64,000 nucleotides of DNA from the NCBI GenBank assembly GCA_030645915.1, contig JAUSNO010000038.1, positions 186,001 through 250,000 on the forward strand, written 5' to 3'. The first letter of the stretch is position 1. Every line of letters starts with the position of its first letter. The notes below the pieces were generated by a model. It ran no database searches. It saw only the letters and a program-made list of their open reading frames with translations, and was not told the DNA's origin. Shown here piece after piece: positions 1 to 64,000 of this stretch. Source of the stretch: Undibacterium sp. Lineage in GTDB: Bacteria; Pseudomonadota; Gammaproteobacteria; Burkholderiales; Burkholderiaceae_D. Both the position numbers and the translations under genes were made by a program.

Positions 1-3
1 TAT

Positions 4-537
4 CTAATCATCCTGATTTGGATCCATTTCCGGAAACAGCACTTCAGTATAACCAAATTGCGATAAATCTCTGATGCGCACGGGGTAGAGAATGCCATTT
101 AAATGGTCACATTCATGCTGCACCACGCGCGCATGAAATCCATCGACCTCACGGCTGATTACGGCACCAAATTGATCCACGCCTTCATAACGCAATTTAC
201 TCCAGCGCGGCACCAGACCGCGCAGACCAGGGACTGACAAACATCCCTCCCACGCTTCATCGACCTCTTCTGAAAGCGGCGTCAACACCGGATTCAACAA
301 GACCGTCTCAGGGACATTTGGCGCGTCCGGATAACGCGGGTTGCTTTTAAATCCAAAAATGACCAGCTGAAGATTTACCCCAATTTGCGGGGCGGCTAAA
401 CCGGCGCCATTTGCTGCGGCCATGGTTTCAAACATATCCGCGACTAATTTGGATAATTCCGGCGTATTGAATTGAGAGACTGGTTCCGCAATGCGCAACA
501 ATCTGGCATCACCCATCTTGAGAATTTCGTGAATCAT
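4..537 (-). CDS. def: Peptide deformylase
   Basis: This enzyme removes the formyl group from the N-terminal methionine of nascent proteins in the cytoplasm, using a bound metal. All three family motifs are visible: GAGLAAPQ at residues 44-51, EGCLS at 97-101 (its Cys is a metal ligand) and HECDH at 141-145 (two His ligands and the catalytic Glu). The length of 177 residues is normal. It is the last gene of a minus-strand run smc-zipA-ligA-galU-def and starts 29 bp after galU ends. It is not beside fmt here, unlike in many bacteria, so it may be a second def copy. Confidence 0.95.
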
Positions 538-566
538 CGCTTACACCTCAACAAAAATCAGGAAAA

Positions 567-1448
567 TTAATTTATTTTTAGCGTCTGAAGATAACGGGCG
601 AATTCTTCACCAACATCCGCGTGCTTAAGACCAAGTGCAACCGTCGCTTTTAAATAACCAAGTTTTGAACCGCAATCGTAACGCGTCGCGGCGCAACGGT
701 AAGCATAAACGTCTTCATCTTTCAATAAAGCCGCAATACCATCCGTGAGTTGAATCTCCCCACCAGAACCCTTGCCTAATTTTTCCAGGTAAGAAAAAAT
801 CTTACCGGATAAAATATATCGACCTGCCACGGCCAAAGTCGAAGGCGCATCTTGTGGCGCGGGTTTTTCGACGATGCCAAACATTTTATCCAGACGATCT
901 TTATATGGCGAGCCACTGACGATACCGTACTGATTAGTGAATTCTCGCGGCACCTCTTGTACCGCAATAATACTAGCTCCCTCCTCCTGGTACCGGCGCG
1001 TCATTTGTGCAATGACGGATGGAAAGCCTGGATCAGGATCCATTAAATCATCGGCCAGCAAAACGGCAAACGGCTCATCGCCAATCACAGGGCGCGCGCA
1101 CAGAACGGCATGTCCCAAACCCAACGCAGCGGGTTGACGAATGTAAATGCAGTTGATGTTCTTGGGGATCACGTTTTGCACCAACTCCAGCAAAGCATGT
1201 TTCCCGGCAGATTCCAGCTCGCTTTCCAATTCATACGCCGTATCAAAATGGTCTTCGATCGCGCGCTTATTGCGCCCGGTAATAAAGACCATTTCTGTAA
1301 TGCCAGCTTCAACAGCCTCTTCCACCGCATATTGGATTAATGGCTTATCGACCACCGGCAACATTTCCTTTGGTTGCGCCTTGGTTGCAGGTAAAAAACG
1401 GCTACCTAAACCCGCTACTGGAAATACCGCTTTCTTAATTTTTGTCAT
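567..1448 (-). CDS. galU: UTP--glucose-1-phosphate uridylyltransferase
   Basis: It makes UDP-glucose from UTP and glucose-1-phosphate, feeding surface polysaccharide and trehalose/galactose metabolism. The nucleotide-binding signature [12 protein letters not shown] lies at residues 14-25; most homologues have Thr where this one has Ser. Further family blocks follow, including [10 protein letters not shown] and the VLLADDL segment that carries the metal-binding Asp. Its 293 residues match the bacterial GalU length. It lies 62 bp downstream of ligA on the same strand and may be transcribed with it. Confidence 0.95.
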
Positions 1449-1510
1449 TTCATTTCTATCCTATTTTGAAGAGGAATATGCCCTGCTCATTTTCATATCG
1501 GGCATTCCAT

Positions 1511-4670
<3,160 letters not shown>

Positions 4671-4674
<4 letters not shown>

Positions 4675-7600
4675 GCTGCATGTACCTCACCTACTAAATT
4701 TGCAGCAGATTCCATATCTACTGCAACAATTCGAGAAACTCCCTGTTCTTGCATGGTGACACCAATCAATTGTTGGGCCATTTCCATCGCAATTTTATTG
4801 TGAGAGATGAACAAAAACTGCGTATTTTTTGACATGCGCTTTACCATATTGCAAAAGCGCTCAGTATTAGAATCATCCAAAGGTGCATCCACCTCATCAA
4901 GCAAGCAAAACGGTGCCGGATTGAGCTGAAACATTGAGAACACCAAGGCCGTCGCCGTCAGCGCTTTTTCACCGCCAGAAAGCAGGTGAATGGTCGCGTT
5001 CTTCTTACCAGGAGGTTGCGCCATCACCTGCACACCAGAATCCAGAATTTCATCGCCAGTCATAATTAATTTGGCTTGCCCACCGCCAAACAAAATCGGG
5101 AATAGTTCAGCAAAATGATGATTGACTTTATTAAAGGTATCTTGCAAAAGATCACGGGTTTCTATATCGATTTTGTGAATCGCATCCTGTAAAGTCGTGA
5201 TCGCCTCTGTCAAATCAGCATACTGCGCATCCAGGAAAGTTTTACGTTCTGTCGCCTGAGCCAACTCCTCCAGCGCAGCCATGTTGACTGCACCCAACGC
5301 TGCAATGGCGTTAGTCAATCTGGTGACCTCGCCTTGTAAATACGAAGGTCGCATATCATCATGCAATTTCAACTCGAGGGTAGCTTCATCGACCTCGAAA
5401 TTACGCAATTGCTCAGCAAACTGTTCCTGATTTAATCGCGCCGCTTGTTCCTTGAGTTGCAATTCCACAATCCGGTCACGTTGTGGTTGCAAGCCGCGTT
5501 CTACCTGCATTTTTTCTTCTTCAGATTGACGCAGTTTTTGCGTCAACTGATCGAGCTCATGGCGCGCATCTGCCAGCACGCGCTCCTGATCACTGCGCTT
5601 GTCGAGCATGGTATGCAAGCCCGCCATGGCAGCCTGGTCATCCATCGTTTCCAACTCCAGACGCCCTTGCTGCATTGTCGTAAAAAGCTGCGCTGCCTGC
5701 TCTACCGCAGTGGTACTGCTGCGCTTGAGTTCATCAATTTTATTGCGATGAGATTTCTCTGAAAAGGCAATTTCTTGCGCTGCGAGTTCAAGATCGCGCA
5801 AGCGCAAGCGTGCATCATTGAGCTGCTGTTCTTTTTCGAGATAAATAGTCTGGCCGTCTTCGTGACTCTCTTGCAACTCAGCCAGTTCGATGTCAAGCGT
5901 TTCAAATTTCTCCTCTGACTCTGCACGCGCTTGCTGCTGCTCACTTTCTTGCGCGGCGATCTCCGCCAGATCGGCCATGATCTGCGTACTGCGTTGATTG
6001 AATCGCTCTTGCACTTCAGATAATTTCATGTATTCGATTTGCAAGCCATGCACAGACTGCGTCAGGATCCCAACGCGCTGTCGTAACTCTTGCAGCTGCA
6101 GAGTTGCTTGAGTGAAGGCCGATTCAGCGCGTACTGCACGGGTCTTACCTTCTTCAGAAAGCAATTGTTGCGCGCGGCATTGCTTACTTAAATTATCAAT
6201 CTCTTGCTGACGCGCCAAAACGCCATCCTGCTCGGAATCAGCGGCATAAAAGCGTACGCTAGACTGACTGATGATGTGACCCTGCTTTGTGATGAAGCAA
6301 GCGCCCTGAGGAAGTTTTATTCTATCCATAAACGCAGAAGTGACATCTTCTGCGATATAAACCTGATGCAGCCAGTCTTGCATGGAACTGCGCACACCTG
6401 CATCATTGAGCTGTAATAAATCGGCCAAGAGTTTAAGTCCGTTAATCGGCTGGACAGGATGAGCGATCACGACTGGCGAATAAAGCGCTAACTTGGCTGG
6501 TGGAGCATCATTAAAAAATGCCTTGGCCCAATCCAGATTCGACATTTCAAGCGCTGAAGTACGTTCGCGCAAAATCGCTTCTAACGCAGTTTCCCAACCA
6601 GCTTCAATGTGCAGCTTTTGCCATAACTTAGGAAGTTTATCCAGCTCATGTTTTTCCAGCCAAGGCTGCACCTTGCCCTGACTCTGCACTTTTTCCTGAA
6701 GAGATTTTAATGCAGTCAGGCGGGCATCCAATTGCGCAAATTGCGCAGCGTTTTGATTTACCTGCTGTTGCGCTTCGCGCCGCTCGTCTTCCAGTTGCGG
6801 CAGACGCTCTTGCGCGTCCTCCAATTGCATGCCCGACTCTTCCAGCGACTGTTTTTTTTCATCCAGCTGTATGGCAAGATTCTGCAAATGCGCGGTATCA
6901 GGCAAGATCAGTCCTTGTTTTTCCTGAGTAAGACGCTCCCTGCGCGACGCCAGAGTATTGAGAATATTTGATGCGTTGCGCTGATGGGCAGATTCGAGTT
7001 CAATCTGCTGCTGCCATTGCATGATTTTGGCACGAGATTCGGTGGTTTTCAGTTGAGTATCGCGCCAGACTTGCTCGAGTTCGGGCAACTTATCATTTTG
7101 CTGCTGAGCGATTTCCTGCGCTTGCTCAGACCGTAACGCCAGTTCTTCAACATGAATCTCAGCCTCCGCCAATTCATCATGAAATTGCTGCCCCTGCCGC
7201 TCCCAATGCTCACGTTGCGCGGTTAACGAGGCCAATTGGGCTTGCAGGCGAGTGCGAGATTCAATGACAAATTTAATTTCCGCTTCAAGGCTACCAATTT
7301 CGGCATTGGTTTGATACAGATGTCCTTGTGCCTGATGCATCTTGTCGCCAACCGCGTAATGCGCCTGGCGCATCTGATCGAGTGCCAGCTCAACATGGCG
7401 CAGTTTTGCGGTTTGCTCATCTAATTCAAGCTGTGTTTTTTCGATTTCGACGAAATGCTTTTGCTGCTCGGCAGCGGCTTCTTTTTTGCGCAAGAGCCAT
7501 AGCAGCTTTTGTTTTTCTTCCTGATCCGATTGCAAGGCATTAAATTTATTGGCGACCACCGCCTGCGCTTCAAGTTTCTCCAGGTTGGCATTGAGTTCAC

Positions 7601-8195
7601 GCAGAATATCTTCAACACGCACCAGATTTTCATGGGTATCGTGAATACGATTTTCCGTTTCACGCCGACGCTCTTTATATCGAGACACGCCCGCGGCTTC
7701 TTCAAGAAAAATACGCAACTCTTCCGGCCGGGATTCAATAATCCGTGAAATCATGCCCTGACCGATGATCGCGTAAGCGCGCGGCCCCAGACCGGTACCG
7801 AGGAAAATATCCTGAATGTCGCGACGACGAACAGCTTGTCCGTTGATGTAATAGGTAGATGTGCCGTCCCGCGTCAAAGTACGCTTGACGGCGATTTCTG
7901 CGTACTGACTCCATTGCCCAGCGGCTTTGCCCAGACTATTATCGAAGACCAATTCAACCGATGATCGCCCGGCTGGTTTTCTGTGGGTAGAACCGTTAAA
8001 AATAACGTCTTGCATGGATTCGCCGCGTAGCTCCGATGCTTTGGACTCACCTAAAACCCACCTCACGGCATCGATAATATTAGATTTACCACAACCATTT
8101 GGACCAACGACACCAACCAGCTGACCGGGAACCTGGAAATTCGTAGGATCCACAAAAGATTTGAACCCCGACAATTTAATAGAAGTTAAGCGCAC
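4671..8195 (-). CDS. smc: Chromosome segregation protein SMC
   Basis: The condensin ATPase that organises and helps segregate the chromosome. Walker A (GPNGCGKS) is at residues 31-38. Long coiled coils then run to a central hinge at roughly 520-650, followed by the return coil. The C-terminal head carries the ABC signature LLSGGEKAL and Walker B CLLDEVDAPLDD. Its 1174 residues are typical. The start is a GTG codon, since no ATG fits the conserved N-terminus MRLTSIKLSGFKSF. It is first of the smc-zipA-ligA run. The coiled coil is very rich in Gln and Glu. Confidence 0.97.
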
Positions 8196-8525
8196 GTTAT
8201 TTAGTTTTATCGACTTTTAAAATAAAATTCAAAGAGAATCTTGTGGATTTTTGCTGCATTCAGCGCCCTCTTCTTGCCCATACAAAAACAGACGAAGCAT
8301 CATATCATTTTGCCAGTAGGGTTTTCCACATTTAGTATTTGCGTAATTTCGCAGTATCTTTATTGTTGCACTACGGCAGCGCCACTTAGAGAACGTTATA
8401 ATATCGGATTATTTGCATGTCTAGCCTGCACTCACAGGATGCGACATTCAATGAGCAATTCTTGCCTTTATTTTCCGGATCAATAATTTTCCGATCCGTC
8501 AATCAAGCTATCATTTGACGCCATA
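8196..8525. promoter_or_regulatory. Divergent intergenic region between smc and dapC
   Basis: About 330 bp without a supported gene, between the divergent smc and dapC starts, so it should hold promoters for both. A perfect TATAAT hexamer at 8397-8402 is a candidate -10 box for dapC on the plus strand, but no convincing -35 lies 16-18 bp upstream of it. An 81-codon open frame here has no family resemblance and was left out. Confidence 0.35.
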
Positions 8526-9746
8526 GTGAATACATTCCTCGACAAGCTGCAACCTTACCCCTTTGAAAAACTAAAGCGTCTGTTTGCGGACGTTGTACCC
8601 AATCCCGCATACAAAGCCATTAGTCTTGGCTTAGGTGAGCCAAAACATCCAACGCCAGAATTTATAAAGCAAGCTGTCACTGACAATCTGAACGGCCTGG
8701 CATCTTACCCGTCAACGGCCGGCTCTGAGGCACTCAGACAATCAATTTCAGCCTGGCTGGCAAGGCGCTACTCAATCCCAGCCCTGGATGATGCGACGCA
8801 GATTTTGCCCGTCAATGGATCCAGGGAGGCCTTATTTGCCTTGGCACAAACGGTGATAGACCCAAGCAACAATCAGCATGGCACTCCTTTGGTACTTTGC
8901 CCCAATCCGTTTTATCAGATTTACGAAGGCGCTGCCTATCTGGCCGGCGCAGAGCCCTACTTCGCCAACGCAGATCCCGCACGTAACTTTGCGCCAGACT
9001 ATCAAAGCATTCCTGCATCAATATGGCAGCGCGTGCAGCTTCTGTACATTTGCTCACCAGGCAATCCGACAGGGGCAGTACTTACTCTGGCTAATTGGAA
9101 AGAATTATTCGATCTCTCTGATCGTTATGGTTTCGTCATTGCTGCGGACGAATGCTATTCGGAAATTTATTTTAAAGACGAGGCGCCGCTAGGGAGCTTG
9201 CAAGCGGCACGCATGCTCGGACGCGACAGCTACCCGCGTCTGATCACCTTATCAAGTCTGTCCAAGCGCTCAAATGTGCCGGGCATGCGATCCGGCTTTG
9301 TCGCCGGTGACGCATCAATTATCAAGCAATTTTTGCTCTACAGAACCTACCATGGTGGCGCCATGAGCCCCACCATACAGGCAGCGTCGATCGCGGCATG
9401 GAACGACGAGACGCATGTGCAAGAAAATCGTCAACTTTACATCAAGAAATTTGCCCAAGTAACACCACTTTTACAAGAAGTGCTCGATGTTAGCTTGCCA
9501 GACGCGGCTTTTTACCTTTGGGCCAAGGTCGATAAACTTGTCGCGATTTCCGACACCGAATTTGCTCGACAACTTTACCAGGAATACAATGTAACAGTGT
9601 TGCCAGGAAGTTATCTGGCACGCGACGCGCATGGCGTTAATCCGGGGCAAAATCGCATCCGCATGGCACTGGTTGCCGATGTGGAAGAGTGTCTGGAAGC
9701 CGCCCATCGCATCGTGGCTTTTACCAAAAAATTAGCAGCGCAATAA
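8526..9746 (+). CDS. dapC: Succinyldiaminopimelate transaminase
   Basis: A fold-type I PLP aminotransferase expected to make N-succinyl-L,L-diaminopimelate in the succinylase branch of lysine and peptidoglycan synthesis. The PLP lysine is Lys247 in SLSKRSN, with the downstream PGMRSGF block; a cofactor-binding CSPGNPTG loop and the DECYSE motif are also visible. The start is GTG, placed to give MNTFLDKLQPYPFEKL, a typical DapC N-terminus. The assignment among aminotransferases rests on context: dapD follows at 56 bp and dapE lies in the same run. Confidence 0.93.
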   Translation: MNTFLDKLQPYPFEKLKRLFADVVPNPAYKAISLGLGEPKHPTPEFIKQAVTDNLNGLASYPSTAGSEALRQSISAWLARRYSIPALDDATQILPVNGSREALFALAQTVIDPSNNQHGTPLVLCPNPFYQIYEGAAYLAGAEPYFANADPARNFAPDYQSIPASIWQRVQLLYICSPGNPTGAVLTLANWKELFDLSDRYGFVIAADECYSEIYFKDEAPLGSLQAARMLGRDSYPRLITLSSLSKRSNVPGMRSGFVAGDASIIKQFLLYRTYHGGAMSPTIQAASIAAWNDETHVQENRQLYIKKFAQVTPLLQEVLDVSLPDAAFYLWAKVDKLVAISDTEFARQLYQEYNVTVLPGSYLARDAHGVNPGQNRIRMALVADVEECLEAAHRIVAFTKKLAAQ

Positions 9747-9802
9747 ATTAAATATCCTGAATCGTCCTCATCAATTATTGACCAACTTACCTCCCAACTA
9801 TT

Positions 9803-10633
9803 ATGACTCAACAATTACAGCAAATTATCGATCAAGCCTGGGAAGACCGCGCCAGTTTTTCACCAAAATCAGCGCCCGCAGAATTGCGCGAAGCCGTTGC
9901 TCATGTATTGGCACAACTTGATTCCGGCGCACTGCGCGTGGCAGAAAAAATTAGCGTGGGCAACTGGCAAGTCAATCAATGGATTAAGAAGGCCGTGTTG
10001 CTGTCCTTCCGCCTGGAAGACAATATCGTCATGCCGTCCGGCGATCACATGCAGTTTTACGACAAGGTCCCGACCAAATTCGCTGACTACACAGCTGAAG
10101 ATTTCGCCAAAGGTGGTTTTCGCGTAGTCCCTCCAGCAGTCGCGCGTCGCGGCAGCTTCATTGCCAAGAATGTCGTGCTGATGCCGTCCTACGTCAATAT
10201 CGGCGCGTATGTCGATGAAGGTGCGATGGTCGATACCTGGGCAACTGTCGGTTCGTGCGCACAAATTGGCAAAAACGTGCACTTATCCGGTGGCGTTGGC
10301 ATTGGCGGCGTGCTGGAACCTATGCAGGCAAATCCAACCATCATCGAAGACAACTGCTTTATCGGCGCACGTTCTGAAGTCGTTGAAGGCGTCATCGTCG
10401 AAGAAAATTCTGTGATCTCCATGGGTGTTTATATCGGCCAATCGACCAAAATTTATGACCGTGCGACCGGCGAAATCACTTATGGCCGAATTCCTTCCGG
10501 CTCCGTGGTTGTCTCTGGCAATCTGCCTTCTTCGGATGGCAAATACAGTTTATATTGTGCCGTCATCGTGAAGCGAGTCGATGCACAAACACGATCAAAA
10601 ACCAGCATCAATGAGTTATTGCGCGGCGTCTAA
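9803..10633 (+). CDS. dapD: 2,3,4,5-tetrahydropyridine-2,6-dicarboxylate N-succinyltransferase
   Basis: It transfers succinyl from succinyl-CoA to tetrahydrodipicolinate, the committed step of the succinylase diaminopimelate pathway. The C-terminal half is a left-handed beta helix of imperfect hexapeptide repeats (for example [26 protein letters not shown] and GGVGIGG). The N-terminal part is helical, starting [16 protein letters not shown]. Its 276 residues match the E. coli enzyme (274). It sits 56 bp after dapC and 65 bp before pilU. Confidence 0.97.
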
Positions 10634-10698
10634 TCATTTTCGCCATTAAGACAGCATTCGATCAATCACACCGTTTGAGCTCAAGATAGGAAATCATT

Positions 10699-11835
10699 AT
10701 GGCAATGGAACGTTTATTTCAGTTAATGAAAGAAAAACAAGCCTCAGACATGTTTTTTGCAATGAACTCGCCTATTCATTTGAAGATAAATGGCAATTTA
10801 TTGCCCATCAATCAGCAAAAAATGGATCAGGCAAATATTCTTTCCTTGCTTAATGAAGTGGTATCTCCGGAACACATGGCAGTACTTGAGCGCGAGAATG
10901 AGCTCAATATTGGTATCGGGGCGCCTGGGATTGGTCGCTTTCGCTTATCCGCCTTTCGCCAGCGCGGCACAATTTCTGCAGTCATGCGATTTGTGCCAGG
11001 ACATATCCCGCCGATCAACACGCTGCATTTGCCACCGATTTTATCCGAGCTAATCATGGAGAAGCGCGGACTGATTTTGCTCGTTGGCGCCACCGGCTCA
11101 GGTAAATCGACAACGATTGCGTCAATGCTGGATTATCGCAATGAGCTCAAGACAGGACATATCCTCACGATTGAAGACCCGATTGAATATCTGTTTAAAA
11201 GCAGAAAATCCATCGTCAATCAACGTGAAATCGGTACTGATTCAGAGAGCCTTCAGACTGCACTAAGAAACTCTCTGCGCCAGGCCCCAGACTGCATTTT
11301 GATTGGCGAGATTCGCGATCTGGAGACCATGCTGGCAGCGATTGCCTATGCCCAATCAGGTCACCTAGTCTTAGCCACATTGCATGCCAATAACAGTTAT
11401 CAGGCGCTGAACCGGATTATTAGTTTCTTTCCATTGGAAAGTCGCAGTGCCTTGTTACTCGATTTATCCTCTTCCATCCGCGCAGTTGTTTCTCAGCGTC
11501 TGATCCGCGCTATCGATGGCGGTCGTTGTCCTGCGGTAGAGATCATGTTGAACACCCGTTACGTTGCAGAATTAATTGAACAGGGCGATATCTTTCAGAT
11601 CAAGGAGGCGATCGAAAAAAGTCTGTCGCCCGGCTCACAAACATTCGAACGCGCCTTGATGCAGTTAATCAAGGATGGCTTGATCAGCCAGGAAGAAGGA
11701 TTGGCCAATGCCGACTCCGCCAACAATCTGCTGTGGCTGCTCAACAATGAAGTAGTGAACGTACCAGTGACGCTAGAGCCGGAGCCGAAAAAAACGGAAG
11801 AAGCGTCATTCACCGAATTCACCCTGAACATGTAA
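10699..11835 (+). CDS. pilU: PilT/PilU-type twitching motility ATPase
   Basis: A hexameric ATPase of the type IV pilus retraction family, acting at the cytoplasmic base of the pilus. Walker A GATGSGKST is at residues 130-138. The Asp box (ILTIEDPIEY), Walker B GEIRDLETM and the His box (LATLHANNSYQALNR) follow. The 378 residues and acidic C-terminal tail fit PilU better than PilT. Unusually, it lies between dapD and yffB-dapE with only 9 bp to the next gene, so it is probably transcribed with biosynthetic genes. A close RBS (ATAGGAAATC) precedes the ATG. Confidence 0.9.
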   Translation: MAMERLFQLMKEKQASDMFFAMNSPIHLKINGNLLPINQQKMDQANILSLLNEVVSPEHMAVLERENELNIGIGAPGIGRFRLSAFRQRGTISAVMRFVPGHIPPINTLHLPPILSELIMEKRGLILLVGATGSGKSTTIASMLDYRNELKTGHILTIEDPIEYLFKSRKSIVNQREIGTDSESLQTALRNSLRQAPDCILIGEIRDLETMLAAIAYAQSGHLVLATLHANNSYQALNRIISFFPLESRSALLLDLSSSIRAVVSQRLIRAIDGGRCPAVEIMLNTRYVAELIEQGDIFQIKEAIEKSLSPGSQTFERALMQLIKDGLISQEEGLANADSANNLLWLLNNEVVNVPVTLEPEPKKTEEASFTEFTLNM

Positions 11836-11844
11836 ATAGCTAAA

Positions 11845-14260
<2,416 letters not shown>

Positions 14261-14328
14261 ATGTCAACCGGCCTTAAATAGCATCAATAGTTAGCATACT
14301 CACCCGCAGTATAGATAACGCAGTGATG

Positions 14329-14354
14329 AAACCGCACGTAGATAGTGCGGTTTT
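14329..14354 (+). terminator. Hairpin after prmB
   Basis: Arms AAACCGCAC and GTGCGGTTT form a perfect 9-bp stem with an 8-nt loop, ending in T residues. It lies 68 bp after prmB and is the likely end of the dap operon. Confidence 0.7.
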
Positions 14355-14430
14355 GGCATTTATAGATAGATACTCCCCCATTTTTTGTTTTTACAAGAAT
14401 AAGAATTTTAATTAGATAAGTTAGTAAATA

Positions 14431-16416
14431 ATGATACGTTTTCTCCAAGTCGTTCTGGCGCGTGGTACCAAACCTTTGTTCGACAATGTCGATATCACGC
14501 TTAATCCGGGCGACAAGATCGGCCTGATCGGCTCCAATGGCGCCGGCAAATCCAGCCTGTTCGCGATGTTACGCGGCGAGCTACACCCGGATCAAGGCAG
14601 CATAGAATTCCCGGCCAAATGGCAACTAGCGCACGTAGCGCAAGAGACCCCGGCGCTGGATCGCTCAGCCATTGATTACGCCATCGACGGCGATACGGAA
14701 TTACGCAAACTCGAAGCCCAATTGGCCGAACTCGAAAGTCAGCCAGAAACCATGGAAAACGGTATCGCCATCGGCGAGATGTACGGCGCGTTGGCCGATG
14801 CAGACGCCTACACCGTACGTTCGCGCGGCGAGCAATTATTATTAGGTTTGGGCTTCACAATCGAGCAAATGGAACAATCGGTCGCCAGCTTCTCCGGCGG
14901 CTGGCGCATGCGCTTGAACTTGGCACAAGCGCTGATGTGCAAATCCGATTTATTGCTGCTGGATGAACCAACCAATCACTTGGATCTGGATGCGATTATC
15001 TGGCTGGAAGAATGGCTCAAGCGTTATGCCGGCACCCTCATCATCATTTCACATGATAGAGATTTCCTCGATGGCGTGGTCAACGTTATCGCGCATATTG
15101 ATGAACGCAAACTCAAGCGTTATTCGGGTAACTATTCCTCATTTGAACGTCAGCGCAACGCCCAGTTAATTCTGGCCGCTAGCGCGATCGAAAAACAAAC
15201 CCGCAAGCGCGATCACCTGCAATCCTTCATCTCCCGCTTTGCCGCAAAAGCTAGTAAAGCCAAGCAGGCACAAAGCCGTATCAAGGCATTGGCCAAGATG
15301 GAAGAACTGGCGCCATTGCGCGCAGCGGCTGAATTCTCGTTTGAATTCCGCGAACCGCTCAGCGCACCTAATCCTATGCTGGTGATGGAGGACGTCGATT
15401 GCGGCTACCGTATCGAATCGAAAACCGATCACAGTTTTACCGAGAAAAAAATTGTTGGCAACGTTAATTTCTCACTGCAAATCGGCCAGCGCATCGGCTT
15501 ATTAGGCGTGAACGGCGCAGGTAAATCGACCCTGATTAAAACCCTCGTGGGCGACATCGCGCCATTGTCCGGCATGATGGAAACCGGCAAGGGCCTGTCT
15601 ATCGGTTACTTTGCCCAGCATCAGGTAGAAATGCTGCGCCACGAAGAATCGCCGCTATGGCATCTGGCGCACATCGCGCCCGGTGTACGCGAACAAGAGC
15701 TGCGCAACTTCCTCGGTGGATTCAACTTCCCTGGCAATATGGTCACCAGCTCCATCGCGCCATTCTCAGGCGGCGAAAAAGCCCGTCTGGCGTTGGCAAT
15801 GATCGTCTGGCAGCGCCCTAATCTCTTGCTGCTGGATGAACCAACCAACCATCTGGATCTGGAAACCCGCGAAGCCCTGACCGATGCCCTGGCACAGTTT
15901 GAAGGCACGCTGGTAGTCGTCTCGCATGACAGGCATCTGCTGCGCGCCACTACCGACCAATTCATCATCGTCGCCGACGGCAAACTAGAACCTTTCGACG
16001 GCGATCTGGACGATTACAAGGATTGGCTATTCAAAAACAAATTAGCCAAGGAAGCAGCGCCAGCGCTACCTGCCAGCAAAAAAGCCGATGCACTGCCGTT
16101 GGCAAAACCGATACCGGTTGCCGACAAGGCCGACAACAAAGAACAACGCCGCAAGGAAACCGAAGACAAACAAAAGCTCGCCACGCAACGCAAGCCGATA
16201 GAAAACCAGATCAAGCGCCTGGAAGAGCAAATGGCCAAGCTCAACACCAAGAAGCAAGCGATAGGCGTGCAACTGGAAGACAGCAACATCTACAACGATG
16301 CGAACAAAGACAAGCTAAAAGCGTTGCTGCTGGATCAGGCTTATCTGATCAAGGAGTTGGGTCAGGTTGAAGCCGACTGGCTGGAGCAGCAGGAGTTTTT
16401 GGAGGCTGTGGGTTAA
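14431..16416 (+). CDS. yheS: ABC-F family ATPase YheS
   Basis: A soluble protein with two ABC ATPase domains and no membrane segment. ABC-F proteins act on the ribosome, resolving stalled or poorly reactive translation. Two Walker A motifs (GSNGAGKSS at about 35-43 and GVNGAGKST at about 357-365), two SGG signatures (FSGGWRMRLNLAQAL and FSGGEKARLALAM) and two LLLDEPTNHLDL Walker B blocks are visible. The interdomain P-site linker and a charged C-terminal coiled coil follow. Length (661) and block-by-block likeness to E. coli YheS separate it from Uup and EttA. Confidence 0.92.
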   Translation: MIRFLQVVLARGTKPLFDNVDITLNPGDKIGLIGSNGAGKSSLFAMLRGELHPDQGSIEFPAKWQLAHVAQETPALDRSAIDYAIDGDTELRKLEAQLAELESQPETMENGIAIGEMYGALADADAYTVRSRGEQLLLGLGFTIEQMEQSVASFSGGWRMRLNLAQALMCKSDLLLLDEPTNHLDLDAIIWLEEWLKRYAGTLIIISHDRDFLDGVVNVIAHIDERKLKRYSGNYSSFERQRNAQLILAASAIEKQTRKRDHLQSFISRFAAKASKAKQAQSRIKALAKMEELAPLRAAAEFSFEFREPLSAPNPMLVMEDVDCGYRIESKTDHSFTEKKIVGNVNFSLQIGQRIGLLGVNGAGKSTLIKTLVGDIAPLSGMMETGKGLSIGYFAQHQVEMLRHEESPLWHLAHIAPGVREQELRNFLGGFNFPGNMVTSSIAPFSGGEKARLALAMIVWQRPNLLLLDEPTNHLDLETREALTDALAQFEGTLVVVSHDRHLLRATTDQFIIVADGKLEPFDGDLDDYKDWLFKNKLAKEAAPALPASKKADALPLAKPIPVADKADNKEQRRKETEDKQKLATQRKPIENQIKRLEEQMAKLNTKKQAIGVQLEDSNIYNDANKDKLKALLLDQAYLIKELGQVEADWLEQQEFLEAVG

Positions 16417-16436
16417 GGTGGTTTGCTGCAACGATC

Positions 16437-16461
16437 AACCGCGCTGAGGCGCGGTTTTTTT
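16437..16461 (+). terminator. Rho-independent terminator of yheS
   Basis: Stem AACCGCGC/GCGCGGTT with a 4-nt loop followed by a run of seven T, 20 bp after the yheS stop. Confidence 0.88.
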
Positions 16462-16566
16462 GTATGTTAAATATGCTTTATTCGGATTAAAACTAATAGC
16501 CAGCCGACGAACACATTTTCGTTAATTAAGTGCTTTAATATTTACAATATCAAATTAACCTTAGCG

Positions 16567-17262
16567 TTAGACATTAAATGCGTTTCCTTTGCCGAGATTG
16601 CATTGTTTGCACTTACTTTCGAGATTGTCATCGGTTGTTTCTCCGCCTTTTGACCACGGCAAAATATGATCAACGTGCAATTCAACACCCAGCTGTATCA
16701 ATGGACTTGCACCACAAGATTTACACCTAAAGCCATCTCTTACTAGAATTCGGAATCTTTGACGATCTGATATCTCTCGGCGAGTACGGCGCTTTTCCAC
16801 GGAAATTTGCGAAGTTGCATCCACTGTACTTTGCTCTTCTATGGATACTTTAGACTGTTCTGATGAGTCTGAATTAACCCACTCCACAAACCTGCCAAGT
16901 GCCTTTGACCATGAACCGAATCGGTTCTCATAGGTTCCAGCTGAAAATATAGAGTTAGGCACTTTTACCTCGACGTATCTTGGTTGACGTCCAAGGTTTA
17001 TCCATAATGACTTAATGTTTTCGAAGAGTTCATCATCGGAAATTCCGATTTTTGATCTGCTTTGTTGTAATCCTGCCTGCTTCAATGCTTTAGGCCACGA
17101 TCCAAATCTCCGTTGAATTGTGCTTGAGTGAGCTTTTCCGACTTCGTCGTATTCGGCCATTGTGATTGTTTCTCGACCAAGAGTTTTTGCACTACGACGC
17201 AGGTCCTCTAACAATTTCTCGTCTGGTGCGCCTCGGAGACTTTCTTCCAATTCAAACTTCAT
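16567..17262 (-). CDS. HNH endonuclease with homing-endonuclease-associated repeats
   Basis: A predicted DNA nuclease. The C-terminal 70 residues hold an HNH domain: FRCKSCG, then HVDHILPWSKGG and CKQCNLGKGN, giving two zinc-binding Cys pairs and the catalytic His. The N-terminal 150 residues contain two related copies of a repeat ending in RFGSWPKAL and RFGSWSKAL. This matches the short DNA-binding repeat found beside homing endonuclease domains. The gene stands alone between the yheS terminator and a repeat-bearing gap, with no intron, intein or methylase beside it, so it looks like a mobile or domesticated nuclease. Its target is unknown. Confidence 0.8.
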   Translation of the reverse strand: MKFELEESLRGAPDEKLLEDLRRSAKTLGRETITMAEYDEVGKAHSSTIQRRFGSWPKALKQAGLQQSRSKIGISDDELFENIKSLWINLGRQPRYVEVKVPNSIFSAGTYENRFGSWSKALGRFVEWVNSDSSEQSKVSIEEQSTVDATSQISVEKRRTRREISDRQRFRILVRDGFRCKSCGASPLIQLGVELHVDHILPWSKGGETTDDNLESKCKQCNLGKGNAFNV

Positions 17263-17608
17263 ATTGCCTCATCGAACCTAACGTGACTTACTTTGTAAGT
17301 TAGCCAATAATCGAGAACCATGCAAACATAGCGCCATACAAACCAATGCCTACCGCACAATCATGCCATACATACTCAACTCGAACAATGGCGCACCCTA
17401 CAAAAGCACACCTCCATCACGCAATGTCCATGCGCCTTCCCAGCCTGTCTTGCCTGCAAGCCGCATGGGCATTGCGTGGCGGGCTTGCACTGATTTGACT
17501 TTTATTTGGCATAATAGAACGAACAGAATAATCAGGTGCCAAAACTTCATTTAGCATGACGATTATTCCCTTCTTCACCGCCACCAACGTAACACTAAAA
17601 CATACCCT
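17263..17608. other. Repeat-bearing gap between HNH gene and OYE gene
   Basis: About 345 bp without a supported gene. It holds one 59-bp palindromic repeat (17419-17477) and a fragment of the second repeat family (17388-17401). The promoter of the downstream reductase should also lie here; TTGACT at about 17496 and CATAAT at about 17511 are too close together to pair convincingly. Confidence 0.5.
17419..17477. repeat. Palindromic intergenic repeat, family R1 copy a
   Basis: Imperfect palindrome with ends ACGCAATG and CATTGCGT and internal CATGCG/CGCATG arms. It is related to four other copies in this window at 54741, 55099, 56208 and 57826. The size, palindromy and intergenic placement resemble REP/REPIN elements. 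Confidence 0.8.
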
Positions 17609-18736
17609 ATGAGCGCACTCTTCTCTCCCTGTTCAATCGGTCAACTCACACTCAAAAATCGCATTGCCATCGCCCCTATGTGCCAGTATTCGTCTAGCGA
17701 TGGTCTGGCCAGCGATTGGCATATGTTTCACTTTGGCGCGATGACCTTGTCTGGCGCTGGTTTGTTTTGCATAGAGGCGACTGCGGTTGAGCCGGCTGGT
17801 CGCATTACTGCTGCAGATCTGGGCTTGTGGTCGGATGAGACTGAGGCTGCGCTGGCCAAGGTGCTGATGGCAGTGCGAAAATATTCCGACATGCCGATCG
17901 CGATACAGCTGGCGCATGCCGGGCGCAAGGCGTCTTGTCAGGTGCCTTGGGAAGGTGGCAAGCAAGTGGCGCCGAATAATGGCGGTTGGCAGACAGTATC
18001 ATCGTCAGGGCTTGCGCATAATGCCGATGACCATGCCCCGCTATCGCTTGATCACGCGGGCCTGCACCGTGTGCGCGAGGCGTTTGTGAGCGCCGCTTTA
18101 CGGGCGCAACGCCTAGGAATCGATGCGATTGAAATCCACGCGGCGCATGGTTATCTGCTGCATCAATTTTTGTCGCCGCTGGCAAATCAAAGAACGGATG
18201 AATATGGTGGCTCGCTGGAAAACCGCATGCGCTTTCCGCTGGAAGTATTGGATGCGATTCGTGCGGCATTGCCACCCGAAGCTGTGGTCGGCATCAGGAT
18301 ATCGGCAACTGACTGGGCCGATGGCGGCTGGGATATTGCTGAGTGCCTGACATTTGCGTTAGCCTTAAAACAGCACGCCTGCTCGTTCATCCACGTCTCT
18401 AGCGGTGGCTTATCTGTGTCGCAAAAAATCCCCACCACGCCCGGTTATCAGGTCGGTTTTGCCGAGCAGATCCGCAAGGCAACGGGTTTGCCCGTCATTG
18501 CAGTGGGACTCATTACCGAAGCGGCTCACGCTGAAGCGATTATCGCTTCCGGCCAGGCCGACATGGTGGCATTGGCGCGTGGCATTTTGTACGACCCACA
18601 CTGGCCGTGGCATGCCGCAGCGCAATTAGGCGCGACGGTGCAAGTGCCGCCACAGTATTTACGCTCGCAGCCAGCGGCATACAAAGCCTTATTACAAGCG
18701 CTGCACATCACGCACAAAGACGTTGCCGCTGGTTGA
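17609..18736 (+). CDS. NADH:flavin oxidoreductase, Old Yellow Enzyme family (YqjM-like)
   Basis: An FMN-dependent ene-reductase with a TIM-barrel fold that reduces activated C=C bonds such as those of enones and possibly nitro compounds. Its N-terminus (LFSPCSIGQLTLKNRIAIAPMCQYSS) carries the thermophilic-like OYE signature, with a Cys-x-Tyr pair corresponding to YqjM Cys26/Tyr28. HAAHGYLLHQFLSP and RTDEYGGSLENR are strong family motifs. It has 375 residues. It is a single-gene unit ending at a bidirectional terminator shared with the convergent qmcA. Confidence 0.9.
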   Translation: MSALFSPCSIGQLTLKNRIAIAPMCQYSSSDGLASDWHMFHFGAMTLSGAGLFCIEATAVEPAGRITAADLGLWSDETEAALAKVLMAVRKYSDMPIAIQLAHAGRKASCQVPWEGGKQVAPNNGGWQTVSSSGLAHNADDHAPLSLDHAGLHRVREAFVSAALRAQRLGIDAIEIHAAHGYLLHQFLSPLANQRTDEYGGSLENRMRFPLEVLDAIRAALPPEAVVGIRISATDWADGGWDIAECLTFALALKQHACSFIHVSSGGLSVSQKIPTTPGYQVGFAEQIRKATGLPVIAVGLITEAAHAEAIIASGQADMVALARGILYDPHWPWHAAAQLGATVQVPPQYLRSQPAAYKALLQALHITHKDVAAG

Positions 18737-18762
18737 TTTTCTTTACAGAAAGAACATCAAAT

Positions 18763-18804
18763 AAAAATGCGCCTGCCCAGAATATCTGGTCAGACGCATT
18801 TTTT
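18763..18804. terminator. Bidirectional terminator between OYE gene and qmcA
   Basis: AAAATGCGC..CTG pairs with CAG..GACGCATTTT, with A/T runs on both sides. It lies between two convergent genes and can serve both strands. Confidence 0.8.
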
Positions 18805-18835
18805 AAATCAAAACTCCGGCAGCTAACTAAAGATT

Positions 18836-19780
18836 TTATTTTTTCTCTGAAATACCAGGTACGCCACCCTGAGACTTAATGACTTGCATGGCGCTGGCGA
18901 TCATGCCGCTCATATCGCTCAGATTGGCTGGAATAATAATCGAGTTATTGGTCTTGGCCATATTGGCAAATGCCGCGACATATTGTTCGGCCACTTTCAA
19001 GTTAACCGCATCAGAACCACCTGGTTCACGGATCGCGCTGGCCGTTTTACGTATCGCCTCTGCACTCGCTTCAGCAATCGCCAGAATCGCCGCCGCCTGA
19101 CCTTGGGCGCGGTTGATCGATGCCTGCATCTCACCTTCTGATTTGGCGATCGATGCTTCACGCTCACCGGTGGCGATATTGATTTGCTCTTGCTTACGAC
19201 CTTCCGATGCGGCGATCAAGGCGCGTTTCTCACGTTCCGCCGTGATCTGCGCTTGCATGGCATGCAAAATTTCTTTAGGTGGCGTCAGATCCTTGATCTC
19301 ATAACGCAAGACCTTGACACCCCAGTTGGCGGCGGATTCATCAATCGCGTTGACGATGGTGGTATTGATGTGATCGCGCTCTTCAAAAGTCTTGTCGAGT
19401 TCCATCTTACCGATCACCGAGCGCAAGGTAGTCTGCGCCAGCTGTGTAATCGCCGCGATATAGTTGGACGATCCGTAGGAAGCGCGCATCGCATCGGTAA
19501 TCTGGAAGTACAAAATACCGTCCACCTGCAACTGCGTATTGTCTCTGGTGATACAGACCTGCGGCGGCACATCGAGCGGAATTTCTTTCAGTATGTGTTT
19601 GTAGGCAATGCGGTCGATGAACGGAATGACGATGTTCAAGCCCGGCCCTAAAGTGGCATGATATTTACCCAGACGCTCAACTACCCAGGCATGCTGCTGC
19701 GGCACCACATTGACGGTTTTGAAGACGAATACGATGGCCAGCATAAACAAGATTAAGGCAACACCACTAAGATTTTCCAT
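18836..19780 (-). CDS. qmcA: SPFH/stomatin-family membrane protein QmcA
   Basis: An inner-membrane scaffold protein of the stomatin/prohibitin family, implicated in membrane microdomains and protease control. One N-terminal membrane anchor (about residues 5-25, VALILFMLAIVFVFKTV) is followed by the SPFH domain (VPQQHAWVVERLGKY onward) and an Ala/Glu-rich helical region. Its 314 residues match QmcA (305 in E. coli). Its partner nfeD lies 61 bp upstream on the same strand, the typical pairing for this family. Confidence 0.93.
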   Translation of the reverse strand: MENLSGVALILFMLAIVFVFKTVNVVPQQHAWVVERLGKYHATLGPGLNIVIPFIDRIAYKHILKEIPLDVPPQVCITRDNTQLQVDGILYFQITDAMRASYGSSNYIAAITQLAQTTLRSVIGKMELDKTFEERDHINTTIVNAIDESAANWGVKVLRYEIKDLTPPKEILHAMQAQITAEREKRALIAASEGRKQEQINIATGEREASIAKSEGEMQASINRAQGQAAAILAIAEASAEAIRKTASAIREPGGSDAVNLKVAEQYVAAFANMAKTNNSIIIPANLSDMSGMIASAMQVIKSQGGVPGISEKK

Positions 19781-19841
19781 ATTATTCCTTTTGATTTTTA
19801 TTGAAACACGATTTTATTCAATGATGATACTGATGAAGAGA

Positions 19842-20276
19842 TTACGACGGCCGCACCATCAAACGGCTACCTTGCACTTCTTCGATAATGAAGACGCCTG
19901 AAAATGCCGCCGAGTGCTGTAAATCCACATCCCACATGGCACCGCGATACATGGCGCGGGCGGTATATTTGCCATTGCCCTGATCCTTCCAATGCTCCAC
20001 TTTGATTGTTTGCCCGATATCCATATTGACATTGGGATCTCGGCTGACATCCTTTCGTTCGCGCCAGCCAAATTTACTCTTATGCAGGGCTAACGTCGCC
20101 ACCGCACCCACGACGGCAGCCACTATCATTTGAAATGACGTACCCACGTTAAACCATGCTGCCAGCGCACCCGCCACCAGACCCACTGAAATCATCAACA
20201 GATAAAACGTCCCTGTGAACAGCTCCAGAATTACCACCAGACCAGCGGCCGCCAGCCAACTCATCCATGCGTTCAT
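19842..20276 (-). CDS. NfeD family membrane protein
   Basis: A small partner of SPFH proteins. The N-terminal half has hydrophobic segments (about residues 7-30 and 33-62), and the C-terminal half is the NfeD OB-fold domain (GQTIKVEHWKDQGNGKYTARAMYRGAMWDVD). Its 144 residues fit the short NfeD1b class that lacks a ClpP-like protease domain. It is first in a two-gene operon with qmcA, and the two products are expected to form a membrane complex. Confidence 0.88.
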   Translation of the reverse strand: MNAWMSWLAAAGLVVILELFTGTFYLLMISVGLVAGALAAWFNVGTSFQMIVAAVVGAVATLALHKSKFGWRERKDVSRDPNVNMDIGQTIKVEHWKDQGNGKYTARAMYRGAMWDVDLQHSAAFSGVFIIEEVQGSRLMVRPS

Positions 20277-20353
20277 TTTATGATTTTCTCCTAATCGTTA
20301 AGCTGGAACATTGTTACGTATGCCGAATAAAAAAACATCGGTAATTTATAAAC

Positions 20354-20392
20354 AAAAAAACCTTCTCCACCGTAAGGTGCCGAAGGTTTTTT
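20354..20392. terminator. Hairpin upstream of nfeD
   Basis: AAAAACCTTC pairs with GAAGGTTTTT, with inner CACC/GGTG pairing possible; A and T runs flank both sides. No plus-strand gene ends here, so it probably ends a minus-strand transcript that passed the ppsA terminator or began between the two hairpins. Confidence 0.65.
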
Positions 20393-20423
20393 ACTTGATA
20401 TTGGGTGAGTTTTTATTTTTTTC

Positions 20424-20501
20424 TTATGGCTGTTTCAATGCGCCTAGTCTAGTCCAAATTTCAGAAAAATCAACCGCTAAAGGAGGCAAACCCATTGCCA
20501 T
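20424..20501 (-). CDS. Possible 25-residue small protein between two terminators
   Basis: An ATG frame on the minus strand encoding 25 residues (it begins MAMGLPPLAVDF and ends ALKQP). It lies exactly between the ppsA terminator and a second hairpin. No clear ribosome-binding site precedes it, because the terminator stem abuts the start. A second ATG two codons in is possible. I do not recognise it; it may be chance or part of a small RNA. Confidence 0.2.
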   Translation of the reverse strand: MAMGLPPLAVDFSEIWTRLGALKQP

Positions 20502-20506
20502 ATAAA

Positions 20507-20538
20507 AAAAGGGACACGCCTTATCGCATGTCCCTTTT
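20507..20538 (-). terminator. Terminator of ppsA
   Basis: AAAAGGGACA and TGTCCCTTTT form a 10-bp stem with flanking A/T runs, 24 bp beyond the ppsA stop on the minus strand. Confidence 0.88.
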
Positions 20539-20561
20539 TATCCTGTCTATGGGCTGGCAGA

Positions 20562-22991
20562 TTACTTCTGTACTGCCGCCAACAGTTTCCAGGTATCAAT
20601 CACTGAATCTGGATTCAATGAAATCGATTCGATGCCTTCTTTCATCAGCCACTCAGCAAAATCCGGATGATCCGATGGGCCCTGACCGCAAATGCCAACG
20701 TACTTGCCCAGTTTGCGACAAGCCGCAATCGCCTGCGACAATAAGGCACGTACGGCAGGATCACGTTCGTCAAAATCAGCTGCCAGCAAAGGCATGCCGG
20801 AATCGCGATCCAGACCTAAAGTGAGTTGTGTCAAATCGTTAGAGCCGATAGAGAAACCGTCAAAATACTGCAAGAACTCTTCAGCCAAAATCGCATTCGA
20901 TGGCACTTCGCACATCATGATCAGACGCAGACCATTTTCGCCACGCTTGAGGCCATTTTTACCGAGTAAATTGACGACTTTTTCCGCCTGACCCAAGGTG
21001 CGTACGAAAGGCACCATGATTTCGACATTGGTCAGGCCCATGTCATTGCGCACGCGCTTCATGGCCAGACATTCCATCTCGAAAGATTCGGCAAAATCTG
21101 GCGCCAGATAACGCGCAGCGCCGCGGAAACCTAGCATCGGGTTTTCTTCATCCGGCTCGTAACGTGATCCGCCTATCAGTTTTTTATACTCATTGGACTT
21201 GAAATCAGACAAGCGCACGATGACTTTTTTCGGCCAGAAAGCGGCCGCGATAGTGGCAACGCCTTCTGCCAATTTATCGACATAAAATGCCTTCGGAGAC
21301 GCATGGCCACGGGCGACGGATTCAACTGCCTTTTTCAGATCGAGGTCAATGTTCGGGTATTCCAAAATCGCTTTTGGATGGACACCGATATTGTTGTTGA
21401 TGATAAATTCCAGACGCGCCAGACCAACGCCTTCGTTTGGTACCGATTGAAAATCAAATGCCAGTTGCGGATTACCGACGTTGAGCATGATCTTCAACGG
21501 CAGCTTAGGCAATTCGCCGCGCATTTCTTCGGTCACTTCTGTTTCCAGCAAGCCGTCATAAATCTTGCCTTCGTCACCTTCGGCGCAAGACACGGTGACC
21601 AGCATGCCGTCTTTCAGCGTTTCAGTCGCATCGCCGCAACCGACCACCGCTGGTACACCCAATTCACGCGCGATGATCGCTGCGTGGCAGGTACGGCCGC
21701 CACGGTTAGTGACAATCGCCGCTGCACGCTTCATGACGGGTTCCCAATTTGGATCGGTCATGTCGGCAACCAGAATATCGCCAGGTTGTACGCGTTCCAT
21801 CTCGGAAGGATCATGGATCACGCGGACACGGCCGGCACCGATTTTTTGGCCAATCGCACGACCAGACGCCAGCACATTGCTGGTGCCTTTGAGCTTGAAG
21901 CGCAGTTGGGCGTCAGTGGATTTTTGTTGCGATTTAACGGTCTCAGGGCGCGCTTGCAGGATGTAGAGCTTGCCGTCACGACCGTCTTTACCCCATTCAA
22001 TATCCATAGGGCGGCCATAGTGTTTCTCGATAATGACAGCGTACTTTGCCAGCTCGACCACTTCAACATCGTTCAATGAATAGCGATTGCGCAACTCGAT
22101 AGGCACATCTACCGTTTTGACCGAGCGACCCGCCTTGGCTTCGCCGGTAAATTCCATCTTGATCAGCTTGGAGCCGATATTGCGGCGGATCACCGGCAGC
22201 TTGCCCAATTCCAGCATAGGCTTGTGGACATAGAACTCATCGGGATTAACCGCACCCTGCACCACCGTTTCGCCCAAGCCATAGCTTGATGTGATGAAGA
22301 CCACGTCCTTGAAGCCGGATTCAGTATCGATCGTAAACATTACCCCAGCCGCACCGAGATCGGAGCGTACCATGCGCTGCACGCCAGCCGACAAAGCGAC
22401 TTCGGCATGGGTAAATCCTTTATGCACGCGGTAAGAAATCGCACGGTCGTTGTACAGCGAAGCGAAGACATGTTTCATCGCTTCCAATACGTTATCGATG
22501 CCGACAACGTTCAGGAAGGTTTCTTGCTGGCCAGCAAATGAAGCATCCGGCAAATCTTCCGCCGTCGCCGAAGAGCGCACCGCAAACGACATTTCAGCCG
22601 TCGAATCGGCAACCAGTTTATTGTAGAACTCTTCGATTTCTTTTTGCAGGCGAGGCTGGAAAGGCGTATCGATGATCCATTGACGAATCTCGGCACCGGC
22701 TTTCGCCAGTTCTCTGACGTCTTCAATATCGAGTTTTTCCAGGCGATCAGCGATACGCTGCGCCAGGGCGATACCGCCATTTTCGCTGTAAGACAAGAAA
22801 TCGCGGAACGCTTGCGCCGTAGTGGCAAAACCGCCCGGCACCCGCACGCCCGCTGTTGCCAGCTGACTGATCATTTCGCCTAATGAGGCATTTTTGCCGC
22901 CGACGGATTCAACATCCGTCATGCGTAAATGCTCAAACAAGGCGACATACGTTGATTCAATACGCGCCTCGGTATTTGCTGCGTTGGACAT
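20562..22991 (-). CDS. ppsA: Phosphoenolpyruvate synthase (pyruvate, water dikinase)
   Basis: It converts pyruvate and ATP to PEP, AMP and phosphate for gluconeogenesis. Its 809 residues contain, in order, the N-terminal ATP-grasp domain ([11 protein letters not shown] at the start), the swivelling phosphohistidine domain with catalytic His about residue 436 in GGRTCHAAI, and the C-terminal PEP-binding TIM barrel ([16 protein letters not shown], then [10 protein letters not shown]). It is divergent from ppsR, whose product switches it by phosphorylation of a Thr next to the catalytic His; that Thr is present here in the same motif. Confidence 0.97.
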
Positions 22992-23097
22992 AACAACCTC
23001 TTTTGATGGTAAGAAATCTTTGCAGTTCTTGCACTACTGCTTCGTCTCTCGCGGTTTTTTTGTTATTCTTGCTGCTAGCGACGACTGTGCTGCTGTT

Positions 23098-23119
23098 GCA
23101 TCATTTTACCTTGTGATGC
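23098..23119. promoter_or_regulatory. Inverted repeat in ppsA-ppsR intergenic region
   Basis: GCATCA and TGATGC are separated by 10 bp midway between the divergent ppsA and ppsR starts. The position fits an operator for one or both genes, but I cannot name the regulator. Confidence 0.25.
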
Positions 23120-23219
23120 ATCAAATTTATCCAAGCCACATTAGAATTTCCCGTCTTTTTATGCGTTTGGAAGAATAATTTATTTCATCCGCGCCCTCTT
23201 TAAGTGACAAATAATCGCC

Positions 23220-24068
23220 ATGTCTGATACCGAAATACAAATACGTCCCTCCGCCAACCGTACCGTTTTCTTTGTTTCCGATGGCACCGGCATTACCGCT
23301 GAAACATTCGGACATTCGGTTTTGACGCAATTCGACTTGAAATTCAAGCAAGTTCGCCTGCCTTTTATCGACACGATAGAAAAAGCTTACGAGGCGGTAC
23401 GTAAAATCAATGACGCTTTCGATGCAGAAGGTAACCGGCCGATTGTTTTTTCTACATTAGTTCAAGCCGAACTGGCGGGAGTGGTGTTTAAGTCCAAGGG
23501 TTTGCACATGGATTTGATTCAGACCTTTGTCGCCCCGCTGGAGCAAGAACTGGGCGTCAAATCGACGCATAGCGTTGGCCGCAGCCACAATATCGCCGAT
23601 ACGGAAGAGTATAAAAACAGGATAGAGGCGATCAATTATTCTCTCGCGCATGACGACGGCCAATCCAACAAGAATCTGTCCAACGCCGATGTCATCCTGG
23701 TCGGTGTCTCACGCTCCGGCAAAACCCCCACCACCCTTTATCTGGCGATGCAATACGGTATCAAGGCGGCCAATTACCCTTTGATACCCGATGATTTCGA
23801 ACGCGGCAAACTCCCATCCGCCCTGCCAGCATTCAAAGGGAAAATTTTCGGTTTGAGCATTGCACCGGAACGCCTGTCAGAAATACGCAATGAACGCCGG
23901 CCCGGCAGTAAATATGCATCGCTGGCAAACTGTCGCTATGAAGTGAATGAAGCGGAGGCGATGATGAAACGGGAAGGCATACACTGGCTGTCGTCCACGG
24001 CAAAATCGATAGAAGAGATTGCGACGACGATACTGCAAGAGATCAAATCGGACGTTAAGGTGTACTAA
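23220..24068 (+). CDS. ppsR: PEP synthase regulatory protein (kinase/phosphorylase)
   Basis: A bifunctional DUF299-family enzyme that inactivates PpsA by ADP-dependent phosphorylation and reactivates it by phosphate-dependent removal. The P-loop GVSRSGKT is at residues 162-169. The N-terminal block [16 protein letters not shown] and the C-terminal region [21 protein letters not shown] are family hallmarks. It has 282 residues. The divergent arrangement with ppsA is the usual one and supports the PpsR rather than PdrP assignment. Confidence 0.95.
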
Positions 24069-24085
24069 GGCACACCAATCACATT

Positions 24086-24181
24086 CATATACTCCCGACC
24101 AGTATTTTTTTAAAATGGTCTATCACGCACGTTTAACGTGCGTGCCTACTTATTCAATATCAATAAATAGGGGAGTATATG
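24086..24181. repeat. Dispersed intergenic element, family R3 copy 1
   Basis: Bounded by CATATACTCCC on the left and GGGGAGTATATG on the right, forming terminal inverted repeats. Next to the left end is ACCAGTATTTTTTTAAAA. A perfect palindrome (CACGCACGTT...AACGTGCGTG, 24124-24144) lies inside. Related sequences occur at 25929, 37960 and 43137. Confidence 0.6.
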
Positions 24182-24218
24182 CAAATATAGATTCACTTTA
24201 GTATTTTACGACAGGCAT

Positions 24219-25001
24219 TTAAAGACTCTGCCTGACCTGCTCAAAAAAACAAATCGCAGCGCTGGCAGCGACATTAAGGGATTCAATTTCTGGCCTTTGC
24301 GGTATGGTGACCGTATGACTGGCCAAGGCCATCAAATCTTCTGCCACACCCTGCCCCTCATGTCCAAACAACCACACCACAGGCTGATTGAGCTTCACCT
24401 GATAAATGGTTTGTTCGGTATGCGAGCTGGTCGCCAGTATCGGTATCTGCGTATTTTGCAAAAGGCTGTGCAAATCGGCATTTTCAAAAATATTCAGCAG
24501 AAAATGCGCCCCCATTCCGGCGCGCATGACTTTAGGCGACCAGGCGAATGCCGTGCCCATGCTGCAAAAGACGTTTTTAATCCCCGCCGCCGCCGCACTA
24601 CGCAAGATCGAGCCGAGATTGCCCGGATCTTGCAGATTATCCAGCACCACAGAAGACTCTTTAAGCGCTAGCGGAAACGCGGGGGCTGGCGTCGCGATGA
24701 TAAACATCAAGCCTACGCCATGCTCCACCTGACTTAATGCATGATAGAGCGCATCAGGCAAACAAATGGTTTGCGTTCCCTTCGCCAGACATCGCACCAC
24801 AATGGGATCGACCTCGTGATGCGCGCGACTCGATTCAGACACGATACATAATTGCGGCGCGCCTAAATGCTGCCAATATGCCTGACACAAATGCACGCCA
24901 TCAAGCAGGGTTCGGCCCGACTTACGGCGCACTTGCGAGCTACTGGCAAGGTTTTTGAGTTCTTTGTAAAGCGGGTTATCGCGGGACGTGATCGCTTTCA
25001 T
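24219..25001 (-). CDS. TrmH/SpoU-family RNA 2'-O-methyltransferase
   Basis: A SPOUT-class enzyme that methylates a ribose of rRNA or tRNA using SAM. The three class motifs are visible: [16 protein letters not shown] (about residues 120-135), WLFGHEGQG, and the C-terminal knot block [24 protein letters not shown]. The N-terminal 100 residues form the substrate-binding domain. The exact target (RlmB- or TsnR-like) cannot be assigned from sequence. Its start overlaps the rnhB stop by 4 bp (ATGA). Confidence 0.88.
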
Positions 25002-25630
25002 GATTTGAGCAAGGCCTTCACCGGCGCATAAGATTTTCTGTGGATGGGAGAGACGCCATGTTCAAGCAAACGCGCCATATGCAACGCGGTGGGATAACCT
25101 TTGTGCTGATCCAGCGCGTATTGCGGGTATGCAAGATGGAGCGCCATTAGCCTGTGGTCGCGTGCAGTTTTTGCCAAAATCGATGCAGCAGAAATCGCCT
25201 GCACCTTGTCATCACCTTTGACGATTGCCTCTGATCGTATTTTCATCACGGGGCAACGATTGCCATCGATCAGCGCCAAGGTAGGCGTGACAGAGAGCGC
25301 TTCGACTGCCCTGCGCATCGCCAGCATGGTCGCCTGCAGAATATTGAGTTCATCGATCTCTTGTTCGGAACATTCAGCAACAGCCCAAGCCAACGCATAT
25401 TTTTTAATCTCTATCGCCAGCAGATCGCGCTTTGCTTCGGATAATTTTTTGGAATCGCGCAATCCGGCAATCGGATGCACGGGATCAAGAATGACAGCCG
25501 CCGCCATCACCGGGCCTGCCAGAGGGCCGCGCCCCGCTTCATCGACGCCACAGATCAACTCCCCTTCATAATCAAATAAAGAAAATTCTGCGGCTACCGG
25601 AACCATCAATCCTGCTTCAGTTTTACTCAT
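24998..25630 (-). CDS. rnhB: Ribonuclease HII
   Basis: It cuts RNA in RNA-DNA hybrids and starts removal of single ribonucleotides from DNA. The catalytic motif [15 protein letters not shown] supplies two of the four acidic residues; LIDGN and the downstream SILAKTARD block supply or support the rest. It has 210 residues. It overlaps the upstream glutaredoxin-like gene by 8 bp and the downstream methyltransferase by 4 bp, so the three are translated as a coupled unit. Confidence 0.95.
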
Positions 25631-25898
25631 GAAGAAATGCTTTCAGCTTGGCTACATCCAGGAAATAATGACAAATCCGGACTTCTTTCCCCTCCGCTTT
25701 TTTGCCGATCAATACTGGCACCAGCTCATCATAAAGTGCGATCAAGGCTTCATCTGCATCAACATCAATCACATCGATGGAAAACCTTAAATTACGCTGT
25801 TTGATCTCCTGATCGGATTCCATGCATGTTCGCAATTGCGCCAGCATGTCATCGCATAAGTGGCAATAGCTGCGGGAATAAAGTGTGAACTGTGTCAT
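25623..25898 (-). CDS. Glutaredoxin-family thioredoxin-fold protein
   Basis: A small redox protein of the glutaredoxin-like (DUF836) group. The N-terminus [15 protein letters not shown] contains the CxxC pair at residues 12 and 15. The cis-Pro position near VPVLIG is conserved. Its 91 residues are typical. It is first in a tight rnhB/methyltransferase operon, but the physiological substrate is unknown. Confidence 0.85.
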
Positions 25899-25928
25899 CT
25901 AAAAAAATTGTCTCTGATTTGAATCATA

Positions 25929-26012
25929 AATACTCCCCACTATATGGGCAAAAAATCACCTGCTGCGCTCGTCCATATTGGGTAATGAAAAAATACTGGT
26001 GCAGAGTATATT
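25929..26012. repeat. Dispersed intergenic element, family R3 copy 2
   Basis: Left end AATACTCCCC, right end AATACTGGTGCAGAGTATAT. The centre GCGCTCGTCCATATTG (25965-25980) matches the centre of the copies at 43137 (reverse strand) and 37960. It sits between the glutaredoxin-like gene and the mucD terminator. Confidence 0.6.
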
Positions 26013-26116
26013 ACTTATGGGCCACTTACCGGGCATTCAGAAGAATTATCCTGTTGATTTGTTCGAGCATTATTGTTCGAGCATTATAAGTTAATCAAAT
26101 TGAGTGCTCTCAATAA

Positions 26117-26149
26117 AAAAGCTGCCAACATTTTGTGTTGGCAGCTTTT
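26117..26149 (-). terminator. Terminator of the rpoE-mucD operon
   Basis: A strong hairpin AAAGCTGCCAACA/TGTTGGCAGCTTT with a 5-nt loop and A/T runs on both sides, 17 bp past the mucD stop on the minus strand. Confidence 0.92.
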
Positions 26150-26165
26150 ATTTTTATATCGGTAT

Positions 26166-27665
26166 TTATTGAGTGATAGGACGGATCGGAATAAATTGTG
26201 ATACATCACCACGACGCACCAAGAGTACGACGGCTTTTTTGGTATCCACCTTGCTCAACAAACTGGCAAATTGCTTGGCGTCTTTGACGTCGATATTATT
26301 CATGGTAAGAATAATATCCCCTGCACGCAAGCCCACTTGTGCAGCGGGCCCTTCAACGTTATCGATGACCACACCACCGCCAGGAACTTCTTTTCTTTGC
26401 GCATCACTTAGATCTGAAACATAAATTCCCAAGGCATTGCTGGCTTGTTCCTTTTTGCTTTTCTTGTCAGATTTCTGTGCCACTTTATCCGATTCAAGCT
26501 CAGTCACGTTGACGGTCAGTTCGCGCGCGCTGCCTTTTCTCCAGATGGAAATAGTTGCCTTACTACCCGGCTTGGTAGCCCCCACTATGCGCGGCAAGTC
26601 ACTCGATTTTTCAACCAGAATGCCATTGAATTTTAGAATCACGTCACCATCCTGAACGCCCGCTTTTTCTGCGGGACCACCGGCTTCGACTTTTCGAACT
26701 ACCGCGCCCTGTGCCTTAGTTAAGCCGATTGATTCCGCCACGTCCTTGGACAGCTCACCGATCTGCACACCGATGCGACCGCGCGTCACCGATCCTGAGG
26801 TTTTCAATTGCTCGACCACACGCATCGCTTCATCAATGGGAATCGCAAACGAGATGCCCATGTAGCCACCAGAACGGCTGTAAATCTGCGAATTGATACC
26901 GATCACTTCACCGCGCATGTTAATCAACGGGCCACCGGAATTACCCGGATTAACCGCAACGTCAGTCTGAATCAGTGGCAGGAAATCACCGGTATCACGC
27001 GCTTTGGCGGAGACGATACCGGCAGTCACGGTATTTTCCAGATCAAATGGCGAACCGATGGCAATCACCCATTCACCTGCCTTGATCTTGTCGGAATCGC
27101 CGATAGTCAGGCGCGGCAACTTGCTACCTTCAATCTTTAAAACAGCGACATCGGTACGCTTATCAGCACCGATCACCTTGGCTTTGAATTCCCGCTTATC
27201 CGTCAATTTGACATACACTTCAGAGGCGCCATCAACGACATGCGTATTGGTCAGCACATACCCATCTTGCGAAATGATGAAGCCTGATCCAACACCACGC
27301 GGCACTTCTTCCTCTTGCTGCTGTGGCGCTTGCTTACGATTTTTTGGTGCTGGCAATGGTTTGGGAGGAACAGGCGTGCCAAAAAAACGCCGGAAAAATT
27401 CCTGCATTTGCTCATCTTCCATTCCGGCGACATTTTGCCCGGCTTGTATTTTTTCTGTGGTGCGGATATTCACTACTGCCGGGCCTGCTTTTTCGATAAG
27501 CTCTGTAAACTCAGGCAAGCCAGCGCTCGCAACAGGAGCAGCTTGTGCTTGCGGCGTAGCCCCGATCACGGTCGGCACAACCAAACCGATACTGGCACTT
27601 AACAGTAAGGTAGAAAGCAAAGTGGAAACATTTTTTTCAATAGAAGAAAATTTGGATGTTTTCAT
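26166..27665 (-). CDS. mucD: Periplasmic serine protease MucD/DegQ (Do family)
   Basis: A trypsin-like HtrA protease that degrades misfolded envelope proteins. The catalytic triad is His142 (TNTHVV), Asp172 (RTDVAVL) and Ser243 (GNSGGP), followed by two PDZ domains. An N-terminal signal peptide ends near ATPQAQA. I chose the ATG at 27665. The frame can also start at a TTG ten codons upstream, but that would overlap the rseB stop and put charged residues before the signal sequence. It is the last gene of the sigma-E operon, as in Pseudomonas algU-mucABCD. Confidence 0.95.
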   Translation of the reverse strand: MKTSKFSSIEKNVSTLLSTLLLSASIGLVVPTVIGATPQAQAAPVASAGLPEFTELIEKAGPAVVNIRTTEKIQAGQNVAGMEDEQMQEFFRRFFGTPVPPKPLPAPKNRKQAPQQQEEEVPRGVGSGFIISQDGYVLTNTHVVDGASEVYVKLTDKREFKAKVIGADKRTDVAVLKIEGSKLPRLTIGDSDKIKAGEWVIAIGSPFDLENTVTAGIVSAKARDTGDFLPLIQTDVAVNPGNSGGPLINMRGEVIGINSQIYSRSGGYMGISFAIPIDEAMRVVEQLKTSGSVTRGRIGVQIGELSKDVAESIGLTKAQGAVVRKVEAGGPAEKAGVQDGDVILKFNGILVEKSSDLPRIVGATKPGSKATISIWRKGSARELTVNVTELESDKVAQKSDKKSKKEQASNALGIYVSDLSDAQRKEVPGGGVVIDNVEGPAAQVGLRAGDIILTMNNIDVKDAKQFASLLSKVDTKKAVVLLVRRGDVSQFIPIRPITQ

Positions 27666-27675
27666 GGTGTCATCA

Positions 27676-28689
27676 TCATTTGGGTTTAAATTCAATTGAG
27701 TTCATTACTTGTTTAATTGCGGCAAATGGCACTTCCCCTACCACCGTCAACCAATACTCTCCTTGGCGCCTGCCCATGAGAGTCATTGCCCCCTGCTGTA
27801 AACTGCCTTCCGTACGGCTGGCAGAATCAGGCTCAATAAAAACCGAGATCGCAGAGAGTCCATCAGAAAATATAATCTGTATCACTTCATGTGCCTTCGG
27901 CAAGTTGGAGGCCGCACCATTCGCTTTGATTGATATGGGGATCAATCGTTTCATTTCACGTGTTTTTTTAAATCCGGGCGGAAGTAATTTTACCGACCAC
28001 CCTGAATTGACATTGGCCTGCACCGTCAAATTCTCGACACGCCATTGTGTGACATTCGGAAAACTGGGTTTGATTCTTGATTTATCAATATCCCCAATCG
28101 AAATTTGGGTGAACGCAATTTGCTCGATGACTTCATTTTTTGGGTTGACCGTCTGCGCTCTCAATAACAAGCCAGTTGTTTTATCCAGACAAAGGCGATA
28201 TCCATAGCGTAGTGTATCTTTCGGTTCAAAAGTAAGCGTCTGACATTCTGCTCCAGCCACTCGGCTGACTTCGGCTTTTTTTATGACATACACATCGGGA
28301 AGAGAGTGAGAATTGCTGCTCAAAAGCGCAGGAAAAACCTCTTGGGTCACACTCTTTTCAACCTGTACGGTCTTACTTTCGGGAAGATAACAAGAAACCT
28401 CATCATTGCGGCGAATATATTCTCTAGGTTTTCCATCGAGAATTTCCAATTTCTCTATTTCACCCTGACTATCAGCAGCGTGCGTAATGCGTGAGGTGCG
28501 AATTTGGTTTGCTTGTTGATATACAAAAATACCGGAGTAATTTAATTTTTGCGCTGCCGATTGCACTCTGCGCAAAGTTTTTTGCATCTCATCCTGTGCA
28601 TCGGTATGCTGCGCATAAACTAAGGGCGAGAGACCAAAAACAGTCAATGCCAACAGGAATAATTTTGATCTTTGCAACAACATAGCCAT
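27676..28689 (-). CDS. rseB: Sigma-E factor regulatory protein RseB/MucB
   Basis: A periplasmic lipoprotein-sensor-like protein that binds RseA and shields it from proteolysis until lipid or LPS intermediates displace it. An N-terminal signal peptide ends near LSPLVYA, followed by the large MucB/RseB domain (LNYSGIFVYQQANQIRTSRITH) and the smaller C-terminal domain. It has 337 residues. It lies immediately after rseA (no gap) and 10 bp before mucD. Confidence 0.93.
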   Translation of the reverse strand: MAMLLQRSKLFLLALTVFGLSPLVYAQHTDAQDEMQKTLRRVQSAAQKLNYSGIFVYQQANQIRTSRITHAADSQGEIEKLEILDGKPREYIRRNDEVSCYLPESKTVQVEKSVTQEVFPALLSSNSHSLPDVYVIKKAEVSRVAGAECQTLTFEPKDTLRYGYRLCLDKTTGLLLRAQTVNPKNEVIEQIAFTQISIGDIDKSRIKPSFPNVTQWRVENLTVQANVNSGWSVKLLPPGFKKTREMKRLIPISIKANGAASNLPKAHEVIQIIFSDGLSAISVFIEPDSASRTEGSLQQGAMTLMGRRQGEYWLTVVGEVPFAAIKQVMNSIEFKPK

Positions 28690-29355
28690 TTATTTCTCTG
28701 AAGCTGCAGGAGTAGCCGAAACTGCATTGGCCCGCGTGACGAATTGAGTACCATTTCCAATGGCGGGAGAAAATTTTTGATGCGCCAATAAATAACTATC
28801 CAGACGCGGATCTCTTAGCATCTCTATTTGCTCATTTGGTTTATGCGGTACGTCAGCGAGAGAAGGATTAGATGCCAGTTGTATTCCATCTGGCTGCGAC
28901 TTGATGGGTTGCTCCATTTTTGAGACCATCAGGCCTGAATTCGGCTGCGCCCCAAATAAAGGAATAATTTGTGGAGCCATAAAAAACGCCACTGCGGCGG
29001 CAGCCGCCATACTCGTCATGGCCATATAACGCGAAAAACGCGGTTGCTTCAGACTGATTACATTGGAGGAGACTAGCGGCTCATTCACAGTTACTGGCGC
29101 AATTTTTGGTGCCAGCACGACTGGCTCGGCATTAAGTAACGCAGAAAATCTAGACGAAAAATCCGGGCTCAATCTCACTGCAAGATCATCGGAGTGCAAT
29201 ACATCTCCAATCTGATGATAAATATCCCAGGTTTGCTTCCCTTCATGATTATTCACATTACCCAATTTAGCTACCGCCAACTCCCATTGCGCATCGGATA
29301 ACTCACCATCCATCATGGCAGAGATATTATCGAATTGAGTAGTGTCTGTTTTCAT
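28690..29355 (-). CDS. rseA: Anti-sigma-E factor RseA/MucA
   Basis: An inner-membrane protein whose cytoplasmic N-terminus holds RpoE inactive. The N-terminal domain (ISAMMDGELSDAQWELAVAKL) is the RseA-N sigma-binding fold. A single membrane segment lies at about residues 111-129 (MAMTSMAAAAAVAFFMAP), followed by a periplasmic tail that RseB would bind. It has 221 residues and lies 84 bp downstream of rpoE. Confidence 0.93.
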   Translation of the reverse strand: MKTDTTQFDNISAMMDGELSDAQWELAVAKLGNVNNHEGKQTWDIYHQIGDVLHSDDLAVRLSPDFSSRFSALLNAEPVVLAPKIAPVTVNEPLVSSNVISLKQPRFSRYMAMTSMAAAAAVAFFMAPQIIPLFGAQPNSGLMVSKMEQPIKSQPDGIQLASNPSLADVPHKPNEQIEMLRDPRLDSYLLAHQKFSPAIGNGTQFVTRANAVSATPAASEK

Positions 29356-29439
29356 GGTTTGTTCCGAAATAGGTAGTGCAAATTCTAAATAGATTCAATC
29401 TATCACTGGCAATATGCGAGATGCGTCTTCATTATTGAC

Positions 29440-30042
29440 TCACCATCGCTGTTCAATACTTGTTCCAATCAAAGGGCGTAATTTTTCGGCAATTGCCTCG
29501 CGCGCCCTAAAAATTCGACTTCTCACAGTTCCTATCGGACACAACATCACCTCCGCAATTTCGTCGTAACTCAAGCCTTCAATTTCACGCAAAGTAATCG
29601 CATTACGCAATTCTTCAGGCAAAGACGCCATGGCGGAATTGACAGTTTCAGCAATTTGTTTCGTTGCGAGTAGAGACTCTGGTGTGTTTATATCCCTTAG
29701 TCCATCTGCATCAACAAAAGTTTCAGCTTCTTCAATGTCGGCATCAGTTGATGTTGGAGTGCGCCGCCCTTGTGTCACCAGATAATTTTTAGCAGTATTG
29801 ATTCCAATTCGATACAACCAGGTATAAAAAGCAGAATCCCCACGAAAATTTGCCATCGCACGATAGGCTTTAATGAATGACTCTTGAACTACATCTTCCG
29901 CCTCTGCATGATCATGGACGAGCCTAGACACGAGCCTAAATAGTTTCCTTTGATATTTGGAAACCAGAAGCTCGAATGCCTTTTTATCACCACGTTGTAC
30001 GCGTTCAACAAGCAGTTGATCAATTTCGCGTTCTGTCGTCAC
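29440..30042 (-). CDS. rpoE: RNA polymerase sigma factor RpoE (ECF, sigma-E/AlgU)
   Basis: The envelope-stress sigma factor. Region 2 (FELLVSKYQRKLFRLVSRLV..DVVQESFIKAYRAMANFRGDSAFYTWLYRI) and region 4 (LPEELRNAITLREIEGLSYDEIAEVMLCPIGTVRSRIFRAREAI) are complete, and the 200 residues are standard. The start is a GTG with an AGGAAAG Shine-Dalgarno a few bases upstream. A sigma-E-type promoter lies 50-85 bp upstream (30096-30126), indicating autoregulation. Confidence 0.97.
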   Translation of the reverse strand: MTTEREIDQLLVERVQRGDKKAFELLVSKYQRKLFRLVSRLVHDHAEAEDVVQESFIKAYRAMANFRGDSAFYTWLYRIGINTAKNYLVTQGRRTPTSTDADIEEAETFVDADGLRDINTPESLLATKQIAETVNSAMASLPEELRNAITLREIEGLSYDEIAEVMLCPIGTVRSRIFRAREAIAEKLRPLIGTSIEQRW

Positions 30043-30095
30043 TCATTCTTTCCTATTTTACTCATCAACCAATACGGCAATACACGCGAAGCAAT

Positions 30096-30126
30096 CAGTA
30101 GAGTCCGCTTTCAACTTAAAAGTTCC
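30096..30126 (-). promoter_or_regulatory. Candidate sigma-E promoter driving rpoE
   Basis: On the minus strand GGAACTT (30126-30120) is followed after 17 bp by TCTACTG (30102-30096). This closely resembles the sigma-E consensus (GGAACTT, about 16 bp, TCNRA). The expected start of transcription is some 45-50 bp before the rpoE GTG. The -35 box overlaps the last codons and stop of the upstream ygfX-like gene. Confidence 0.65.
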
Positions 30127-30610
30127 CCGAAGCTACATCCATACTTGAAACTGCTTTTATCGAAGTGTGCATTGCAATCCAGCGCACAGCAACCGAAAGC
30201 CGTCTAAAGCTATCAGCATCCAGACAATCACGCATGACAACGAAAACACGTACTCGTCCATCATCCGAGCGCAGATGCAACAATAATAGCGCTGACCAGA
30301 GGACGCTTTTGTCTATCATCACTACATTCACAGAATCCATACCCGGCACATCAGATGTCAACACCCTGAGGATGATATTTCCTGAATCAGAGATATCCAA
30401 TTGAACACTCTGCCGCATCCGAAAAAATCTCAGCATCACAAACAAACTCGCAAAACCGAACACCGCCGTCAATGAGATGACCTCAATCAGATCACGTTCA
30501 AAGCTAAGGATAAGATAGGCGATGCTGCCATTTGCAACGACGACCATCAACACCAGCATAACGGCGAGCATTCTTGAAGGATTGATAGTAGCGGAGAGTG
30601 CGATAGCCAT
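30116..30610 (-). CDS. YgfX-like small membrane protein
   Basis: The 164 residues begin with two hydrophobic segments (about 14-35 and 40-58), followed by a soluble domain. The stretch LRSDDGRVRVFVVMRDCLDADSFRRL matches the end of E. coli YgfX/CptA in pattern. YgfX-family proteins have been linked to cell-shape/toxin function and succinate dehydrogenase assembly; the role here is not established. It lies directly between the fabF terminator and rpoE. Its start has only a few bases after the fabF terminator and no clear Shine-Dalgarno, so a later start (Met14) is possible. Confidence 0.6.
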   Translation of the reverse strand: MAIALSATINPSRMLAVMLVLMVVVANGSIAYLILSFERDLIEVISLTAVFGFASLFVMLRFFRMRQSVQLDISDSGNIILRVLTSDVPGMDSVNVVMIDKSVLWSALLLLHLRSDDGRVRVFVVMRDCLDADSFRRLSVAVRWIAMHTSIKAVSSMDVASGNF

Positions 30611-30617
30611 AGGTTTG

Positions 30618-30661
30618 CAAAAAAAATCGGCACTTCATTCCCAAAGAAAACGAAGTGCCGA
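30618..30661 (-). terminator. Terminator of fabF
   Basis: TCGGCACTTC and GAAGTGCCGA form a perfect 10-bp stem with a 15-nt loop; on the minus strand it is followed by a run of U. It lies 40 bp past fabF. Confidence 0.9.
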
Positions 30662-30700
30662 TAGATCGACCAAAAAGACATCGGTCAGGTATTTACACGA

Positions 30701-31942
30701 TCAAACTTTACCAAAAATCAATGTACCGTTTGTTCCGCCAAAACCAAAATTATTTTTCATCGCAAAATTGATCTTCATATCTCTTGCGGTGTTTGCACAA
30801 TAATCGAGATCACATTCAGGATCCTGATTAATGATGTTAATGGTAGGAGGCGAAATTTGATTGTGCAATGCAAGAACAGTCAACACCGACTCAAGTCCGC
30901 CAGCGCCACCCAATAAATGACCAGTCATCGACTTGGTCGAATTAACAGTCATCTTGTAGGCATGGTCGGCAAACGTTGCTTTGATGGCATCCGTTTCATT
31001 TTTATCACCCAAAGACGTGGACGTACCATGTGCATTGAGGTAATTAATCTGATCAAAATTGAGACCGGCATTTTTCAATGCATTAACCATGCTGCGACGT
31101 GGACCATCCATGGTTGGCGTCGTAATATGATAAGCATCACCGCTCATACCAAACCCCAAAACCTCAGCGTAAATCTTTGCGCCACGTACTTTAGCATGTT
31201 CATACTCTTCAAGGACCATAACTCCAGCCCCCTCACCAAGTACAAAACCATCCCTGTCTTTATCCCAAGGCCGAGATGCGGTTGCCGGATCATCATTACG
31301 AGTAGAAAGAGCACGCGCGGAAGCAAAGCCACCAAGGCCTAATGGTGAAATCGTTGATTCTGCGCCCCCTGCAATCATGACATCAGCATCACCGTACTCA
31401 ATCATGCGTGCAGCGGATCCGATGCAATGCAAACCGGTAGAACATGCCGTCACAATCGCCAAGTTTGGACCTTTCAGCCCATACTTGATCGATAAGTTAC
31501 CTGAAATCATATTAATGATAGAGGCGGGAACAAAGAATGGTGTGATGCGACGCGGTCCGCGCGCAGTCAAAATATCCTTGGTTTCCTCTATCAGTGGCAA
31601 ACCGCCGATTCCAGACCCGACGATAACACCGATACGATCCGCGTTCTCTTCAGTGACTTCCAGACCACTGTCCTGAATTGCCTGTACCCCGGCAGCGATC
31701 CCAAAATGGATAAAAGTATCCATATTGCGCGCTTCTTTGGCGGGGATGTAATCCTCAATATTGAAACCCTTCACCTCACCTGCAAAATGCGTGGTGAAGG
31801 GAGTAGCATCAAATTTCGTAATCGTTGCAATACCGGACTTGCCTGCCGTGATCGCTCCCCAAGTATCGGCAATATTATTGCCGACAGGGGTCACGCAACC
31901 AAGACCAGTGATTACTACACGACGTTTAAGCGTAAGGCTCAA
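30701..31942 (-). CDS. fabF: Beta-ketoacyl-ACP synthase II
   Basis: The elongating condensing enzyme of type II fatty acid synthesis, important for cis-vaccenate formation. The active-site Cys is in TACSTGLHC (about residue 165); the two catalytic His lie in NAHGTST and GHLLGGAGG, with FGFGGTNG near the C-terminus. It has 413 residues. It follows acpP by 36 bp and ends the fab cluster at a terminator. Confidence 0.97.
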
Positions 31943-31978
31943 GCGCTTCTCCTGGATTTAAAAACGATATTGCCTGAA

Positions 31979-32218
31979 TTAGGCTTTGACGTGTGCTGTA
32001 GCGTAGTCAATCGCTTGTTTCACGGTAGTGATTTTTTCAGCTTGTTCGTCAGGAATTTCCATTTCGAATTCATCTTCGAGTGCCATCACGAGTTCTACTG
32101 TGTCAAGTGAATCTGCACCAAGATCATCTACAAAAGATGATTCAATTTTGATGTCAGCATCAGCGACGCCCAGTTGCTCAGCGACGATTTTTCTAACGCG
32201 TTGTTCGATATCGGACAT
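31979..32218 (-). CDS. acpP: Acyl carrier protein
   Basis: A 79-residue acidic helical carrier whose phosphopantetheine attaches to Ser37 in the GADSLD motif. It carries acyl chains between the Fab enzymes. It sits between fabG and fabF; the 135-bp gap upstream leaves room for a separate strong promoter, as is common for acpP. Confidence 0.98.
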
Positions 32219-32353
32219 ATTTGTCTCCAGTGGTGGTTACAGAAAGTGCGCGCATTTTAGCAGGTTTGCGCGCAAAAAAAGCAAATTTGCATTTCCCCGG
32301 TCTATCTCCGGTTAATTTCGGCGATTATTACGGCAAATAGCAATTAAAATAAA

Positions 32354-33106
32354 TTAACACAAATACATGCCGCCATTGACATGCAAAGTTGTTCCCGTAA
32401 TATACCCTGCTTCTGGTGAAGCGAGGAAAACGGTAGCGGCCGCAATGTCTTCTGGCTGACCTAATTTTGCCATTGGAATTTGTTGCAAGATGGCGGCTCT
32501 CTGCTCATCCGTCAGAGCCTTAGTCATATCGGTATCAATAAAACCAGGCGCGACACAATTGACAGTGATATTGCGACTTCCAATCTCTCTTGCCAATGCC
32601 CGGCTCATGCCAGCAACACCCGCTTTAGCTGCAGCGTAATTCATTTGACCCGGATTACCTGATGAGCCGACGACAGACGTGATATTAATGATACGTCCAT
32701 GCTTGGCTTTCATCATGCCACGCAACACCGCACGGGAAAGTCGGGCGACTGCGTTCAAATTGGTGGAGATAACATTATCCCAATCTTCTTCTTTCATACG
32801 CATGGCGAGCTGATCTTGCGTAATGCCGGCATTATTAACAAGAATAGATAAGCTACCGAATTCTTTTTGAATTTCATCGACCAGCGTACCGCAACGAGCG
32901 ACATCATTTACATCGAACGCAACGCCTTTACCTGCGTTTGGGCTGATTTCATTCAGATAAGCAGAAATAGCTTCGGCGCCTGCTTCTGATGTGGCAGTGC
33001 CGATGACGCGCGCACCTGCACGTGCCAAGCCTATCGCAATAGCTTTGCCAATACCGCGGGATGCTCCGGTGACAAGTGCCACCTGATTTGTTAATTGCTG
33101 TGTCAT
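32354..33106 (-). CDS. fabG: 3-oxoacyl-ACP reductase FabG
   Basis: An NADPH-dependent short-chain dehydrogenase that reduces beta-ketoacyl-ACP. The cofactor motif TGASRGIGKAIA, the NNAG motif, the catalytic Ser/Tyr-x-x-x-Lys (SVVGSSG and YAAAKAG) and the C-terminal GGMYL ending are all present. I chose the ATG at 33106 (MTQQLTNQVALVTG); an in-frame TTG five codons upstream is less likely. About 250 residues. Confidence 0.96.
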   Translation of the reverse strand: MTQQLTNQVALVTGASRGIGKAIAIGLARAGARVIGTATSEAGAEAISAYLNEISPNAGKGVAFDVNDVARCGTLVDEIQKEFGSLSILVNNAGITQDQLAMRMKEEDWDNVISTNLNAVARLSRAVLRGMMKAKHGRIINITSVVGSSGNPGQMNYAAAKAGVAGMSRALAREIGSRNITVNCVAPGFIDTDMTKALTDEQRAAILQQIPMAKLGQPEDIAAATVFLASPEAGYITGTTLHVNGGMYLC

Positions 33107-33126
33107 ATTTTGTGTCGCCAATCGTT

Positions 33127-34074
33127 CTATTTTAGAATTTCCATTATTTTTTCAAGTGAAGCCTGATCAAACATGGCATCACCAATCAAATCTGCGTTAA
33201 TTCTCTTGGTCAAGCCAGCCAATACTTTGCCCGGGCCACATTCGATCACATGTGTGACGCCGCTTGCACCAATTTTTTGGATTGTTTCAACCCATCGCAC
33301 TGTACTGGCAGCCTGACGCACCAGCGCGTCCTTAATTGCGGCAGCATCGCTAACAATAGCCACATCGACGTTATTCACCAAAGAAATTGTTGGCGCAGAA
33401 AAGCTTAAATTCTCCAGATAACCATGCAATTTAACCGAAGCTGGTTTTAATAATGAAGAGTGAAATGGTGCTGACACCGGCAAAATTAAGGCACGCTTGG
33501 CGCCTTTTGCTTTGGCGATCTCGCACGCGCGCTCAACTGCGGCCTTACTGCCAGCGATAACCACCTGGGCCGGCGCATTGAAATTCACGGCCTCAACCAC
33601 TTCGCCAGGATAACCCGCTGACGCTTCGGCACATGCTGAAGTCACATCTTCATCAGAAAGACCCAGGATGGCCGCCATCGCTCCCTGCCCTACAGGCACC
33701 GCACTTTGCATTGCCTCGGCACGAAAACGCACTAGCGGTACTGCATCCTTGAATGCAATCACGCCCGAGGCGACCAACGCAGAATACTCACCAAGGCTAT
33801 GGCCCGCAACGATGGAGGGAAGTGCTCCACCAGCGGCGATCCAGGCGCGATAGCAAGCTACCGCCGCCGTCAACATCACTGGCTGCGTATTAGTCGTCAG
33901 ATCCAGCGACTCTTTTGGACCTTCGGCAATTAACTTGCCAAGATCGAATTGCAGAGCCTCTGATGCCTCCGCTATCGTCTGTTGCACCACACTATTGTCA
34001 GCAAAACCATTCAGCATGCCGATGGCCTGAGAGCCCTGGCCCGGGAAAACAAAAGCAAATTGCGTCATATTCAT
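33127..34074 (-). CDS. fabD: Malonyl-CoA-ACP transacylase
   Basis: It loads malonyl groups onto ACP. The catalytic Ser93 lies in GHSLGEYSAL, with the family's FPGQGSQ near the N-terminus and the catalytic His in SAPFHSS. It has 315 residues. It lies between fabH (30 bp upstream) and fabG (20 bp downstream). Confidence 0.97.
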   Translation of the reverse strand: MNMTQFAFVFPGQGSQAIGMLNGFADNSVVQQTIAEASEALQFDLGKLIAEGPKESLDLTTNTQPVMLTAAVACYRAWIAAGGALPSIVAGHSLGEYSALVASGVIAFKDAVPLVRFRAEAMQSAVPVGQGAMAAILGLSDEDVTSACAEASAGYPGEVVEAVNFNAPAQVVIAGSKAAVERACEIAKAKGAKRALILPVSAPFHSSLLKPASVKLHGYLENLSFSAPTISLVNNVDVAIVSDAAAIKDALVRQAASTVRWVETIQKIGASGVTHVIECGPGKVLAGLTKRINADLIGDAMFDQASLEKIMEILK

Positions 34075-34104
34075 TAAATTTTCAGTATTTTTTAAATAAT
34101 CAAA

Positions 34105-35091
34105 TTACATCCGGACAATCGCGGCACCCCAGGTAAAGCCACCGCCCACACCTTCCAGCATGACGGTTTGACCCTTTTTAATGCGACCATCTCTGACCGC
34201 GACATCTAATGCAAGTGGAATGGAGGCGGCCGAAGTATTGCCGTGCTGATCGACTGTCACGATCACTTTATCCATCGACATCTCTAATTTCTTCGCAGTG
34301 CTTTGCATGATGCGAATATTTGCCTGATGCGGCACCAGCCAGTCGATCTGTGAAGCCTCCAGACCAGCTATTTCCAAAACTTCATTGGCGACTTTTTCGA
34401 GCACGTGCACCGCTAATTTGAAGACTGCTTTTCCATCCATATACAGGAAGGAACTTCCGGCAATAACGCCAGCATGCACATTACCGGGCACGCACAGAAC
34501 GTTTGCATGACTGCCATCGGCATGCAATTTGGTTGCCAACACGCCCGGCTCAGTTGATTGCGACATGATAATGGCACCTGCACCATCGCCAAACAGCACG
34601 CAAGTAGTTCGATCCTGGAAATTCAAGATTCGCGAAAACACTTCTGCACCGATGATCAGCGCGTTTTTATGCGCGCCAGACTTGATCATGCTGTCCGCCA
34701 TCGCCATTGCATAAATAAAACCACTGCAAACTGCCTGCACGTCTACTGCGGCAGCGCCATTGGTCATACCTAGTTTATTTTGCACGACACAGGCAGTGCT
34801 GGGAAATCCACCCAAAAAATCCGGCGTCGAAGTCGCCAGAATGATCAGATCAATATCATTGGCATGCAGATTGGCAGCATCCAATGCGTGTTTAGCAGCT
34901 TCAACTGCCATATCACTGGAAGTGACGAAGGGCTCTGCGTAATGGCGCGCGGAAATACCGCTACGAGAAAAAATCCATTCGTCAGAAGTTTCAACACCAT
35001 TGGCTGCCAGTTGCTCAGTCAAATCCTGATTACTTACCCGCTTTGGAGGCAGATAACTGCCGGTTCCGATAATTTTACTAAAGAAAGTCAT
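34105..35091 (-). CDS. fabH: Beta-ketoacyl-ACP synthase III
   Basis: It initiates fatty acid synthesis by condensing acetyl-CoA with malonyl-ACP. The catalytic triad is Cys122 (AVCSGF), His in VPHQANIRI and Asn in HGNTSAAS. Its 328 residues and the C-terminal GGGFTWGA motif are typical. It follows plsX by 32 bp, the usual plsX-fabH-fabD-fabG-acpP-fabF order. Confidence 0.97.
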
Positions 35092-35123
35092 GCTGTTTTC
35101 TGTGTAATATTCTGTGAAATAGT

Positions 35124-36182
35124 TTAATTGGATTCGTTAGTTTCTAACGAAGGTGCTGCTGCAGGCATCAACTCTGCCATGGATGTCGAAATACGTGAGA
35201 GCACATCGTTTTTTGCTGCATCGAATGCACGTTGAATCGCCCATTCATAACTGTACTTATCTGCACTGCCATGACTCTTGAATACCAAACCACGCAAACC
35301 TAGCAGGCTACCGCCATTATAATTCGAAGGATTCATGGTACGTGAAATCGATTTAAGCGCACCACGAGCGATCAGCGCGCCAAGCATATTCAATGGATTA
35401 CTCTTAAATGCTTGAGTCAATGTAATTTTGACGAAGCGCCCCATACCCTCAGCGGCCTTGAGTGTCACATTACCGACAAAGCCATCACAGACCACGATAT
35501 CGGTCGTGCCTTCAAAAATATCATTGCCTTCTACATTGCCATAAAAATTAAGCAAACCTCTCTCATGATCGGCACGCAATAATTGCGCTGTTTTCTTGAC
35601 GACATCATTTCCCTTGATATCTTCTTCGCCCACGTTCAGTAAGCCAATGCTCGGCCGCGCCTTACCCTCCAGTGCCGCAACCAAAGCAGAACCCATAATA
35701 GCGAACTGATGCAAATGCAGCGGCTCACAATCCACGTTGGCACCAAGATCAAGCATGTAGGTAGGGAGATTTTTTTGATTAGGCAAAATACTGCAAATGG
35801 CAGGTCTATCAACCCCTGGCATAGTTTTCAGCACATAACGCGACACAGCCATCAGAGCGCCGGTATTTCCCGCCGAGACGCAAGCCTGCGCATGACCGTC
35901 TTTAACTTGAGTGACAGCAACACGCATCGAAGAGTCTTTCTTCCTGCGCAACGCCACCTCGATAGGATCGTCCATTTCGACCACTTCAGTCGCGTTGACT
36001 ATCGACATCCGTGGATGGTGCAGTGCGCCGAGATTATTCAATTCAGCTTTAATAATCGCCTCTTGTCCAACCAAAAGAAACTCGACATCCGGCTCGCGGT
36101 TGGCGAATGAAAGCGCTGCTGCTACGGTAACTGTCGGGCCGTGATCTCCACCCATACAGTCGATTGATATTTTTATGGTCAT
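35124..36182 (-). CDS. plsX: Phosphate acyltransferase PlsX
   Basis: It makes acyl-phosphate from acyl-ACP, the donor for PlsY in phospholipid synthesis. The N-terminal [12 protein letters not shown] motif and blocks [13 protein letters not shown]-like (here [13 protein letters not shown]), LDLGANVDC and GFVGNV are visible. It has 352 residues. It lies 160 bp beyond the rpmF terminator, so the fatty-acid cluster probably has its own promoter in 36183-36340. Confidence 0.96.
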
Positions 36183-36340
36183 GTAGTGAGACTAAACTTC
36201 ATCTTGAAACAGCTATGTTAACAAGATTGACGCATTTAAACCGAACAATTTCATTGTTTAGCATCGACATAATGCTGCCTAGATAATGAATTTTGTGATT
36301 TTATGCTGGTGAATTAATAATAAATACAGGAATCTCAGAT

Positions 36341-36380
36341 AAAAAAAAGCGGCGTCAAGTGCAAGACTCGTTACGCCGCT
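36341..36380 (-). terminator. Terminator after rpmF
   Basis: AGCGGCGT (36348-36355) pairs with ACGCCGCT (36373-36380), and the A run at 36341-36347 gives a U tail on the minus strand. It separates yceD-rpmF from the plsX-fab cluster. Confidence 0.8.
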
Positions 36381-36399
36381 TCATCACCAAGAAAAAATA

Positions 36400-36579
36400 T
36401 TAATCGTTCTTAGTTTTCAATACTTTACGACCACGGTAAAAGCCGTTTGGGCTAATGTGGTGACGCATATGCGTTTCGCCAGTTGTTGGCTCGATACCCA
36501 ATTGCGGTGCAACCAGGAAATCGTGTGAACGGTGCATACCACGCTTGGATGGTGATTTTTTGTTTTGCTGAACGGCCAT
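36400..36579 (-). CDS. rpmF: 50S ribosomal protein L32
   Basis: A 59-residue basic ribosomal protein read directly from the sequence ([20 protein letters not shown] at its start, ending LKTKND). It is of the type without the zinc-binding Cys found in some L32 paralogues. It lies between yceD and plsX, the conserved location in proteobacteria, and is followed by a terminator. An AGGAGTT ribosome-binding site precedes the ATG. Confidence 0.97.
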
Positions 36580-36702
36580 GATAACTCCTAATACTTCAAA
36601 AAATGTTTCTAAAATTTAACACACCTGAATAAGCGAAAACAAACTGCTTTTCAAGAATCCCTAACAATACTTCGACCTGAGTGTCTTTTCAGAATAATGC
36701 CA

Positions 36703-37230
36703 CTAGGTACGCCCATTTATCTTCTTCAGCACAGCGAATGGAGACACCTTGTTACTCGCTTCTGCTTCAATCGCTGCCACTGTTGAGACCGATGAATCTA
36801 ATACTACATCAGGGCATACTGCATGCTTGGGCGATTGGGGTATTGCCAGCAACACCTCATCCTCGATCAAATCCATGATATTGAATGTTTTGCTGCCTAC
36901 TACTACATCAATCTCGTCATTATCGATCAATGCCTCAATTTCATCGGCATTTTCTTCGTTTTTGGCGAGAATTAATTCTGATTCCGAGTCAACTTCAAAA
37001 GCAAAGATAGTCAAGCATCGCTGACACATCAATTGCACATTGCCATTTACCGTTAATACCAATCTTGGATAACCGAGTCGATTAACGCCGCCTTCAAGCG
37101 ACCAACTCAAGGCACCTTCAGTGTTTGCACACTCGTTGGATAAACGTTGCAAATCCGCGATTAAAATATTGCCTTCGCGCCGCTCTTGAAGCTGGCAAAA
37201 CGAAAAAGCGTCTATCACTAATGCTTGCAT
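36703..37230 (-). CDS. yceD: YceD/DUF177 family 23S rRNA accumulation protein
   Basis: A conserved 175-residue protein reported to be needed for normal 23S rRNA accumulation. A Cys pair in LMCQRCLTIFAFEVDSESELILA marks the DUF177 core, followed by acidic segments (ENADEIEALIDNDEIDVV) and the end block FAVLKKINGR. It is co-directional with rpmF, 123 bp away, and divergent from yceF. Confidence 0.9.
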   Translation of the reverse strand: MQALVIDAFSFCQLQERREGNILIADLQRLSNECANTEGALSWSLEGGVNRLGYPRLVLTVNGNVQLMCQRCLTIFAFEVDSESELILAKNEENADEIEALIDNDEIDVVVGSKTFNIMDLIEDEVLLAIPQSPKHAVCPDVVLDSSVSTVAAIEAEASNKVSPFAVLKKINGRT

Positions 37231-37346
37231 AGGATATTTGAACCCAGAAAACCTGCGATAATAACAGGGTTGCTACTTGTTAGTCAAAGGCTTGCAGCAA
37301 TAATTCATTCCAATTTGCGTTTATTTGCAAAAAACACCACGAACAA

Positions 37347-37958
37347 ATGTCACACACCCAACAATCACCCAAACTTATTTTGGCATCAGGATCAGCCTAC
37401 CGCCACGAATTGCTGTCACGCTTGCATTTGCCATTTGAGGCTATCGCACCGGATATCGATGAAAGCGCTCTGCCCCATGAATCCCCCGAGCAAACAGCGC
37501 TGCGTCTGGCGGAGCAAAAAGCGCGGGCGATTGCGCAACAATATCCCGAGTCGATCATTATAGGTTCGGATCAGGTCGCAACGCTAGAGGGAGAGCAGAT
37601 TGGCAAGCCAGGCACGCATGAAGCGGCATTAAAACAATTGCAAAAAATGCGCGGAAAAGAGGTTATTTTCCATACTGCGCTTTGCCTTGTCGATAGCCGG
37701 AATAATCAAACCAGGTACGCCGTCCAAACGCAAAATGTGCAAACCCTGGTTCGCTTTCGCGACCTAAGCGATGCGGAACTGGATGCTTATTTGCGGATTG
37801 AGCAACCTTACGACTGCGCAGGCAGTGCAAAAAATGAAGGTTTAGGCATCGTCATCATCGAAAAAATAGTCAGCGAAGATCCTACCGCCCTCACCGGGCT
37901 CCCGCTGATCGCACTCACCAGCATGTTGCGCAATGCAGGTGTTACTTTTTTCAAATAA
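37347..37958 (+). CDS. yceF: Maf-family 7-methyl-GTP pyrophosphatase YceF
   Basis: A Maf-fold house-cleaning pyrophosphatase that hydrolyses modified nucleotides. LILASGSAYRHELL near the N-terminus, SDQVATLEGEQIGKP and CAGSAKNEGLGI identify the YceF (m7GTP) subfamily rather than the dTTP/UTP-type Maf (YhdE). It has 203 residues. Its location beside yceD-rpmF-plsX also matches E. coli. Its stop is followed one base later by an R3 repeat. Confidence 0.9.
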   Translation: MSHTQQSPKLILASGSAYRHELLSRLHLPFEAIAPDIDESALPHESPEQTALRLAEQKARAIAQQYPESIIIGSDQVATLEGEQIGKPGTHEAALKQLQKMRGKEVIFHTALCLVDSRNNQTRYAVQTQNVQTLVRFRDLSDAELDAYLRIEQPYDCAGSAKNEGLGIVIIEKIVSEDPTALTGLPLIALTSMLRNAGVTFFK

Positions 37959-37959
37959 T

Positions 37960-38043
37960 GGGGAGTATATGTATTTTTTAAAAAATACGCTCACCAACAT
38001 TGCGCTATCAAACGATATTATCCAATACTCACCACCAGTATAT
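37960..38043. repeat. Dispersed intergenic element, family R3 copy 3
   Basis: Begins GGGGAGTATATG immediately after the yceF stop and ends ACCACCAGTATAT ten bases before the next start. The core CGCTCACCAACATTGCG (37988-38004) matches the copies at 25929 and 43137. An internal TATTTTTTAAAAAATA palindrome is present. Confidence 0.6.
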
Positions 38044-38053
38044 AAAAAAACAC

Positions 38054-38809
38054 ATGGCCGGCATACTTTACTTAATTCCCAATACGCTTGGGCAAACCGA
38101 AGCGCAACAAGAAAACCTGTTGGCGCAAATCATTCCCGATACGGTACAAAAAATGACGGCACAACTGAGTCATTTTGTTGCCGAGAATGCCAAGACGACG
38201 CGCGCTTATTTAAAGCTGCTCAACCAAAGTCATCCGCTGGCAAAGCCGATGCAGGAGTTGCAGATTGCAGAGTTAAATGTCAACACCCCAGCGCAAGCGT
38301 TGGAAGCCCTATTGGCACCGCTGATTCAGGGGCATGACGTAGGATTAATCTCCGAAGCCGGCGTGCCTGCCGTCGCCGATCCGGGCGCCAACCTGGTTAG
38401 GCTGGCACATCAGCGCAATATTTGCGTCAGGCCTTTGGTTGGCCCCTCATCCTTACTCCTGGCGCTGATGGCAAGTGGTTTAAATGGTCAAAGCTTTGCC
38501 TTTCATGGTTATCTACCTACCGATGCCGCCTTGCGCGCCAAGCGGATCAAAGAGTTGGAAGACCGCTCACGCAAAGAGCAACAAACCCAGTTATTGATAG
38601 AGACACCCTATCGCAATGCAGCCATGCTGGAAGCGCTCGCAAGCAACTGTCTGCCAACCAGCTTAATTTGTGTGGCGACCGATCTCACACTGGAATCAGA
38701 AAGCATTACAACGCTAAGCGCTACCGAATGGAAAAAGCGCCTGCACGCCAATCAGGCGCCGGACTTTCACAAAAAACCTACGGTATTTCTGTTTCTGGCA
38801 AATCAATAA
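38054..38809 (+). CDS. RsmI-like SAM-dependent methyltransferase
   Basis: A tetrapyrrole-methylase-fold enzyme related to the 16S rRNA methyltransferase RsmI. Recognisable blocks are LYLIPNTLGQ at the N-terminus, VGLISEAGVPAVADPGANLV, PLVGPSSLLLALMASGL and FAFHGYLPTD. It lacks the C-terminal extension of true RsmI and is about 251 residues, so it is probably a paralogue with its own target. I start it at 38054; the frame is open 18 codons further upstream but those lie inside an R3 repeat. Confidence 0.82.
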   Translation: MAGILYLIPNTLGQTEAQQENLLAQIIPDTVQKMTAQLSHFVAENAKTTRAYLKLLNQSHPLAKPMQELQIAELNVNTPAQALEALLAPLIQGHDVGLISEAGVPAVADPGANLVRLAHQRNICVRPLVGPSSLLLALMASGLNGQSFAFHGYLPTDAALRAKRIKELEDRSRKEQQTQLLIETPYRNAAMLEALASNCLPTSLICVATDLTLESESITTLSATEWKKRLHANQAPDFHKKPTVFLFLANQ

Positions 38810-38887
38810 AAAAGAACGGTCGATCTAAAATTTTTAATTTAAGCTAAGATACGACTTTTCCGCGAGTTCAATAGAGGAGTAACCGAA

Positions 38888-40048
38888 ATGCTGAATTTTG
38901 ACTTTTACAACCCTACCCAAATTCTGTTTGGCAAAGGTCGCATTGCCGACCTCAACAAAGTCGTGCCTAGCGATGCCAAGGTGTTGCTCATGTATGGCGG
39001 TGGCAGCATCAAAAAGAATGGTGTATTTGACGAAGTCATCGCAGCTTTGGGCGAACGCGAAGTCAGCGAATTTAGCGGCATAGAACCTAACCCTACCTAT
39101 GAAACACTGCTAGTCGCGATCGATTTGGTTAAAACAAAGAAAATCGATTTCCTGCTGGCAGTTGGCGGCGGCTCGGTTATCGACAGCGCAAAATTTGTTG
39201 CTGCGGCAGCGCTCTTTGAAGGCGGTGAACCCTGGGCCATCCTGGAAAAACGCGGCAGCAACATCAGCAAAGCCCTGCCCTTCGGCGCCATATTGACTTT
39301 GCCCGCGACAGGATCAGAAATGAATAGCGGCTCCGTCGTCACTCGGCGCTCCATCAATGCCAAGATGGCGTTTAATAGCCGCCATTGCTTTCCAAAATTT
39401 TCGATACTCGATCCAAGCAAGACTTTTACGCTCCCGGTACGACAAATCGGCAACGGCGCGGTCGATGCGTTCATCCATGTAATGGAACAATACCTGACCT
39501 ATCCGGTGAACTCGCCGGTGCAAGACAGATTTGCTGAAGGCTTGCTAAAAACCATCATTGAAGAAGGCCCTAAAGCACTCGCCAATCCGGAAGACTATGA
39601 TGTGCGCGCCAATCTCATGTGGTGCGCCACCATGGCCTTGAACGGCATTATCTCCACCGGCGTGCCACAGGATTGGGCCACGCACATGATAGGGCACGAA
39701 CTGACCGCATTGCACGGGCTAGATCATGCACAGACACTCGCCATCATCCTGCCAAGCATGTTAAGAATCCGCAAGGAAGGCAAACTCGAAAAACTGCTGC
39801 AATATGCAGAACGTGTCTGGGACTTACGTGAAGGCGATGAAAATGCCTGCATCGACGCGGCAATTACATGCACACAAGACTTTTTTGAGGAAATGGGCGT
39901 TAAAACACATTTGAGCGACTATGCACTCGATGCCGATTGCATCACACCTATTCTGGCCGCACTGGAAAGCCACCGCATGGTAACTTTAGGTGAAAAACGC
40001 GATGTCACGCTAGACATCAGTCGTCAGGTGCTGGAACTAAGCCTATAA
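38888..40048 (+). CDS. yqhD: NADPH-dependent aldehyde/alcohol reductase YqhD
   Basis: An iron/zinc-containing alcohol dehydrogenase that reduces short-chain and lipid-derived aldehydes. The N-terminus (FYNPTQILFGKG), VGGGSVIDSAKF and LTLPATGSEMN are close to E. coli YqhD. The metal ligands lie in NGAVDAFIHVMEQYL (Asp, His) and HGLDHAQTLAI (His). Its 386 residues equal YqhD (387). It is a single-gene unit with a good AGAGGAG ribosome-binding site, ending at a hairpin. Confidence 0.93.
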   Translation: MLNFDFYNPTQILFGKGRIADLNKVVPSDAKVLLMYGGGSIKKNGVFDEVIAALGEREVSEFSGIEPNPTYETLLVAIDLVKTKKIDFLLAVGGGSVIDSAKFVAAAALFEGGEPWAILEKRGSNISKALPFGAILTLPATGSEMNSGSVVTRRSINAKMAFNSRHCFPKFSILDPSKTFTLPVRQIGNGAVDAFIHVMEQYLTYPVNSPVQDRFAEGLLKTIIEEGPKALANPEDYDVRANLMWCATMALNGIISTGVPQDWATHMIGHELTALHGLDHAQTLAIILPSMLRIRKEGKLEKLLQYAERVWDLREGDENACIDAAITCTQDFFEEMGVKTHLSDYALDADCITPILAALESHRMVTLGEKRDVTLDISRQVLELSL

Positions 40049-40056
40049 AAACCGGC

Positions 40057-40091
40057 GATTGTCCAAATACTCACGATGTATTTGGACAATC
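40057..40091. terminator. Hairpin between convergent yqhD and the 412-residue gene
   Basis: Perfect 14-bp stem (GATTGTCCAAATAC and its complement) with a 7-nt loop. No strong T run follows, but the position between convergent genes fits a shared terminator. Confidence 0.65.
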
Positions 40092-40115
40092 AACAAGAAG
40101 TGAATGCCGCAAAAA

Positions 40116-41354
40116 TTACTTCTTCGCAGCTCTTTCGATGTGACAGTTATCACTCAAGAAACGCAAGGCACCGCTAAAGCTGGTATCCCAATCATCGAGC
40201 AAATATGCATCCGCCTCTTCCAGAAAGCTATTCCAGTCGTCCAGCAAACCTTCTTGTTTTTCGTGTGGTGCGCAATTTTCTATCCATGCGATCGCCAATG
40301 CAGGCTGAAATCCTTGCTCACGAATTTTCTTGACCAAAGTTTTGGCGGTTTTTTCTGGCAAGCTGGTCTTCGGTGCAACCCCGACCGAGATGCACAAAAA
40401 CATCGTCAACAATGAATCGATATCCGTCTTGCCCTTGGTCACTTTGGTCCACTCTTTGGACACCAGCGCATCGTAATCCGACGTATCTTCCACTTCATGA
40501 TCACGGATAAAATAACGCTCTTTGAGCTCATACACCAGCTTATCAAGCGATGCTGAGATATCCTTAATTTTCGGCAAATCCTGGGTGATGATCTCTTGCT
40601 GTATACGTTCAGCAATGGCACGATATTTTTCAGGAATATCTGCCAATGGCACATCCGCCTTTGCCTTGCCGCGCCTGGCAACTTTGATCGGCTTGGCGCG
40701 AATAGATTCAAGCAGAGTCGCAAACTCGATTTGATTCGAAAAAGTAATCTCTTGCTGACCAGCCAGCTGCGCCAGCATCGCTGACCTGATCACCGACACC
40801 GCTTCTACATCGTCATCTTCGAGCAAGGCACGCGACAAACCCAAACTACTGCCAAACCAAAAGCCTGCCTCGATTTCCAAGGCATTGGTCTGGCGTTGTT
40901 CCAGCGCCTTGCGATATTCAGAGGGTTTTTCTTTCAGCGACCAAAATTCAAGAAAATCTTCGACCCGACCTTTTTCTTCGCGACCAAGCAAGGCGTATTC
41001 CGGCATCGCGAACAAGGCCTTGATCAAGCCAGATCCACCACGCGAAAGCGTCAGGAAGGTATTATCCCGCACAAATTTAGCCGCCGCCTCCAGGTCACCC
41101 TGCGAGGTCTGGACTAAAAACAAACTGGCCAGATTGACGATACGCTTGCGTGCCGCCTCTATCTCCGGCCTGAGATACTTGCTGCCAAAAGCGTCGGCAA
41201 TTTGCACCACGCCCTTGGGCGCTTCCAGATTAATCGCGGCGAGTTTAGCGCTATCGATGATCCCTTGCTTGACGCCATAACGCAGCACCGTTTCGAAAAA
41301 CGGCCGGTCATCAATTAAGGCGATATCAAATTGCTTGTCGGACATAAATTCCAA
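40116..41354 (-). CDS. Uncharacterised 412-residue protein of the J-domain operon
   Basis: I do not recognise a named domain. The product is predicted soluble and mostly helical, with no signal peptide or membrane segment. A Lys/Arg-rich stretch lies near the middle (RAKPIKVARRGKAKADVP), and a second half begins about residue 235 (IPEKYRAIAERIQQEII). A later Met (MSDKQFDIALIDD, four codons in) is an alternative start. It is the last of four minus-strand genes beginning with a J-domain gene, 41 bp after the 255-residue gene. Context suggests a chaperone-linked role, but this is inference only. Confidence 0.75.
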   Translation of the reverse strand: MEFMSDKQFDIALIDDRPFFETVLRYGVKQGIIDSAKLAAINLEAPKGVVQIADAFGSKYLRPEIEAARKRIVNLASLFLVQTSQGDLEAAAKFVRDNTFLTLSRGGSGLIKALFAMPEYALLGREEKGRVEDFLEFWSLKEKPSEYRKALEQRQTNALEIEAGFWFGSSLGLSRALLEDDDVEAVSVIRSAMLAQLAGQQEITFSNQIEFATLLESIRAKPIKVARRGKAKADVPLADIPEKYRAIAERIQQEIITQDLPKIKDISASLDKLVYELKERYFIRDHEVEDTSDYDALVSKEWTKVTKGKTDIDSLLTMFLCISVGVAPKTSLPEKTAKTLVKKIREQGFQPALAIAWIENCAPHEKQEGLLDDWNSFLEEADAYLLDDWDTSFSGALRFLSDNCHIERAAKK

Positions 41355-41395
41355 TAATAGACAAAAATCGGGGGAAAATCGGGCTTCAGCTTCCG

Positions 41396-42163
41396 CTACA
41401 ACGCCGACTCATCATCATCGTCTTTATCGTCGCCATCATCATTATTTTTTGGTCTTTCTTCAGCCTCTTCTTCGGGCACGCCAGCACCTTCCGCCAACTC
41501 ATCCAATGCCTGATTGGCCAGATAGACTTTATAACGTGCGCGCAGCTTTAACAGCACTTCACGGAAAATTTCCGGCAATTCATACCGCAACAGATAGGTG
41601 ACTTCCATCCAGTCATGATCGACTACATTCGCCATATCCATCGCGGAGGCGCCAGTCTCTGTCTCACGCGTCAGATTGAGCAAATCATCGTCCAGCGCCT
41701 GGGTCTTGTTCTCATCGCCGTATTCGTACAGGTCGAAGGTTGCATAGCGGTAAAAATGCTCCACCATCGGCGTGCGGTCACACAAATAATCCACCAGCGA
41801 ATCGTAACCGCCCTCCACTTCTGCGATTTCATACAAAAACTCGGCAGGATCAGCACCTTCCCGGAAGATGACGGAATTGATCATGCCACGCAATTGTTCG
41901 TGTGTTAAATCCTTATAGCGCTTTTCCAGAACAACGGCCTGGGCAAACTGTTCTGGCGTCACCAGCAAATTCACCAACGATTCTTTAGAGGAATCGTATT
42001 CGCGAATAATCGCCAGCAAATCCTTGGCCGGAAACTCATCCAATGCCGCCACCAGGGCTTTATCGCCCTCCGTTTCAGCGAGATTGGCCAAGGCGAACTC
42101 AGCGCCAGCGATATCGCCAGCCTTAATCAAACTTTGTGCTTCTATCAATGCGGGATAATTCAT
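41396..42163 (-). CDS. Uncharacterised acidic protein (255 aa) of the J-domain operon
   Basis: Unknown function. The first 220 residues look helical (IEAQSLIKAGDIAGAEFALANLAE at the start resembles a repeat-type helical hairpin). The last 30 residues are almost entirely Glu, Asp and Asn, ending in a run of Asp. No signal or membrane segment. It lies 9 bp after the 199-residue gene and 41 bp before the 412-residue gene. Acidic tails are also found in the preceding gene, suggesting a related role in binding basic partners or clients. Confidence 0.75.
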   Translation of the reverse strand: MNYPALIEAQSLIKAGDIAGAEFALANLAETEGDKALVAALDEFPAKDLLAIIREYDSSKESLVNLLVTPEQFAQAVVLEKRYKDLTHEQLRGMINSVIFREGADPAEFLYEIAEVEGGYDSLVDYLCDRTPMVEHFYRYATFDLYEYGDENKTQALDDDLLNLTRETETGASAMDMANVVDHDWMEVTYLLRYELPEIFREVLLKLRARYKVYLANQALDELAEGAGVPEEEAEERPKNNDDGDDKDDDDESAL

Positions 42164-42172
42164 ATCAACTCC

Positions 42173-42772
42173 TTAATCTTTACGGTCAAAACCTTGCTCA
42201 GCCAACCATTCGGAACCCGCTTCGCCTAAATCATAATCATCGCCGTCATCACCATCGTCACGGCCATGTCTGCCGTAGTGGCCATCGAGATCGCCGCTTT
42301 CTTTCAGCTCGTCATTGGCTTCGTTTTCGCTATTATCTTCATCGTCTTCCTCCAGCGTATTGGAAGGGCTGGCTTGTCTGGACTGCTTGCTCTTGTTGAG
42401 ATATTCCAGACACGCTGCCACCACCATGAAGGCATCGCCATCGGCATCTTTTAATGCGATTAGACTCAAGGGCTCTGCCCATGGTTCCAATTTAACGGTC
42501 GCGGACAATTCTTTCCATGAGGGATGTTGCTTCGGTTCTTTGGACAGCAAAGATTCCATCACCAGGGGATTCATGAAACGAAAACCTTCATGAAAGGCAA
42601 CTGCAACCATTTCAGGATTGCTGCCCATCATCGGCAATAGCAAGGGAAGCTGCTTGCGCTTTTCGGTCAGACGTTTTTTTAAAACATCCTTGCCTTCTGA
42701 ATCGGTGCGCAGATCCTCCAACTCAGCTTTATAGACCGATTTTAAATCTTCAAAAAATCGTGAAAATCTCAT
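42173..42772 (-). CDS. Uncharacterised acidic protein (199 aa) of the J-domain operon
   Basis: Unknown function. The first 130 residues form a compact domain (MRFSRFFEDLKSVYKAELEDL, then PLLLPMMGSNPEMVAVAFHEGFRF). The remainder is a disordered acidic tail with several DD and GDD repeats. I chose the ATG at 42772 because it overlaps the J-domain stop by 4 bp (ATGA), a typical translational coupling; the frame is open ten codons further but overlaps more. It lies 9 bp before the 255-residue gene. Confidence 0.75.
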   Translation of the reverse strand: MRFSRFFEDLKSVYKAELEDLRTDSEGKDVLKKRLTEKRKQLPLLLPMMGSNPEMVAVAFHEGFRFMNPLVMESLLSKEPKQHPSWKELSATVKLEPWAEPLSLIALKDADGDAFMVVAACLEYLNKSKQSRQASPSNTLEEDDEDNSENEANDELKESGDLDGHYGRHGRDDGDDGDDYDLGEAGSEWLAEQGFDRKD

Positions 42773-43047
42773 TGTAATACTCCTGATATATAATTTTTCC
42801 ACACCTCGGTAGCGGTTTCCAGAGGTGAATCGAGCAGATTGCGCCGCCGATTTTCGTCATAGGCCGAACGCGCCACTGGATCTGACAAGATGTCATACGC
42901 CTCTTTTACCGCATGGAATTTTTCTGGTGCAAGCTCAGACGCATTGCGATCCGGATGAAACTCGGCCGCCTTCGCTCTGAAAGCCTTTTTTACATCCGCC
43001 AGAGTGGCGTTGCTGGCGATGCCCAGAACAAAGTAATAGTCTTTCAT
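42769..43047 (-). CDS. J-domain protein (minimal DnaJ-like)
   Basis: A 92-residue type III J-protein consisting of little more than a J domain. YYFVLGIASNATLADVKKAFRAKA, the essential HPD tripeptide (FHPDRN, about residues 31-33) and AYDILSDPVARSAYDE show helices I-IV. It should stimulate a DnaK-type Hsp70 ATPase and direct it to a special client. It is first of a four-gene run with three unknown acidic proteins, and slyD lies just upstream on the same strand. Confidence 0.9.
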   Translation of the reverse strand: MKDYYFVLGIASNATLADVKKAFRAKAAEFHPDRNASELAPEKFHAVKEAYDILSDPVARSAYDENRRRNLLDSPLETATEVWKNYISGVLQ

Positions 43048-43136
43048 GCGTCCTCGATGGTTGGCTAAATGGTCCCGCCGAATGACATTGCTGAGCGGTG
43101 CTGCTTCGTGGCGTCGTCAATCAAATGAACGACCTT

Positions 43137-43211
43137 GGGGGAGTATGCAAATAAAATGACAAATGACGCAATACTGACGAGCGCTTTTAAAAATACCCGG
43201 TGGCAGTATAT
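43137..43211. repeat. Dispersed intergenic element, family R3 copy 4
   Basis: Left end GGGGGAGTATG, right end ACCCGGTGGCAGTATAT. The core CGCAATACTGACGAGCGC (43167-43184) is the reverse complement of the core in the copy at 25929. It occupies most of the gap between slyD and the J-domain gene. Confidence 0.6.
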
Positions 43212-43224
43212 TTCTACACTGCCA
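43201..43224 (-). terminator. Candidate slyD terminator
   Basis: TGGCAGT pairs with ACTGCCA around a 10-nt loop. On the minus strand the stem is followed, after a few bases, by TATTTTT. It overlaps the end of the R3 repeat, so the repeat may supply the terminator. Confidence 0.4.
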
Positions 43225-43251
43225 CTTAAATCAAACTGACAGAGCTGAAAA

Positions 43252-43731
43252 CTAGTGATCGTGCCCGTGTTCGCCATGCACGTGACCGTGAGCGACTTCC
43301 TCTTCACTGGCAACGCGCACTTCCAGCACAGTCGCATCAAAACGAATCGTCATGCCAGCCAATGGATGGTTGCCATCTACCGTAACGATACCGGCATCAA
43401 TTTCCTTGACACGAAATTGCATGGTTTCTTCAGTTTCAGGATTACGCGTTTCAAACATCATGCCCACTTCTATATCGGGCGGAAACAAACCAACTTCTTC
43501 TTCGTGAATCAAACTGGCATCAAACTCACCGAAAGCTTCGTCAGGAGCCATGGTAACGGAAACGCTGTCACCAGCTTTCTTGCCTTCCAACGCGACTTCT
43601 ACCGCTGGCAAAATATTGTCATAATCACCGTGCAGATAGACGATAGGCTCGTGGTTTTTGTCGATAATTTTGCCTTCGGCATCGAACATGGTGTAATTCA
43701 GGCTGACGGCAGTATTTTTTGTGATTTGCAT
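43252..43731 (-). CDS. slyD: FKBP-type peptidyl-prolyl isomerase SlyD
   Basis: A metal-binding prolyl isomerase and chaperone. The FKBP half (MQITKNTAVSLNYTMFDAEGKIID) and inserted chaperone flap (about residues 70-125) are present. The C-terminus is His-rich (HGHVHGEHGHDH), the nickel-binding tail of SlyD. I start it at 43731; a longer open frame of 29 codons upstream has no family likeness. It has 159 residues and lies upstream of the J-domain operon on the same strand. Confidence 0.94.
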   Translation of the reverse strand: MQITKNTAVSLNYTMFDAEGKIIDKNHEPIVYLHGDYDNILPAVEVALEGKKAGDSVSVTMAPDEAFGEFDASLIHEEEVGLFPPDIEVGMMFETRNPETEETMQFRVKEIDAGIVTVDGNHPLAGMTIRFDATVLEVRVASEEEVAHGHVHGEHGHDH

Positions 43732-44037
43732 GATAATGATGAAAATAGTGAAAATTGTTTTAGCTTGGAAAGAGAATGTAGACCGGCAAAACCAAGCTGA
43801 AGGACGCCTACTTCTCAAAGGCAGTATTGTAACAGAGCCAGCGGAGCCGGATAAAGGAGCAAAAAACAGGCTCGCTTTAAAAAAATCGACCCGCTACCGT
43901 AATCTCTGGCGCAAAAGCAAACCGTTTACGCCAAAAAACGCCGCACATCCAGGTACAGTCGGTGTATATTCCGCTCCATCATCGCCAGCGCATTTCTAAT
44001 CTGGTGCGCCAGACATTATTTATATTAGGAACTCAGC
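43732..44037. other. Intergenic region between slyD and truncated rlmI
   Basis: About 305 bp between divergent genes. I see no gene or strong structure in it; it should hold the slyD promoter. A purine-rich tract with AAAAAAAT lies at about 43880. Confidence 0.4.
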
Positions 44038-44613
44038 ATGCTCATCATCACCATCAAACAAGGCAAGGAAAAAAGTTTGCTGGATGGAGATCCATGGATT
44101 TATCTATCGGCGGTAGCGCGTATCGATGGCAAATATGATGAAAAAATGAAATCCGGGGCGACAGCTCTGGTGCGCTCGTCATCCGGGCAGTTTCTGGCGC
44201 GTGCTGGCTGGAGCCCCAAATCACAAATCAGGGCGCGCGTCTGGACCTTTGATGAGAAAGAGGCAGTTGATCATGCGATGTTCAAGCGACGGATTCAGGC
44301 TGCCCTGGCCAGGCATAAAAAAATCAGTGCCGTACCGGGAAAACCTCTGCGCCTGATCAATGCAGAAGAAGATGGCTTGCCGGGACTGGTAGTGGATTAT
44401 CATGGCGTGCAGGCGGGCTATCTGGTTTGCCAGTTTCAAGCCGCCGGCGTCGATGCCTGGAAGGTTGTCATTGCCAAAACCCTCATCGCCGAAACCGGTT
44501 GCCCCAATGTCTACGAACATACCGACTATCTGGTGCGCAAAGGCGAAGGTTTGCTTGGCGGTTCTGGCGTACTGGCGGGTGACGAGCCGCCGGGTGACAT
44601 CGCTTTACTCTGA
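44038..44613 (+). pseudogene. rlmI: Truncated rlmI (23S rRNA m5C1962 methyltransferase)
   Basis: The 191 residues match the N-terminal half of RlmI: the PUA domain (IKQGKEKSLLDGDPWIYLSAVARIDG), SPKSQIRARVWTFD, and the linking EEHUD-like domain (NAEEDGLPGLVVDYHG). Full-length RlmI is about 395 residues. The frame stops at the point where the Rossmann methyltransferase domain should begin (after VLAGDEPP), and no such domain follows nearby. Without the SAM-binding domain it cannot be an active methylase; it is either a pseudogene or a free RNA-binding domain. Confidence 0.8.
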
Positions 44614-44995
44614 GCAAATCAAGCGCTACATGAGTGTCATAACCGAGTGTCATAACCGTGTCAAAATTATGGCATAGGCTTAATATAAATAAACGCATCG
44701 AAGTTTGCATATCCCAAAAACGGTTCATTTATTTCAATATTTTTTCTGGCTACTTCCTGTTTTCGATCAAGAGAAATGGCGATCTTCGCAATGCCAACAA
44801 AAGCATCGTAGGGTAGAATTGCGCCTGCAAGTAATTTCATCTCTGGCGAGCAGTTAAAAGTAGCAAAATACGCTATAAAAATAGACCGAGATAAGTGAAG
44901 TAGCATCTAGCAACACCAGCCTTCACGTCGATACGGCGATTTAAAATGCACGCTGAAATATCGGCTTTAAACGACAATGTGGTTCAAGGATAAGA
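44614..44995. other. Gap after the rlmI truncation
   Basis: About 380 bp. It starts with two tandem 13-bp copies of GAGTGTCATAACC (44632-44657) close to the truncation point. It contains one minus-strand open frame (listed separately) and the presumed promoter of the downstream nitronate monooxygenase. Confidence 0.5.
44667..44906 (-). CDS. Short open frame, possible gene remnant
   Basis: A 79-residue minus-strand frame with protein-like composition (AKIAISLDRKQEVARKNIEI) but a weak ribosome-binding site and no family I recognise. It lies where rlmI has lost its C-terminal half, so it could be the tail of an inserted or deleted gene. Low confidence. Confidence 0.25.
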   Translation of the reverse strand: MLLHLSRSIFIAYFATFNCSPEMKLLAGAILPYDAFVGIAKIAISLDRKQEVARKNIEINEPFLGYANFDAFIYIKPMP

Positions 44996-46240
44996 ATGAA
45001 ACGTGTAGATGATTTCCGCCTCAAATTTGGCAAAAAAGAAATAGTACCTATCATTATCGGCGGCATGGGCGTAGATATTTCCACCGCCGAATTAGCGCTT
45101 GAAGCAGCCCGTCTGGGCGGCATTGGCCATCTCTCTGACGCCATGATGGAAGATGTGTCAGACCGTCGCTTTGATACCAGCTTTGTCAAAGAAAAAACCA
45201 AGCAGTACAAATACAACATTAACAATTCGGATAAAACCGACATCAAATTTGATCTTGGCCGTTTGGCAGAGGCCACCAAGAATCACGTTGGCAAGACCAT
45301 GGAAGCAAAGCGCGGCGACGGCTTAATTTTTGTCAACTGCATGGAAAAACTCACCATGAACGGCCCGCGTGAAACGCTGAAAGTACGCCTGGCATCTTCG
45401 CTTGATGCCGGCATTGACGGTATCACGCTGAGCGCCGGTTTGCATTTTGGTTCTTTCGGCCTGATGGAAGACCATCCGCGTTTTCGCGATGCCAAACTCG
45501 GCATCATCGTATCTTCGGTACGTGCCCTGCAGATTTTCTTGCGCAAAAATGCCAAACTCAATCGCCTGCCCGATTACATCATCGTTGAAGGCCCATTAGC
45601 CGGCGGCCATCTTGGCTTTGGCCTGGATTGGGCAAAATACGATCTGCAAACCATCGTCAATGAAATAGCCGCTTACCTGGCGGCTGAAAATCTCACGATT
45701 CCTTTGGTTGCCGCCGGCGGTATTTTTACCGGTAGCGATGCGGTATCTTTCCTTGAAAATGGCGCCTCTGCAGTACAGGTAGCGACGCGCTTCACGATCA
45801 CTAACGAATGTGGCTTGCCAACAGACGTCAAGCAGGAATATTTCAAAGCCAACGAAAGCGAAATCGAAGTCAATACCATTTCGCCTACCGGTTACCCGAT
45901 GCGCATGCTCTCGAACACACCGGCAATTGGCTCCGGCATTCGCCCAGGCTGTGAATCGTATGGCTATCTGCTCGATGGCAATGGCGGCTGTGCTTATATC
46001 AATTCGTACAACCGCGAAGTAGCGGCACATCCGGATGAGAAAAATATTGTGGTGATGGACAAAACCTGTCTGTGCACCCACATGCGCAACTTCAACTGCT
46101 GGACCTGCGGGCACTATACCTATCGACTGAAAGACACTACACGACAAAACCCGGACGGCACTTATCAGTTGCTGACTGCCGAGCACGTGTTCCGTGATTA
46201 CCAATTCAGCGTCGACAATCAGATCGCGTTACCTGCATAA
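44996..46240 (+). CDS. Nitronate monooxygenase
   Basis: An FMN-dependent TIM-barrel enzyme of the 2-nitropropane dioxygenase family that oxidises alkyl nitronates. VPIIIGGMGVDIS at the N-terminus, VEGPLAGGHLGF (FMN/substrate loop) and AAGGIFTGSDAVSFLENGASAVQVATRF are characteristic. Its 414 residues exceed many homologues because of a Cys-rich C-terminal segment (KTCLCTHMRNFNCWTCGHYTYR), which may bind a metal. It is a single-gene unit ending at a hairpin. Confidence 0.88.
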   Translation: MKRVDDFRLKFGKKEIVPIIIGGMGVDISTAELALEAARLGGIGHLSDAMMEDVSDRRFDTSFVKEKTKQYKYNINNSDKTDIKFDLGRLAEATKNHVGKTMEAKRGDGLIFVNCMEKLTMNGPRETLKVRLASSLDAGIDGITLSAGLHFGSFGLMEDHPRFRDAKLGIIVSSVRALQIFLRKNAKLNRLPDYIIVEGPLAGGHLGFGLDWAKYDLQTIVNEIAAYLAAENLTIPLVAAGGIFTGSDAVSFLENGASAVQVATRFTITNECGLPTDVKQEYFKANESEIEVNTISPTGYPMRMLSNTPAIGSGIRPGCESYGYLLDGNGGCAYINSYNREVAAHPDEKNIVVMDKTCLCTHMRNFNCWTCGHYTYRLKDTTRQNPDGTYQLLTAEHVFRDYQFSVDNQIALPA

Positions 46241-46249
46241 AGCCATTCA

Positions 46250-46278
46250 GGTGTGCCTCGTTTTTTGCGAGGCGCACC
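46250..46278 (+). terminator. Hairpin after nitronate monooxygenase gene
   Basis: GGTGTGCCTCG pairs with CGAGGCGCACC (one G-T pair) around a T-rich 7-nt loop, 9 bp after the stop. Confidence 0.7.
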
Positions 46279-46532
46279 AGGATGTGCATCGTCGTTCAGC
46301 ATCTTCAGATTTTTAGAACCTCCGCTTCATATTTTTTATTGGCTTTTACGCTCAGGCACAGGCGCAATCAGTAATAAATTGCTTCATCGCCAAACTTTAT
46401 TAATACTTTGCTACAGACAAGAATAAACGCGAACTTTTTTTCATTCGCATAGCCTAAGCATGCCTATTCATCTGCCTTCATTTTATGCCAGCGGCGATGA
46501 TGACAATTCACTGGCACGAGATAAAAACCATT

Positions 46533-48767
46533 ATGAAACTAATTCTCCCGATATGGGCCAGCCTATTCAGCCTATTCATGGCTGCCAGTCCGGCAATGGC
46601 TGGCTTTCAGGCTTACCGCCTGCATGACACTGCCGATGCCACCGAGTCCATCAAGCTCGATGGCAACCTCGACGACGCCGTCTGGCAAAAGGCGGCGCTG
46701 CACGACACGTTTTATCAGACCCAGCCATTTGACAAGGTCAAGGCCAAGGTCCGTACCGAAGTCAAAGTCGCCTACGACAAGGCCTATCTCTATGTCGGCG
46801 TAAAATCCTACGACCCCAATGCAGAGTTGATACGCGAGCCCTTTGCGCGACGCGACAAAATCAGCGCAGATCAAGACTTCTTAGGTCTGTTTATTGACCC
46901 TAGCGGTGCGCATAAATCGGCGCAGGTCATTTACCTCAATGCGCGCGGCGCGATCACCGATGGCGTCAATAGCGACACCAATGGCGATGACTTCTCACCC
47001 GATTTTGATTTTGACGTGGCAACCAGCCGCTTTGACGGCGGCTGGAGTGCCGAAGTGCGGATTCCGTTCTCATCGCTGGCCTATAACGCGGATCAGACCA
47101 CCCCCTGGAGCTTGCTGGTCATGCGCAACATGACGCGTGAACAGCGCTACCGCATGTATAGCGGCCAAGTGACCCGGGCGACCAACTGCAATCTGTGTTT
47201 TTCCGATCCGATTGAAGGCTTACACCATCTGCCATCGGGACTAAGCTGGGGAGCAACGCCGCAATTGGTAATGCGGCGCAATCGAGAAGACACTGCCGGT
47301 CGTCCTTCGCAGACAAAAAACAGCACCGACCTGAGCCTCGATGTCAAACTGCGGCCCAATTCTGCCACCACGATAGACGCCACCCTCAATCCTGATTTTT
47401 CACAAATTGAACTGGATGCCCCTCAACTATCGGGTAACACCCGTTTTGGTTTATTCGTCCAGGAAAAACGCCCGTTCTTTTTGGAAGGCGCAGATATCTT
47501 CCGCACCCCGATGAATGCCATCAGCACCCGCACTATTTCCAATCCGGATTGGGGTTTGCGGTATACACGTCGCGATGCCGATAAAGATCTCACCATACTC
47601 AGCAACCGCGATGCCGGTGGCGGTCTGGTGCAACTGCCGAATGCTTACGGCACAGAGTACGCCCTGCAGAATTTCACCTCACAGGCCACCGATGCACGCG
47701 CCAACTTTCGCTTGGGTGAACTGACCGTCGGCGGCATTTTGACTGACCGTAGCATCAGTGGCACAGGCGCGTATAACCGTGTGATCGGCCCTGATTTTGG
47801 CTGGCAAGTATCAGAAAACGAGCGCGTGCGCGGCCAGCTGCTCAGCAGCGCCACCACGGCGCAACCCGACGGCAAGGGCAATCTGATCCATGGCGCAATG
47901 ACCACTGGTTATGCCGCCTACCTGGACTGGTATCGTTCCAATGATCAGTGGGCGGTCTATGCGGTCTTGAACGATATCAGCAAGGATTTCAGATCCGACA
48001 ATGGTTTTTTCTCGCAAGTGGGGTACCGCAGTATCGCCAGCGATGTCAGCAAGAAGCAAGGCAAGACCGGTATCTGGAACGAATTCAATTTCACCCTGCA
48101 TGTAGAGCGTAAATTGGATCACGAAGGCAATGTCATCGGCAGCGACTACTCGCCGGGCGTATGGATGGCCGGCCCCTATGATAGTGAAATGGCCTTCAGC
48201 ATCGCCCCGAGCAATAGCAGCCGGGTAGAACGCAATGGTGCGCTGTTTCACACCGCACTGGTGCGCGCCAGTTTCAATATCAGGCCCAGCCAGATCTTTG
48301 CGCGCTTGACTGGCGAGATGTCTTATGGTGACACGATCGATGTAGCGTCATCACGCCTGGGCAAAGGCGGCGCTGTGACCTTAAGTGCGCGCATCCGCCC
48401 GTTTGACCGGTTTGAATTAGAGCCCAATTACGCCACCAGCTGGGTCGATGGCATCAACGGGCCGGAAGCAGGCCAGCGTCTGTATACCGAGCAGGCCTTG
48501 CAAGTGAATGGCATTGTGCACTTCAGCCGCAAAGATACCCTGCGCGCGATACTGCAGCATGCGCATACCTCGCGCAATGTGGCGCTATATTCCATGCCCG
48601 TTGCGGCCAGCAGCAAGCGTAATATCGGCTCGCTGGTCTTTACCCACACCGCAGGTTTAGGGACAGCCGCATTTATTGGCATTACCATGTCAAATACCGA
48701 CACACCGGGTTACGCATTAAAGCGTCGTCAAAGCGAAATATTTACCAAGTTATCCTGGCAAATTTAG
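46533..48767 (+). CDS. Outer-membrane protein with CBM9-like domain (DUF5916 type)
   Basis: A secreted, probably outer-membrane beta-barrel protein. A signal peptide (MKLILPIWASLFSLFMAASPAMA) directs export; I start at this Met (46533), although the frame is open 16 codons upstream. Residues about 30-220 resemble a family 9 carbohydrate-binding-like domain (IKLDGNLDDAVWQKA, LYVGVKSYDPN, FSPDFDFDVATSRFDGGWSAEVRIPFSSL). The rest is beta-rich with alternating aromatic residues, ending at WQI as barrels often do. The substrate is unknown. It stands alone before a large shared hairpin. Confidence 0.78.
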   Translation: MKLILPIWASLFSLFMAASPAMAGFQAYRLHDTADATESIKLDGNLDDAVWQKAALHDTFYQTQPFDKVKAKVRTEVKVAYDKAYLYVGVKSYDPNAELIREPFARRDKISADQDFLGLFIDPSGAHKSAQVIYLNARGAITDGVNSDTNGDDFSPDFDFDVATSRFDGGWSAEVRIPFSSLAYNADQTTPWSLLVMRNMTREQRYRMYSGQVTRATNCNLCFSDPIEGLHHLPSGLSWGATPQLVMRRNREDTAGRPSQTKNSTDLSLDVKLRPNSATTIDATLNPDFSQIELDAPQLSGNTRFGLFVQEKRPFFLEGADIFRTPMNAISTRTISNPDWGLRYTRRDADKDLTILSNRDAGGGLVQLPNAYGTEYALQNFTSQATDARANFRLGELTVGGILTDRSISGTGAYNRVIGPDFGWQVSENERVRGQLLSSATTAQPDGKGNLIHGAMTTGYAAYLDWYRSNDQWAVYAVLNDISKDFRSDNGFFSQVGYRSIASDVSKKQGKTGIWNEFNFTLHVERKLDHEGNVIGSDYSPGVWMAGPYDSEMAFSIAPSNSSRVERNGALFHTALVRASFNIRPSQIFARLTGEMSYGDTIDVASSRLGKGGAVTLSARIRPFDRFELEPNYATSWVDGINGPEAGQRLYTEQALQVNGIVHFSRKDTLRAILQHAHTSRNVALYSMPVAASSKRNIGSLVFTHTAGLGTAAFIGITMSNTDTPGYALKRRQSEIFTKLSWQI

Positions 48768-48770
48768 TCC

Positions 48771-48830
48771 ACGCACTGTTCATGCGCCTTCTGGCAGCAT
48801 TTCATGCCAGAAGGCGCATGAACAGTGCGT
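48771..48830. terminator. Perfect 26-bp hairpin between convergent genes
   Basis: Arms at 48771-48796 and 48805-48830 are exact reverse complements, separated by an 8-nt loop. It starts 3 bp after the stop of the DUF5916-type gene and precedes the end of cydX on the other strand, so it can terminate both. No long T run follows, and the arm is longer than a usual terminator. Confidence 0.75.
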
Positions 48831-48851
48831 CTCTGTTTTAAAAATTCAGAT

Positions 48852-49022
48852 TCACTCTTTCATTTTGCTATTAATATAATCCTGCCGCGCTTGTTCAAAG
48901 CGATCTTGCGTCGCCGCCTCGTCGCGCTCGCCAAAGGCGTAATTCGCCTCCAGCCACATCACGTTGATGATGCCGAACGCCAGCGCCAGGCCTATGCCTA
49001 AAATCCAGTTGAAGTACCACAT
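48852..49022 (-). CDS. cydX: Cytochrome bd oxidase small subunit CydX
   Basis: A small inner-membrane subunit that stabilises the cytochrome bd haems. The N-terminus MWYFNWILGIGLALAFGII closely matches E. coli CydX (MWYFAWILG...), followed by a charged tail longer than usual (about 56 residues in total). I place the start at 49022, after a GGA-type ribosome-binding site. The frame also continues upstream to a TTG at 49133, 14 bp after cydB, which would add another membrane segment; see findings. Confidence 0.85.
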   Translation of the reverse strand: MWYFNWILGIGLALAFGIINVMWLEANYAFGERDEAATQDRFEQARQDYINSKMKE

Positions 49023-49146
49023 GTGTTGTCCATTTCCAAAGATTAGAAATTCAATTATCGGGATGCAGACCAAGGCGCAAACCGCAGCAATACACCAGTA
49101 TTGCGAGGATTTGTAACGATGGTATGCGCCCAAGAATTGGATTTCA

Positions 49147-50289
49147 TTAATACGCAGAATGCTCGTTCGCTTTTATATGCGCCTCATCCACCTTGCCACG
49201 CATTACCCGATATATCCATCCGGTGTACAAAATGATGATGGGCAAAAAGAACACCACCACCCAAAACATAATCCCCAGGCTTTTGTGGCTCGCCACCACA
49301 TCCCAGGCCGTCAGGCTGCTATTCGGATCTAAACTTGATGGCATCACGAACGGAAACATCGATGCGCCCGCTGTCAGGATCACGCTCGCCACAGCCAGGC
49401 CGCTAGACATGAAGGCTGCAACCGGCTGCTTTTTCAAGGTGAACAAAGCGCACAAAAACGCGCCGGCGAAACCGCCAGCCGGCAACGCCCACATGGCAGG
49501 CCAGCGCGCGTAGTTGTCCATCCAGGCACCGCGCACGCGCTCTACGGTTTTGACTACCGGCATGAAAGCGCTATTCACATCCGGCATCGAAATAATCCTG
49601 AAACCATCGATACCCAGCTTCACCCACACACCACCCAGGCCAAACGCAATCACGGTCACCAGCGCGGCGATCATCGCTGCCCTGCCCGCCCTTTGCGCGA
49701 CGATGCCATCGGTCTTGGTAACCAGGAAGGCAGCACCATGCATGGTCAGCATCGCCACGCTGAGCACGCCCGCCAGCAAACCGAACGGATTGAGCAAACC
49801 CAGGAAGCCGCCTAGGTATTCCAGCCGCATCGTATCGTCATAATGGAAAGGCACGCCGAGCAGCAAATTGCCAAATGCCACGCCAAAAATCAGCGGCGGG
49901 ACAACACCACCGACAAACAACAGACTATCCCAGGTAGAGCGCCAGCGTGTGTCAGCCACCTTGCTGCGGTAATCAAATCCCACCGGCCTGAAGAACAAGG
50001 AAAACAGCAGTAACATCAGCGCCACATAAAAGCCGGAAAACGCCGCCGCATACGCCAGCGGCCATGCCGCAAACAGTGCACCGCCGGCAGTAATAAACCA
50101 GGTCTGATTGCCTTCCCAGGTCGGCCCGATAGAATTGAGCATGATGCGCCGCTCGACATCGGTCTTGCCGACAAACGGCAGCAAGATGCCGACACCAAAA
50201 TCAAAGCCATCCATCAAAGCAAAGCCGATCAACAGCACGCCAACAAAGACCCACCAGATCATTTTTAAGGTTACATAATCGAATAACAT
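49147..50289 (-). CDS. cydB: Cytochrome bd ubiquinol oxidase subunit II
   Basis: The second integral-membrane subunit of cytochrome bd oxidase. It begins MLFDYVTLKMIWWVFVGVLLIGFALMDGFDFGVG, the canonical CydB start, and has about eight or nine hydrophobic segments. GPTWEGNQTWFI is a conserved loop. It has 380 residues and follows cydA by 9 bp. Confidence 0.97.
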   Translation of the reverse strand: MLFDYVTLKMIWWVFVGVLLIGFALMDGFDFGVGILLPFVGKTDVERRIMLNSIGPTWEGNQTWFITAGGALFAAWPLAYAAAFSGFYVALMLLLFSLFFRPVGFDYRSKVADTRWRSTWDSLLFVGGVVPPLIFGVAFGNLLLGVPFHYDDTMRLEYLGGFLGLLNPFGLLAGVLSVAMLTMHGAAFLVTKTDGIVAQRAGRAAMIAALVTVIAFGLGGVWVKLGIDGFRIISMPDVNSAFMPVVKTVERVRGAWMDNYARWPAMWALPAGGFAGAFLCALFTLKKQPVAAFMSSGLAVASVILTAGASMFPFVMPSSLDPNSSLTAWDVVASHKSLGIMFWVVVFFLPIIILYTGWIYRVMRGKVDEAHIKANEHSAY

Positions 50290-50298
50290 GATGGCTCC

Positions 50299-51885
50299 TT
50301 AGTCGGTTGAAATTCGGCTGGCGGGCGCCGTTGCCATTTGTTCAAAATGATATTTACCGGTATGCAGGCTGCTAGGGCCAAGGCGCGCATATTTGAACAT
50401 CAGGTACAGCTCTACCACCAGCAGCATGGTGTAGAAACCCATAAACCCCGCAAGGCTAAAATACAGATCGTTCACCTGCAGGGTCGACGCTGACAAATGT
50501 GTCGGCAGCACGCCAGAAATCGTCCACGGCTGGCGGCCATATTCCGCCACGATCCAGCCGGTTTCTATCGCCACCCACGGCAACGGAATGCTGAACAGGG
50601 CCAGCTTGAGCAACCAGCGATGCCGGGCCAGACGGCGGCGTATCAGGAAGTAAAATGACACGCTAAAAATAAACAGGAACAGCACGCCCAAGCCCACCAT
50701 CAGCCGAAAGCCCAGAAACAGCGGCGCTACCTTGGGGATGGAATCATTGGTCGCTTTAGTAATCTGCTCTGGCGTGGCATCGATCACATTGGGTGCGTAT
50801 TTTTTCAGCAGAAGGCCGTAACCCAAATCGTTTTTTAGATCATTGAAAGCGGCGCGCGCCTCCGGCGATTTATCACCGGATTTCAGACGCGACAATGCGG
50901 CATACGCCTGCATGCCCCTGATGATACGCTCGCGGTTTTGTAGCTTCAGGTCCTTGATGCCGGTAACCTTGGTATCGGTAGAACGGGTGGCAATCAGGCC
51001 CATCAGGTAAGGGATTTTGATCGCGTAATCAGTGCGCTCGGCTTTGTCGTCAGGCAGGCCGATCACCGTGAACGCGGCGGGTGCCGGCTCGGTCTCCCAC
51101 TCGGCCTCAATCGCTGCCAGTTTCACCTTATTCACCTCGCCTGCGGTGTAGCCAGATTCATCCCCGAGCACAATCACCGACAAGGTCGATGCCAGGCCAA
51201 ACGCCGCGGCAATCGCAAACGAGCGCAAAGCAAACGCGGTATCACGCGCCTTCAGCAAATAATACGACGACACGCCCAGCACGAACATCGACGCCGCCAC
51301 ATAACCAGAGGCCACCGTATGCACAAACTTGACCTGCGCCACCGGGTTAAAAATCACCTGAGAGATACTCACCAGCTCCATGCGCATGGTTTCAAAATTG
51401 AATTCGGCACCGACAGGGTTATTCATCCAGCCATTCGCGATCAAGATCCACAAGGCCGATAAATTCGAGCCCAGCGCCACCAGGAAAGTAACACCCAGAT
51501 GTGCCTGCTTGGACAATCTATTCCAGCCAAAAAACATCAGCCCGACAAAGCTCGATTCGAGAAAAAACGCCATCATCCCCTCGATCGCCAGCGGCGTGCC
51601 AAAGATATCGCCGACGTAATGCGAGTAATACGACCAGTTGGTACCGAACTGAAATTCAAGCGTGATGCCGGTGGTCACGCCCATGGCAAAATTAATCGCA
51701 AACAGTTTGCCCCAGAACTTGGTCATGTCGCGATACACCTCGCGCCCCGTCATCACATAGACCGATTCCATGATGACCAAAATCCACGACAAACCCAGCG
51801 TGAGCGGAACAAACAAAAAGTGATACATCGCCGTCGCCGCAAACTGCAGCCGCGACAGGTTGACGACTTCTTCAATCGGAGCCAT
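50299..51885 (-). CDS. cydA: Cytochrome bd ubiquinol oxidase subunit I
   Basis: The haem-bearing quinol-oxidising subunit. The GRQPW motif is intact, and the long Q-loop of the E. coli type is present (GDESGYTAGEVNKVKLAAIE through LGYGLLLKKYAPNV), which argues for a true bd oxidase rather than a cyanide-insensitive CIO. I start at the ATG at 51885 (MAPIEEVVNLSRLQFAATAMYHF). The open frame runs 33 codons further, but that part lies in an R2 repeat. It overlaps the end of cydP by 14 bp. Confidence 0.95.
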   Translation of the reverse strand: MAPIEEVVNLSRLQFAATAMYHFLFVPLTLGLSWILVIMESVYVMTGREVYRDMTKFWGKLFAINFAMGVTTGITLEFQFGTNWSYYSHYVGDIFGTPLAIEGMMAFFLESSFVGLMFFGWNRLSKQAHLGVTFLVALGSNLSALWILIANGWMNNPVGAEFNFETMRMELVSISQVIFNPVAQVKFVHTVASGYVAASMFVLGVSSYYLLKARDTAFALRSFAIAAAFGLASTLSVIVLGDESGYTAGEVNKVKLAAIEAEWETEPAPAAFTVIGLPDDKAERTDYAIKIPYLMGLIATRSTDTKVTGIKDLKLQNRERIIRGMQAYAALSRLKSGDKSPEARAAFNDLKNDLGYGLLLKKYAPNVIDATPEQITKATNDSIPKVAPLFLGFRLMVGLGVLFLFIFSVSFYFLIRRRLARHRWLLKLALFSIPLPWVAIETGWIVAEYGRQPWTISGVLPTHLSASTLQVNDLYFSLAGFMGFYTMLLVVELYLMFKYARLGPSSLHTGKYHFEQMATAPASRISTD

Positions 51886-52231
51886 GAGGTGCCTTAAAGG
51901 TAAAAGTTGAAAATTGGCTAGCAAGGGTGCGCCATGCGCACCGCTCAACATCGATAATTTGTTCTGCAAACATCTGGTGCGCATGGCGCACCCTACTCAA
52001 TGCAGCAGGTTTAGTTGGCGTTGAAGCCGGCGGATTAGGTGACAGCAAATGCTGCTCGACTACAGGCGTGGGCAAGGCCATGTGCCTGGTTTGCGGATGC
52101 GAGAAAAATAGTTTCCACAGGAAAAACAGCAACGCCACTTTAATGACCAGCACCAATGCAATCTCGATCCATAGCGGTAAACCGGTACGCGCCGTTTTAG
52201 TGAAGAGCGCCCAGCGCTTAAGGTCTGGCAT
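51872..52231 (-). CDS. cydP: Cytochrome bd accessory protein CydP with repeat-derived tail
   Basis: A single-span small protein found upstream of cydA in many proteobacteria. The core GLPLWIEIALVLVIKVALLFFLWKLFFSHPQ..MALPTP is the CydP family signature, with the membrane segment at about residues 20-40. After about residue 68 the reading frame enters an R2 inverted repeat (51924-51995), which encodes the remaining Arg/His-rich tail until the stop 14 bp inside cydA. Usual CydP proteins are shorter, so the tail appears to be acquired. Confidence 0.78.
   Translation of the reverse strand: MPDLKRWALFTKTARTGLPLWIEIALVLVIKVALLFFLWKLFFSHPQTRHMALPTPVVEQHLLSPNPPASTPTKPAALSRVRHAHQMFAEQIIDVERCAWRTLASQFSTFTFKAPHGSD
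51924..51995. repeat. Inverted repeat, family R2 copy 1
   Basis: Left arm AGGGTGCGCCATGCGCACC and right arm GGTGCGCATGGCGCACCCT flank about 33 bp. The same arms occur at 54622-54713. This copy lies within the cydP reading frame just upstream of cydA. Confidence 0.85.
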
Positions 52232-52233
52232 CG

Positions 52234-52839
52234 CTAGCTCTTGTCGCTGAGTTGATCAAGCTCTGCCTGCATGGCCGCGGCCTCTTTGTCGCTACCGGCA
52301 AAGCGGAACTTATCGCGAAAATCGAGCAACTTGCCGACCTTGGAACCCATCTTCATCAAGGAAGCCAAAGTCTCGGGCGACAGCCTTTGCACGTCGTCAA
52401 ACCACGAGGTCGACAGCTCAATCAATTGGTACATCTCCCGCATACGCTCTTGCGCCAGACGGTCGGCTTCAGAAGCCGGGCTCTCCAGCAAGGCATCGCG
52501 CAGCATCGACAAAGTAGGCTCAATCTCGCGCCGGCGTCGTTCTTCCAGCAAAGCCTTAAAAATATCCCAGATATCCTTAGGCGGCTCAAAATACTCACGC
52601 CGGTCACCCGGTTTATGCATCAGCTTCACCAGACGCCACGCCTGCAACTCCTTCAAGCCCATGCTCACATTAGAACGCGAGAACGACAGATGCTCGGCAA
52701 TCTCATCCGCATTCAAGGGTTTGCCCAGTACATACAACAGGGCATACATCTGCCCCACCGTGCGATTAATCCCCCAGCGACTCCCCATCTCTCCAAAGTG
52801 AAGGATAAAACGCTGCATTAAAGGGCTAAGAGTATCCAT
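52234..52839 (-). CDS. GbsR/MarR-family transcriptional regulator
   Basis: A winged-helix regulator of 201 residues. The HTH part is at about residues 25-90 (GINRTVGQMYALLYVLGKPLNADEIAEHLSFSRSNVSMGLKELQAWRLVK), followed by the beta wing (HKPGDRREYFEPP) and a helical dimerisation region. It is immediately upstream of cydP-cydA-cydB (3 bp), so it probably controls the bd oxidase operon and itself. The signal it senses is unknown. Confidence 0.88.
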   Translation of the reverse strand: MDTLSPLMQRFILHFGEMGSRWGINRTVGQMYALLYVLGKPLNADEIAEHLSFSRSNVSMGLKELQAWRLVKLMHKPGDRREYFEPPKDIWDIFKALLEERRRREIEPTLSMLRDALLESPASEADRLAQERMREMYQLIELSTSWFDDVQRLSPETLASLMKMGSKVGKLLDFRDKFRFAGSDKEAAAMQAELDQLSDKS

Positions 52840-53093
52840 GGTTTTGTGATTTTCTTGATCTGGGTTATTGAATTTTCAGGAATTACTGAAATTATAGAAG
52901 GTTTAGGAAAGTCTTGCTGACTGCGACAAACCACATATTAATTTTACAAGTGGATTACAAAAATTGCTTTTTAGATAAATGCAAAAATGACAGCAAATTC
53001 AGGTATAGTTCTTTGAAAAAACTCTCTTTAATGCAGTTTTTTTGATTTTATCGTTATGTTTTTTCGCTTATCAATCAATATTGAGATTAATTT

Positions 53094-54569
53094 ATGTCCA
53101 GATGGATTTCACAATTTAAGGCACACGCCTTCCAGTTATCGTGGACCAACGTTTTAGCAGCTCTACATATTTCAAAAGTTGATGATGAAACGGTAATTAC
53201 TTCTGTTGAAGAATTAGCTCGTTTAAAGAAGGTCATCTCATATATCGACGAAATGATTAATGGAATAGATCCTGAATTCGTTCCCCAAACAACTTGGGAT
53301 CCATTTCAACAACAAGCTGAACAATGCGCGAATAACATTTTTCTTTTCAATAGCAATAGAAATATTAGCCATCTACAAACTGCCAATAGTAATGCGGATA
53401 ATTTATTGACTTACATTCGCCCCTATATGGTGAACGTAAATATAGGCAATCGGGCTGTGCGAAAGTCACTCGAAGAATATAGTAAAACGATTAATAGTTA
53501 TGGAGACTCCTTTCGTGAAAAAGCTGTAAATTTAACGACTGAGATCAAACAATATGAAGAACAAAGCAAGGTATTAATCAATGCAATTACCGAAGTCAAT
53601 CGATCTTCTGAAGAGTTGCATAAAACCATTTCAAATAGTAATGAGCATATTGAGCATCTCAAAAATTCAATAGATGGTTTATTTTTCAACTCAGAAACCG
53701 AATACAAAAAAATTAACGAATATTATGTGGAATTACTTATCGGAAATGAGAGCAAAAACTCGATAAAGAGAGAGCTCCTTGACACTAAAGAGATAATTTT
53801 AAATGATAAAGAAAAAATCGATTCTCTCTTAACAGCTGCATCCAATCAAATAAAGTCACTGGAAGCATTTCATCTGAAAATATTCGGAAAAATTATTGAA
53901 GGCACTGAAAAACCAGAAGGTGGTTTGGAAAATGAATTAACGACTCGGATGAGCGTATTGTCGAAATTTGAAAAAGATCAAATTTCAAAATATAACGAAC
54001 TAAATAAACAAATTGAAACACTGCTCCCAGGCGCAACAAGTGCAGGTTTAGCCTCGGCGTACAAGGAAATGGGAAGTTCATTCGTCACTCCGATTAGAGA
54101 TTCAACTTACTTATTTTTTACTTGTATTGGCATTCTCGTTTTAATTTCTTTTTTACTTTCGATTGAACATATCGAATTTTGGAAAAGTATATCTTTCATA
54201 AAATACACCGAATGGTCCGACGTCTTAAAAGGTCTTTTATATAAAGCACCATTTTACGCACCTATTTTATGGCTAGCTTTCTACGCAACTAAGAGACGAA
54301 GTGAGAATCAAAGACTACTTCAAGAATATGCACATAAAGAAGCATTGGCGAAATCCTATAAGAGTTATAAAGATCAATTGGCCGCTCTTGGAGACGAAGA
54401 CAAAACGATGCAAAAAGATTTTATTAAGAAGATGATAGATGCTATTACACAAAACTCTTCACAAACTTTAGATGGAACACATGGAGATAAATTACCTGTT
54501 CAAGATGTACTTGAAAAATTTATAGACGCTGCTCAAAAGTCGAAATCTTTTACAGAGAAGGTTGGCTAA
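53094..54569 (+). CDS. Unknown coiled-coil membrane protein (491 aa)
   Basis: Function not recognised. Residues about 120-310 are rich in Lys, Glu, Asn and Ile with heptad character (EIKQYEEQSKVLINAITEVN), suggesting long coiled coils. Two membrane segments lie at about 345-365 (YLFFTCIGILVLISFLLSI) and 385-403 (APFYAPILWLAFYA). A second helical region and a Gln/Ser-rich tail follow. The gene is visibly AT-rich, with AAA/AAT/ATA codons unlike all neighbours, indicating recent acquisition. It stands alone, between the cyd operon and a cluster of repeats. A membrane-associated defence or stress role is possible but unproven. Confidence 0.8.
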   Translation: MSRWISQFKAHAFQLSWTNVLAALHISKVDDETVITSVEELARLKKVISYIDEMINGIDPEFVPQTTWDPFQQQAEQCANNIFLFNSNRNISHLQTANSNADNLLTYIRPYMVNVNIGNRAVRKSLEEYSKTINSYGDSFREKAVNLTTEIKQYEEQSKVLINAITEVNRSSEELHKTISNSNEHIEHLKNSIDGLFFNSETEYKKINEYYVELLIGNESKNSIKRELLDTKEIILNDKEKIDSLLTAASNQIKSLEAFHLKIFGKIIEGTEKPEGGLENELTTRMSVLSKFEKDQISKYNELNKQIETLLPGATSAGLASAYKEMGSSFVTPIRDSTYLFFTCIGILVLISFLLSIEHIEFWKSISFIKYTEWSDVLKGLLYKAPFYAPILWLAFYATKRRSENQRLLQEYAHKEALAKSYKSYKDQLAALGDEDKTMQKDFIKKMIDAITQNSSQTLDGTHGDKLPVQDVLEKFIDAAQKSKSFTEKVG

Positions 54570-54621
54570 ATGTTTTCTAATCCCGAAAAAAAATAGCAAC
54601 ATGCGTGGCATGCGTTCCTCT

Positions 54622-54713
54622 GTAGGGTGCGCCATGCGCACCGCATCACCTTGCGATGCCAAATATATGCACGCTGTTGATGTTGAATTAGAGGTGCGCA
54701 TGGCGCACCCTAC
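54622..54713. repeat. Perfect inverted-repeat element, family R2 copy 2
   Basis: Two exactly complementary 21-bp arms (54622-54642 and 54693-54713; core GGTGCGCCATGCGCACC) flank 50 bp. The structure is that of a small non-autonomous element or a large hairpin. It lies 52 bp after the AT-rich gene. The same arms border copy 1 at 51924-51995. Confidence 0.88.
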
Positions 54714-54740
54714 GATTTAATCCCAGGCACTACTCCACCA

Positions 54741-54797
54741 CGCAATACCCATGCGCCCTGCAGGCCAGGCAGGCCGAAAACCCGCATGGGCATTGCG
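54741..54797. repeat. Palindromic intergenic repeat, family R1 copy b
   Basis: Ends CGCAATACCCATGCG and CGCATGGGCATTGCG pair across a centre with CTGCAGGCCAGGCAGG. It lies 28 bp after the R2 element. Confidence 0.85.
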
Positions 54798-54855
54798 CTC
54801 CGGGTTATGTCGATTGTATGATTCGTCACCATTAATCCAACAACAGGAAACCAAC

Positions 54856-55092
54856 ATGGAGCTGACTTTATCGCCCGCCGTTCTCTCTGGCCGTAGCGTG
54901 AATGGCGTGCGGAGCGAGCAAGGGATGGTCGTGCATATTGTCCGGTGCAACGCGGCCGAATTGAAATCGGGTCTCGTCAGACAGGCATATTCGCTATGCG
55001 GGAGAACGCATGGTGATAAAAACGATGGCTGGTCCTTATTTCCTGATGCTGCAGTTACCTGCCCCAAGTGCCGTAAAAAAACCGACAAATAG
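54856..55092 (+). CDS. Small Cys-containing protein (78 aa)
   Basis: Function not recognised. The start at 54856 is supported by a CAGGAAA ribosome-binding site; the frame is open 35 codons upstream through the R1 repeat, which is not coding-like. The C-terminal half has Cys residues at YSLCGRTHGD and a CPKC pair near the end (VTCPKCRKKTDK), which could form a zinc ribbon. It sits between two R1 repeat copies. Confidence 0.55.
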   Translation: MELTLSPAVLSGRSVNGVRSEQGMVVHIVRCNAAELKSGLVRQAYSLCGRTHGDKNDGWSLFPDAAVTCPKCRKKTDK

Positions 55093-55098
55093 CCGTAC

Positions 55099-55147
55099 AC
55101 GCATACCCATGCGCAGGCCAGACAGGCGGCTAACCCGCATCGCCGCA
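55099..55147. repeat. Palindromic intergenic repeat, family R1 copy c (partial)
   Basis: ACGCATACCCATGCG at the left and AACCCGCAT at the right resemble the other R1 copies, but the central part and right end are shortened. Confidence 0.65.
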
Positions 55148-55327
55148 CAACAAATGTGATGTGTGCCGGGAAAATACCAAAATTGAAATAGATTCAGTTA
55201 TAGTTTCAGTATAGTTCCAGTTAGAAATAACTTCGTTTGCAAAGCCATGTTGAAGTTTGAGAACTGCTTGTTGATTTGCCCTCAAATACCGCTGTTTTCA
55301 GACCTGAAGACTTAAACGGACAACTTT

Positions 55328-56206
55328 ATGCCAAATTTTTCGCTTGAAACTGAAATTTTCATTGCAGAGTTTGATGCTGCGATAGAAGCACACATGATGT
55401 TGACGCGACGGATCTTGCGCTGCGCTGTGTTACGCGAATCCCCCGGTGACGATGTGCTCTCTCCCATGGCGCATACGCTATGCAGTTTCGGGCGCTGGTT
55501 TACGTCGAATGTGCCGTACTTTGAGATGGTCGATACTGAAGCGACTCAGCGCATTGTTTTAATTCATCAGTTCATGCATGACTCCAGTCGTTCCATCTGC
55601 AACAACGTGATGGATGGCAGAGCGGGCAATAACATTGATCTGGACAACTTCGAAAAATCGCAATCTGAGCTGCTGATCCTGCTGGCGAAGTTAAAAACAC
55701 TGGTGTTGTCACATGCGGTGCGACACGATCCGCTGACCGGACTGCCGCTGCGCTATGGCATCGAAAATGATTTTGCACTGGCGCACAAAGATGCGCTGCG
55801 CAACAATTTTTTGCTGTATGCCGCCATGATCGACGTCGATCACTTCAAACTGGTGAATGATCAATATGGACATCCCGTGGGAGATATCGTATTGCGCCAT
55901 CTTGCTTCAAGCTTGAAGCTGCTTATCCGGGGGAATGATCCGCTGTATCGTTTTGGAGGAGAGGAATTTTTATGGCTGTTACGCTGCAGATCACCTGACG
56001 AAGCCGCACAATCAGCGCACCGCGCCATCACCACTATCGAGAAAACCCCGATTCCTATCGGCGACGATCAATCGCTGTTCATCACCATTACGATTGGTCT
56101 GGCGCAAATTGGCGAGAACGAGGGAATCAATGAGGCAATCATACGTGCAGACACGGCCCTTTACAAAGGCAAGCACGCCGGGCGCAACCAGTACGTTATT
56201 TCTTGA
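55328..56206 (+). CDS. Zinc-sensing diguanylate cyclase, DgcZ-like (CZB-GGDEF)
   Basis: It makes c-di-GMP from GTP under control of zinc. The N-terminal CZB domain has its four zinc ligands at His22, Cys52, His80 and His84 (AIEAHM, LCSFGRW, HQFMH). The GGDEF domain is active-type: DPLTGLP, IDVDHFKLVND and GGEEF at residues 210-214. An allosteric I-site RxxD (RGND) lies five residues before GGEEF. The 292 residues match E. coli DgcZ (296). It is bracketed by R1 repeats c and d, with no operon partner. Confidence 0.92.
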   Translation: MPNFSLETEIFIAEFDAAIEAHMMLTRRILRCAVLRESPGDDVLSPMAHTLCSFGRWFTSNVPYFEMVDTEATQRIVLIHQFMHDSSRSICNNVMDGRAGNNIDLDNFEKSQSELLILLAKLKTLVLSHAVRHDPLTGLPLRYGIENDFALAHKDALRNNFLLYAAMIDVDHFKLVNDQYGHPVGDIVLRHLASSLKLLIRGNDPLYRFGGEEFLWLLRCRSPDEAAQSAHRAITTIEKTPIPIGDDQSLFITITIGLAQIGENEGINEAIIRADTALYKGKHAGRNQYVIS

Positions 56207-56207
56207 G

Positions 56208-56256
56208 ACGCAATAACCATACGCACTGCAGACCAGGCAGGCGGCAAACCCGCATG
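56208..56256. repeat. Palindromic intergenic repeat, family R1 copy d
   Basis: ACGCAATAACCATACGC..CAGACCAGGCAGGCGGCAAACCCGCATG begins two bases after the cyclase stop codon. The right arm is incomplete relative to copies a, b and e. Confidence 0.75.
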
Positions 56257-56440
56257 ACTCCGCTGACTACCAGCTGCTGAGCCCGCCCGGCTTTACATCG
56301 GGTTTGGCAATAACCATCATCAATTCAACCCATCCCTCAATCTAGATGAACCAAGGTGTTGCTCACGCCCGATTGAGCTTGAACAGCATGATGTTACGAT
56401 GCTCGCTGCACCAGCAACGCATCCATTCTGGCGTAACAGA

Positions 56441-56752
56441 TCAGGCGCCCTTCATTTGGTTTGATACTGGTTTGAAGTGCTGCGGACTGATTCTGAATTT
56501 TGCCCGGCGATCACCCATGAAGGCGCGCAATTCCTTGATACTGAGATTGGAAATTTCATGCATGCGAATCAAGAGCGAGGCACCGATAGGCAGGCGACGG
56601 TGACGAATTTTGCTGATCACGGGCGGGGCGACTTCGAGTGCCCTGGAAAGCGCGGCATCGTTCTTAAAGTGCAGCTGTTCGATCAGGGTATCTAGTAGAT
56701 TGTCGGGATCGTAACTAAATTCAGAGGTTTTTAAATCGAGTAGGTTTGACAT
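56441..56752 (-). CDS. Helix-turn-helix XRE-like DNA-binding protein
   Basis: A 103-residue protein with an atypical lambda-repressor-like fold. NDAALSRALEVAPPVISKIRHRRLPIGASLLIRMHEISNLSIKELRAFMGD aligns with XRE helices 2-5. A strong AAGGAAG ribosome-binding site precedes its ATG. It stands alone between the R1 repeats. The regulated genes are unknown; candidates are itself and neighbouring accessory genes. Confidence 0.75.
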   Translation of the reverse strand: MSNLLDLKTSEFSYDPDNLLDTLIEQLHFKNDAALSRALEVAPPVISKIRHRRLPIGASLLIRMHEISNLSIKELRAFMGDRRAKFRISPQHFKPVSNQMKGA

Positions 56753-57159
56753 GTTCTTCCTTAGTCCAAGTTAAAGGTGATTTCCTAAGAGTGCGAGTTG
56801 CCATTTAACTTATAGACAATATTGGCAATAAGTTCAGTGCGCTAGCACACTTAACACGCGTAAAAAGTGAGCACGCCTGGTAAAACCACGGGTCTGATCA
56901 ATTCTGTACCCCGGTTAAACCACATTCGCTACGATACTCAGCCGGGTAGCGAGGCAAAGCTTGTACAATCAGCCGGTGCAAGCATAAACACGGCACCGGC
57001 AGCATTTGGCAAACCTTGATTTGCTCCTCTTTTTTTAAACCCTGTGTCTTTTTTGGGTTCATCAAGAATTTTCATCAATCGATCTGGCATCAAAAAGCTC
57101 CCTCACTCTTGGGTTAATGCGAAAAGCTGTTCCTGCACGTTTTCCAAGAAAGACCTTCA
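56753..57159. other. Gap between XRE-like gene and 2OG oxygenase gene
   Basis: About 400 bp. It contains the promoter region of the XRE-like gene and one minus-strand 50-codon frame with a good ribosome-binding site (listed separately). I see no RNA gene or repeat in it. Confidence 0.45.
56938..57090 (-). CDS. Possible 50-residue small protein
   Basis: A minus-strand ATG frame (begins MPDRLMKILDEPKKDTGFKK) preceded at proper spacing by GGGAGC, with an in-frame stop just upstream. The N-terminal half is charged and the C-terminal half is Ala/Gly-rich. No family recognised; it may be the start of a decayed gene. Confidence 0.3.
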   Translation of the reverse strand: MPDRLMKILDEPKKDTGFKKRGANQGLPNAAGAVFMLAPADCTSFASLPG

Positions 57160-57795
57160 GTGATCCCTACAGAACTGACTGCTTGCCCCGGCTATTTTAG
57201 CGCGGGGCAGCAATCTGCCATGCTCGACAATCTGGTCGAGCATGGCTGGTCGCAACACCAGCTTTTTTTGCCCGCCGATTTAACGCTGGCTTTGGCGGCA
57301 GAATGCCTGGCATTGAGAAATGTCGATGCCTTGAAATGGGCCAGCGTAGGTCGCGGCAAGCAGCAAACGCGTCAAGCCAGCATCCGGGGCGACCAGATAC
57401 GCTGGCTCAAAGCCGGGCAATCGTTAGCGTGTGACCGCTATTTGCAGATCATGGACAACCTGCGCTTGCTCTTGAACCGGCATTTGTTTCTGGGATTGGA
57501 TGAATACGAAAGTCACTTTGCATTTTATGCGCCAGGCGCGTCGTATATGAAGCATCTGGATCGCTTCCGCGACGATGACTGTCGTACCATCTCGGCGGTG
57601 ATTTATCTCAACGAAGATTGGCTGCCAGAACAGGGCGGCGCCTTGCGTCTGCATCCCGAGGGCGAATGCACGCAAGACATTACGCCGCTGGCATGCAGGC
57701 TGGTGCTGTTCTTGTCGGCCGACATGCAACATGAGGTATTGCCGGCAACGCGTGACCGTATGTCGCTTGCGGGATGGTTCAGACGTCGATCCTGA
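57160..57795 (+). CDS. 2OG-Fe(II) oxygenase (prolyl-4-hydroxylase-like)
   Basis: A non-haem iron dioxygenase using 2-oxoglutarate. The iron ligands are His132 and Asp134 (MKHLDRF) and His191 (MQHEVLP), and the 2OG-binding Arg is Arg200 (RMSLAGWFRR). The segment FYAPGASYMKHLDRF..ISAVIYLNEDW matches the prolyl-hydroxylase-like group. The start is GTG and the product has 211 residues. The substrate is unknown; protein hydroxylation is one possibility. It is a single-gene unit and the last chromosomal gene before the prophage end. Confidence 0.88.
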   Translation: MIPTELTACPGYFSAGQQSAMLDNLVEHGWSQHQLFLPADLTLALAAECLALRNVDALKWASVGRGKQQTRQASIRGDQIRWLKAGQSLACDRYLQIMDNLRLLLNRHLFLGLDEYESHFAFYAPGASYMKHLDRFRDDDCRTISAVIYLNEDWLPEQGGALRLHPEGECTQDITPLACRLVLFLSADMQHEVLPATRDRMSLAGWFRRRS

Positions 57796-57825
57796 TACAT
57801 CAACACTATTTGCACCCCCGCCACT

Positions 57826-57884
57826 ACGCAGCACCCATGCGCCCTGCAGGCCAGGCAGGCTGCAAACCCGCATGGGTATTGCGT
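57826..57884. repeat. Palindromic intergenic repeat, family R1 copy e
   Basis: A 59-bp copy with ends ACGCAGCACCCATGCG and CGCATGGGTATTGCGT, nearly identical in its centre to copy b. It is 25 bp from the proposed prophage terminus. Confidence 0.85.
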
Positions 57885-57909
57885 GAGCGAGGAGCTCATT
57901 TTGCAAAAG

Positions 57910-57990
57910 TGTAACGCCGCGCCGCATTTGGCACCCATTTGCGTAATGTTTGGCACTGCATTTCTCACATTTTAGCGGGTTATTTGTCAC
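57910..57990. mobile_element. Candidate right end (attR) of a Mu-like transposable prophage
   Basis: A TG dinucleotide at 57910 is followed by three direct copies of a 16-bp motif: GCGCCGCATTTGGCAC (57919-57934), GCGTAATGTTTGGCAC (57941-57956) and GCGGGTTATTTGTCAC (57975-57990). Starts are 22 and 34 bp apart. Phage Mu has three transposase sites at its right end with a 22-bp R1-R2 spacing, ends in TG/CA, and carries com-mom next to it. Here com and a methylase lie just inside. The exact boundary is inferred. Confidence 0.6.
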
Positions 57991-57998
57991 CAAAAGTA

Positions 57999-58025
57999 CA
58001 AAAGACCGCACAAGGCGGCCTTTTG
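57999..58025. terminator. Hairpin at the prophage end
   Basis: CAAAAGACCGC pairs with GCGGCCTTTTG (one mismatch) around a short loop. It lies just inside the proposed prophage terminus and could block transcription across it. Confidence 0.5.
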
Positions 58026-58039
58026 TTTAACGCTCACGC

Positions 58040-58071
58040 GGATGCGATATCGGAATCCCGATATCGCATCC
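58040..58071. terminator. Perfect 14-bp hairpin after the 72-residue ORF
   Basis: GGATGCGATATCGG and its exact complement flank a 4-nt loop, immediately past the stop of the small minus-strand ORF. It is likely the end of the late prophage transcript, though no U run follows. Confidence 0.6.
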
Positions 58072-58073
58072 TA

Positions 58074-58292
58074 TCAATTGCGCCATGTATTCGAGTTAAT
58101 TCGAGACCTTGCAAGCTGAATTACTGCATTATCTGCATCAACAATGTTGTTGAAATGCCTTCCTATCGATAACCGCGCCCCTTCCTCATTAGTCGCAATG
58201 TTTATGAGACGTCCGTTAGGAAAAAACACACCAGGCAACTCCTCGTTATGCTCAAACGTTACGCGAAAACCATCTATTTCTACATTTTTCAT
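58074..58292 (-). CDS. Small hypothetical protein at the prophage end (72 aa)
   Basis: No family recognised. The sequence is protein-like (MKNVEIDGFRVTFEHNEELP, later LSIGRHFNNIVDADNAVIQL), with an AAAGG ribosome-binding site at good spacing. It is the last gene before the proposed prophage end, in the same direction as dam and com, and 50 bp beyond dam. It is probably a prophage accessory gene. Confidence 0.5.
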   Translation of the reverse strand: MKNVEIDGFRVTFEHNEELPGVFFPNGRLINIATNEEGARLSIGRHFNNIVDADNAVIQLARSRINSNTWRN

Positions 58293-58342
58293 TTTGACCT
58301 TTCAATATTTGATTAAAGAAAGGACAGCATAGCGTCACGACT

Positions 58343-59134
58343 TCAGAACAGGCTATCCATGATGCTTGGTTCCCAATTCATAATCACCAGCTCCTTGCTC
58401 GTTTCGGGCTGGCCGTGGGTGTTTGATACGCTGTATTTGATGTCTAGGCCCATCATGTGCAGACCGTTAAACGCTTCCCTGATGGCGGGGTGGTCGTTGA
58501 TGCTGACCATAACTTTACCCTTGCACGTACGCATAAAGTCGGCCATTTGTTGGTATTGCTCAAAGCCGAAGTCAACGCCATAGCCCTCGGTCTCCCAGTA
58601 CGGTGGATCGCAATAGAAGAAGGTATGCGGCCTGTCATAGCGCTTCATACAGTCTTGCCAGGTGAGGTTTTCCACGTATGTACCGGATAGGCGTAGGTGT
58701 GCGGCGCTTAACGCTTCTTCTATCCGGCATAGGTTAATCGGTGATCCAGTAGTGGCCGTGCCGAAGTTCTGGCCAGTGACTTTGCCGCCAAAGGCATGCT
58801 GTTGCAGGTAGTAGAATCGGGCGGCGCGCTGGATGTCGGTGAGTGTTTCCAGTGGGGTGTCTTTCTGCCATTTGAAGATTTGGCGGCTACTGATTGCCCA
58901 CTTAAACTGTCTGACGAACTCTTCCAGGTGGTGCTGCACAACTCGGTATAAGTTCACCAGTTCGCCGTTGATATCGTTGATTACCTCTGTGGCCGCTGGG
59001 AATGGCCGCAGGAAATAGAGTGCAGCACCGCCGCAAAATACCTCTACATAGCATTCATGTTTTGGGAAAAGAGGCATGAGCTTATCGGCTAATCGGCGCT
59101 TACCGCCCAGCCACGGGATGATGGGGTTTGTCAT
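58343..59134 (-). CDS. Prophage DNA adenine methylase (Dam-like, D12 class)
   Basis: It N6-methylates adenine in a short target, probably to protect phage DNA or alter host regulation. The SAM motif PWLGGKRRLADKL is at the N-terminus and the catalytic DPPY at residues 176-179; FCGGAALYF and the final block (KELVIMNW) are also typical. It has 263 residues. Its start lies 35 bp inside the com gene, behind an AGGAG ribosome-binding site, so it is probably translationally coupled to and activated by Com. The recognition sequence cannot be read from sequence alone. Confidence 0.9.
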   Translation of the reverse strand: MTNPIIPWLGGKRRLADKLMPLFPKHECYVEVFCGGAALYFLRPFPAATEVINDINGELVNLYRVVQHHLEEFVRQFKWAISSRQIFKWQKDTPLETLTDIQRAARFYYLQQHAFGGKVTGQNFGTATTGSPINLCRIEEALSAAHLRLSGTYVENLTWQDCMKRYDRPHTFFYCDPPYWETEGYGVDFGFEQYQQMADFMRTCKGKVMVSINDHPAIREAFNGLHMMGLDIKYSVSNTHGQPETSKELVIMNWEPSIMDSLF

Positions 59135-59291
59135 TACTTGTTACTCCTAATGACGCTCCTGGGCGTTCTGGATGGGCGCTCACGGCACTCAATTGATTCA
59201 ATGTATTACATCGCGGGCATTTTATATTGAGCCTTTGATATTCACCTTCGCCTAATTTTTTATGACAATTGCCACAACGAATTTCTATCAT
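59100..59291 (-). CDS. com: Com-family translational activator
   Basis: A 63-residue zinc-finger RNA-binding protein of the phage Mu Com family. Four Cys in two pairs (IRCGNCHKKL at 6/9 and IKCPRCN at 25/28) match Mu Com, which binds and unfolds the mom mRNA leader so that mom can be translated. Here it overlaps the start of a DNA adenine methylase rather than mom. An AGGGGC ribosome-binding site precedes the ATG. The C-terminal third is disordered and partly encoded in the overlap. Confidence 0.88.
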   Translation of the reverse strand: MIEIRCGNCHKKLGEGEYQRLNIKCPRCNTLNQLSAVSAHPERPGASLGVTSNDKPHHPVAGR

Positions 59292-59422
59292 TTAACGCCC
59301 CTGTGCTAAGATTCGCCGCCTCCGTACGGGGTGGCAGAGCCTTGGTTTGTGCGCAGGCATTCACTGCAATCGAACGACTAAAACGGTGTTGACGCATCGT
59401 CTTAGTCGCTCTGTTCTTATTA
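59292..59422. other. Gap upstream of com with a hairpin
   Basis: About 130 bp between the tail gene and com. CGACTAAAACG and CGTCTTAGTCG (59375-59408) pair with one mismatch around a 12-nt loop. It could terminate the tail transcript or lie in the com leader, where Mu-type control would be expected. Confidence 0.4.
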
Positions 59423-59644
59423 CTAAATATCGATTACTTCTACCGTTAAATTCGGTGCATTGCCTTCAATCACCCCATCGCGCACAAATACTTTCTGACC
59501 TATTGATGACGTGCCACGACCAGTTACTTGCCCGCCACCTGGCAAGGTTATTAAACAGTGGCCGGACAAGACAGCGGTAACTGTACCGACCAGCAATGGT
59601 GCATCTGGAATCAAATCCTTAAATACTCGGTATAGATTAGCCAT
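59423..59644 (-). CDS. Small phage tail-associated protein (73 aa)
   Basis: A short protein (MANLYRVFKDLIPDAPLLVG) with a beta-rich middle and a GGGQVTGRG loop, resembling small OB-fold tail or baseplate components. It overlaps the preceding 626-residue tail gene by 8 bp. Function is inferred from position only. Confidence 0.6.
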   Translation of the reverse strand: MANLYRVFKDLIPDAPLLVGTVTAVLSGHCLITLPGGGQVTGRGTSSIGQKVFVRDGVIEGNAPNLTVEVIDI

Positions 59645-61517
59645 AGGTCTGCACCTCTATTGTTTGACGCGCTGTTGCTTCACTGGCGCTGATTGACACG
59701 CTCTTAACGACACCTATAATCGCAGTGCCGTCGACATAACGAACCAGCGTGCCTGGATCGATAATTCCCGTCTCTGGCAACACTGGCAGGCTGAGCGAAT
59801 ATGTTGCAGAGCGCCCCGTATCGGCTAACAGAGAAAGACCGCGCTGTCTGGCAGCTATCGCATCGGTAATTAATGCATCAGTCACCATTGGGGCGATCAC
59901 ATCACCAGCCGACCCAATACGCTTAACGTGTCCTAAAACGCCGCCAGCAGTAGATCCGCTGATGTAAATCGCGTTATATGCAGGCTTATCGATCCATGCA
60001 ATCGACTCTTTAACGATCGCTGCAGATGGCAACTCCAGATCAGGCGTGGCGGCGTTCCATTCCCATGGCTTAGCTGGGAAGCGTGGCCGCACCCGCAATG
60101 TCTTATTGACCGGATCTGGCTGGATGAATGCGCCAGCTGCAGCTGCAATGGTTGTCACCGCCCCCATGTAAGAGCCTTGGTAAGTCCAGACGCCGGAAGG
60201 TACCAGCCAATCATCAATGCGCCAATCGACCGCCCAACCCAGCGTTACACCGTTAAACATGAGCGCATCATTCATCAACTGCTGGGCTGTTCTATCGATG
60301 GTATTGGTGAAGCTTAGGATCGGGCTGTATGGGTCTGCCAGCATGGCCGATTGGCCTCTGCCTGTCACCGTAATCGATGACTTACCAAATATGCGATCGC
60401 GTTGAATACCCTCTGCCAGCAGTAAATAAACGCTGCCATTAATGGTCGCCTCCAATATCACTGGGTCACCAGATACACCAGGCTCTATCAAAGGCAGTGT
60501 TGCTGCTGGTAGCGAGGCAGAGAATCCCCATGTCCAACTGTCCATATCAATATTGAGACTGAGGGACACGTCCGGCAAAATGTGGTTGCCATCCACGCGT
60601 CTTAAGCTAACTTCATTGATCACGATATAGGTTCTCCTGAATGGTACGACCTGAGTTGCTGGTGGCACCGCATGTGCGGCGCAATAAAACAAGATGTCGG
60701 TGCTGTTGACATAAGGATCTGAAAACAGCAATGGAACATTCAATCCATGCGGCGGGTGATAGCACACCTCTGCGGGTATGACTGGCGTTACCCATGTATA
60801 GGTACCAGGAGGCGGTTTTTTGGCGTTTTGCCAATGGCTTGTTTTGCTGATTGCCAAAAATTTGGCCTTGCCAGCGCGTGTCGTAATGTCTTTTTGTTTT
60901 TTAACAGCTAAGCCCCATGTTGATGCAATGGTTGGCCTAGGCACTCTTAATTTATCTTGATATGAAGATTGCACCTGATGAGCAACAGGTATGGCGACTT
61001 GGTTTTTCGACTGGCTCGCATTGCGCAATCTAAGCATGCTAGAAAAGATACTTTTTCGTTCGCTTTTAACCTGGTCGGCTTCTTTCCAAGACGTTGAATT
61101 GTTTGCCTTAGTCGATATTGCTGACAATATCACCATCGAAGTTGAATTACTCATGACGCTACCAGGCTGCCACACAGACTGTTTATCCGTATGAATATGG
61201 TCTACCGATTCGACACGATCTTCAGTTGCCTTTGCCAGCACGCTTGCAATGTTCCATTTATTGGCAGCCTCACCAGCTGGACCACGATAGACAGCGTTGT
61301 CATACACCATACTTGCACTCATGGCGGGTACCGGCACTGTGGCGACGATAGCTAACTTTGCGACATCAATGATATGGCCTGATACAGTTGGCGGCGGCAC
61401 AACCGCTGACATCGTTAAATACGAATACGTGATCGCAGCTTCATCGCCCGCGCCAAACGTTAAGTTGACAGGGTGAACTGTGTTTAACGCACTCGCAAAT
61501 AGTAAGTCAGTTGCCAC
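59637..61517 (-). CDS. Phage tail protein (626 aa), probable tail-tip/hub component
   Basis: A large structural protein. The N-terminal region begins TDLLFASALNTVHPVNLTFGAG, a style seen in tail-tip proteins of transposable siphophages. The middle carries Lys/Ser-rich stretches, and the C-terminal 250 residues look like a hub or baseplate domain (IQPDPVNKTLRVRPRFPAKPWEW, SLLADTGRSATYSLSLP). The start is GTG, four bases after the upstream gene. It lies between the small tail genes and the 73-residue gene. Confidence 0.75.
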   Translation of the reverse strand: MATDLLFASALNTVHPVNLTFGAGDEAAITYSYLTMSAVVPPPTVSGHIIDVAKLAIVATVPVPAMSASMVYDNAVYRGPAGEAANKWNIASVLAKATEDRVESVDHIHTDKQSVWQPGSVMSNSTSMVILSAISTKANNSTSWKEADQVKSERKSIFSSMLRLRNASQSKNQVAIPVAHQVQSSYQDKLRVPRPTIASTWGLAVKKQKDITTRAGKAKFLAISKTSHWQNAKKPPPGTYTWVTPVIPAEVCYHPPHGLNVPLLFSDPYVNSTDILFYCAAHAVPPATQVVPFRRTYIVINEVSLRRVDGNHILPDVSLSLNIDMDSWTWGFSASLPAATLPLIEPGVSGDPVILEATINGSVYLLLAEGIQRDRIFGKSSITVTGRGQSAMLADPYSPILSFTNTIDRTAQQLMNDALMFNGVTLGWAVDWRIDDWLVPSGVWTYQGSYMGAVTTIAAAAGAFIQPDPVNKTLRVRPRFPAKPWEWNAATPDLELPSAAIVKESIAWIDKPAYNAIYISGSTAGGVLGHVKRIGSAGDVIAPMVTDALITDAIAARQRGLSLLADTGRSATYSLSLPVLPETGIIDPGTLVRYVDGTAIIGVVKSVSISASEATARQTIEVQTYG

Positions 61518-61521
61518 GGTA

Positions 61522-61935
61522 TCAGCCGCCCTCGGCTATCAGTGCAGAAACCAAGACGACGAAGCCACCCGCGAAGACGGTTGAATTATCGACCAGATAG
61601 TCAGCAATAGCGGCATCTGGGTCACCTGGCATGCGGACATCACCATCCATCACAAAATTATCGTCACCATCGGCAGTGCGGCACCAGTCGATCAAACCAC
61701 TGCTAGCAACCTGTGACGGCCCCGACACAGACAGATGCAGACCAGCGGCATCGACGGTACCGCAAGGGTAAGTGAGGTCAAAACTGCATAATGGCGCAGC
61801 GGCGGGTGCAGCTCCTTTAGCTACCCGCGGGGCAGCATAACAATGCATTTTCGCTGCGGTTCCGGCAGCATCAATATCGGCTTTTCTGGCATTAGACACT
61901 GACTGTTTTTGACGCGATGAAATACCTAAAGTCAT
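61522..61935 (-). CDS. Phage structural protein (137 aa), unknown
   Basis: A 137-residue protein; ATG start overlapping the upstream 120-residue gene by 4 bp. It has a long Ala/Gly-rich N-terminal half (GTAAKMHCYAAPRVAKGAAPAAAP) and a beta-rich C-terminal half. No named family recognised; a tail role is inferred from its place between tail genes. Confidence 0.65.
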   Translation of the reverse strand: MTLGISSRQKQSVSNARKADIDAAGTAAKMHCYAAPRVAKGAAPAAAPLCSFDLTYPCGTVDAAGLHLSVSGPSQVASSGLIDWCRTADGDDNFVMDGDVRMPGDPDAAIADYLVDNSTVFAGGFVVLVSALIAEGG

Positions 61936-62294
61936 GCGACCTCCGGCATGATGCTGTCTTTAATGACTGCGTTAAAATTGCCGGTGTGGTCGTGCGAAAC
62001 TACGTAATAAAGCTGGATAGCAAGCCCCGCGAACGCATACGACCCATCCGCCGCGCTCCACATTTCACGCACCAGCATGCCGTCTATTTTACGGTGCAAA
62101 CGTACGCGTCTAGCTACCGGAGTGTCCGGCGAACCTTTATCCTTTACCGTACCGGAAACTATACCCCGCCCCCCGTGGTTCACGTCCCGAAACATAATGG
62201 GTAGTCTGGTACCTTTAAAGTTTACGGCGGGACGAGTGACGCGTGCCAGCGCCACCAACGTAGACGCTAACACCGCTTTTGTGTGGGACGCCAT
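61932..62294 (-). CDS. Phage structural protein with carboxypeptidase-like beta domain (120 aa)
   Basis: The segment RGIVSGTVKDKGSPDTPVARRVRLHRKIDGMLVREMWSAADGSYAFAGLA has the look of a carboxypeptidase regulatory/Ig-like beta sandwich found in tail proteins. Its stop overlaps the next gene by 4 bp, and it starts 3 bp after the 393-residue gene. Base usage here is unlike neighbouring tail genes. Confidence 0.65.
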   Translation of the reverse strand: MASHTKAVLASTLVALARVTRPAVNFKGTRLPIMFRDVNHGGRGIVSGTVKDKGSPDTPVARRVRLHRKIDGMLVREMWSAADGSYAFAGLAIQLYYVVSHDHTGNFNAVIKDSIMPEVA

Positions 62295-62297
62295 ACC

Positions 62298-63479
62298 CTA
62301 CCCCCAGGGTCCAGTAATGTCGAAAAACATAACCCCTATAAGCGGGGAACCCCCACAGGTAACAGCCTTTAGCGTTCGCCCAGGAAGCCCCGTTACCCCC
62401 ATTACGGAATCCCTAGTAGCGAATTGCCCGTCCGCTACAGCTTGAGGACATCCGTACGCCCCAGGCACGCTCCCCCTGAGTGTCCCCGCCATGCCCTCCA
62501 CAATGAACTGGGGGGACACGTACAATCCCCCGTCGGCATAGTTAGGGTATGGGATAGTCGCGTTACTTCCTCCTGAGTCCCACGCCAGCGTAGAGGGGCA
62601 CGGGTGCACGAAGTTTCTTTTTAGCTGAAGCGAATATCCCAAGGCGGTGTAACTTCGGGACATATACCATTCTGCCAAGGTGTTGGGTGACGACCCCCAA
62701 AGCTGGTTAGCCGTAACTGCGCCGCCCGAGGATACGTTACCCAACATGCCCGTAACAAAAGAACAAAACGCGTCCCCCGCTTTAAGCGAAACGCAGTCCC
62801 CGAAAGCGGTAATTTCATTGCTAGTCAGGTATGAGTCCTGATACGTCCGAGAAAACGAAAAAAACTTACCATTGGCCACTAATACCCAGCCTCTAGCAGC
62901 TGACGTGGTTAGGTTACTCTTAGACCACCACAACCCCCCCGTTCTTTGCAATTCCGTAGGGAACCCCGCGGTCCCGGTATCCACGTCCACCATGCTTTCG
63001 TACCCCATCACGCGGGCTGTTTGTGTGGTAGCGTCGTTCACCCTTAGATAGTGCCCTGTTGCCGTTACGTCGGTGGCTTTGTACGCAGCTTTGTTCGTGC
63101 CAGAAAACGCCTTAGACCATCCGGCCGGTGCCATTTTTACGGTAATAGTTCCAGTTGCCGTCTGGTCGGTTATGCCCGTGGTGGCGAACGACGCCGAGTT
63201 AGACCCTACGGCCGTGATTTTCTGTTCGCCGTTTAACGCGGCAGGGGTAGCGCCTGTAACCAGCACCACCGCGCCCACTTCGCCGGTAATTCCCGTGCTG
63301 ACGTTGATCGTTGCCACATTGGATGCAACAACTAGGCTATCCACGCTTTTTAACGCGAAACCATTCACTAGGCACGCATCTAACACCGCAATCAGCGAGC
63401 CCGCTAAACCGCTTAAAACGGGCGCGCCAACCATGCCTGAATGAAAATATTTAACGCTTGTATCTACCGGTGAAGTCAT
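62298..63479 (-). CDS. Phage tail-region protein (393 aa), unknown
   Basis: An uncharacterised structural-type protein beginning MTSPVDTSVKYFHSGMVGAP. The first 110 residues contain a beta repeat domain (VVASNVATINVSTGITGEVGAVVLVTG). The later part is Gly/Ser/Tyr-rich (WWSKSNLTTSAARGWVLVANGKFF), suggesting a beta-structured virion protein. Its coding sequence contains many CCC/GGG runs and rarely used codons compared with the flanking tail genes, pointing to a module of different origin. It lies between two tail genes with short gaps. Confidence 0.7.
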   Translation of the reverse strand: MTSPVDTSVKYFHSGMVGAPVLSGLAGSLIAVLDACLVNGFALKSVDSLVVASNVATINVSTGITGEVGAVVLVTGATPAALNGEQKITAVGSNSASFATTGITDQTATGTITVKMAPAGWSKAFSGTNKAAYKATDVTATGHYLRVNDATTQTARVMGYESMVDVDTGTAGFPTELQRTGGLWWSKSNLTTSAARGWVLVANGKFFSFSRTYQDSYLTSNEITAFGDCVSLKAGDAFCSFVTGMLGNVSSGGAVTANQLWGSSPNTLAEWYMSRSYTALGYSLQLKRNFVHPCPSTLAWDSGGSNATIPYPNYADGGLYVSPQFIVEGMAGTLRGSVPGAYGCPQAVADGQFATRDSVMGVTGLPGRTLKAVTCGGSPLIGVMFFDITGPWG

Positions 63480-63503
63480 TTGTATTTCTCCTATTAAGGG
63501 TGA

Positions 63504-64000
63504 TTAAGGGCGATCAATATCGCCGCGAATCAAAATCGTGAATGCGTCATCTTGTGCAGTCGCTGGACCTTGCTGAATGGTACGAGTGACCCATACTGGA
63601 TATAGGGCACCAACTGTATTGAATCTCAACACATTACCGGCTGCCCAGCCTGTGCCCCAGCCTATTGCGGGGATAGAAAAGTAAGCTGAACCATGCGAAG
63701 GATTGATCGGTGAGCAGTCCGCTGCAGTGTTGCCGGTTGCGATAACACCAACGTGCTCGCCAATCACTTCAAAACTGTTTGTATTTGTAAAGCGGATCAC
63801 CCAACGCTCACTAATTGCGCCACCGTTTGTCACAGCAATGGGGGCAAGCACATCGTTAAATGTGGCGGTGGCAGCAGAGCCGACTTGTGTATCGGTAAAG
63901 AGTGAATTCCACGTTGCCTGATCAAATATCAACGGGACTCGCGCTTTCATGTCAGCAACAATGAGGGCTGAGCTAATGAATGAGCCAATGGGGAAATCAT
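63504..64000 (-). CDS. Phage protein, start outside the window (partial)
   Basis: A tail-region protein whose C-terminal 148 residues from an internal Met are MKARVPLIFDQATWNSLFTD onward. The frame remains open through that Met to the window edge, and the upstream residues (DFPIGSFISSALIVAD) look like real protein. The true start therefore probably lies beyond 64000. No named domain recognised; position among tail genes is the only functional hint. Confidence 0.65.
   Translation of the reverse strand, partial: DFPIGSFISSALIVADMKARVPLIFDQATWNSLFTDTQVGSAATATFNDVLAPIAVTNGGAISERWVIRFTNTNSFEVIGEHVGVIATGNTAADCSPINPSHGSAYFSIPAIGWGTGWAAGNVLRFNTVGALYPVWVTRTIQQGPATAQDDAFTILIRGDIDRP

Follow-up and report, generated by a model that had tools for sequence, protein, structure and literature searches.

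The right end of Escherichia phage Mu (Muvirus) carries three end sites, the first two of which, R1 and R2, are 22 bp apart, and transposable phages of the D3112 group form inducible, infectious siphovirus particles and generate a 5-bp target duplication. Genomes of the D3112 group start with TGT and end with ACA, and for the D3112-group phage Ab30, insertion hotspots are reported 54 to 60 bp from REP/BIME motifs, together with a discussion of gyrase and IHF at BIMEs (PMC5977238). Pseudomonas phage B3 (Beetrevirus) is reported to duplicate 6 bp at its target (PMC8705779). Mu reportedly avoids mature tRNA genes and inserts in the leader and trailer sequences of pre-tRNAs (PMC7350765). The 3′ flanks of tRNA genes are reached by Tn7-like elements via TnsD/TniQ, and the CRISPR-associated transposon CyCAST inserts 30 to 33 nt downstream of a tRNA gene (both PMC10293859).

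The window, i.e., the whole stretch of DNA that was analysed, comprises 64 kb (C39:186001-250000) of a 4.17-Mb draft genome, and its contig C39 extends to position 298853. It contains the right end of a D3112/MP22-type prophage, for which a set of 17 prophages makes non-random target capture likely. The features of the insertion point and of the adjoining prophage are as follows:

57833-57877, no strand assigned: host REP-like hairpin repeat ACCCATGCG...CGCATGGGT, 45 nt, adjoining the insertion point
57905-57909, plus strand: target-site duplication AAAAG, with its other copy at C39:282787-282791
57910-57912, plus strand: prophage right terminus, TGT read inward, resembling the MP22 and B3 right ends, with a 5-bp duplication
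57910-64000, minus strand: part of the prophage inside the window; the whole prophage is C39:243910-282786, 38,877 bp
57919-57934, plus strand: transposase-type end site R1
57941-57956, plus strand: transposase-type end site R2
57975-57990, plus strand: transposase-type end site R3
58074-58292, minus strand: 72-aa open reading frame separating the methylase gene from the right end, without family match
58343-59134, minus strand: D12-class N6-adenine DNA methyltransferase (PF02086, E 4.4e-25; phrog_56, E 3e-101)
59100-59291, minus strand: Com-like zinc-ribbon regulator (PF10122, E 7.6e-13; phrog_6417, E 2.8e-18)
59637-61517, minus strand: phage tail protein (phrog_6079, E 5.7e-134)

A preliminary description of the window had reported three 16-bp repeats at 57919, 57941 and 57975, and all three are matched by the pattern GCGNNNNDTTTGKCAC, which occurs exactly three times in the 64 kb, always on the plus strand. 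Shuffled sequence gave a mean of 0.10 matches and three or more matches in 0 of 100 shuffles; this chance figure is somewhat flattering because the pattern was drawn up with the sites already in view. The R1-R2 offset is 22 bp, as in Mu, the R2-R3 offset is 34 bp, and the TG announced for 57910 is present at 57910-57911. In the end alignment, the right terminus begins with TGTAACGCCGCGCCGCATTTGGCACCCATTTGCGTAAT, the counterpart of which in MP22 and B3 is TGTAGCGCGGCGCGAAATTTGGCGCGGATTTGCGCAAT. The left terminus lies at L010:18987 (C39:282786) and starts, read inward, with TGTGAGGGGGTGATTGTTTTGTCCC, the MP22 counterpart being TGTGGGGAGGTGACTGTTTTGACAC. An initial candidate for the left end, a 7-bp repeat GCAAAAG near L010:18996, gave way to TGTGAGGGGG at L010:18987, to which the left end of MP22 aligned. 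The left end carries a site L1 at bases 10-25, the same offset as that of R1; two of its sites are direct, at bases 10 and 146, and one is inverted, at base 88, whereas R3 starts at base 66 of the right end. The five bases preceding the right end, AAAAG, are repeated directly after the left end. The opposite end with the same motif and a target duplication, which the preliminary description had proposed as a check, was thus found, and the host-phage boundary, which had been placed within a few bases, is fixed to the base by the partner end and the duplication: 57910 is the first base of the prophage right terminus.

The preliminary description had also inferred that the right end is inverted in the window and that the phage body extends past 64000. 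The body does continue in C39, and the gene for the MuA-type transposase (734 aa, phrog_310) lies near the far, left end, which fits a right end in inverted orientation; the late genes are transcribed toward the right end. Tail and head genes were recognised with PHROGs, and the genes beyond the window include those for the portal, terminase, Mor, GemA, regulators, an AAA+ transposition protein and a Ner-like repressor, as well as a 153-aa protein on the opposite strand that weakly matches the Mu DNA-binding domain. The AAA+ partner, which is encoded near the left end, matches phrog_296 ('DNA transposition protein') and has a TniB Pfam score of 27.6 bits (cutoff 22.4), its best match being AAA_22. 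No TniQ-like or other dedicated target selector was recognised among 14 left-half proteins compared with Pfam and 11 non-structural proteins compared with PHROGs, a comparison that distant relatives could escape. At the right end, a com-mom module had been expected as the last module of the phage. The com-like gene is real (PF10122); its partner, however, encodes a D12-class adenine methylase (PF02086), and no mom is present. The two genes overlap by 35 bp at the methylase start, and the RNA fold of this start region is unremarkable (z -0.94). A similar methylase was seen by reading at the corresponding place in L056.

Judged by its ends, its duplication length and its transposase, the prophage belongs with the D3112/MP22 type. 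The transposase is 49% identical to the HW12 and MP22 transposases over 96% (tblastn), and because both termini resemble those of MP22 as well, the prophage is D3112-like and not Mu proper. Hence, of the earlier label 'Mu-like transposable prophage', the transposable phage end stands and the Mu type gives way to D3112/MP22. TGT...ACA ends are common to the prophage and the Pseudomonas phages D3112, MP22 (Casadabanvirus), HW12, 2P1 and Ab30; the MP22 and D3112 records, however, have other genes at the right end, where the prophage has com and the D12 methylase. The right end of B3 is almost identical to that of MP22 and resembles that of the prophage, but in contrast to the 6-bp duplication of B3, only the 5 bp AAAAG are duplicated here, and the base preceding AAAAG differs. 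With Mu, the prophage shares the three end sites, the 5-bp duplication, a com-like gene and relatives of GemA and Mor; it differs in having a D12 methylase beside com and no mom. The prophage by itself is nothing unusual and adds one more member to the D3112 type. The deposited D3112 record (NC_005178; L059, L030) seems to be about 113 bases short of the MP22/B3 right terminus and to begin three bases ahead of TGTGGGG.

D3112 and MP22 have Pseudomonas hosts, whereas the host of this prophage, probably Undibacterium-like, belongs to another genus, and its relatives outside Pseudomonas often lie behind tRNA genes. These relatives were collected by transposase searches in 392 genomes of the family, 43 of the genus, 399 of the order and 369 of the class (overlapping sets, own genome included), which yielded 30 transposase places in 29 genomes (14, 12 and 4 at E limits of 1e-20, 1e-100 and 1e-90). 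Both ends could be placed for 15 prophages and later for G377 and Neisseriaceae JH1-16 (L107 with L197; from genome contigs), which gives 17, own prophage included. Left out of the both-ended set were G123, G212, G277, G372, G508 and G706; G488, G509, G1015 and G620:C37, which have a left end only; G522, G620:C3 and G938, which have no clear end pair; and G578, which has two right ends with a non-matching duplication. The latter two ends are 228 bp apart (L145:9157 and 9385) near a tmRNA gene, an instance of repeated use of a landing spot. Among matches to the tail protein, G374 (right end only), G018 and G020 were left out, and no end was found by likeness in G054, G011 and G090.

An exact 5-bp duplication is present in 17 of the 17 both-ended prophages, and a 6-bp match was found in 0 of the 12 tested. 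The duplications in the first 15 are AAAAG, GGCGG, CTCTG, CCTCC, CTCTC, ATTTG, GTTGA, CTTGC, GCCGC, TTCTC, GTGCT, GCCAC, ACATC, CGTGC and TGAAG, the last of which (G1044) is not an independent match because its left end was located through the duplication; those of the later pairs are CTGTA (G377, ends on two contigs) and CAGGC (JH1-16). In the 15 prophages, a leave-one-out weight matrix, which omits each tested prophage but uses the same offsets in the others, placed a site at right-end base 10 (R1) in 14 and at base 32 (R2) in 13, offsets that are partly built in because the ends were sought by likeness to the own and MP22 ends. A third right-end site (R3) was found at 66-67 in four and at 77-78 in another four of the 15. 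At the left end, the same matrix placed L1 at base 10 in 13 of 15 and a further site at 141-147 in 11 of 15, offsets that are likewise partly built in; no site was found in G1044. At the same threshold, 42 matches occur in 31 kb of phage DNA, and single weak matrix matches therefore mean little. The exact ends and their geometry provide a simple rule for locating such prophages.

When the flanks were analysed with ARAGORN, a tRNA gene was found 42 to 201 bp outside an end in 10 of the 15 prophages, hence in 10 of 17 with the later pairs, the 201-bp limit having been chosen post hoc from the data in hand. In all ten cases, the 3′ side of the tRNA gene faces the phage:

right end: G269, 98 bp, Lys
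right end: G364, 87 bp, Glu
right end: G385, 201 bp, Phe
right end: G204, 114 bp, Lys
right end: G767, 86 bp, Lys
right end: G611, 111 bp, Lys
right end: G200, 86 bp, Asn
right end: G1038, 42 bp, Ser
left end: G143, 99 bp, His
left end: G1044, 72 bp, Ser

The bias toward the right end (eight to two) is not significant. One genus contributes four of the 15 prophages. G269 and G204 apparently share a tRNA-Lys locus, although their duplications and their distances from it differ. Five of the 15 have no ARAGORN tRNA within the limit. Two of these, the own prophage and that of G006, lie beside REP-like repeats. G397 is located behind a 3′ remnant of tRNA-Phe, which was seen by eye and not called by ARAGORN, G568 lies 699 bp from a tRNA-Lys gene, and G419 has neither a nearby tRNA nor a repeated flank. 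In G568, a YefM/YoeB-type toxin-antitoxin-like cassette (L130:8419-9117; by eye) occupies the space between tRNA-Lys and the prophage right end. In G397, the prophage interrupts an R1 site that belongs to a relic right end of this phage type (L095:12306, L094:3578; by eye). Of the later pairs, G377 has a tRNA-Ser gene 304 bp away, and JH1-16 has no tRNA in its 1.5-kb right flank and a perfect palindrome 68 bp away. The right end of G374 is flanked by a dispersed repeat, and 2.2 kb there contain no tRNA. A dispersed MITE-like repeat was observed in G374 and G377, which belong to the same genus (L148-L151); the G374 right end apparently falls within one copy of it.

For the own prophage, no tRNA gene is present in 57.9 kb of the window on the right-end side or in 1.0 kb on the left-end side. 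An Rfam search of 1.3 kb around the insertion, with E values up to 1, gave one match far below the gathering score; at the gathering level, nothing was found in the G374 right-end locus or the G006 left-end locus. The prophage is inserted about 32 bp from the REP-like hairpin, which has 11 perfect copies in the genome, the one at 57833-57877 included (each palindrome is listed on both strands). At least 39 other places in the genome match 50 to 90 bp around the hairpin (BLAST; 40 of 219 candidates scored), and the region 57800-57909 has a fold z of -3.47 as single-stranded DNA. Many matches to the REP-like family also occur in G006, G014 and G016. In G006, a member of this family lies about 28 bp from the prophage, C168:13851-13931 of that genome matches both REP queries, and comparison with other copies places the prophage five bases inside an insertion-sequence tip. 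These two REP-adjacent insertions fit the published REP hotspots of Ab30.

The strongest alternative is that a plain D3112-type end inserts at random and that the tRNA and REP neighbours reflect the survival of harmless insertions in intergenic regions and behind terminators. The 3′ flanks of tRNA genes are classical safe insertion sites, every site in the set comes from an established prophage, and prophages are survivors, so that harmless sites are over-represented among them. Furthermore, about 95% of the Ab30 insertion events looked random (PMC5977238). We nevertheless regard this explanation as unlikely. In the 12 genomes with tRNA counts, the 201-bp 3′ flanks make up about 0.1-0.3% of the genomes, and 7 sites lie within this post hoc limit downstream of a tRNA gene versus 0.027 expected; even if a tenfold enrichment for harmless DNA is assumed, P is about 3e-8 for 7 of 12. 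The distances are also tight, with 7 of 10 in 72-111 bp and 9 of 10 in 42-114 bp. In a Mu control, which was limited to the right flank and to one host species, E. coli, a tRNA gene was found in the 600-bp right flank at 0 of 18 distinct sites, unlike in the 15 prophages, own included, for which the right side alone gives 8 of 15 (Fisher p 4.6e-4). For this control, 20 of 60 listed matches (66 genomes matched) that reach the Mu right end were taken, chosen ahead of any tRNA search.

A second set came from a search with the right-end pattern in 14 genomes, for 5 of which the first searches had given matches but no complete pair. A tRNA gene within 304 bp, its 3′ side facing the end, was found at 6 of 10 right-end-like loci (75, 130, 141, 153, 203 and 304 bp), which were picked by eye and include a locus, that at 141 bp (L183, the same as L114), known beforehand to lie near a tRNA gene. 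G377 and JH1-16 (L178, L197) are also members of the set of 17 and are the only two with a matched duplication. At 14 non-end control loci of the same search, a tRNA gene within 304 bp on either side was found in 0 of 14, with one undetermined tRNA-like call at 342 bp. A generic hairpin-energy test for a common cue was negative, with a mean of -22.3 versus -21.7 in 560 controls. A perfect stem of at least 8 within 110 bp is present at 7 of 15 sites versus 62 of 1120 controls (p 1e-5); this result adds little beyond the tRNA result because all seven stems are terminators behind tRNA genes (in G397, behind the tRNA remnant) and the REP hairpins of the own and G006 sites fail the criterion.

It could also be argued that the phages accumulate in flexible, tRNA-proximal islands placed by tyrosine integrases, without choosing tRNA genes themselves. 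G578 lies 292 bp from a tmRNA gene, where it interrupts the beginning of an integrase-like gene, the L190 flank begins an integrase-like reading frame next to a tRNA gene (both by eye), and layered phage ends occur in G397 and L195. The closest junctions, however, follow the tRNA terminator, 42-114 bp from the tRNA gene, which would leave little room for an integrase gene; we consider this explanation improbable, more so than survival. A chance origin of the three sites, or a host repeat in place of a phage end, is practically impossible and is refuted by the partner left end and the target duplication, as well as contradicted by the likeness to the MP22 and B3 ends and the same layout in relatives.

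Steered landing is the best reading of the tRNA and REP neighbours. In the proposed mechanism, transposase bound at R1-R3 and L1-L3 would pair the ends, a MuB/TniB-like AAA+ protein would capture the target, and the duplication would arise from strand transfer staggered by 5 bp. The complex would favour a short stretch immediately 3′ of tRNA genes or next to dispersed REP-like hairpins. Either the AAA+ partner or another, accessory protein of the phage would recognise the candidate cue, which is probably a local DNA or nucleoid feature common to such loci. What these loci have in common is short and strong transcription units or palindromes, and the preferred candidates are supercoiling or gyrase binding on the 3′ side of such units, or hairpin extrusion. 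It appears somewhat more probable than not that there is a D3112-type clade outside Pseudomonas that duplicates 5 bp on landing about 40-200 bp 3′ of tRNA genes of varied specificity or beside abundant REP-like hairpins, without a TniQ-type selector. Tn7-like and CRISPR-associated tRNA-homing transposons share the DDE transposase, the AAA+ partner and the short distance downstream of a tRNA gene; however, they depend on TniQ/TnsD selectors or guide RNAs, none of which were recognised here in the comparisons with Pfam and PHROGs, and the distances found here are longer and looser.

If true, steered landing would mean that these phages had arrived at tRNA homing independently of Tn7-like elements. 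Near-random insertion is what textbooks describe for Mu-like phages, and a steered clade would show how a MuA/MuB-type machine acquires site preference; it would also tie the Ab30 REP hotspots to a wider rule, which can be checked by sequencing of phage junctions. Since Mu reportedly samples pre-tRNA leader and trailer sequences (PMC7350765), a mild preference could predate the clade and extend beyond it. In the open-licence literature, searched mostly by title and abstract, no report of tRNA-adjacent targeting by Mu-like phages was found. Landing in tRNA 3′ flanks is known for Tn7-like elements and, as far as the literature was searched, is new for Mu-like phages.

The preliminary description had named an uninterrupted copy of the junction in strains lacking the phage genes as a finding that would speak against a prophage end; no such empty site was found in 40 related genomes. 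Eight of the 40 possess a relative of the neighbouring oxygenase gene with 67-73% DNA identity, and one of the eight shows, 135 bp from the oxygenase gene, 49 residues that weakly match the end of the host gene on the other side, which is a hint of the gene order of an empty site and nothing beyond that. A MITE-like element of about 100 bp with inverted repeats (L010:19031-19134, C39:282830-282933) separates the left end from the host gene that follows and has nine further places in the genome. Two similar DNA-binding-like proteins of 103 aa are encoded on either side of the prophage (56441-56752 and L011:692-1003), about 1.2 kb and about 1.7 kb from its ends. At L195, several right-end motifs lie within about 110 bp near a tRNA-Ser gene, which represents repeated use of one landing spot.
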